NCBI GenBank assembly: GCA_022781505.1
Contig: JALETK010000144.1
Span: 1-37,641, forward strand
Length of the DNA stretch: 37,641 nt
Reading direction: 5' to 3'
Source: Clostridiales bacterium
GTDB taxonomy: Bacteria > Bacillota > Clostridia > Oscillospirales > Oscillospiraceae
The translations under genes and the position numbers were made by a program. Shown in pieces: positions 1 to 37,641 of this stretch. The notes under the pieces are model-generated. The model was not told the origin of the DNA and did no database searches. It was given only the letters and a program-made list of their open reading frames with translations. Each line of letters opens with the position of its first letter. Position 1 is the stretch's first letter.

Positions 1-43
1 CTCCATTGCCCCCCTGCCGGGGCGCGCAAGCCTGCGGCTTGCA

Positions 44-89
44 GGGGAACGGATTGCCACACCAGCGTGCGCGCTGGTTCGCAATGACA
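44..89. repeat. Family A palindromic repeat (inverse orientation)
   Basis: GGGGAACGGATTGCCACACCAGCGTGCGCGCTGGTTCGCAATGACA; preceded by CCCCTGCCGGGGCGCGCAAGCCTGCGGCTTGCAGGGG. Confidence 0.8.
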
Positions 90-262
90 GACTTGGGAGT
101 ACGGTGCGTTTGGAGGAAGGTGCAGAGGCTCCGGGAAACTGACGGCGGGGGCGAGCCCCCGCCCTACGGTACGGGCCACGACAGCGCACCCGTAAGGCGG
201 GGTCATGACATAAGCCGGGCAGTTGCAAGTTTGACCGGCAGTAACAATTGGAGGAAATTACC

Positions 263-2173
263 TTGTCACAACAGATACAAGATACACAGGAAGCAGCCCC
301 GTCGCAGGTGCGGATCTGGCCCCGGGTGCTGCTCATGGGGACCTCCTATTTTCTGGTGGAGGTCTTCGCCGCCCTGATTCTGCAGCCGGAGACCCCGGCG
401 GGCCTGGGCTTCGGCTTTTTGTGGAGCTGGCTCCTGACGGCGGCGGCCCTGGCCCTGCCCCGGCTGGGCGGGCGCATTTTCTACGGCGTCACCTATTATT
501 TTTCCGCCATCTGGGTTCTGGCCCAGACGGGGTATGATCAGCTGTTCCACAAGCTCATGTGGCTGTCGGACATCTTCTACGCCGGAGAGGGCGCGGACTA
601 CCTGGATACGGTTCTCACGGGCTTCTCCCCGGTGTGGTGGATTGGCCTTGTGGTGCTTCTGGCCATGGGTGGCCTCACCATCTGGCTCTTTCCCAAGTGG
701 CAGAAGGACTGGCAGACCTACCTCACCTGCGCCATCACCGCAGGGCTCACCCTGGCGGGGCTGTTTCTCCTGCCCCAGCTGGTGTTCCTCCGGGATTTAA
801 GCGTCTGGGGCACCGGCACGGACTACATGCAGTCCACCTCCTACCGGGCCACCTACGCCACCATGTACAACGCCCGGAAGGTCTATGACATCTGCGGCGC
901 CTACCAGCTCACCTTCCGGGACCTGTGGAAGCACGAGATCTACCCCATGACCGCCGCCTATCAGGAGAGCCAGAAGCTGGAGCGGGAGGAGCTGGACGGG
1001 TACTTCAGAACCCGCCGCACCCACAAGGAAAACAGCATGACCGGCCTCTATGAGGGGAAGAACGTGATTCTGGTGCTCATGGAGTCCATGGACGACTGGA
1101 TGATTACGGAGGAGGAGACCCCCACCCTGTGCCGCCTCATGGACGAGGGAATCAACTTCACCAATTTTTACACCCCGGGCTACGGCAGCGTCCGCACCTT
1201 CAACTCGGAGTTCTGCGTCAACACGGGGCTGTTCCTCCCCACCACCGGCTCCACCGCCTTTGACTATGTGACCAACCATTACAGGCAGTCCCTGGCGGCC
1301 CTTCTGGCGCAGGAGGGCTACACCGCCCAGGCCTTCCACTACAATTCCCCGGATTTTTACAGCCGGGGGGTCTATGAGCCCGCCATGGGCTATGCCGCCT
1401 ACAACAGCTACCAGGACTACACGGAGGATGAGAACCGGCTCTTTGACGACTGCTTCCTCTTTGACGATCCCGCCCTGTCGGAGGCGTTCTTCCGGGAGGG
1501 CCCCACCCTAAACTTCCTCATCACCCGCTCGGCCCACCTGAGCTATGTGTACAACGAGGTGCTCAGCGTCTACGCCCTGGAGCAGTACCCGGAGTACCAG
1601 GGGATGTTCGGCCACGAGGAGGAGGACTGCGCCCGGGTGAAGGCCCGGCTGGTGGACGACATGTTCGCCCGGCTCCTGGAGGAGCTGGAGGCCCGGGGGG
1701 AGCTGGAGAACACGGTGATTGTGGCCTTTACGGATCACTACACCTATGGCTTTAAGGACGTGGACAAGCTCATGGAGCTGTCCGGGGTGGAGAGCGAGCT
1801 GCTCCTGGAGAAGACCCCCTGCTTCATCTGGTCCGCCGATGGCCCGGACCGGGAGGTGAAAAAGACCCTCAACACCTCCGACCTGCTGCCCACGGTGCTG
1901 AACCTCCTGGGGGTGGACTCCCCCTACCGGTATCTGGGGCAGGACGCCTTCGACCCCAACTATGAGGGCTGCGCCTTCTTCCCCGACGGCAGCTGGATCT
2001 CCGACGGGGTGGCCTGCATGGCCGTGGCCGGTGGCGAGCCGCAGATCATTCTGAACGAACGGGAGAAGGAGCTAACCCCGGAGTACCTGGAGGAGATGAC
2101 GGAAAAAGCCATGGCCTACGTCAGCGCCGCCAACCTGCTGCTCACCACGGACTATTACAAAACCATCCGATAA
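263..2173 (+). CDS. LTA synthase-like membrane sulfatase/phosphoglycerol transferase
   Basis: N-terminal hydrophobic segments; NVILVLMESMDDW, GYGSVRTFNSEF and FTDHYTYG motifs of the alkaline phosphatase/sulfatase fold. TTG start at 263 is preferred because of GGAGGAAA just upstream. Confidence 0.85.
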   Translation: MSQQIQDTQEAAPSQVRIWPRVLLMGTSYFLVEVFAALILQPETPAGLGFGFLWSWLLTAAALALPRLGGRIFYGVTYYFSAIWVLAQTGYDQLFHKLMWLSDIFYAGEGADYLDTVLTGFSPVWWIGLVVLLAMGGLTIWLFPKWQKDWQTYLTCAITAGLTLAGLFLLPQLVFLRDLSVWGTGTDYMQSTSYRATYATMYNARKVYDICGAYQLTFRDLWKHEIYPMTAAYQESQKLEREELDGYFRTRRTHKENSMTGLYEGKNVILVLMESMDDWMITEEETPTLCRLMDEGINFTNFYTPGYGSVRTFNSEFCVNTGLFLPTTGSTAFDYVTNHYRQSLAALLAQEGYTAQAFHYNSPDFYSRGVYEPAMGYAAYNSYQDYTEDENRLFDDCFLFDDPALSEAFFREGPTLNFLITRSAHLSYVYNEVLSVYALEQYPEYQGMFGHEEEDCARVKARLVDDMFARLLEELEARGELENTVIVAFTDHYTYGFKDVDKLMELSGVESELLLEKTPCFIWSADGPDREVKKTLNTSDLLPTVLNLLGVDSPYRYLGQDAFDPNYEGCAFFPDGSWISDGVACMAVAGGEPQIILNEREKELTPEYLEEMTEKAMAYVSAANLLLTTDYYKTIR

Positions 2174-2180
2174 TCCTGCC

Positions 2181-2216
2181 AAGGCCGCCCCAACCCACGG
2201 GGCGGCCTTCTTCTTG
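2181..2216 (+). terminator. Intrinsic terminator after the sulfatase gene
   Basis: GGCCGCCCC-aaccca-GGGGCGGCC hairpin followed by TTCTTCTT. Confidence 0.75.
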
Positions 2217-2540
2217 CGCGCCAGGGAGGCACCGTAGGGAACGGCCTTGACCAGGGCTGTTGATTGGGATTACAAACAGTTACAATAATTACACTGGCGC
2301 GGGACAAGGTAATGAACTTAAAGGAAAGCCTTCTGACTTGCAATACCGTAGGGCGGGGGTCAGACGTAAACCGGACGCCCCCGATTCTGCCCGTAGGGGA
2401 GGGTCATGACTCTCCCCTACAGACACACCGCCAAACCTGCCTTACCATGTACGCTTACGTTCGTGACATTGGGGCTTGCCCCCGCCGCACGCTTCCCGGA
2501 ACTCTGGCACTCCCAATCAAACGAACCGCACCCCCAAGCC

Positions 2541-2588
2541 TGTCATTGCGAACCAGCGCGCACGCTGGTGCGGCAATCCGTTCCCCCC
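2541..2588. repeat. Family A palindromic repeat (REP-like)
   Basis: TGTCATTGCGAACCAGCGCGCACGCTGGTGCGGCAATCCGTTCCCC, the same pattern as at least ten other sites in the window. Confidence 0.8.
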
Positions 2589-2657
2589 GCCAGGGGTGCA
2601 ATAGCGGCGTGGCAGGATGGGTCCCGGGCGCATAGGCTGGGCTGGAGGTGATTTTAT

Positions 2658-3095
2658 ATGACAGGTATTCCTGCCGCCCCAGCCGCCGTGGCCCATGTGT
2701 CCGGCGGAGCCCAGGGGTCCTGCGGGCGTGTGTTCTTCTATTGCCACCCCCGGGGCACCTGGGTGGAGGCGGACATCCGGGGTCTTCCCGAGAGCGACAC
2801 CGGCTTTTTCGCCTTTCACATTCACGAGGGCAGAGACTGCGGCGGAGAGGACTTCGCCCACACCGGCGCCCACTTCAATCCCAAGGGTCTCCCCCACCCC
2901 TGCCACGCAGGAGATCTGCCGCCGCTGCTGTCCGCCGGAGGCTGCGCCCGGATGGGCGTCCTCACAGACCGCTTCCGGGTGGCCGACATTCTGGGCCGCA
3001 CGGTGGTCATTCACCGGAATCCCGACGACTTCCGCACCCAGCCCGCCGGAAACGCCGGAACCAAAATCGCCTGCGGTGTTATTTGTCCCCTGTAG
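2658..3095 (+). CDS. Cu/Zn superoxide dismutase family protein
   Basis: FHIHEGRDC, GAHFNPKGLPHPCHAGDLP, GRTVVIHRNPDDF and AGTKIACGVI match SodC metal-ligand and disulfide motifs; no signal peptide apparent. Confidence 0.85.
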   Translation: MTGIPAAPAAVAHVSGGAQGSCGRVFFYCHPRGTWVEADIRGLPESDTGFFAFHIHEGRDCGGEDFAHTGAHFNPKGLPHPCHAGDLPPLLSAGGCARMGVLTDRFRVADILGRTVVIHRNPDDFRTQPAGNAGTKIACGVICPL

Positions 3096-3218
3096 CCCCG
3101 GGCTGTCCATGGGGTTTAAAAGACTGCGGGGCAATCCCCCCTTCCCGGCAAAGGAAAGGGGAGATTGCCCCGCAATCATCATGCGTTTCCACGCCACCAT
3201 AAACCAATGGCCCCGATT

Positions 3219-3312
3219 GTCATGGGCGAGGCGCAGCCGAAGGATCTCATACACCCACAACCCATGTCGGAACCCTCCTGCGCGAGATCCTTCGCTGTTG
3301 GCTCAGGATGAC
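3219..3312. repeat. Family B long inverted repeat
   Basis: GTCATGGGCGAGGCGCAGCCGAAGGATCTCAT...CGCGAGATCCTTCGCTGTTGGCTCAGGATGAC; same architecture at 11958, 23728, 23846 and 37236. Confidence 0.8.
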
Positions 3313-3364
3313 AAGTCGGGGGCGGTTGTTTCATAGCAATGACAGGCCATTGTCCCCGGCTCTC

Positions 3365-3907
3365 TCAGGCCTCCATTTGCTTTCCCAGGAACCCGGCCAC
3401 GGTCTGCACCACCTTCTGGTCCCCCTCAACCGGGGGCTGCTCCCGCTCCTCCATCAGGAGCATGACGCAGCCCATGAGATCTCCCTGGGCCACAATGGGG
3501 GCCGCCGCGCCCAGATAGTATTTGTCGGAGCCCTCCACCACCGGCAGGCGGGCTCCGCCGGGGCTGTAGCGGTAGCTCTTCCGCTGCTCCATCAGGTTCT
3601 CCAGATCCGGAGAGTTCCGCCGGTCCACCAGCTCCCGCCGGGGGGCGCCGGACAGGGCAATGATGCTGTCCCGGTCCGCCACGGCGGCAATGCGGCCGGT
3701 GTTCTTCCCCATGGCCTCACAGATCTGAGCCGCAAAGTCCTGCAAATCCCCCATGGGGGAGTATTTCCGAAAAATCACGCCGCCGTCCTTCTCCGTGTAG
3801 ATCTCCAGGGGATCCCCCTCCCGAATCCGCAGGGTGCGCCGGATCTCCTTCGGAATCACCACACGCCCCAGGTCGTCGATGCGGCGAACAATGCCAGTTG
3901 CTTTCAT
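3365..3907 (-). CDS. spoVT: Stage V sporulation protein T (AbrB N-terminal, GAF-like C-terminal)
   Basis: MKATGIVRRIDDLGRVVIPKEIRRTLRIREGDPLEIYT AbrB/SpoVT swapped-hairpin domain plus C-terminal domain, 180 aa. Confidence 0.88.
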   Translation of the reverse strand: MKATGIVRRIDDLGRVVIPKEIRRTLRIREGDPLEIYTEKDGGVIFRKYSPMGDLQDFAAQICEAMGKNTGRIAAVADRDSIIALSGAPRRELVDRRNSPDLENLMEQRKSYRYSPGGARLPVVEGSDKYYLGAAAPIVAQGDLMGCVMLLMEEREQPPVEGDQKVVQTVAGFLGKQMEA

Positions 3908-4017
3908 ACCATTTCTCCTTCTCCAACAGGTGGTCCCCTGTTTTGTTTCTGCGTGTATTATTTGTCAATGGAGAAGAATTATGTATGTCAAGGGGCCGGA
4001 CTTGGAAATGCGGGTGC

Positions 4018-4050
4018 TTGCTTCCAACGCGTTAAACGCGTTGGAAGCAA
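4018..4050. promoter_or_regulatory. Perfect 16-bp inverted repeat around a single central base, candidate operator
   Basis: TTGCTTCCAACGCGTT-A-AACGCGTTGGAAGCAA lies in the gap between spoVT and the ATP-binding gene; no T-tract on either side. Confidence 0.5.
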
Positions 4051-4067
4051 ATTGGATTAGAATTCAT

Positions 4068-5720
4068 TTACGTTTTCAGCTTATATTTTGCGTAACGGCC
4101 TTTGTTAACAGGCTGCAGAATATTTTGCTTGACCAGGTCTTTTAGCAGCGTATAAGCTTTGGAATCGCTGACGTGCAGCAGGTTCATGACATCTGCGCGG
4201 GCAATAAATTCATTGTTTCTTGCCATATTGATAATCATCTCAGGATATCTTACTTCGTCAATATCGCGTTGACGGACGTAGCCGATGGCTCTTTCTTTAT
4301 CCTGATAGAGCTTATGGGAAAGCATATAATTACGGCCTCTTCCTGCGCCGTATGCTTCAACCAAGCCATTATCCACTGCTTTATCCAGAACCGTCTTAAC
4401 CATGACCTCCGAAAGATTTGCCGCTTCCGCGATCTGCTTCGCATCGCTGCGGGGAATCTCCTTCAGTATGTTTAACACAAGAAGTGTATTGATGGGCAAA
4501 GGCCGGCCAAGCCTGTTTTGTTCGTCTGCAATGATTCGCGCCAATTGTACATCCGGTTTGCTTCGGGGAATAAACAAGGACACTGTGGTAGAAGTAGAAT
4601 TTGAGTAGTCGGGAAGATGACGTCCGTAAATCAAAGAGCCTTCGAATATTCTGTCAATACCACGTCCCGTTTTCTCCGCCAAACCAACTCGCTTTAGTGC
4701 ATCGGCCAAAAGCTGATTCCTGCCGTGAGGCTCAGCGGTCAACAGGTTTTGAATGGTTACGCCCTCAATAAAGCCACCCGGATTGGCGATGGTAAGGCCT
4801 TCGTCTGAAATGGCAATGCGAACACGTCCCATAATCGAGTAGTCTCGATGGCAAAAAGCATTTACAATCGCTTCGCGCAGCGCACGTTTATCAAATTCAG
4901 GGGCGGGCATTCTGAATAGCCCCATTTCGATCTCTTGCTCCGGATTCCATACTTCCATATGTGCAATGATCTTTTCTATGGAGGCTAAAATCGGAAGGGA
5001 GTAGTCCTCATTCACACGAACAATCGAACCTTCCAGCACCTGAAATGATGATTTTCCGGTGGGAACAAACTTCTTAATACTTGGGGCTTTACCCACCATC
5101 AAAATACCGGCGATTGTGGGATAGACCGTACCGTTTTGTTCCCTGGTAAAGCCAAGCGCTTTCAGCAGCTCTTCGTCGTCCAGCTCCAAAAGTGCCTTGT
5201 CGCCATCATAGGAAAGTATGATGCGGCGAAGCCGTTCGACCTCCAAGGGATCCATATCCGCCAGGGAACCCTCCTGAACAATCATTGTGGAATAATCCAA
5301 CAGGCGTAAATCAGATAATCTGGTTACAATTTCCGTCGGATACATGGGGATGTTCTCGGGCGTATTGTCAATTTTCATTCTGCGCCGCAAAATCTTCCCC
5401 GAACGAGTTGCAACAATACTACCATATGATTTTGGAACAGATACCTTCAGAACAGGCAGTTCCTCCTCGACGATCTCGCAGCGGGTTGAAACAGGAGGCA
5501 CCGTATTGTTTGCAATGTACGCACTCAACGTTATGGGATTGGCATGATCCTTGTGAACGCCGGTAATTGTCCCATCATCCTCTACACCCAAATACAGGTC
5601 CCCGCCCTCCGTATTCGCGAACGCAACAACATCTTCAAACAAGTCCGTATCACCGTACTTTTTAAGATCACTTTTAAACTCAATTGTAAGTGTTTCCTGA
5701 AAGGGAATGCTTCTGTCCAT
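4068..5720 (-). CDS. ATP-binding protein with AlbA_2/Schlafen-type domain and C-terminal winged-helix region
   Basis: MDRSIPFQETLTIEFKSDLKKYGDTDLFEDVVAFANTEGGDLYLGVEDDGTITGV and AIVNAFCHRDYS...GFIEGVTIQNLL...RNQLLADALKRVGLAEKTGRGIDRIF motifs. Start set at MDRSI. Confidence 0.85.
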   Translation of the reverse strand: MDRSIPFQETLTIEFKSDLKKYGDTDLFEDVVAFANTEGGDLYLGVEDDGTITGVHKDHANPITLSAYIANNTVPPVSTRCEIVEEELPVLKVSVPKSYGSIVATRSGKILRRRMKIDNTPENIPMYPTEIVTRLSDLRLLDYSTMIVQEGSLADMDPLEVERLRRIILSYDGDKALLELDDEELLKALGFTREQNGTVYPTIAGILMVGKAPSIKKFVPTGKSSFQVLEGSIVRVNEDYSLPILASIEKIIAHMEVWNPEQEIEMGLFRMPAPEFDKRALREAIVNAFCHRDYSIMGRVRIAISDEGLTIANPGGFIEGVTIQNLLTAEPHGRNQLLADALKRVGLAEKTGRGIDRIFEGSLIYGRHLPDYSNSTSTTVSLFIPRSKPDVQLARIIADEQNRLGRPLPINTLLVLNILKEIPRSDAKQIAEAANLSEVMVKTVLDKAVDNGLVEAYGAGRGRNYMLSHKLYQDKERAIGYVRQRDIDEVRYPEMIINMARNNEFIARADVMNLLHVSDSKAYTLLKDLVKQNILQPVNKGRYAKYKLKT

Positions 5721-5871
5721 CTCCAACACCTCCAACACTATCTTAACACAAAATCGCGTTAAAATAAACACCTAACGCAAATTTTTTTGCATTAAAATCC
5801 GACACGCGGAGAAGATGTGTGATTCGTTGCCGGAATCATTTCCTGCGTCAGAGCATGCGCCCGCCGGGCGC

Positions 5872-5924
5872 ACCAAAAAGCAGAATGCCTGTCGAAAAGC
5901 AATCGGCAGGCATTCTGTTTTTTG
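5872..5924 (-). terminator. Terminator hairpin downstream of purL, possibly bidirectional
   Basis: CAGAATGCCTGTCGAAAAGCAATCGGCAGGCATTCTG with T-tracts on both strands. Confidence 0.75.
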
Positions 5925-5978
5925 CGTTAGCTCCGGAATCCCTTCGCACCACAGGGGCGCGCCATTATCCGGTGGGTT

Positions 5979-8900
5979 TTATTTGAAGTAGGCCACAGCG
6001 GACTCGAAGAGCTTCATGTCGAATTCGCCGGGGACGTTTTTGTAGAGGCCGGCGCCCTTGCGCTCGGAGTGGCCCATTTTGCCGAAGACGCGGCCGTCGG
6101 GGGAGGTGATGCCCTCGATGGCGTAGATGGAGCCGTTGGGGTTGAAGCGCACGTCCGTGGTGGCGTTGCCCTGGAGGTCCACATACTGGGTGGCAATCTG
6201 GCCCTGCTCCGCCAGGCGCTTGACCAGGGCCTCGTCCGCCAGGAAGCGGCCCTCGCCGTGGGAGATGGGGACGGTGTAGACCTGGCCCACCTCGGTTCCG
6301 GCCAGCCAGGGGCTCAGGTTGGAGGCCACCCGGGTGCGCACCAGGCGGGACTGGTGGCGGCCGATGACGTTGTAGGTGAGGGTGGGGAAGTCCGCGTCGG
6401 CGTCCAGGATTTTGCCGTAGGGCACGAGGCCCAGCTTGATGAGGGCCTGGAAGCCGTTGCAGATGCCCAGCATCAGGCCGTCCCGGCGCTCCAGGAGGTT
6501 CGTGACCTCCTCCTTCACCGCGGCGTTCCGGAAGAAGGCGGTGATGAACTTGCCGGAGCCGTCGGGCTCGTCGCCGCCGGAGAAGCCGCCGGGGATGAAG
6601 ACCATCTGGGCCTCCTTCAGCTTGTCCGCAAATTCCTCCACGCTCCGGGCGATGGCGGCGGCGCTGAGGTTCCGGATGACCACGATTTCCGCCTGGGCCC
6701 CGGCGTCGGCCATGGCCTTGGCAGAGTCGTACTCGCAGTTGGTGCCGGGGAACACGGGAATCAGCACCTTGGGCCGGGCCGTCTTCACGGCGGGGGCCAC
6801 CCGGGTTCCGGCGGCAAAGGACACATTCTCCACAGGGGTTCTGGCGTCGGGGATGTTGCAGGCATACACCGGCTCCAGCTTGTCCTCATAGGCCCCCTGG
6901 AGGGCGGCGGCGTCCACGGTCTCCCCGTGCCAGGTAAAGCCCCCCTCGGTGGTGACGCCCAGCACCTTGCCCACAGGCTCCCCGGTCAGCTCCAGGACGA
7001 AGCCGCCGTAGGCGTAGCCGAACAGATCCTGCAGGGTGACGTTCTCGTCAAAGTCAAAGCCCAGGCCGTTGCCAAAGGCCATCTTCATCACCGCCTCGGC
7101 GGGGCCGCCCAGGCCGGGGGTGTAGGCGGCAACCGCCTTGCCCTCCCGGAGAAGGGCCGTCACCTGGTTGAAGAGAGCCAGGAGAGATTCGGTCTCCGGC
7201 AGGCCGTTTTCGTTGTACCGGGGGGTCAGGAGGCAGACAGTGTGGCCCGGGGCCTTGAACTCGCACGACACGATGTTCTGCACCTTCTCCGTGGTGACTG
7301 CGAAGGACACCAGGGTGGGCGGAACGTCCAGATCCTCAAAGGTGCCGGACATGGAGTCCTTGCCGCCGATGGCGGCGATTTTCAGATTCTTCTGGGCCTC
7401 AAAGGCGCCCAGAAGGGCGGCCAGGGGCTGGCTCCAGCGCTTGGGGTCGTGGCCCACCCGCTTGAAGTACTCCTGGAAGGTGAGGTACACGTCCTCATAG
7501 GCAGCGCCGGTGGCAATCAGCTTGGCGGCGGACTCCACCACTGCCAGGTAGGCCCCGTGGTAGGGGCTTCTCTCGGTCACGAAGGGGTTGTAGCCCCAGG
7601 ACATGAGGGAGCAGTCGTCGGTGTGGCCGGTCTCCAGGCTCACCTTGTGCACCATGGCCTGGATGGGGGTCTGCTGGTGCTTGCCGCCGAAGGGCATCAG
7701 CACAGTGCCCGCGCCGATGGTGGAGTCGAACCGCTCGGAGAGGCCCCGCTTGGAGCAGGTGTTGAGGTCCGTGGCAAGGCCCATGAGGTTCTCGGTGAAG
7801 GTGCCGTTCACGGTCTTCCGGTAGTCCTCCGGGGCGTCCAGGTCGATGGTGATGTGCTTCTCCGCGCCGTTGGAGTTCAGGAACTCCCGGCTCACGTCCA
7901 CAATGGTCTTCCCGTTCCAGTGCATCACAAGGCGGGGGTTCTCGGTGACGGAAGCCACCACGGTGGCCTCCAGGTTCTCCGCCGCCGCCAGCTCCAGGAA
8001 CCGGGCCACATCGGAAGCGGCCACCACCACGGCCATGCGCTCCTGGGACTCGGAGATGGCCAGCTCCGTGCCGTCCAGGCCCTCGTACTTCTTGGGAACC
8101 TGGTTGAGGTCAATCTCCAGGCCGTCGGCCAGCTCGCCGATGGCCACGGACACGCCGCCGGCGCCGAAGTCGTTGCACCGCTTGATCATGCGGGTGGCCT
8201 CCCCGTTCCGGAACAGCCGCTGGAGCTTCCGCTCCTCCGGGGCGTTGCCCTTCTGCACCTCGGCCCCGCAGGTCTCCAGGGAGTGGAGGTTGTGGCTCTT
8301 GGAGGAGCCGGTGGCGCCGCCGCAGCCGTCCCGGCCGGTGCGGCCTCCCAGGAGAATCACCTGGTCGCCCGGCTGGGGGCACTCCCGGCGGACGTTTTTC
8401 TCAGGGACGGCGGCGATGACCGCGCCGATCTCCATGCGCTTGGCGGCGTAGCCGGGGTGGTAGATTTCATCCACCATGCCCGTGGCAAGGCCGATCTGGT
8501 TGCCGTAGGAGGAGTAACCGGCAGCGGCGGTGGTCACCAGCTTCCGCTGGGGGAGCTTTCCGGGGAGGGTTTCGGAGACGGGCTTCAGGGGGTCTGCCGC
8601 GCCGGTGACCCGCATGGCCCCGTAGACGTAGGCACGGCTGGCCAGGGGATCCCGGATGGCGCCGCCGATGCAGGTGGCCGCGCCGCCGAAGGGCTCGATC
8701 TCCGTGGGATGGTTGTGGGTCTCGTTTTTAAACAGCAGGAGCCAGGGCTGCTCCTCCCCGTCCACGGTGACGGTCATGTGGACGGTGCAGGCGTTGATCT
8801 CCTCGCTCTCGTCCAGCTTGGTAAGATACCCGTTTTTCCGCAGGTACTTGGCCGCCAGGGTGCCAATGTCCATGAGATTGATGGGCTTGGTGCGGCCCAG

Positions 8901-9659
8901 CTCCCGCCGGGTCTCCAGGTAGTCCTCATAGGCCGCCTGGAGGAGGGGGTCCGGGAACGTTACGCTGTCAATGGTGGTGAGGAAGGTGGTGTGGCGGCAG
9001 TGATCGGACCAGTAGGTGTCGATCATGCGGATTTCCGTGATGGTGGGGCAGCGGCCCTCGGACTTGAAATAGGACTGGCAGAAGGCAATGTCGTCCAAAT
9101 CCATGGCAAGGCCCAGCTTGGAGACCAGGTCGGCCAGGCCCTCCCGGTTCAAGTCCAGGAAGCCCTCCAGGGTTGCAACCTCCTGCGGAATGGCGTAATC
9201 CAGGCGCAGGGTTTCGGGCTTTTCCAGACCGGCCTCCCGGGCCTCCACGGGGTTGATGACGTATTTTTTTACCGCCGCCACGTCCTCCGGGGTGAGGGCG
9301 CCCTCCAGGACGTACACCTTGGCGGTGCGCACCGTGGGCCGCTCCCCCTGGGAGATGATCTGGATGCACTGGGCGGCGGAGTCCGCCCGCTGGTCGAACT
9401 GACCGGGGAGATACTCCACGGCGAAGACCGTTCCCTGGGCCTCCAGGGTCTCGGAGACCAGATCCAGCTGGGGCTCGGAGAAGACGGTCTTCACGGCGTA
9501 ATCGAACAGGCTCTTTTCAATGTTCTCCACGTCATACCGGTTGATGACCCGCACCCCGGTGAGACGGTCAAGGCCCAGAAGCTCCCGGGCCTCCCGCAGG
9601 AGATCCGCCGCTTCCTTGGCCAGCTCTTTCTTTTTCTCTACATAAATACGGTAAACCAT
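5979..9659 (-). CDS. purL: Phosphoribosylformylglycinamidine synthase, single-chain with C-terminal glutaminase
   Basis: LLFKNETHNHPTEIEPFGGAATCIGGAIRDPLASRAYVYGAMRVTG and glutaminase motifs GFSGGDE, MLGICNGFQALIKLGL. Start set at MVYRIYVEKKK behind a GGAGGAG RBS. Confidence 0.95.
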   Translation of the reverse strand: MVYRIYVEKKKELAKEAADLLREARELLGLDRLTGVRVINRYDVENIEKSLFDYAVKTVFSEPQLDLVSETLEAQGTVFAVEYLPGQFDQRADSAAQCIQIISQGERPTVRTAKVYVLEGALTPEDVAAVKKYVINPVEAREAGLEKPETLRLDYAIPQEVATLEGFLDLNREGLADLVSKLGLAMDLDDIAFCQSYFKSEGRCPTITEIRMIDTYWSDHCRHTTFLTTIDSVTFPDPLLQAAYEDYLETRRELGRTKPINLMDIGTLAAKYLRKNGYLTKLDESEEINACTVHMTVTVDGEEQPWLLLFKNETHNHPTEIEPFGGAATCIGGAIRDPLASRAYVYGAMRVTGAADPLKPVSETLPGKLPQRKLVTTAAAGYSSYGNQIGLATGMVDEIYHPGYAAKRMEIGAVIAAVPEKNVRRECPQPGDQVILLGGRTGRDGCGGATGSSKSHNLHSLETCGAEVQKGNAPEERKLQRLFRNGEATRMIKRCNDFGAGGVSVAIGELADGLEIDLNQVPKKYEGLDGTELAISESQERMAVVVAASDVARFLELAAAENLEATVVASVTENPRLVMHWNGKTIVDVSREFLNSNGAEKHITIDLDAPEDYRKTVNGTFTENLMGLATDLNTCSKRGLSERFDSTIGAGTVLMPFGGKHQQTPIQAMVHKVSLETGHTDDCSLMSWGYNPFVTERSPYHGAYLAVVESAAKLIATGAAYEDVYLTFQEYFKRVGHDPKRWSQPLAALLGAFEAQKNLKIAAIGGKDSMSGTFEDLDVPPTLVSFAVTTEKVQNIVSCEFKAPGHTVCLLTPRYNENGLPETESLLALFNQVTALLREGKAVAAYTPGLGGPAEAVMKMAFGNGLGFDFDENVTLQDLFGYAYGGFVLELTGEPVGKVLGVTTEGGFTWHGETVDAAALQGAYEDKLEPVYACNIPDARTPVENVSFAAGTRVAPAVKTARPKVLIPVFPGTNCEYDSAKAMADAGAQAEIVVIRNLSAAAIARSVEEFADKLKEAQMVFIPGGFSGGDEPDGSGKFITAFFRNAAVKEEVTNLLERRDGLMLGICNGFQALIKLGLVPYGKILDADADFPTLTYNVIGRHQSRLVRTRVASNLSPWLAGTEVGQVYTVPISHGEGRFLADEALVKRLAEQGQIATQYVDLQGNATTDVRFNPNGSIYAIEGITSPDGRVFGKMGHSERKGAGLYKNVPGEFDMKLFESAVAYFK

Positions 9660-9742
9660 GGATTCTCCTCCATATTTCAGAATGTGCATGTAAACTTCTC
9701 AAATTGTACCCATATTCCGGTATATGTACCACCTGCCCCACC

Positions 9743-9794
9743 TGTCATTGCTTAGGGGACGGATTGCCACGTCGCTTCGCTCCTCGCAATGACA
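9743..9794. repeat. Family A palindromic repeat
   Basis: TGTCATTGCTTAGGGGACGGATTGCCACGTCGCTTCGCTCCTCGCAATGACA. Confidence 0.75.
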
Positions 9795-9837
9795 GTTTTG
9801 GGAGCCGGTGCGTTGGCCGCTGGGCGCCGCCTGATCT

Positions 9838-10002
9838 GTCATTGCGAACCAGTCCGCAGACTGGTGCGGCAATCCGTTCTCCTTGCAAGCCGTCAGGCTT
9901 GCGCGCCCCGGCAGGGGCACATGACCGGCCTAACGGCCGGTGCAATGCTGCGCATTGCTTAGGGGACGGATTGCCACGTCGCTTCGCTCCTCGCAATGAC
10001 AG
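9838..10002. repeat. Composite MITE/BIME-like element, about 165 bp
   Basis: Outer family A units in inverted orientation around CAAGCCgtcAGGCTTG, CGCGCCCCGGCAGGGGC and ACCGGCCTAACGGCCGGTGCAATGCTGCGCATTGC; second copy at about 37024-37194. Confidence 0.75.
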
Positions 10003-10046
10003 GTGGTGGACGAAAGCCCGCTGAACCGGTGCGTCAGCCTGTGCTT

Positions 10047-10346
10047 TTATGGCAGAATGGATTCGTACAAATCCTCCCACTTTGGGTTTTTGCTTGCCAC
10101 AAGCTCGTTCTTTCTGCGGCGATTCCAGCTTTTGATTTGCTTTTCCCTGGAAATTGCGGCGCGTGCATCCGCCGTGGCCTCGTAATATACCAATTTGCAC
10201 ACGTTATATTTGTCTGTAAAGCTGCCTGGATCCAGGTGGTTCCGGTGCTCATACATCCGTCGGAGCAGATTATTGGTCACGCCCACATAAATCGTGGTGT
10301 TGGTACAATTTGACAGAATATAAACAAAATACGTCACTTCCGCCAT
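10047..10346 (-). CDS. Small single-domain GIY-YIG endonuclease-like protein, copy 1
   Basis: FVYILSNCTNTTIYVGVTNNLLRRMYEHRN; 99 aa. ATG overlaps the 3' end of purD by 13 nt. Confidence 0.88.
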   Translation of the reverse strand: MAEVTYFVYILSNCTNTTIYVGVTNNLLRRMYEHRNHLDPGSFTDKYNVCKLVYYEATADARAAISREKQIKSWNRRRKNELVASKNPKWEDLYESILP

Positions 10347-11602
10347 GCCGCCAGGGCCCGCTGGCCGATGTCGCTGCGGCGGTAGGCGTTTTGGAAGCGG
10401 ACGTCCTCTGCCAGGCGGTAGGCCTCCCGGATGGCTTCGGGGAGGGTGGCGGCTACGGCGGTGGTGCCGGTGACGCGGCCACCGGCGGTGAGGAGCTTGC
10501 CCTCCGCCAGCTTGGCTCCGGCCACATAGGTGTGGGCGGCGGCCTCGGGGGTCATGGTGAGCTCAAAGCCCTTTTCATAGTGCAAAGGGTACCCCTTGGA
10601 GGCGGTGACCACGCAGCAGGCGGATTTGTCCGAGAATTTCACCTCAGTCTCCGCCAGGGTGCCGTCTGTGGTGGCCTTCATCACCGTGAGGAGGTCGCTC
10701 TCCATGAGGGGCAGCACCACCTGGGTCTCCGGGTCGCCGAAGCGGCAGTTGTACTCGATAACCTTGGGGCCGTCCTTGGTCAGCATCAGTCCGAAGTACA
10801 GGCAGCCGGTGAAGGGTCTCCCCTCCTGCTCCATGGCCCTTATGGTGGGGAGGAAAATCTCCTCCATGCACCGCCGGGCAATCTCCGGGGTGTAATAGGG
10901 GTTGGGGGCCACGGTGCCCATGCCGCCGGTGTTGAGGCCGGTGTCTCCGTCTCCCGCCCGCTTGTGATCCATGGAGGACACCATGGGCTTCACGGTCTTG
11001 CCGTCGGTGAAGGACAGGACGGAGACCTCGGGGCCCTCCAGGAACTCCTCAATGACCACCGTGGAGCCGGAGGCGCCGAACTTGGCGTTTGCCATCATGT
11101 CCGTGACGGCCTGTGCCGCCTCCTCCCGGGTCTGGCAGATGAGGACGCCCTTGCCCAGGGCCAGACCGTCGGCCTTTACCACCAGGGGGGCAGGCTGGGT
11201 GCTCACATAATCGAGAGCCGCCTGGAGGTCGGAGAAGGTCTCATACCGGGCGGTGGGGATGCCGTATTTTTTCATCAGATCCTTGGAGAAGGCCTTGCTG
11301 CCCTCGATGATGGCGGCATTCTTCCGGGGGCCGAAGCAGGGGACGCCCACTTCATTCAGCCGGTCCACGCAGCCCAGCACCAGGGGATCGTCGGGGGTGA
11401 CCACGGCGTAGTCCACGGGATGCTCCCGGACGAAGTTCACAATGCCCTCCAGATCCGTGGCTCCGATGGGGACGCAGGTGGCGTCAGCCGCCATGCCGCC
11501 GTTTCCCGGCAGGGCGTAAATCTCCGTAACGGAGGGATTTTCCTTCAATTTCTTGATGATGGCGTGCTCTCTGCCGCCGCCACCTACGACCAATAGCTTC
11601 AT
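10334..11602 (-). CDS. purD: Phosphoribosylamine-glycine ligase
   Basis: MKLLVVGGGGREHAII and ATP-grasp motifs (PLVVKADGLALGKGV, EYNCRFGDPETQVVLPLM). Confidence 0.95.
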   Translation of the reverse strand: MKLLVVGGGGREHAIIKKLKENPSVTEIYALPGNGGMAADATCVPIGATDLEGIVNFVREHPVDYAVVTPDDPLVLGCVDRLNEVGVPCFGPRKNAAIIEGSKAFSKDLMKKYGIPTARYETFSDLQAALDYVSTQPAPLVVKADGLALGKGVLICQTREEAAQAVTDMMANAKFGASGSTVVIEEFLEGPEVSVLSFTDGKTVKPMVSSMDHKRAGDGDTGLNTGGMGTVAPNPYYTPEIARRCMEEIFLPTIRAMEQEGRPFTGCLYFGLMLTKDGPKVIEYNCRFGDPETQVVLPLMESDLLTVMKATTDGTLAETEVKFSDKSACCVVTASKGYPLHYEKGFELTMTPEAAAHTYVAGAKLAEGKLLTAGGRVTGTTAVAATLPEAIREAYRLAEDVRFQNAYRRSDIGQRALAAWRK

Positions 11603-11688
11603 ATTTGCCTCCTTGTGGAACGCGAAGGTTCCGGATTCTCATTCTGTAGGCCGCGATACGCATTCGCCCAGTCTGCCGTCTACGCCCC

Positions 11689-11780
11689 TGTCATTGGGAA
11701 CCAGTCCGCAGACTGGCGCGCCCCAGGGCGGCCTCTCTTGCCCCTTACAGGGCAAGTCACCTTCTGGCAATCCGTTCTCC
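11689..11780. repeat. Family A repeat with an internal expansion
   Basis: TGTCATTGGGAACCAGTCCGCAGACTGGCG...CTTGCCCCTTACAGGGCAAG...CTGGCAATCCGTTCTCC. Confidence 0.6.
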
Positions 11781-11957
11781 CCGTGGTAGGATCTCACCGA
11801 ATCACACGCCTTCGGCAAATGCGTACCGTGGAACGTCCATGCCCGTAGGGGCGAACCCATGTGTTCGCCCGGCAGCACACGCTGTCAGAGCCACACACCT
11901 CGGGCAAATTCGCACAACATCCCCCACCGTGTCATTGCGAGCCAGCTCGCAATCATC

Positions 11958-12052
11958 GTCATCGGCGAGGCGAAGCCAAAGGATCTCATGCACCAGGGTT
12001 CCGTGTCGGAGCCCTTGGAGCGCGAGATCCTTCGCCTATGGCTCAGGATGAC
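11958..12052. repeat. Family B long inverted repeat
   Basis: GTCATCGGCGAGGCGAAGCCAAAGGATCTCATGCACC...GCGCGAGATCCTTCGCCTATGGCTCAGGATGAC. Confidence 0.8.
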
Positions 12053-12269
12053 ATGTCGGGGGTGCGGCGGTTGTTTCATAACAATGACATATCGAAAGAT
12101 GGTGCGGGTTCGCCGGGGGTAGGTGGTTGCGGCGGATTGTACCGCCGGGCCGACACATGGGTCGGCCCCTACGGAGAAAACGGTAAGGCGATTCGAATTT
12201 ACCGGGAAATGGCGGTTCCGGCGGGAGGGTCATGACCCTCCCCTACGGGTGTACGGGATGCTTTCTATC

Positions 12270-13454
12270 TTAATGGTGGAACAGGCGCATACCCGTAAAG
12301 GCCATGACCATGTGGTTCTTGTCGCACTCGGCGATCACCAGGTCGTCCCGGATGGAGCCGCCGGGCTGGGCGACGTAGGAAACGCCGGACTTGAGGGCCC
12401 GCTTGATGTTGTCCGGGAAGGGGAAGAAGGCGTCGGAGCCCAGGGCCACGCCGGTGCGGCTCCGGAGGAACTCGTCCTTCTCCCCCTGGGTCAGGGGCTC
12501 GGGACGGGTGGTGAAGTAGTTCTGCCAGATGCCCTCGGCGCACACGTCCTCCTCGTTGCCGTTGATGTAGCCGTCAATGACATTGTCCCGGTTGGGGCGG
12601 CCCAGGTCGGGCTTAAAGGGCAGGGCCAGGGTCTTGGGATGCTGCCGCAGGAACCAGGTGTCCGCCTTGGAGCCTGCAAGCCGGGTGCAGTGAATCCGGC
12701 TCTGCTGGCCGGCGCCCACGCCAATGGCCTGGCCGTCCACGGCGAAGCACACGGAGTTGGACTGGGTGTACTTCAGGGTGATGAGGGCCACGATGAGATC
12801 CCGCCTGGCGCTCTCCGGCAGGTCTTTGTTTTCGGTGACGAGGTTGCCCAGAAGAGCCTCGTCGATTTTGAAATTGTTCCGGCCCTGCTGGAAGGTGACG
12901 CCGTAGACCTGCTTCTCCTCCTGGGGGGCGGGGACGTAGGCGGGGTCGATGGCAACCACGTTGTAGCTGCCCTTCCGCTTGGTCTTGAGAATGGCCAGGG
13001 CCTCGTCGGTGTAGCCGGGGGCAATGACGCCGTCGGAGACCTCCCGGGCGATGAGGGATGCGGTGAGGGCGTCGCAGGTGTCGGACAGGGCCACCCAGTC
13101 GCCAAAGGAGCACATCCGGTCGGTGCCTCTGGCCCGGGCATAGGCGCAGGCCAGGGGGTTTTCATCCAGGCCCTCCACGTCCTCCACAAAGCAGGCCTTC
13201 TTCAGGGCCTCGGGAAGAGGCAGACCCACGGCGGCGGAGGTGGGAGACACGTGCTTAAAGGAGGTGGCGCAGGGAAGGTTTGTGGCCTCCTTCAGCTCCT
13301 TCACCAGCTGGTAGGAGTTAAAGGCGTCCAGGAAGTTGATATAGCCGGGACGGCCGTTCAAAATGGTCACAGGCAGGTCGCTGCCGTCTGCCATGTAGAT
13401 TTTCGCGGGCTTCTGGTTGGGGTTGCACCCATATTTCAGTTCAAATTCCTTCAT
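12270..13454 (-). CDS. purH: AICAR transformylase, lacking the IMP cyclohydrolase domain
   Basis: LKYGCNPNQKPAKIY and FKHVSPTSAAVGLPL; 394 aa. Matches only the transformylase half of bifunctional PurH. Confidence 0.9.
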   Translation of the reverse strand: MKEFELKYGCNPNQKPAKIYMADGSDLPVTILNGRPGYINFLDAFNSYQLVKELKEATNLPCATSFKHVSPTSAAVGLPLPEALKKACFVEDVEGLDENPLACAYARARGTDRMCSFGDWVALSDTCDALTASLIAREVSDGVIAPGYTDEALAILKTKRKGSYNVVAIDPAYVPAPQEEKQVYGVTFQQGRNNFKIDEALLGNLVTENKDLPESARRDLIVALITLKYTQSNSVCFAVDGQAIGVGAGQQSRIHCTRLAGSKADTWFLRQHPKTLALPFKPDLGRPNRDNVIDGYINGNEEDVCAEGIWQNYFTTRPEPLTQGEKDEFLRSRTGVALGSDAFFPFPDNIKRALKSGVSYVAQPGGSIRDDLVIAECDKNHMVMAFTGMRLFHH

Positions 13455-13457
13455 TGT

Positions 13458-14900
13458 TTACACCCTCAATTCTGCGGTAAGATTGTCGTTTCCGTACTGT
13501 TCCAAAAGGGGCTCCACCACGTCCCGGAGGAACTCCGTGACCTGGCTGGCGGAGCGGCCGGTGTAGGCGGCGGGGTTCATCTGCTCCAGAATCTCCTCCC
13601 GGCTCAGGGGGAAGGCAGGGTCGGCGGCGATGCGGTCGATGAGGTCGTTCTGGCCGCCCTCCAGCTTCACCCTGGCGGCGGCGGCGTGGGAGTGCACCCG
13701 CAGGGCCTCGTGGAGCTCCTGGCGGTTGCCGCCCCGCTTCACGGACTCCATCATAATGTTCTCCGTGGCCATGAAGGGGAGCTTCTCCATCACCCGGCGC
13801 TCCACCACCTTGGGATTCACCACGAGACCGGCGGAGACGTTCATATAGATGTTCAAAATGGCGTCCACGGCCAGGAAGGCCTCGGCAACGGAAATCCGCT
13901 TGTTGGCGGAGTCGTCCAGGGTGCGCTCAAACCACTGGGTGCCGGCGGTGAGGCCGGGGTTCAGGCTGTCGCAGATGACGTACCGGGCCAGGGCGCAGAT
14001 CCGCTCGGAGCGCATGGGGTTGCGCTTGTAGGGCATGGCGGAGGAGCCGATCTGGTTTTTCTCAAAGGGCTCCTCCATCTCCTCAAAGGACTGGAGGATG
14101 CGCAGGTCGTTGGCGAACTTCATGGCGCTCTGGGCGATGCCGGAGAGGCAGCTCAGGAAATAGGAATCCACCTTCCGGGAGTAGGTCTGGCCGGAGACGG
14201 GAACCACCCCTGCAAAGCCCATATCCCGGGCGATAAGCCGCTCCATCTCCTTGATCTTCTCCTCGTCCCCCTCGAACAGCTCCATGAAGGAGGCCTGGGT
14301 GCCGGTGGTGCCCTTGGAGCCCAGGAGCTTCAGGTTCTGAAGCTGGTACTCCAGGTTCTCCATGTCCTGGGTCAGCTCGTAAATCCACAGGGTGGCCCGC
14401 TTGCCAACGGTGGTGAGCTGGGCGGGCTGGAGGTGGGTGTAGCCCAGGCAGGGCTGGGCCTTGTGCTCGTCTGCAAAGGCGGCCAGGTTCCGCACCACCT
14501 GGGCGCACTTTTTCAGCACCAGGCGGCTGGCCTCCCGGAGGATCACCACATCGGTGTTGTCCCCCACATAGCAGGAGGTGGCCCCCAGGTGAATGATGCC
14601 CGCCGCCTTGGGGCACTGCTGGCCGTAGGCGTAGACGTGGCTCATGACGTCATGGCGCACCAGCCGCTCCCGCTCCTCGGCAACGGCATAGTTGATGTCG
14701 TCCTTGTGGGCCTCCAGCTGGGCAATCTGCTCGTCGGTGATGGCGAGGCCCAGCTGCTTTTCCGCCTTGGCCAGGGCAATCCACAGCCGCCGCCAGGTGC
14801 GGAATTTGAAATTCTCAGAGAAGATATGCTGCATCTCGGCACTGGCGTACCGGGTGGACAGGGGGGAGATATATGCGTCGTGATTGCGTTCCATAGACAT
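13458..14900 (-). CDS. purB: Adenylosuccinate lyase
   Basis: SPLSTRYAS, HLGATSCYVGDN and GSSAMPYKRNPMRSERI signature. Confidence 0.95.
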   Translation of the reverse strand: MSMERNHDAYISPLSTRYASAEMQHIFSENFKFRTWRRLWIALAKAEKQLGLAITDEQIAQLEAHKDDINYAVAEERERLVRHDVMSHVYAYGQQCPKAAGIIHLGATSCYVGDNTDVVILREASRLVLKKCAQVVRNLAAFADEHKAQPCLGYTHLQPAQLTTVGKRATLWIYELTQDMENLEYQLQNLKLLGSKGTTGTQASFMELFEGDEEKIKEMERLIARDMGFAGVVPVSGQTYSRKVDSYFLSCLSGIAQSAMKFANDLRILQSFEEMEEPFEKNQIGSSAMPYKRNPMRSERICALARYVICDSLNPGLTAGTQWFERTLDDSANKRISVAEAFLAVDAILNIYMNVSAGLVVNPKVVERRVMEKLPFMATENIMMESVKRGGNRQELHEALRVHSHAAAARVKLEGGQNDLIDRIAADPAFPLSREEILEQMNPAAYTGRSASQVTEFLRDVVEPLLEQYGNDNLTAELRV

Positions 14901-14940
14901 ATTACCTCTTCATTATTGGGGTTCTTTCTGGTTCGTAGGG

Positions 14941-15205
14941 ATACGGGGACTTGTGCCTTTTGGGGCCGCTGGTTTTTTTGTAGGGCCGGTTCTCTCTCGT
15001 AGGGGCGGACCCGCGTGTCCGCCCGCGGTGCAGGGCCGGGGGTTCCGCAAGGGGTAGGCGAATTCGTTCCTTTTGGTTCCTGCGGATTCGCATTGGCGCC
15101 CCGTGTGAGGTTTGCTGCTCCTGCGGGCGGACACATGGGTCCGCCCCTACGAGGGGGATGGGGGCTTGCGGCTTTTGGGGTGGCTGGTTTTTTATAGGGT
15201 CAATC
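14941..15205. repeat. Intergenic repeat cluster: imperfect direct repeats enclosing two family C palindromes
   Basis: GGGGACTTGTGCCTTTTGGGGCCGCTGGTTTTTTTGTAGGG (about 14945) and GGGGGCTTGCGGCTTTTGGGGTGGCTGGTTTTTTATAGGG (about 15160); between them GTAGGGGCGGACCCGCGTGTCCGCCC and GGGCGGACACATGGGTCCGCCCCTAC. Confidence 0.65.
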
Positions 15206-15246
15206 CGCCCCTGCGAGGGGTATGGGCTTTTTACGTTTGCAAAGGC

Positions 15247-15735
15247 TCAGCGGTTGTGTTTTAAGATCCAGCGCAGTGGATTATTCTGCACATATTCGCA
15301 CGTTCCCCGCAAATCCTCTTCATTGCGGATGATGTGCTCATAATAGCTTCGCTGCCACAGGTGGCCCTCAAAGGGCGGAAATACGCCTTCCCAAACCTTG
15401 CGGATGTAGGCATTGGTGGTCTGCGTTTTAAACCACTGCATCATCCTGCGAAGATCCGTCTCAGAACCTGCGCCCTGCAAAACCAGATGGACATGGTCCG
15501 GCATGACCACGGACTCCACCAATGTCACTCCCGGATATTTTTCCTCCAGCTTGCTCAGCCACAGGGAGGCCATCTGCCCCGGCCCTTTCAGACGGACGCC
15601 GGCCCCCTCATGCAGCGGAATAACCTGCCCAAACAAGGCGCTCCGGTTCTGGAGGCAGAGGGTGACGAAATAAGCGTAGGGCCCGGTATAGGAAAAATCC
15701 GGCAGGCGCTGGGGTTTCCGTTCCGGGTTGGGCAT
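15247..15735 (-). mobile_element. REP-associated tyrosine transposase-like protein (RAYT / Y1_Tnp, IS200-like)
   Basis: 162 aa; YFVTLCLQNRSALFG, VVMPDHVHLVLQ (HUH-type HxH), LRRMMQWFKTQTTNAYIRK, LWQRSYYEHIIRNEEDLRGTCEYVQNNPLRW. Confidence 0.88.
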
Positions 15736-16445
15736 TACTGATGCTTATTCACAATCCGGCTCTGGGCCTCGCCGGTTTCCAGGTTTACGAAGCTGGTGAA
15801 GAGGGAGACCTTGTTGTTCTCATTGAGGCTCTCCCAGACCCTTTCGGTAAACTCGTCCAGGTTTCCGGTCACGGACACGGGGCGGGGCTCGCCACGGAAG
15901 GAGGGCAGGGGGTTGCCGTCTTCCTCGTAGGTGTGGATGAAGTGGCCCAGGCCGGCCTTGGGGGCGTCGAAGGTGAAATAGTTCCGGACGCAGCAGCCGG
16001 GGTCGCCCTCCAGGGACTTGAGGATGGACAGGACGTAGGAGCCGCAGGGGTAGAGGATGCCGGAGATTCTGGGGGTGTAGTTGGGGGCGTCGGGCTCAAA
16101 CTCCCGGGTGTTCAGGGCGGCAACGTAGCTCTCCCCTTCCAGCATGAAGTCCCGGATGGTGTCGGTCTGGTCGCCGTTGGTGACGATGGTGGTGACGCCC
16201 TCCTCGTCGGCCACCCGGCGGACGGGATGGTAGATGATGAGGGAGGGATCGGTCATTTTGGCGGGATCATAAGCCTCCGTGCGGATGCCGTCCTCGGTCT
16301 CCACAAAGACACGGTTCCGGCTGTTCTCGCTGCGGCCCATGATGAAATAGGCGATGACGGCGGATTTCCCGTCCTCGCTCCGGCCCAGGACGATGCCCCG
16401 GCCGGGATATGGATTGCCCTTCAGAAGGGCGGACAGATCGTTCAT
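15735..16445 (-). CDS. purO: IMP cyclohydrolase, PurO type
   Basis: NPYPGRGIVLGRSEDGKSAVIAYFIMGRSENSRNRVF matches the IMP cyclohydrolase (PurO-like) family; context supplies the activity missing from the truncated purH. Confidence 0.85.
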   Translation of the reverse strand: MNDLSALLKGNPYPGRGIVLGRSEDGKSAVIAYFIMGRSENSRNRVFVETEDGIRTEAYDPAKMTDPSLIIYHPVRRVADEEGVTTIVTNGDQTDTIRDFMLEGESYVAALNTREFEPDAPNYTPRISGILYPCGSYVLSILKSLEGDPGCCVRNYFTFDAPKAGLGHFIHTYEEDGNPLPSFRGEPRPVSVTGNLDEFTERVWESLNENNKVSLFTSFVNLETGEAQSRIVNKHQ

Positions 16446-16484
16446 GGAAAGACCTCCTGTTTGTCAGTTCATTCGGTTTATATG

Positions 16485-16628
16485 GTAGGGGAGGGTCATG
16501 ACCCTCCCGCAGTACGGGACTTCAACTTCCGGCGCACCGGGGCAAATCCGCAAAATCCTTCGGCCTTGGAACAAAACGGGCCCAGGATGGTCCCGTTTTG
16601 TTCCGGGAGGGTCATGACCCTCCCCTAC
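16485..16628. repeat. Two family C palindromes (GGGAGGGTCATGACCCTCCC)
   Basis: GTAGGGGAGGGTCATGACCCTCCC at about 16485 and GGGAGGGTCATGACCCTCCCCTAC at about 16604. Confidence 0.7.
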
Positions 16629-16634
16629 AGGCGG

Positions 16635-17246
16635 TTACAAGCGCCGCGATTCCGCGATTTGTTTGGCTACCAGCTGGGCGGCCTGGGGGAGCAGAATCCA
16701 CTCGGCCTGCTCCATGACCCGGCGCTGCAGGGTCTCGGGGGTATCTCCGGGGAGAACCTCCACGGCCTTTTGCAGGAGGATGGGGCCGCCGTCGGGGATT
16801 TCGTTGACGAAGTGTACCGTGGCTCCCGTGACCTTCACCCCCCGGGCCAGGGCCGCCTCGTGGACGTGGAGGCCGTAGAAGCCCTCCCCGCAGAAGGCGG
16901 GAATCAGGCTGGGGTGGATGTTCAGAATCCGGTTGGGCCACTTTTTGGTGAAATTCTCCGTGAGGATGCACATGAAGCCTGCCAGAATGACCATGTCGAT
17001 GGCGTCCAGCTCCAAAATCCCCTGGAGCCGCGCCTCAAAGGCGGCCTGGGAGCCGCACTCCTTTTTGCTGATCACGGCGGCGGGAACCCCGGCGTTTTTG
17101 GCCCGCTCCAGGGCGTAGGCCCCGGGGTTGTTGGACACCACCAGGGCGATCTCCCCGCTGGGGATGCTTCCGGCGGCCTCGGCGTCCAGAAGGGCCTGGA
17201 GGTTGGTGCCGCCGCCGGAGACCAGAACGGCGATTCTTGTTTTCAT
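16635..17246 (-). CDS. purN: Phosphoribosylglycinamide formyltransferase
   Basis: [71 protein letters not shown]. Confidence 0.95.
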
Positions 17247-18289
17247 TCCAGAATCACCTTGTCCTGAGATTCCACAATTTCACCAATGATATAGGCGTCC
17301 TCCCCATTGGCCTTGAGGATGTCCAGGGCAGTCTCCGCGTCCTCTTTGGACACCACCACGCTCATGCCTACGCCCATGTTGAAGGTGTTGAACATGTCCC
17401 GCTCCGGGATGTTCCCGGTCTCGGCGATGAGGCCAAAGATGGGCAGCACCCGCACGTCGCTCTTTTTGATTTTGGCGCCCAGGCCGTCGGGGATGGCTCT
17501 GGGGATGTTCTCATAGAAGCCGCCGCCGGTGATGTGGCTGACGCCCTTCACCTTCACCTTGTCAAACAGGGCCAGCATGGGCTTCACATAAATTTTCGTG
17601 GGGGTGAGCAGGGTCTCCCCGATGGATTTTCCGCCCAGGGCCTCGCAGGGCTCCTTCAGGTGGGGGTTGTTCTCCACGTCGAAGACCTTCCGCACCAGGG
17701 AAAAGCCGTTGGAGTGGACGCCGGAGGAGGGCAGGGCGATGACCACGTCCCCGGGAACCATGGACTTGTGATCCACGATTTTCTTCTTGTCCACAATGCC
17801 CACGGAGAAGCCCGCCAGGTCGTACTCGTCCACGGGGTAGAACCCGGGCATCTCGGCGGTCTCGCCGCCGATGAGGGCGGAGCCGGACTGGACGCAGCCC
17901 TCGGCCACACCGGACACCAGCTGGGCAATCCGCTCGGGCACATTCTTGCCGCAGGCGATGTAGTCCAGGAAGAACAGGGGCTTTGCCCCGCAGCAGATCA
18001 CGTCGTTGACGCACATGGCCACGCAGTCGATGCCCACGGTGTCATGCTTGTCCATGAGGAAGGCCAGGCGGAGCTTGGTGCCCACGCCGTCGGTGCCGGA
18101 GACCAGCACCGGCTCCTCATAGCCCTTGAGATTCAGCCCGAACAGGCCGCCGAAGCCGCCGATTTCGTCCAGGCAGCCCTCGTTCTTGGTGCGGGCGATG
18201 CTTCCTTTCATCAGCTCCACAGCCCGGTAGCCGGCGGTGATGTCCACACCGGCGGCCTTGTAGCTCTCGGAATAGCTCTTTTCGTTCAT
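17243..18289 (-). CDS. purM: Phosphoribosylformylglycinamidine cyclo-ligase
   Basis: [46 protein letters not shown]; overlaps purN and purF by 4 nt each. Confidence 0.95.
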
Positions 18290-19719
18290 GCCTTTGGCTC
18301 CTTTTCAGAGAGTTTCCGCTCAAAGCGGTATTTTTGGGTGTTTTCGGGGACGTCGGTGGGATAGCTGCCGCTGAAGCAGGCGGTGCAGAAGCCGCCCCCG
18401 TGCTCCGCCAGCTTTTGCACGTTTTCCACGCTGAGGTAGCCCAGGGAGTCCGCGCCGATGATTTTGCACACCTCGTCAATGGGGTGGTTGGCGGCGATGA
18501 GCATCTCCCGGGAGTCGATGTCCGTGCCGTAATAGCAGGGGTTCAGGAAGGGCGGGGCAGAGATCCGCATATGCACCTCCGTGGCTCCGGCATCCCGGAG
18601 GAGCCGGACTATCCGGGCGGAGGTGGTGCCCCGGACGATGGAATCGTCAATGAGAACCACCCGCTTCCCCTTCACCGTGGCGGAGATGGGGTTCAGCTTG
18701 ATGCGCACCTTGTCCTCCCGGCTCTTCTGGCCGGGGGAGATAAAGGTTCTGCCGATGTATTTGTTTTTAATCATGCCCACGCCGTAGGGAATGCCCGAGG
18801 CCTGGGCGAAGCCGATGGCGGCGTCAATGCCGGAGTCCGGCACGCCCACCACCACATCCGCCTCCACAGGATGCTCCAGGGCCAGGAACATCCCCGCCCG
18901 GCGCCGGGCGTTGTGGACGGAGCTGCCATCCAGGACGGAGTCCGGCCGGGCGAAGTAGATGTATTCAAAGACGCACATGGTTCTGGGGGCCTTGCCGCAG
19001 TGGGTGCGGATGGAGCGAACCCCCTCCTCGCTGAAGACCACAATCTCCCCGGGCTCCACGTCCCGGATAAAGGAGGCCCCCACGGCATCCAGGGCGCAGC
19101 TCTCCGAGGCCACCACATAGGCCCCGTCGGGGGTCTGGCCGTAGCACAGAGGCCGGAAGCCCCAGGGGTCCCGGACGGCCATGAGCTTGGTGGCGGACAT
19201 GATCACCAGGGAGTAGGCCCCCTGGAGGGCGTCCATGGCCCGGTCCACCGCCTCCTCGATGGAGTGGGCGGTGAGCCGCTCTTTGGTGATGATGTAGGAG
19301 ATAACCTCCGTATCGGAGGTAGTGTGGAAGATGGAGCCATTCATCTCCAGCTTCTCCCGGAGCCGGAAGGAGTTCACCAGGTTGCCGTTGTGGGCCAGGG
19401 CCAGGGAGCCCTTGCAGTGGTTTACCACAATGGGCTGGGCATTATTCCGGTCCGTGGCGCCGGTGGTGCCGTAGCGCACATGGCCCACGGCCATGTGGCC
19501 CTGGCCCAGGCGGTTAAGCACCTCCGGAGTGAACACATCCTCCACCAGGCCAATGTCCTTGTGGGCGGCAAATACGCCGTCGTTGCACACCGCAACGCCG
19601 CAGCTCTCCTGCCCCCGGTGCTGCAGGGCAAAGAGGCCATAATAGGCCGTGGCAGCTACCTCGCGGTTCTCCCTGGCGTAAATACCAAAGACGCCGCATT
19701 CCTCACCAATTTTTTTCAT
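18286..19719 (-). CDS. purF: Amidophosphoribosyltransferase, canonical
   Basis: MKKIGEE propeptide then CGVFGIY (N-terminal nucleophile Cys), [31 protein letters not shown] loop, C-terminal FCTACFSG. Confidence 0.95.
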
Positions 19720-19772
19720 GGATAACCTCCTGGGTCAAATAAAACATGGAGCCACCCGCCGTCCGCGCACCG

Positions 19773-19818
19773 TGTCATTGCGAGCCAGTTCGCAAACTGG
19801 CGTGGCAATCCGTTCTCC
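19773..19818. repeat. Family A palindromic repeat
   Basis: TGTCATTGCGAGCCAGTTCGCAAACTGGCGTGGCAATCCGTTCTCC. Confidence 0.8.
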
Positions 19819-19877
19819 CGCGGTACAGTCCGCCAGAATTGCCAACACTCCGGCGCATCCGCACCGCGCTCCATCCT

Positions 19878-20177
19878 CTAGGGCAGAATCGATTCATACA
19901 AATCCGCCCAATTGGGATTTTTCGTCTCTATCAGCTTGTTTTTTCTTCTGCGGTTCCAGCTCTTGATTTGCTTTTCCCGCGCGATGGCGGCATACACATC
20001 ACTGGTGAACTCGTAGTACACCAGCTTGTGAATTCTGTACCGGGCTGTGAAGCTGCCGGCGTCCAAAGCGTTTCGATGCTCATACATCCGGCGAAGCAGA
20101 TTGTTGGTAACACCAACGTAAATCGTGGTGTTGGTGGCGTTGGAGAGGATGTAGACGTAATAGTTCATAGAATCCAC
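19878..20177 (-). CDS. Small single-domain GIY-YIG endonuclease-like protein, copy 2
   Basis: YVYILSNATNTTIYVGVTNNLLRRMYEHRN; 99 aa, about three quarters identical to copy 1 by eye alignment. Confidence 0.88.
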   Translation of the reverse strand: MDSMNYYVYILSNATNTTIYVGVTNNLLRRMYEHRNALDAGSFTARYRIHKLVYYEFTSDVYAAIAREKQIKSWNRRRKNKLIETKNPNWADLYESILP

Positions 20178-20253
20178 TCCTATTTATGATGGCAAATCGG
20201 CAAAGGGTGCGAATTCGCCCGGGGCGGGCGGTTCCGGGGGTTCTGCCGCAGGG

Positions 20254-20453
20254 GGAACGGATTGCCACGCCAGTTTGCGAACTGGCTCGCAATGACACGG
20301 TGCGGAACGATAGGTCGTGCGGATTCGCACGGGGCCGGTGGTTCCGGGGGGGTCTGCCGCAGGGGAACGGATTGCCACGCCAGTGTGCCCACTGGCTCGC
20401 AATGACACGGTGCGGATTGCCACGCCGGTGTCGCTGCTTACTGGCAATGACAC
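20254..20453. repeat. Cluster of three family A palindromes
   Basis: Units at about 20254-20297, 20363-20407 and 20411-20453, all GGATTGCCACGCC...GCAATGACAC. Confidence 0.75.
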
Positions 20454-20472
20454 AGTGTGGGACGGAGACGGG

Positions 20473-21894
20473 TTATTCCTTCCCCGTCCAGCAGTAGGTG
20501 CAGACCTTGTCTTTGTCCAGGCCGATTGCCTCCAGGAGGCCCTCCAGGGACTGGTAGCCCAGGGACTGGAAGCCCATATCCTGGCAGATGGTTTTCAGGA
20601 GGCACTGGCCCCGCTGGGTTTCGCAGTCGGCGTATTCCTCCAGGTGCTTCTGGCCCTCGTCGCCCTCCAGCTTCTGAACCACCCGCCGGGCCAGAAGCTC
20701 CATCTCGGAGTTGCTTGAGGAGAAATTCAGGTACTTGCACCCGTACATAATGGGCGGGCAGGCGGAGCGCATGTGCACTTCCTTTGCGCCGCTTTCGTAC
20801 AGGAACTCCACCGTCTCCCGGAGCTGGGTGCCCCGGACGATGGAATCGTCCACAAACAGGAGCTTCTTGTCCTTAATCAGCTCCGGCACGGGAATCTGCT
20901 TCATTTTTGCCACCTGGTTCCGCACCGCCTGATTGGTGGGCATGAAGGAGCGGGGCCAGGTTGGGGTGTACTTCACAAAGGGCCGGGCGAAGGGCTTCTG
21001 GCTCTGGTTGGAGTAGCCGATGGCGTGGGGAATGCCGGAGTCCGGCACACCGGCCACATAGTCCACATCCGGCAGCTCCCCCCGGGCAGCCTCGTCCCGG
21101 GCCATGATCTGACCGTTGCGGTAGCGCATGAGCTCCACGTTCACGCCCTCGTAATTGGAGTTGGGGTAGCCGTAGTAGGTCCACAGGAAGGCGCAGATTT
21201 TCATGTTCTTCCCGGGCTCCGCCAGCTGCTCCACCCCGCCCTCCGTGACCTTTACGATCTCTCCGGGGCCCAGCTCATAGTAATCCGAATAGCCCAGCTT
21301 GTGGTAGGCGAAGGACTCGAAGGAGACGCAGCAGCCGTCCTCCCCCCTGCCCACCAAAACCGGCAGGCGGCCCAGCCGGTCCCGGGCGGCGATGATGCCA
21401 TCGGGCAGGAGCAGCAGCACCGTGGCGGAGCCGTCCACCACCTGCTGCACATGGCGCAGGCCCTCCACCAGGGAGTCCTTCTGATTGATGAGAGCGGCAA
21501 TCAGCTCCGCCTGATTCACCTTGCCGCTGCCCATGGCCATGAACTGATGGCCGTGGGCGGAGAAGTAGGTGTCCATCAGCTCCTCGGTGTTGTTTACGAT
21601 GCCCACCACGCAGATGGCGTAGAGCCCCAGGTGGGAGCGCACCAGGAGGGGCTGGGGGTCCGTGTCGCTGATGCAGCCGATGCCGGAAGTGCCGTGGAAC
21701 TTCTCCATGTCCTTCTCAAACTTGGTGCGGAAGGGGGTGTTGGAGATGTTGTGAATCTGGCGCTGGAAGCCGTCTGCCTTATCATAGATAACCATGCCCC
21801 CCTGGCGGGTGCCCAGGTGGGAGTGGTAGTCCGCGCCGAAGAAAATGTCCAGTACGCAGTCCCGTCTGGAGACTGCTCCGAAAAATCCTCCCAA
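20473..21894 (-). CDS. PurF-like amidophosphoribosyltransferase paralog lacking the N-terminal Cys nucleophile
   Basis: Starts MGGFFGAVSRRDCV; PRPP loop [17 protein letters not shown] retained; putative Fe-S cysteines retained (ICAFLWTYYG, YGCKYL, VCTYCW). Confidence 0.88.
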   Translation of the reverse strand: MGGFFGAVSRRDCVLDIFFGADYHSHLGTRQGGMVIYDKADGFQRQIHNISNTPFRTKFEKDMEKFHGTSGIGCISDTDPQPLLVRSHLGLYAICVVGIVNNTEELMDTYFSAHGHQFMAMGSGKVNQAELIAALINQKDSLVEGLRHVQQVVDGSATVLLLLPDGIIAARDRLGRLPVLVGRGEDGCCVSFESFAYHKLGYSDYYELGPGEIVKVTEGGVEQLAEPGKNMKICAFLWTYYGYPNSNYEGVNVELMRYRNGQIMARDEAARGELPDVDYVAGVPDSGIPHAIGYSNQSQKPFARPFVKYTPTWPRSFMPTNQAVRNQVAKMKQIPVPELIKDKKLLFVDDSIVRGTQLRETVEFLYESGAKEVHMRSACPPIMYGCKYLNFSSSNSEMELLARRVVQKLEGDEGQKHLEEYADCETQRGQCLLKTICQDMGFQSLGYQSLEGLLEAIGLDKDKVCTYCWTGKE

Positions 21895-21906
21895 GGTGAA
21901 CCTCCG

Positions 21907-22617
21907 TTATTTGCCCATGAGGCGGCGCATGACCTCCTGGTAGGCCTCCTCCACGCCGCCCAGATCCCGGCGGAAGCGGTCCTTGTCCAGCTTCTCATTG
22001 GTCTTGGAGTCCCACAGACGGCAGGTGTCCGGGGAGATCTCGTCGGCCAGGACGATGGTGCCGTCAGACAGGCGGCCGAACTCCAGCTTGAAGTCCACCA
22101 GGGTGATGCCCAGGTTCAGGAAGTAGGCCTTCAGCACCTCGTCCACCTTGAAGGCCAGGGTCTTGATGGTCTCGATTTCCTCTTTGGTGGCCAGCTTCAG
22201 GGCAAGAGCGTGATAGCTGTTGATGAGGGGGTCACCCAGATCGTCGTTCTTGTAGGAGAACTCGATGGTGGGCTCGTCAAAGACGATGCCCTCGGCCACG
22301 CCGTAGCGCTTGGCGAAGGAGCCGGCGGAGATGTTCCGGATGATGACCTCCAGGGGCACGATGGAGACCTTCTTCACAACCGTCTCCCGGTCATTGATTT
22401 CCTCCACCAGATGGGTGGGCACCCCGTGCTTTTCCAGCATCCCCATGAGGAAGTTGCTCATGCGGTTGTTGATAACGCCCTTGCCGGAGATGGTGCCCTT
22501 CTTCAGGCCATTGAAGGCGGTGGCGTCGTCCTTGTAGGACACGATGAGCTGTTCCGGGTTTTCGGTGGCATAGACCTTCTTGGCCTTGCCTTCGTAGAGC
22601 TGTTCTTTCTTTTCCAT
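21907..22617 (-). CDS. purC: SAICAR synthetase
   Basis: [65 protein letters not shown]. Confidence 0.95.
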
Positions 22618-22630
22618 AATATTGTCCTCC

Positions 22631-23125
22631 TTACAGGTTGAATTCTTTTTCTACGGCGCTGTTCTTCTCCAGCACCTTGGCCGTGTCCGCCTCCCGGCGG
22701 GCCTTCAGCTTGTCCGCCAGGGACTCATCCTCCAGGGCCAGCATCTGCACCGCCAGAATGGCGGCATTGGCCGCGCCGTTCACCGCCACCGTGGCCACAG
22801 GAATGCCCGAGGGCATCTGCACCGTGGCCAGAAGGGCGTCCAGCCCCCCGAGGCCGCCGGAGGCCATGGGAATGCCGATGACCGGCAGGGTGGTGTTGGC
22901 CGCGGCGGCACCCGCCAGGTGGGCGGCCATACCGGCGGCGCAAATCAATACACCGAACCCCCGGTCACGGGCAGTGGAGCAAAATTCCTGTGCCTGGGCG
23001 GGAGTCCGGTGTGCAGAGTATACATGTACCTCATAGGGTACGCCAAAGCCCGCAAGGGTGTCGATGGCCTTGCGAACCACGGGCAGGTCGCTGTCGCTGC
23101 CCATGAGGATGCCAACTTTCTTCAT
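22631..23125 (-). CDS. purE: N5-CAIR mutase / AIR carboxylase PurE
   Basis: [52 protein letters not shown]. Start reset from 23233 to 23125 because the upstream ORF runs through the riboswitch. Confidence 0.93.
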
Positions 23126-23147
23126 GAGAAACCCTCCTTTGAAATGA

Positions 23148-23184
23148 AAAAGGGCGCACCTACCCCTCTGAGATAAGTGCGCCC
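23148..23184 (-). terminator. Riboswitch expression-platform terminator
   Basis: Minus strand GGGCGCACTTATCTCAGAGGGGTAGGTGCGCCCTTTTT; the 5' arm overlaps the conserved TGGGC of the aptamer. Confidence 0.85.
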
Positions 23185-23262
23185 AGACGGCCGGCAAAAA
23201 GGGTAAGCGCTCTGCTCCCCTGTGGTACTCCACAAATTCCGTCAGTCACAAAGCGCCGTGTA
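23178..23262 (-). ncRNA. ZTP (pfl) riboswitch aptamer upstream of purE
   Basis: Minus strand TTGTGACTGACGGAATTTGTGGAGTACCACAGGGGAGC...GCCGGCCGTCTGGGCGC: GACTGACGG pairs with CCGTCTGGGC; hairpin GTGGAGTACCAC followed by the GGGGAGC core. Confidence 0.88.
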
Positions 23263-23273
23263 TTCACATCCCC

Positions 23274-23302
23274 AGTCTATCATATTCCGCCCCCACAGTC
23301 AA
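23274..23302 (-). promoter_or_regulatory. Sigma-A-type promoter for the purE transcript
   Basis: Minus strand TTGACT-17 bp-TAGACT just upstream of the riboswitch. Confidence 0.65.
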
Positions 23303-23438
23303 ATGGAAAGACTTCTGAATCTGACAGAATTTACGGGGCCGTTCCTGTGAAATGTGTAAAATTCAGGAAGATTTTACCGATTTATGAGGGCAGACCGCGC
23401 AAGCGGCGGAAGAATCCCCTACACCAATCCCCCCGTTT

Positions 23439-23820
23439 GTCATCCTGAGGCGCAGCCGAAGGATCTCATGCACAAGCCACACCACTTGTCATCCTGAGGC
23501 GCAGCCGAAGGGTCTCATGCTCCAGTCCCCCATTTGTCATCCTGTGGCGCAGCCGAAGGATCTCATGCACCAGCCCCCCATTTGTCATCCTGAGGCGCAG
23601 CCGAAGGATCTCATGCTCCAGCCCCCCATTTGTCATCCTGAGGCGCAGCCGAAGGATCTCATGCACCAGCCCCCCATTTGTCATCCTGAGGCTCAGCCGA
23701 AGGATCTCATGCACCAGCCCCCCATTTGTCATCCTGAGGCGCAGCCGAAGGATCTCATACACCAGGGTTCTGGTTCGGAACCCCGGTGCGCAAGATCCTT
23801 CGCCCTTGGCTCAGGATGAC
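23439..23820. repeat. 48-bp tandem array of family B half-elements ending in one full inverted repeat
   Basis: Units begin at 23439, 23488, 23536, 23584, 23632, 23680 and 23728 (first period 49, then 48): GTCATCCTGAGGCGCAGCCGAAGGATCTCATGCACCAGCCCCCCATTT. Confidence 0.9.
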
Positions 23821-23845
23821 AAGCCGGGAGTGCGGCAGGTTTTTT

Positions 23846-23938
23846 GTCATCCTGAGGCGCAGCCGAAGGATCTCATGCACCGGGGTTCTGGTTCGGAACC
23901 CTGGTGCGCGAGATCCTTCGCTTTTGGCTCAGGATGAC
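23846..23938. repeat. Family B full-length inverted repeat
   Basis: GTCATCCTGAGGCGCAGCCGAAGGATCTCATGCACCGGGGTTCTGGTTCGGAACCCTGGTGCGCGAGATCCTTCGCTTTTGGCTCAGGATGAC. Confidence 0.85.
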
Positions 23939-24144
23939 ATGTCGGGGGGTGCTGCGGTTGTCTCATAATAATGACAGATTTGGCAGCCGGGTGCGGTTTG
24001 ACGGAGGTACCAGGCAGATTTGCAGCTGCACGGCGGGGGACAGACAGCCGCCCTACGGATGCACCGGCGGAGCCGTACCGTAGAGCGGGGGTCTGTCCCC
24101 CGCCGGGCGCGGCCCCCATGTGGGGGCCGCGCCTTCCATTTGGC

Positions 24145-25911
24145 TTATTTTTTCTCTTCCCTCAGGCGGTATTTCTCCCGGAAGGTTGTGTAGCTTCGCT
24201 CGAAGTCGTCGTCTGCGCCGCTTTTTATATCGGTGAGGTACTGGTGGGTGTCGAAGCTGCCCTCGGAGACCTCGATCATGGCCACGGCCACGTTGCTGCA
24301 GTGGTCGGCCACCCGCTCATAGGCGGTGAGGAGGTCGTCCAGGACGAAGCCATACTCAATGGAGCAGCTGCCGTCCTTCAGACGGGCCACATGGCGGGTC
24401 TTAATCTTCCGCACCAGGTCGTCAATCACCTGCTCCAGAGGCTCTACCCGGTGGGCGGCGGCCAGATCCCGCTCCCGGAAGCAGGCTGTGGTCATGGCAA
24501 GCAGATCCGTCACCGCTTTCTCCAGCACCTGCAGCTCCTCCTGGGCGGCCTGGGAGAAGACGATGTTCTTCTGGTTCATCTCCTGGGCGGCCTTCACCAG
24601 ATCCCGGGCGTGGTCGCCGATGCGCTCAAAGTCCCGGAGGGAGTGGAGCAGGGTGTTTACCAGGTGGCTGTCGGCGGAGTTCATGCTCCGGGCGGACAGG
24701 TGCACCAGGTAGCTGCCGATGGTGTCCTCGTACCGGTCCGTCTCCGCCTCCAGTTCCTTCACCCGGAGGGCCTTGTCCTCGTCCCACTGGTGCACCAGGC
24801 CGATGGCCATGGTCACCGCGTCCCGGCCGGCGTCGGCCATATCCGCCGTGGCGGAGAAGGAGCGGTCCACAGCGGCGGCGGGGGTGTCCAGGAGGCGGGG
24901 GTCCAGAATCTGAACCTCCTCCGGCTGGGCGGAGGGCTCATCGGGGATGGTCATCATGGCAAGCTTCTCCAGGAACCGGGACAGGGGCAGCATCATGCCC
25001 GTGGCCGCCAGGTTGAAGCCGGTGTGCACCAGGGCGATGCTGGTGCGGCTCACAGGGTCGTCCATAAAGGGGAAGTCAAAAATCCAGTTGCCAATGGCAA
25101 ACAGGGCCAGGAACACCAGAGAGCCGATGATGTTGAAATAGAGGTGCACCATGGCGGCCCGGCGGGCGCTCTTGTTGGCGCCCATGGAGGAGATCAGGGC
25201 CGTGGTACACGAGCCGATGTTCTGACCCATGATCATGGGCACGGCGCTGCCGAAGGTGATGGCCCCGGTGTCGCTGAGGGCCTGCATCACGCCCACACTG
25301 GCGCTGGAGCTCTGCATCACCGTGGTGAGCAGGGCGCCGGCCAGCATACCCAGGATGGGATTCTGCAGGGCGGAGAAGATGTTGATAAACCACTGCTCCC
25401 CGGCCAGGGGGGCCATGGCGTTCGTCATGGTGTCCATGCCGATCATGAGCATACCGAAGCCAATGAGGATGGTGCCCACACCCTTTTTCTTCTCGGACTT
25501 GGAGAACATGAAAAGGACAATGCCGATGAAGGCCAGCAGGGGGCTGAAGTTGGCAGGCTTCAGCATATCCGTGAGGAAGGTGCCTCCCTCAATGCCCGCC
25601 AGGCTCAGCACCCAGGCCGTCACCGTGGTGCCCACGTTGGAGCCCATGATCACGCTGATGGCCTGCCGCAGGGTCATGACGCCGCTGTTGACAAAGCCCA
25701 CCACCATAACGGTGGTCGCGCCGGAGCTCTGGATCACCGCCGTCACGGCCATGCCCAGAAGGAATCCTTTCAGGGGGTTACCGGTAAATGCGCCGAGAAT
25801 TTTTTGCAGCTTGCCGCCCGCCTGCTTCTGCAGGGCGCCGCTCATCACATCCATGCCGAACAGGAACAAAGCAAGTCCGCCCAGCATGGTAAAAACGTGG
25901 AAAATATCCAC
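24145..25911 (-). CDS. Na/Pi cotransporter family protein with C-terminal PhoU-like domain
   Basis: GGLALFLFGMDVMSGALQKQAG, TAVIQSSGATTVMVVGFVNSG and QSSSASVGVMQAL repeats; PhoU-like helical C-terminus (SLRDFERIGDHARDL). Confidence 0.93.
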   Translation of the reverse strand: MDIFHVFTMLGGLALFLFGMDVMSGALQKQAGGKLQKILGAFTGNPLKGFLLGMAVTAVIQSSGATTVMVVGFVNSGVMTLRQAISVIMGSNVGTTVTAWVLSLAGIEGGTFLTDMLKPANFSPLLAFIGIVLFMFSKSEKKKGVGTILIGFGMLMIGMDTMTNAMAPLAGEQWFINIFSALQNPILGMLAGALLTTVMQSSSASVGVMQALSDTGAITFGSAVPMIMGQNIGSCTTALISSMGANKSARRAAMVHLYFNIIGSLVFLALFAIGNWIFDFPFMDDPVSRTSIALVHTGFNLAATGMMLPLSRFLEKLAMMTIPDEPSAQPEEVQILDPRLLDTPAAAVDRSFSATADMADAGRDAVTMAIGLVHQWDEDKALRVKELEAETDRYEDTIGSYLVHLSARSMNSADSHLVNTLLHSLRDFERIGDHARDLVKAAQEMNQKNIVFSQAAQEELQVLEKAVTDLLAMTTACFRERDLAAAHRVEPLEQVIDDLVRKIKTRHVARLKDGSCSIEYGFVLDDLLTAYERVADHCSNVAVAMIEVSEGSFDTHQYLTDIKSGADDDFERSYTTFREKYRLREEKK

Positions 25912-26225
25912 AGCCCCATCCTCCTTGGATTTAACGTTCTGCTAACATCCTTTTTACATTATTAACTATAACCGGTCAATTGTCAAGTTTCATCAAATCT
26001 ATGTTAAATTTTCGCAATATAGCATTTTTTGCAAAGAAGTATAGGTCTGATATGCGTTTTATTTCTAATACACGGTGTATTTGTTGGAAAAACCCAATCA
26101 GGCCCCGGAATACCCGAAGAAATTCCGAAAAAAAGTTCCCTCCCCCCAGGGGGCAAAAAAATTGTAAAAATAGTTCTTGACATTCGCCCCTCATCCCGCT
26201 ATAATAAGCGTGTTCTGTTCGAGAC

Positions 26226-26301
26226 GCCGGTATAGCTCAGCCGGTAGAGCAACTGATTTGTAATCAGTAGGTCGGGGGTTCGAATCCGTCTACCGGCTCC
26301 A
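26226..26301 (+). tRNA. tRNA-Thr (anticodon TGT), CCA encoded
   Basis: GCCGGTA...TACCGGC acceptor stem, anticodon loop CTGATTTGTAATCAG, GGTTCGAATCC T-arm. Confidence 0.95.
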
Positions 26302-26324
26302 CCAGTTTTGAACGGAAATAATAT

Positions 26325-26409
26325 GGGGGAATTCCCGAGTGGCCAAAGGGGACAGACTGTAAATCTGCTGGCTATGCCTTCGGTGGTTCGAATCCACCTT
26401 CCCCCACCA
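26325..26409 (+). tRNA. tRNA-Tyr (anticodon GTA), CCA encoded
   Basis: GGGGGAA...TTCCCCC acceptor stem, CAGACTGTAAATCTG anticodon arm, long variable arm, GGTTCGAATCC. Confidence 0.95.
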
Positions 26410-26443
26410 AAAATCCCGAATGCGAAAGCGTTCGGGATTTTTA
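26409..26443 (+). terminator. Intrinsic terminator of the tRNA transcript
   Basis: AAAATCCCGAATGC-GAAA-GCGTTCGGGATTTTT. Confidence 0.85.
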
Positions 26444-26723
26444 CTTATTACCTCTTCACTCTTCACTTTTCACAAATCTGCGCATTCGGGATTTTTGGGA
26501 AGTAAGAAGTAATAGTGAATCGTGAAGAAGTAGGACGCGAAAGGCCCGGCTATTACGGGCAGCCCGTTGCAGGGCAAATTCAAGCCCTTGCTTTGCAGGT
26601 GAATAAAGCTTGCCATCATGATCAGTTTGAGCTGACGAAAAAAGCATGGATACGATGCTTTCTGGCCGTGGCTGAACAGTTACCATCTCATACCTCCCCA
26701 CTCCACAGGAAAGGAGCTCCCCC

Positions 26724-27593
26724 ATGTCCACCTACACCAGCAGAACCCCCATTCACAAAGGCTGGTCGGAAGATCAGAAATACTGCCTCACCGCCCAGGA
26801 CGGGAGCCGGGTGCTGCTGCGGGTTTCGCCGGCGGGGGCATTGTCCCGCAAGGAGGCGGAGTTCCGGCATATGGCGCAGGCGGCGGCCCTGGGGGTGCCC
26901 ATGTGCCGGCCCCTGGAGCTGGGGGTGTTTTCGGAGGGGGTGTATTTCCTCCAGAGCTGGATTGACGGCAGGGATCTGGAGGAGGTGCTGCCGGGCCAGA
27001 CCGGCCAGGCCCAATATGCCTGGGGGCTGGAGGCGGGAAGCATCCTTCGGAAGCTCCACACCATCCCCGCCCCGGACACTCTGGAGCCCTGGGAGGTCCG
27101 GTTTGGACGGAAGCTGGACCGGAAAATCCAGGGCTATCTCCAATGCCCCCTCCAATACCCCGGAGGCCAGGCCTTTTTGAACCACGTCCGGGAGAACCGG
27201 CACTTGCTGAAAAACCGCCCCCAGACCTGGCAGCACGGAGATTACCACACAGGAAACATGATGCTGGGCCGGGACGGGCGGCTGTACGTCATCGACTTCA
27301 ACCGCAGCGATTACGGAGACCCCTGGGAGGAGTTCAACCGCATTGTGTGGTGCGCCCAGCTCTCCCCCCGGTTTGCCTCCGGCCTGGTGGACGGCTATTT
27401 TTCGGGAGAGGTCCCCATGGACTTCTGGCGGCTGCTGTCCCTCTACATCGCATCAAACACCCTCTCCTCCCTCCCCTGGGCCATCCCCTTCGGCCAGGGA
27501 GAGGTGGACACCATGCTCCGCCAGGCCCGGGACATTTTCCGGTGGTACGACGGAATGAAGACCGTGGTGCCCGGGTGGTATTGCGCCGGATAA
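26724..27593 (+). CDS. Aminoglycoside phosphotransferase-family kinase
   Basis: TWQHGDYHTGNMMLGRDGRLYVIDFNRSDYGDPWEEFNRI matches the HGDxxxxN catalytic loop and following Asp motif. Confidence 0.85.
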   Translation: MSTYTSRTPIHKGWSEDQKYCLTAQDGSRVLLRVSPAGALSRKEAEFRHMAQAAALGVPMCRPLELGVFSEGVYFLQSWIDGRDLEEVLPGQTGQAQYAWGLEAGSILRKLHTIPAPDTLEPWEVRFGRKLDRKIQGYLQCPLQYPGGQAFLNHVRENRHLLKNRPQTWQHGDYHTGNMMLGRDGRLYVIDFNRSDYGDPWEEFNRIVWCAQLSPRFASGLVDGYFSGEVPMDFWRLLSLYIASNTLSSLPWAIPFGQGEVDTMLRQARDIFRWYDGMKTVVPGWYCAG

Positions 27594-27679
27594 GCTCTGC
27601 CCCTTGCTTTTATCAATGGGTGTTTTGGGGCATACTGTCTTGGTATCCTCCGGATTTTTGGAATTTTTCCTCTCCCGGG

Positions 27680-27708
27680 TAGACATTTTTTCGGAAATGG
27701 GATATACT
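27680..27708 (+). promoter_or_regulatory. Sigma-A-type promoter for the GNAT-SecB operon
   Basis: TAGACA-17 bp-TATACT about 30 bp upstream of the GNAT start codon. Confidence 0.6.
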
Positions 27709-27739
27709 GTAGGAAACGCAAGTACCGGGTGGTGTGTCT

Positions 27740-28285
27740 ATGGGAACGCTGGAATCTATCCCTTTAGAGGGCGAGGATGTACTCCAGGGCTTTGACTGTG
27801 GAAATGCATCCGTCAATGCCCTGGTTGCCGAATCCTTTTATCCCCACTTGTTGAAGCAGTCGCGTACATACCAGGTCAAGCTGCAAAATCAGACCGTAGG
27901 TTTTTATTCCCTATCCGTCCGGGGGGTATCTCTTCTGAACTCGGACGCGCCTGTTGCAGAATTCTATTTTAAAGAGCCAAGCTTCGGCGCAATCTGTTTG
28001 GACTATCTTGCCGTGGACGCGAGAATTCATGGCCGGGGGATTGGCTCTGCCATTCTCCATTCCGTGATTACACAGGCCCGGGAGCTGGCCAAGGATTGGC
28101 CAATCCGGCTGTTTGTCCTGGATGCCCTTCGGGAAAAGGTTTCCTGGTATCGGGAGAGAGGCTTTGATGCTCTGATTCGCGCCGATCTGGACAAAAAAAC
28201 AGAAACCGTTGGTATGTATCTTGATCTCAGCTCCAAAGAGGAGCTGGATGCACTCGGGGCGTATACCGATGATTATTTCTCATAA
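27740..28285 (+). CDS. GNAT acetyltransferase, TacT-like
   Basis: GFDCGNASVNALVAESF, VGFYSLSVRGV, LDYLAVDARIHGRGIGSAILHSVI, LFVLDALREKVSWYRERGF. An alternative GTG start at 27734 exists. Confidence 0.85.
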   Translation: MGTLESIPLEGEDVLQGFDCGNASVNALVAESFYPHLLKQSRTYQVKLQNQTVGFYSLSVRGVSLLNSDAPVAEFYFKEPSFGAICLDYLAVDARIHGRGIGSAILHSVITQARELAKDWPIRLFVLDALREKVSWYRERGFDALIRADLDKKTETVGMYLDLSSKEELDALGAYTDDYFS

Positions 28286-28306
28286 TCTTTCTCAGGAGGT
28301 GTTTTT

Positions 28307-28714
28307 ATGCAATTAAATCGTCCCCTCTGTCTTCCCGCCGATGCCTGGAACGATCTCACCAGCAGGCTCTCCCATGTCAGTGAAGCGCGCCGGCAGAAGA
28401 CGGATGCCTTCCTGGAGGAGATTTCTCAGAACGTTCAGGTGACCCGTAACGGGCGCAGAATTCTTGTGGAATCGAACAATCTGGACGAAAACGCCATTCT
28501 CGCACTGCTCCAGCCCAAGAGCAGTCCGCCGGGCGCGGCGCTGTCTGCCGGTGTCAGCCGAAGCTACAGCATTCATATTCACTTCTCCATGGATTCCGAT
28601 TCTTTCCCTTTCCTGGGCAATCAGTCCGCTTCAGAAAGCCCCTATCAGGCCTGTGCCGCTCCTTCTGATCAATTCTACAGCATGGAAACCGGCTGCCGCC
28701 TCATGTCCGCATAA
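28307..28714 (+). CDS. Hypothetical protein, 135 aa; candidate antitoxin or partner of the GNAT
   Basis: Strong RBS (AGGAGGTGTTTTT-ATG), tight spacing with both neighbours; no family recognised. Confidence 0.75.
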   Translation: MQLNRPLCLPADAWNDLTSRLSHVSEARRQKTDAFLEEISQNVQVTRNGRRILVESNNLDENAILALLQPKSSPPGAALSAGVSRSYSIHIHFSMDSDSFPFLGNQSASESPYQACAAPSDQFYSMETGCRLMSA

Positions 28715-28727
28715 GATAAGGAGTGTA

Positions 28728-29150
28728 ATGACAATGGAAAAAAGTGCTTTCCAGTTTACCAACCCCCGGCTGGAGCGCCTGGAGTTTGTGGTACATGAGG
28801 GCTTTCAAAAAACCGGCAATCTCAACATGGACATCAAGCTCTCCGTTCACACACAGCGGTTTCAAAACAGCGACGGCACACCCTCCAACCAGGCAACCGT
28901 TATGATTACGCTTGCAATCGGTTCAAAGGACGATACCTCGCCCTTTTACATGGAAGCCGACGAAGCGGCCAATTTCAAGTGGGAGGAAGCCGCCTTCGAC
29001 GATGCTCAAATCGAGCTGCTTCTGAAGCAAAACGGCGCCGCTCTGCTGGTTTCCTATCTCCGTCCCATTCTCTCCGGGATTACGGCGGCTTCTCCCTATC
29101 CCGCGTATAATCTGCCTTATTTGAATCTGACCACGCTGCAGGAACAATAA
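28728..29150 (+). CDS. SecB-like chaperone
   Basis: FQFTNPRLERLEFVVHEGF N-terminal pattern and C-terminal LLKQNGAALLVSYLRPILSGITAASPYPAYNLPYLNLTTL typical of SecB folds; start at 28728 behind AAGGAG. Confidence 0.8.
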   Translation: MTMEKSAFQFTNPRLERLEFVVHEGFQKTGNLNMDIKLSVHTQRFQNSDGTPSNQATVMITLAIGSKDDTSPFYMEADEAANFKWEEAAFDDAQIELLLKQNGAALLVSYLRPILSGITAASPYPAYNLPYLNLTTLQEQ

Positions 29151-29190
29151 TGCTCTTTCTCCAATGGAGACAACCGGAAAGTAAAACATT

Positions 29191-29520
29191 ATGAGTGAAG
29201 CATTTGACAATTCCATTTACCGGGGATATCTGGAGCAGTTTCCTGAAAAGTCGGAGCTCTGCAGGAAGTACCGGGCCAAGCCGGTGGAGCTGATCTACGC
29301 CCGGCGGAGAAATCTCCTGGCGCAGTTCCTCTCCGAGGCCGATGCCTCCCAGGCCGGAAACGGCCACGCCCTGGCCGCGGAGGACATCGCCCGGGGCTTT
29401 GCAAACCACCAGGGCTGCCCCCGGAAGGCCCTGGGGAATCTCCCGTGGGAAGCGGTTCAGAAAACTGCCGGACTTCTGTTCCGGGAGAGCTGCCGGGAGC
29501 TCCGGGCCAGGTACGGCTGA
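29191..29520 (+). CDS. Hypothetical protein, 109 aa
   Basis: Co-directional last ORF before a strong terminator; no family recognised. Confidence 0.6.
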   Translation: MSEAFDNSIYRGYLEQFPEKSELCRKYRAKPVELIYARRRNLLAQFLSEADASQAGNGHALAAEDIARGFANHQGCPRKALGNLPWEAVQKTAGLLFRESCRELRARYG

Positions 29521-29524
29521 CCTT

Positions 29525-29582
29525 AAAACAGGAAAGGGCTGTCTCAAAACTCGTTTTGAGACAGCCCCTTCCTGTTTTTTTT
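29525..29582 (+). terminator. Strong intrinsic terminator closing the GNAT-SecB operon
   Basis: AACAGGAAAGGGCTGTCTCAAAACTCGTTTTGAGACAGCCCCTTCCTGTTTTTTTT, a long near-perfect hairpin plus T-tract. Confidence 0.9.
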
Positions 29583-29594
29583 GCGTCCAGTGGA

Positions 29595-29680
29595 ATTCCT
29601 GCTTTTTCGTGCAGATTTGGCAGATTTATACCTGCTGTTTGGTGCAGATTCTGCTTTTCTATTCTTGCTTTTTCGTGCAG
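29595..29680 (+). repeat. Three 20-bp direct repeats with exact 33-bp period upstream of the ATPase
   Basis: ATTCCTGCTTTTTCGTGCAG (29595), ATACCTGCTGTTTGGTGCAG (29628), ATTCTTGCTTTTTCGTGCAG (29661), separated by 13-bp spacers. Confidence 0.85.
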
Positions 29681-29693
29681 GGTGCGGTACAAT
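29665..29693 (+). promoter_or_regulatory. Promoter of the ATPase gene, -35 box inside the third repeat
   Basis: TTGCTT-17 bp-TACAAT. Confidence 0.6.
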
Positions 29694-29723
29694 GGGTTCA
29701 AACCATCTGCGGGGAGGGATTCC

Positions 29724-31067
29724 ATGCTTCTGAAAAGGAAAATCTATGACCGTCTTCTGGACTGGAAGCAGAAAAGCAACGGCTCCACTGCCATTCTGAT
29801 AGACGGCGCCAGGCGCGTTGGAAAGAGCTACCTGTGTGAGCTCTTTGCCAGCCGGGAATACAGAAGTCACATCACCGTTGATTTTGGCAACGCCCCCAGA
29901 GAGATTCTGGATTTGATTCTCAACGAGAGCTACAATCTTGACCTGTTTTTTGCGAAGCTCTCCGTGTTCTACTCTGTTCCTCTGTACAGGCGGGAGTCCG
30001 TCATTGTTTTTGACGAGGTGCAGCAGTGCCCCCGGGCCCGGCAGCTGATCAAATACCTGGTGGCCGACGGCCGGTATGATTATATGGAGACAGGCTCCCT
30101 GATCCGTCTGAAAAAAAATGTGAAGGACATTGTCATTCCCTCGGAGGAGGAGCACATAGAGCTGTTCCCCCTGGATTTTGAGGAGTTTCTCTGGGCGCTG
30201 GGGGACGAAGTCACCGCTCCCCTGATCAAGGATTGCTTCCACACCCGAAAGCCTCTGGGACAGGCTCTGCACCGGAAAATCATGAACGATTTCCGCCAGT
30301 ACATCCTGGTGGGCGGTATGCCCCAGGCCGTGCTGGAATATCTGAAGACCCGGGACTTTGAGGCGGTGGATCGGGTCAAGCGCCGGATTTTGAATCTTTA
30401 CAGAGACGATGTGTCAAAATTTGCCGAGGGCTACGAGGACAAGGTCTTCGCCGTATTCGACGGCATTCCCGGGCAGCTCTCCAAAAAGGAGAAAAAATAC
30501 AAGCTCTCCTCCATTGCGCCCAAGGCCCGCTTCAGAAGCTACGAGGGTTCCTTCATCTGGCTCAATGAGGCCATGATTGTAAACACCTGCTTCAATGCCA
30601 CGGACCCCAATGTGGGCCTGGCCCTGAGCGCTGACCACGCCACCCAGAAATGCTATATGGCAGATACCGGCCTTCTCATCACCCAGGCCTTTCTGGACAG
30701 GCCCTATATGGAAAATGAGCTGTACCGGGCCATTTTGTTCGACAAGCTGGATATCAACGAGGGAATGATTCTGGAAAACGTGGTGGCTCAAATGCTCCGG
30801 CGAAATGGCCACAAGCTCTATTTCTATTCCCGCAGCGACCCTCAGAACCGGGAAAACCACATGGAAATTGACTTTCTCATTACGGAGGCAAAAAAGGTCT
30901 GCCCCATTGAGGTAAAGTCGGGAAACTATAAATCCCACGCCTCCCTGGACAAATTCCGGGCAAAATTCTCCTCCAAGCTGGGAAACTCTTATATTCTCTA
31001 CACCAAGGATCTGATGATGAAAGACGGCATTGTCCATTTGCCGGTCTATATGGCCATGTACCTCTGA
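29724..31067 (+). CDS. AAA-family ATP-binding protein with DUF4143-type C-terminal region
   Basis: AILIDGARRVGKSYLCELFA Walker A-like, VIVFDEVQQCPRARQLIKYLV Walker B, METGSLIRLKKNVKDI, EIDFLITEAKKVCPIEVKSG nuclease-like motif; start at MLLKRKIYD behind GGGGAGGG. Confidence 0.87.
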   Translation: MLLKRKIYDRLLDWKQKSNGSTAILIDGARRVGKSYLCELFASREYRSHITVDFGNAPREILDLILNESYNLDLFFAKLSVFYSVPLYRRESVIVFDEVQQCPRARQLIKYLVADGRYDYMETGSLIRLKKNVKDIVIPSEEEHIELFPLDFEEFLWALGDEVTAPLIKDCFHTRKPLGQALHRKIMNDFRQYILVGGMPQAVLEYLKTRDFEAVDRVKRRILNLYRDDVSKFAEGYEDKVFAVFDGIPGQLSKKEKKYKLSSIAPKARFRSYEGSFIWLNEAMIVNTCFNATDPNVGLALSADHATQKCYMADTGLLITQAFLDRPYMENELYRAILFDKLDINEGMILENVVAQMLRRNGHKLYFYSRSDPQNRENHMEIDFLITEAKKVCPIEVKSGNYKSHASLDKFRAKFSSKLGNSYILYTKDLMMKDGIVHLPVYMAMYL

Positions 31068-31111
31068 CCGAGAGAAGCCAGTCCCCCATTTGTTTCCATC
31101 GATAAAAAAAT

Positions 31112-31158
31112 ACGCACAAGGGCGGCGGCTCAGGACTTTGAGCCGCCGCCCGGGTTTT
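31112..31158. terminator. Bidirectional terminator between convergent genes
   Basis: GGGCGGCGGCTCA-ggactt-TGAGCCGCCGCCC followed by TTTTTATTT; A-rich stretch on the other side. Confidence 0.8.
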
Positions 31159-31931
31159 TATTTGTAGCTTTCAAAGGGGGTGTACGCCGGCTGCATCCGG
31201 CAGGAGAGGTAGCTGTCGGTAATGCTGAGGGCGGTGTCCTCGTCGGTGGGGGTGTCGTTGGCGGTGTCCCAGTCGGTGTCATAGGTCATGAACCAGGGGC
31301 CGCCCTCGGCGGTGTCGTCATAGAGGATTCCCTGAACCACCTTCAAATCGCTGCCGTCCAGAATGTCATAATACCAGGCTCTGTGCCCGGCGTCCACGGA
31401 GGCCTGGTTGGCCAGGAGATAGCCTCCGGCCTCCTCGGCGCAGAGGTACAGGCTGTTTCGCTCCTGCCCGGCAAACACCTGCACCGGCTTGCCGTCCTCT
31501 AAAGTGTACAGGTCAAAGACCATCTCCTCCACATACGCGTCCCCGGAGATGGCGCCGATGATCAGCTCCTCCGCCCCGTCCCCGTTCAGGTCCAGGAGGG
31601 CATAGCCCACGTTTTTCAGAGGCTCTCCGTCATAGCAGCTGGCGCACAGGGGGCTGAGGCTCCGGCTGAGGAGATCCTCCTCATTCCACCTCCGGCTAAG
31701 GGCCTCATAGTAGAGCTCCAGGATTTCCCCGTAGCCGGGCTGGGTTCCGGCGGTTGCGTCCGGCTGGGTTTCCGGCTCCGTCTCCACCCCGGTGGTCTCC
31801 TCCGGGACGGTGGTCTCCGGCGCGGAGCCGATTGCTTCCTGCGTGGTTTCCTCCGTATCCCCGGAGACGGTGCAGGCAGCCATGGTCAGAACCATCGCCG
31901 CCGCCAGCAGCACAATTAAGATTTTTTTCAT
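31158..31931 (-). CDS. Putative lipoprotein
   Basis: MKKILIVLLAAAMVLTMAAC lipobox, Thr/Glu/Pro-rich linker, LLDLNGDGAEELIIG EF-hand/FG-GAP-like motif. Confidence 0.75.
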   Translation of the reverse strand: MKKILIVLLAAAMVLTMAACTVSGDTEETTQEAIGSAPETTVPEETTGVETEPETQPDATAGTQPGYGEILELYYEALSRRWNEEDLLSRSLSPLCASCYDGEPLKNVGYALLDLNGDGAEELIIGAISGDAYVEEMVFDLYTLEDGKPVQVFAGQERNSLYLCAEEAGGYLLANQASVDAGHRAWYYDILDGSDLKVVQGILYDDTAEGGPWFMTYDTDWDTANDTPTDEDTALSITDSYLSCRMQPAYTPFESYK

Positions 31932-32123
31932 TTCTCATCCATTCCTTTCCATATATCAAGCTGCGGGCCCATTATAGCACGGTGCCTCCGGAACCGTATA
32001 AAGAATCTGTGAATTTTTGGCATCACCTCACGGGGGCGGAAAGGTGCTGTACAAACTCCTCCCCCTGTGTTATTTTATATGTATAAAATCAGGCAGCGTT
32101 TGCTTCCGGAAAGGATGACAAAG

Positions 32124-35100
32124 ATGGATTGGACACAGCTGGGAATTGCGCCCACCCGGGACAAAAAGGTCATTACCGCAGCCTACCGGGCGCGGGTGGC
32201 GGTGACAAATCCGGAGGATAAGCCGGAGGAATTCAAGGCCCTCCGGGGGGCCTATGAGGAGGCTCTGCGGCTGGCGGAGGAGCCGGAGCAGGCCCGGGAT
32301 GAAAGCCCTCTGGGGCTTTGGAAGGAGGACCTGCGGAATCTGTACCAGGATTTTTCCGCCCGCATCCGGCCGGATGCATGGCGGGCGCTTCTCCGGCAGG
32401 AGGTGTGCCTGGCGCTGGATCAAAAGCCCCTGGCGGAGGAGGCTCTTTTTACGTTTCTCATGGAGCACCTTTACCTCCCCCAGGCAGTCTGGCAGGTGCT
32501 GGATGAGGTTTTTTCCCTGGAGGCGCGGCGGGAGGAGCTGTATGACACCTATCCCAGGGACTTTATTGACTATGTGGTAATGGCGGGCATCCACTCCGGG
32601 CCCAGCCTCCCGCCGGAGCTGTTCCGGCCCGGGCGGGACGGGGAGGCCTGTGACCGGTACCGCCGGCTCTATCAGGAGGCCAGCCAGCCCCAGGTTCCCA
32701 ACCTGGAGTCCCTGCTCTCCCAAATGCGGGCTCTGCCCGAGCGCCACCCCTACGGCGAGGCACTGGAGAGCCGCCTGGAGCTTCAAAATGGGAACACCCA
32801 GCAGGCTCTGGCCCGGTGCCGCCGTCTGGCGGAGGAATATCCCGGGGATGAGGTGCTGGCCCTCACCTGGGGAGAGGTCAGTCTGCACGCCGGGGCCTTT
32901 TCCCAGGCTGGGGACATCGCCCGGAGCATTTTGGAGCAAGCCCCAGACAATGACCAGGCCACCCGGATTCTGGCAGAGAGCCTGGCGGGGCAGGGGCAGT
33001 ACAAAGAGGCCAAAAAGCGCATTTACCGGCTCATGGACCGGGCCGGGGGCGACCAGGTTCGGCTCTACCGGCTCCGGGAGCTGCTCCAGGGCTGGAACCG
33101 GAGCCTCATCCCCCAGCTGGAGGCGGAGCTGGCGGAGCACCCGGAGCACAACGACGCCGCTCTGGAGCTGGCCAGGTGCCATCTCCAGAACGATCAATTT
33201 GAGGAGGGTCTGAAGGCCCTCTCCGCCGCAGACCCCCAGGCGGACCCCTATGGCTATCACAGCATGGCCGCCAAGCTCCACTACTCCCGGGAGGAGTATG
33301 CCCAGGCCCTGGAGCATTTCCGGTCTGTGGAGGAATTCCTCCGGGGCCTCTCCCCCGACGGAACCCGGGAGACAGAGGAGCGGCTGGAGGCGCTCCCGGA
33401 GATCTTGCAGATGGAGAGCAGCTGCCTCATGCTCCTGAATCAGCCGGAGGCCTCCCGGGAGAAGACGGATCAGGCCCTGGCCCTGGCGCCCCGGAATCCC
33501 AAGATTCTCACCTATGCCGGGCAGTATTTCTATGCCGCCGGGGAATGTGAGGAGGCCGCAAAGGTGCTGCGGCAGCTCACGGATTTGCTGCCGGACAGCG
33601 TCCACGGCTATCTTCTCCTGGCCACGGTGCTCTGTGAGCTCCGGCAGGATCGGGAGTCCTTCGACGCGGTGAACCACGCCCTGGCCCTGGATGGAGGCGT
33701 TCTCTACGCCTACGCCTTGAAAATGCAGCTTCTCCTCCGAAACGGCGCCTTTGAAGAGGTACACGGCATTCTGGACTTTCTGGAGGGAGAGGGCGTAACG
33801 GACATCTCCCTGGACTGGTGCCGCGCCCAGCTCACGGAGCTGGAGGAGCGGGATGAGGAAAAGGCCCTGGAGCAGTACCGGGCGCTTGCCCGGCGGCTGG
33901 AGGCCGGGGAGCAGATGGACTGGGCCTCCCAGGTGTATTACCGCATGGCCGTGCTTCTGGGAGACCGGCCGGGAGCGGATCGGAAGGCCCTTCTGTCCCT
34001 TCTGGACAGGGGCCTGGCTCAGGACGAGCACAACCAGGACTGCCTGTGCTACAAGGCCTGGCTCCTGGCCCGGGAGGAGCGGACGGAGGAGGCCCTGGAG
34101 ATTTACACCCGTCTGGAGGCTAGGCCCAGCCACAGCATCGCCGTGGAGCGGGGTCTGGCGGAGCTCGCCTATGAGGATTTGGACCGGAAGGCCCCCGAGG
34201 CCCTGGCCCGTTATCAAAAGCTCCTGGCCCGGCAGGAGGACCCGGCGGGGTGCTTCTATGCGGGCACCTGCTGCCTCCGGCTGGGGAAGCTCCCGGAGGC
34301 GGAGGCCCACTTCCGCCGGGAGCTGGAGCTGGACCCGGCGGATCTGGACGGCTACCGGGGCCTCTACCGGGTGTACGCGGATCAGGGGCGCTATGAGGAG
34401 GCCCTGGAGCAGCTGAACCTGGGGCTCTCCCAGGCGGCAAAGGGTACCCTGGACCCCACCCGGCTGTATGAGGACAAAATTCTGATTTACCGCCGGTTGG
34501 GGCAGCCCAAGGAGGCCCTTGCCCTGGTGACGGAGCTGGAGCGCCGGTACGGCTACCCCGATGGGGACAGCCTGCGGTACGAAATCTGCTGCCAGTTTGG
34601 CCTCTGGGAGGAGGCCCGTCGGGCGGCTGCGGCCTGGAGCCGCTGCCCCGGAAGCGCCGGTGAAGGGGCCTGGGCGGCCCTTCAGCTGGAGCTGTACCTG
34701 GGCAATCTCCAAAAGGTCCGGCTGCGGCTGCCGCTGGTCAGGTGGAAGCTCAGCCCCCAGGACGGAGAGGGCCTGCAGCGCACCCTGGCGGAGCTGGAGG
34801 GAAACACCCGCCGGACTGTGGAGCTGTGCTCCAAGGAGGTCTTTTCCCAGCCGGACTCCGACTACGCCTATCTGAATCTGGCCATGGCCCTCATGGCCGC
34901 AGGGCGCCGGGAGGAGGCGGTGAAGGCCGCCCAAAGGGCCGCAGAGCTTTTGGAGGAGCTGCTCTCCGGTTACTCCGACAGCCGGGCCCTCTATGAGACC
35001 CGGTACGCCATGGCCCTGGCCCTGACGGGAAGGCTCCCGGAGGGGAGAAAGGCCCTGGAGGCCGCCCGGCAGCTGCCCCTGTGCCGGTTCTGCCCCTATG

Positions 35101-35276
35101 GCAGCTGCAAGGACGCGGAGATTTACGAGGCCGCCATGGAGGAGTTCTTGGGAGATCCGGACAGAGCTATGGCCCTGTACACCCAGGGACAGGCCCGCTG
35201 GCCCGATGACACGGATTTTGCCGCAGGCCTGGCCCGGCTGAGAAAGAGGGGAACACCACATGCTGATCGGCATTGA
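32124..35276 (+). CDS. Large TPR-repeat protein with degenerate N-terminal J-domain
   Basis: [51 protein letters not shown] is J-domain-like; about 1000 aa of TPR-like helical repeats follow. Confidence 0.82.
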
Positions 35277-36954
35277 TCTGGGCACCACCAACAGCCTGGC
35301 CGCCTGCTTCCGGGAGGGCCGGGCGGAGATGATTCCCAACCGCCTGGGCGGGTTCCTCACTCCCTCCGTGGTGAGCGTGGACCCGGAGGGCAATGTATAT
35401 GTGGGGCAGACGGCGAAGGAGTGGGGCCTCACCCACCCCCTGGAGACCGCTTCCGTCTTTAAGCGGAGCATGGGCACCGGACGGGAGTACCGGCTGGGAA
35501 GCAAGACCTTCCTGCCGGAGGAGCTGTCCAGCCTGGTGCTCCGGAGCCTGAAGGAGGATGCGGAGGTCTATCTGGGAGAGCCGGTGACGGAGGCCATCAT
35601 CAGCGTCCCCGCCTATTTTAACGACATGCAGCGCAAGGCAACCAAGCGTGCAGGAGAGCTGGCCGGGCTCACCGTCAGCCGGATCATCAACGAGCCCACC
35701 GCCGCCGCTCTGGCCTACGGCATGGCGGAACGGGGAAAGGATGCCCGGTATCTGGTCTTTGACCTGGGCGGGGGCACCTTTGACGTGTCCATTCTGGAGC
35801 TTTACGGCTCCGTCATGGAGGTTCACGCCATCGCCGGGGACAACTTTCTGGGGGGAGAGGACTTCACGGAGCTTCTTATGGAGCTGTATCTCCGGAAGGC
35901 CGCCGTGGCCCCGGAGTCCCTGGATCTCCGCACCCGGGGCCAGATCCGCAAGGCGGCGGAGGCCTGCAAGTGTGCCTTTTCAGAGAAGGCGACGGTCACC
36001 ATGACCTGCGAGCCTGACGGGAAGCCGGTGTCCATGGATTTGAGCCTTGCGGAATATGAGGCGGCCTGCGGGCCCCTTCTGGAGCGGCTCCGCCGTCCCA
36101 TTGAGCGGAGCCTCCGGGACGCCAGGGTGAGCCTTTCGGACATTGACGAGATCGTTCTGGTGGGAGGCGCCACCCGGCTGCCTGTGGTTCGCCGGTTTGT
36201 GGCAAAGCTCTTCCGCCGGATTCCCAACGCCCTTCTGGACCCGGATCAGGCCGTGGCCCTGGGAGCCGCCCTCCAGTGCGGCATGAAGGCCCGGAACCGG
36301 GAGATTCGGGAGACAGTGCTCACCGACGTGTGCCCCTTCACCCTGGGCACGGAGGTGGTGATGTACAACGGCTCCTTCGACGAGCCGGGGCACTATCTGC
36401 CCATCATCGAGCGGAACACGGTGATTCCCGTGAGCCGGACCCATACGGTGTACACCGCCAGCGACAACCAGACCCGGGTGAACGTGAAGATTCTCCAGGG
36501 GGAGAGCCGCCTTGCGGACAATAATCTACTTCTGGGCGAGCTGTCCCTGCCGGTACCCCCGGGGCCCAAGGGCAAGGAGTCCGTGGACATCACCTACACC
36601 TATGACGTGAACGCCCTTCTGGAGGTGGAGGTGCTGGTGAGTTCCACGGGCGCCAGGAGGAAGGTCATCATTCAAAACGAGCAGAACCGCCTGACGGATC
36701 AGGAGGCGGAGGCCCGGCTGGAGGCCCTGCAGTATCTGAAGCAGTCCCCCCGCCAGGAGGAGGCCAACCGTCTCCAGCTCCTCCGGGGGGAGCGGCTCTA
36801 CGAGGAGACCACCGCCCTGGACCGGGAGCGGATTGACCGGGCCATCACAGACTTTGAGGCCGTCCTCCGCCGCCAGGACCGGACGGAAATTGAGCGTGCC
36901 CGGAAAACCCTGACCAAGCTCCTGGACGAGATCGAATTCGGCGCCAACGGGTGA
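35260..36954 (+). CDS. hscC: Hsp70 family chaperone, HscC-like
   Basis: [68 protein letters not shown]; overlaps the upstream gene by 17 nt. Confidence 0.9.
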
Positions 36955-37023
36955 GGCCCTTCCGGGCAGGTGGATTTTCCGGAACCCCCGCGCTTCATCC
37001 AAACGCCCCGCACCCCCAAGTCT

Positions 37024-37195
37024 GTCATTGCGAGACCCCGCAGGGGTCGTGGCAATCCGTTTCCCCGCAAGCCGCAGGCTTGCGCGCCCCGGCAGGGGCG
37101 CAAGCAAACCCGGGTGCATGACCGGCCTGGCGGCCGGTGCAATGCTGCGCATTGCTTAGGGACGGATTGCCACGTCGCTGTGCTCCCCGCAATCA
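37024..37195. repeat. Second copy of the composite MITE/BIME-like element
   Basis: TGTCATTGCGAGACCCCGCAGGGGTCGTGGCAATCCG...GCAAGCCGCAGGCTTGCGCGCCCCGGCAGGGGC...ACCGGCCTGGCGGCCGGTGCAATGCTGCGCATTGCTTAGGGACGGATTGCC. Confidence 0.75.
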
Positions 37196-37235
37196 TCATG
37201 TGTTTTCACACCACCATAAACGAAAGGCCTCCCTT

Positions 37236-37331
37236 GTCATCGGCGAGGCGAAGCCGAAGGATCTCATGCACCGGGGCTTGTTGTGTCGGAACTCTTCTGC
37301 GCGAGATCCTTCGCCTTTGGCTCAGGATGAC
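37236..37331. repeat. Family B long inverted repeat
   Basis: GTCATCGGCGAGGCGAAGCCGAAGGATCTCATGCACC...CGCGAGATCCTTCGCCTTTGGCTCAGGATGAC. Confidence 0.8.
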
Positions 37332-37509
37332 ATGTCGGGGGTGCGGCGGTTGTTTCATAACAATGACAGTTTCGGGGGCCTGACGGGTTCGGACGGGGCT
37401 GCTGATTAGATTTGCAAGTACCCGGCGGGGGACAAACAGCCGCCCTTCGGGTGTATGGCCGGGGCGGGTATGCTGGGAAAGTTTTGTGAATATTTGTATA
37501 AAAATTTCG

Positions 37510-37538
37510 TTGACACCCGGGTTTTTTGAAGGTATACT
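37510..37538 (+). promoter_or_regulatory. Near-consensus sigma-A promoter for a gene leaving the window
   Basis: TTGACA-17 bp-TATACT. Confidence 0.8.
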
Positions 37539-37592
37539 AATGTAGGCAGGATTTTCCCCTGCCAAAAATTGACAAATCAAGGAGGGAACACC

Positions 37593-37641
37593 ATGGACGC
37601 AGGCAGTAACGGCACATCGGCGGGCCGAAGTAAACCCGGAC
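37593..37641 (+). CDS. 5' end of an unidentified CDS, truncated by the window
   Basis: AAGGAGGG RBS then ATGGACGCAGGCAGTAAC..., open to the window end. Confidence 0.55.
   Translation, partial: MDAGSNGTSAGRSKPG

What the first reader, a model, noticed from the sequence alone, without database searches (positions are those of the whole stretch)
27680..29582. Candidate toxin-antitoxin-chaperone (TAC)-like operon: TacT-like GNAT, unknown 135-aa protein, SecB-like chaperone, unknown 109-aa protein
Seen directly: four tightly spaced co-directional ORFs bounded by a promoter (TAGACA-17-TATACT) and a strong terminator hairpin. Gene 1 has TacT-like GNAT motifs (FDCGNASVNAL; AVDARIHGRGIGSAIL; LDALREKVSWYRERGF). 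Gene 3 has the SecB C-terminal pattern. Established: SecB-like chaperones in TAC modules (M. tuberculosis HigB-HigA-Rv1957) protect antitoxins via a C-terminal chaperone-addiction segment, in the order toxin, antitoxin, chaperone. Inference: the 135-aa ORF is an antitoxin of unrecognised fold, and its hydrophobic/aromatic tail (SYSIHIHFSMDSDSFPFLGNQ...) would be the chaperone-addiction segment. SecB is also generally absent from Firmicutes as an export factor, so a dedicated partner is plausible. The fourth gene (109 aa) would be a new component.
Basis: partly seen in the sequence, partly recalled or inferred. Interest (0 to 1): 0.8.

Follow-up and report, generated by a model that had tools for sequence, protein, structure and literature searches.

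The report
Chaperone-guarded acetyltransferase toxin–antitoxin operon

Summary
Four co-directional ORFs lie at 27740-29520 between a promoter-like site and a strong terminator. The first three form a conserved module: GNAT (181 aa), unknown protein X (135 aa), SecB-like chaperone (140 aa). The same three genes, same order, 10-23 bp gaps, occur in three other genomes (G010, G129, L021) with different neighbours. The GNAT's nearest solved structures, by sequence and by fold, are toxins of toxin-antitoxin systems (TacT, AtaT, KacT, GmvT). Related SecB-like genes elsewhere sit third in toxin-antitoxin-chaperone (TAC) operons with ADP-ribosyltransferase, HigB-like or unknown toxins. X has an N-terminal ~70-residue domain (perhaps MraZ/AbrB-like), a tail predicted disordered and a C-terminal -SA; 23 of 27 proteins in the antitoxin position of TAC operons examined end in A. 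This fits a chaperone-dependent antitoxin degraded by ClpP. The fourth ORF (109 aa) is not part: it matches only the C-terminal third of a ~305-aa HExxH-containing protein that is unlinked elsewhere. Best reading: a new TAC variant with a GNAT toxin, possibly anti-phage. No activity was tested.

The parts
27680..27708 (+). sigma-70-type promoter-like site TAGACA-17-TATACT
   Evidence: 10/12 match, about one expected by chance in shuffles, so only suggestive
27740..28285 (+). GNAT acetyltransferase, predicted toxin (181 aa; GTG at 27734 is a possible alternative start); predicted catalytic Tyr137 codon at 28148-28150
   Evidence: Pfam/PHROG acetyltransferase hits; nearest PDB sequences and folds are GNAT toxins of TA systems; W136-Y137 invariant in four homologs
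28307..28714 (+). Protein X (135 aa), predicted antitoxin
   Evidence: same position in G010, G129 and L021; no Pfam/NCBIfam/PADLOC/PHROG family; AGGAGGTG ribosome-binding site upstream
28307..28513 (+). X N-terminal domain (aa 1-69), possibly MraZ/AbrB-like
   Evidence: profile hits to MraZ; unselected MraZ gives a weaker signal in the same register; low-confidence model has strand-helix-helix-strand-strand-helix order
28514..28711 (+). X C-terminal tail (aa 70-135), predicted disordered, ending ...LMSA; candidate chaperone-addiction region and ClpXP-type end
   Evidence: pLDDT 31-44; 45% STNQPG; C-terminal A shared by 23/27 TAC antitoxin-position proteins against 11/95 background proteins
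28728..29150 (+). SecB-like TAC chaperone (140 aa)
   Evidence: Pfam SecB over cut-off; PADLOC CmdC-type; clusters with other TAC chaperones
29525..29578 (+). Intrinsic terminator: 26-nt inverted repeat followed by a T-run
   Evidence: lies after the 109-aa gene remnant, which is not itself part of the module

Best explanation
The GNAT, X and SecB-like genes form a toxin-antitoxin-chaperone module. The GNAT is a growth-arresting toxin, most likely an aminoacyl-tRNA N-acetyltransferase like TacT/AtaT. X binds and silences it. X's C-terminal tail keeps it unstable unless the dedicated SecB-like chaperone holds it, and X's C-terminal -SA/-AA end marks it for ClpP-type proteolysis. When something occupies the chaperone, such as an abundant phage protein (as the T4 capsid protein does for CmdTAC) or misfolded protein under stress, X is degraded and the GNAT is freed to arrest growth. 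Shown here: gene order, conservation, family and fold assignments, C-terminal signature. Inferred: toxicity, tRNA target, X-toxin and X-chaperone binding, proteolysis, phage trigger.
For: Three-gene synteny with 10-23 bp gaps in four genomes; to the window, SecB is 42-50%, GNAT 32-45% and X 16-28% identical. Flanking genes differ: the APH and 109-aa relatives lie on other contigs in G010. In 396 genomes of the order the only GNATs at E<=1e-15 were the window's and G129's, both beside the chaperone; each of the four carriers has one match. GNAT: all top 24 PDB fold matches are described as toxins or toxin complexes; 16 of 17 PDB sequence matches are GNAT toxins (named except 6ajn, which I know as AtaT). 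The Tyr equivalent to TacT Y140 and the Ala equivalent to A93, both required for toxicity (PMC4942678), are invariant. Related chaperones elsewhere sit third after CmdT-like, HigB/HigA or unknown pairs. 23/27 antitoxin-position proteins end in A against 11.6% background; PMC11618068 reports that CmdA, like other TAC antitoxins, ends in LAA, a ClpXP signal, and is degraded by ClpP. Chaperone addiction is published for HigBA, MqsRA and HicAB TACs (PMC5105189, PMC6377645) and phage defence for CmdTAC and MqsRAC (PMC9519451, PMC11618068).
Against: Nothing was tested in cells. The Arg of the TacT tRNA groove (R91, probed in PMC4942678) is Tyr or Phe in this clade, so target or binding mode may differ. 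X has no recognised antitoxin domain and its model is poor (pLDDT 43). The SecB match is only just over the Pfam cut-off. The C-terminal A count includes near-identical proteins. Only four loci are known, and L021 comes from a metagenome bin of doubtful label.
Confidence: 0.8

Rival explanations
1. The GNAT is a TAC toxin but not a tRNA acetyltransferase: it has another target (as PacT is reported to act on the Fur regulator), with the same chaperone-gated antitoxin control.
For: The TacT R91 equivalent is not conserved and the clade has WY..xGF where TacT-type toxins have FY..xGF; a GNAT toxin with another reported target exists (PMC9561280, title and abstract).
Against: Closest folds include tRNA-bound tRNA-acetylating toxins (7f36, 7chd), though these are also well sampled in the PDB.
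Confidence: 0.25
2. A non-toxic GNAT modifying enzyme with a partner protein and a chaperone, not a toxin-antitoxin system.
For: No toxicity data; GNATs are a huge family and most are not toxins; some acetyltransferases in TA-like two-gene loci lie outside the true toxin clade (PMC9177977).
Against: Fold and sequence neighbours are toxins; the chaperone family otherwise accompanies toxin pairs; sparse distribution with changing neighbours; X ends like TAC antitoxins.
Confidence: 0.12
3. All four genes form one system, with the 109-aa protein as a fourth component.
For: Same strand, 40 bp gap, shared terminator.
Against: Absent after SecB in G010, G129 and L021; homologs are ~305-aa proteins with HEAQH on other contigs, of which the ORF keeps only the C-terminal third without the zinc motif; GC3 77% against 55-64% in the module.
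Confidence: 0.03

Closest known systems
CmdTAC (PD-T4-9), E. coli ECOR22 anti-phage TAC
   Same: Order toxin-antitoxin-chaperone; chaperone matches PADLOC PD-T4-9_C; poorly conserved antitoxin with disordered tail ending in A
   Different: Toxin is a GNAT acetyltransferase, not an ADP-ribosyltransferase; no PADLOC match of X to a CmdA model
M. tuberculosis HigB1-HigA1-Rv1957 TAC (and MqsRA, HicAB TACs)
   Same: Three-gene order and SecB-like chaperone with a variable antitoxin C-terminal extension
   Different: Toxin is not an endoribonuclease; X lacks a detectable HTH, MqsA or HicB domain
TacAT/AtaRT/KacAT/GmvAT (GNAT-DUF1778, type II)
   Same: GNAT toxin fold, catalytic Tyr and acetyl-CoA loop
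   Different: Toxin gene comes first; antitoxin is not DUF1778/RHH (nor DUF4065) by Pfam scan; SecB-like chaperone present; TacT R91 not conserved
MraZ (SpoVT-AbrB-type regulator)
   Same: Possible similarity of X residues 8-54 to the C-terminal half of MraZ
   Different: Half the length, not next to rsmH, attached disordered tail; homology not established

Membership tests
Toxin-antitoxin-chaperone (TAC) systems | Three co-directional genes in the order toxin, antitoxin, chaperone | tested here: met
   window and three relatives, gaps 10-23 bp; roles of the first two genes are inferred
Toxin-antitoxin-chaperone (TAC) systems | SecB-like chaperone of the TAC type | tested here: met
   PF02556 over cut-off, PADLOC CmdC E=9e-9, clusters with chaperones of other TACs
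Toxin-antitoxin-chaperone (TAC) systems | First gene encodes a toxin | tested here: inconclusive
   fold and sequence nearest to GNAT TA toxins, catalytic Tyr kept; toxicity not testable
Toxin-antitoxin-chaperone (TAC) systems | Antitoxin with variable C-terminal chaperone-addiction extension | tested here: inconclusive
   tail predicted disordered and poorly conserved; binding not tested
Toxin-antitoxin-chaperone (TAC) systems | Antitoxin C-terminus of ClpXP-recognition type (LAA-like) | tested here: met
   the four X proteins end in SA, AA, SA, AA; 23/27 across TACs end in A; sequence only, degradation not tested
Toxin-antitoxin-chaperone (TAC) systems | Toxin neutralisation depends on the chaperone | not testable with these tools
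   needs co-expression experiments
GNAT-DUF1778 (TacAT) toxin-antitoxin family | DUF1778/RHH antitoxin adjacent | tested here: not met
   no Pfam family for X or its three homologs; the upstream gene is an APH-type kinase
GNAT-DUF1778 (TacAT) toxin-antitoxin family | GNAT toxin fold with catalytic Tyr and acetyl-CoA site | tested here: met
GNAT-DUF1778 (TacAT) toxin-antitoxin family | Basic tRNA-groove Arg (TacT R91) | tested here: not met
   Tyr or Phe at that column in all four
CmdTAC | ADP-ribosyltransferase toxin CmdT | tested here: not met
   first gene is a GNAT; no PD-T4-9_A match

The most novel reading that the evidence does not exclude
A chaperone-gated anti-phage GNAT system whose antitoxin is a new type built from half of an MraZ/AbrB-like regulator plus a chaperone-addiction tail, with a GNAT whose target differs from that of TacT.
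Probability: 0.2. Interest if true: 0.7.

Novelty: new variant of a known kind. Interest (0 to 1): 0.55.

Why it matters
TAC toxins named in the papers read are endoribonucleases (HigB, MqsR, HicA) and an mRNA ADP-ribosyltransferase (CmdT). A GNAT here would show that SecB-type chaperone control has also been attached to the acetyltransferase toxins, which are otherwise described with DUF1778 or DUF4065 antitoxins. It supports the view that the chaperone plus a disordered antitoxin tail is a portable sensor into which different toxins are plugged, and gives a compact case for testing what phage or stress signal occupies the chaperone in gut Clostridia.

Tried and rejected
The 109-aa ORF as a TAC component: rejected. 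MraZ homology of X: the six MraZ hits (E 3e-5 to 4e-3) came out of a scan of 169 genomes and fall in two families; hhalign against those selected MraZ gave 92-94%, but that set was chosen because it matched. Unselected MraZ from the three carrier genomes gave only 3.7-5.4% when aligned (40% for the G129 one alone), though in the same register, above 150 column shuffles (20.9 against a maximum of 18.6) and above 178 unrelated proteins (maximum 20.2): kept as a lead only. Structure of X: pLDDT 43, and a PDB fold search gave nothing at E<=0.001. Phage records: no SecB relative. Viral-contig scans failed four times at the server. The first genome-contig scan, with one sequence, found nothing. Literature: no paper found joining SecB/TAC with an acetyltransferase toxin, within an open-access library only.

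Full report
Observation. The four ORFs exist on the + strand: GNAT 27740-28285, X 28307-28714, SecB-like 28728-29150, and a 109-aa ORF 29191-29520. The promoter-like site TAGACA-17-TATACT (27680-27708) is there, but about one such match is expected by chance; the terminator is strong. X and SecB have good ribosome-binding sites (AGGAGGTG, AAGGAG); the 109-aa ORF does not.

Families. The GNAT matches Pfam Acetyltransf_1 and PHROG 1758; the SecB-like protein matches PF02556 just over its cut-off and the CmdC model of PADLOC; X and the 109-aa protein match nothing.

The unit is three genes. A search for the SecB-like protein found the same GNAT-X-SecB order in G010 (same genus; Oscillospiraceae MAG SIG498) and G129 (same family; Pseudoflavonifractor sp. 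An44), and a contig scan added L021. Intergenic gaps are 21/13, 22/16, 23/21 and 20/10 bp. X is the least conserved (16-28% to the window), as PMC9519451 describes for the antitoxins of CmdTAC relatives. Neighbours differ: in G010 the APH relative and the 109-aa relative lie on other contigs. The module's GC is 51-56% between neighbours of 64% and 63%. It is sparse: of 61 same-genus genomes, only the window's and G010 have the chaperone. This looks like a horizontally moving module.

The GNAT belongs with toxins. In a survey of 396 genomes of the order, a profile of the four GNATs found only the window and G129 at E<=1e-15, both beside the chaperone; each of the four carriers has one match. 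A profile search of the PDB and a fold search with the AlphaFold2 model (pLDDT 71) both return GNAT toxins of TA systems first: 7byy ('bacterial toxin'), TacT, KacT, GmvT, AtaT2, AtaT, TacT2, TacT3; other GNATs follow from rank 25. The Tyr equivalent to TacT Y140 and the Ala equivalent to A93, whose substitution abolishes TacT toxicity (PMC4942678), are invariant; the R91 equivalent is not. So the target or its binding may not be as in TacT.

The chaperone belongs with TAC chaperones. Its relatives in Clostridia, other Bacillota and lactobacillus plasmids sit third in operons with a CmdT-like ADP-ribosyltransferase plus a small protein, a HigB/HigA pair, an HTH protein, or an unknown pair. A tree groups three of the four GNAT-associated chaperones (96/87) inside a set of ten (98/92) that also holds the fourth and four of the unknown-toxin class. 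Toxins have probably been exchanged over a common chaperone.

The antitoxin candidate. X has an N-terminal ~70-residue part and a tail of low predicted confidence, rich in STNQPG. All four X proteins end in SA or AA, and 23 of 27 proteins in the antitoxin position of these operons end in A, against 11 of 95 background proteins (some rows are near-identical, so no exact p-value is claimed). PMC11618068 states that CmdA, like antitoxins of other TAC systems, ends in LAA, a ClpXP signal. X's N-part has a suggestive but unproven resemblance to MraZ; an own model and fold search did not help.

The fourth ORF. Its relatives in the genus are ~300-aa proteins with an HEAQH motif; the ORF matches only the region after that motif. 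It is a truncated gene, unlinked elsewhere, and not part of the module.

Mechanism. Best supported is TAC logic: the chaperone protects X, X silences the GNAT, and loss of chaperone supply exposes X to ClpP and frees the toxin. The trigger could be a phage protein, as T4 capsid protein is for CmdTAC (PMC11618068). Next to the module lies an ATPase gene that matches a candidate defence family (PDC-S01), which is in keeping with a defence site but proves nothing. Shown here: anatomy, conservation, family and fold, C-terminal signature. Inferred: toxicity, target, binding, proteolysis and trigger.

Novelty. TAC toxins in the papers read are RNases and CmdT (PMC5105189, PMC3968373, PMC11618068). 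Searches for SecB or TAC together with an acetyltransferase toxin found no report, within an open-access library. GNAT toxins are described with DUF1778 or DUF4065 antitoxins (PMC9177977). I rate it a new variant of a known kind.

Noticed in passing
L014, L023, L024, L038, L040 (upstream of SecB-like genes): A second uncharacterised TAC class: a 146-195-aa protein with a C-terminal HxDWW-type motif, then a 199-242-aa protein ending in AA, then a SecB-like gene. No Pfam cut-off or PADLOC match for the pair tested (L038).
   Followed up: partly
window:29191-29520: 109-aa ORF is a C-terminal fragment of a ~305-aa HExxH-containing protein family that several genomes of the genus carry intact.
   Followed up: yes
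window:29727-31067 and 26226-26409: AAA_14/DUF4143 ATPase next to the module strongly matches the PADLOC candidate defence family PDC-S01 (E=1.6e-108), and two tRNA genes lie upstream, so the site may be a defence or insertion hot spot.
   Followed up: partly
window:29595-29693: Three imperfect 33-nt direct repeats between the terminator and the ATPase gene.
   Followed up: no
window:23466-23819: Tandem repeats of about 48 nt encoding ...ICHPEAQPKDL... in one frame, between the purE-like and phosphate-transporter-like genes.
   Followed up: no
L021: Contig titled Muribaculaceae MAG carries the GNAT-X-SecB module; neighbouring genes look Clostridia-like to me, so the label may be a binning error.
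   Followed up: no
L037 (G629): SecB-like gene close to the GNAT-type set with no recognisable toxin or antitoxin ORF upstream: a possible decayed or solitary copy.
   Followed up: no
L078:2275-2962: Paenibacillus plasmid GNAT 34% identical to the window's GNAT, preceded by an overlapping 58-aa ORF and with no SecB-like gene annotated: possible two-gene relative.
   Followed up: no
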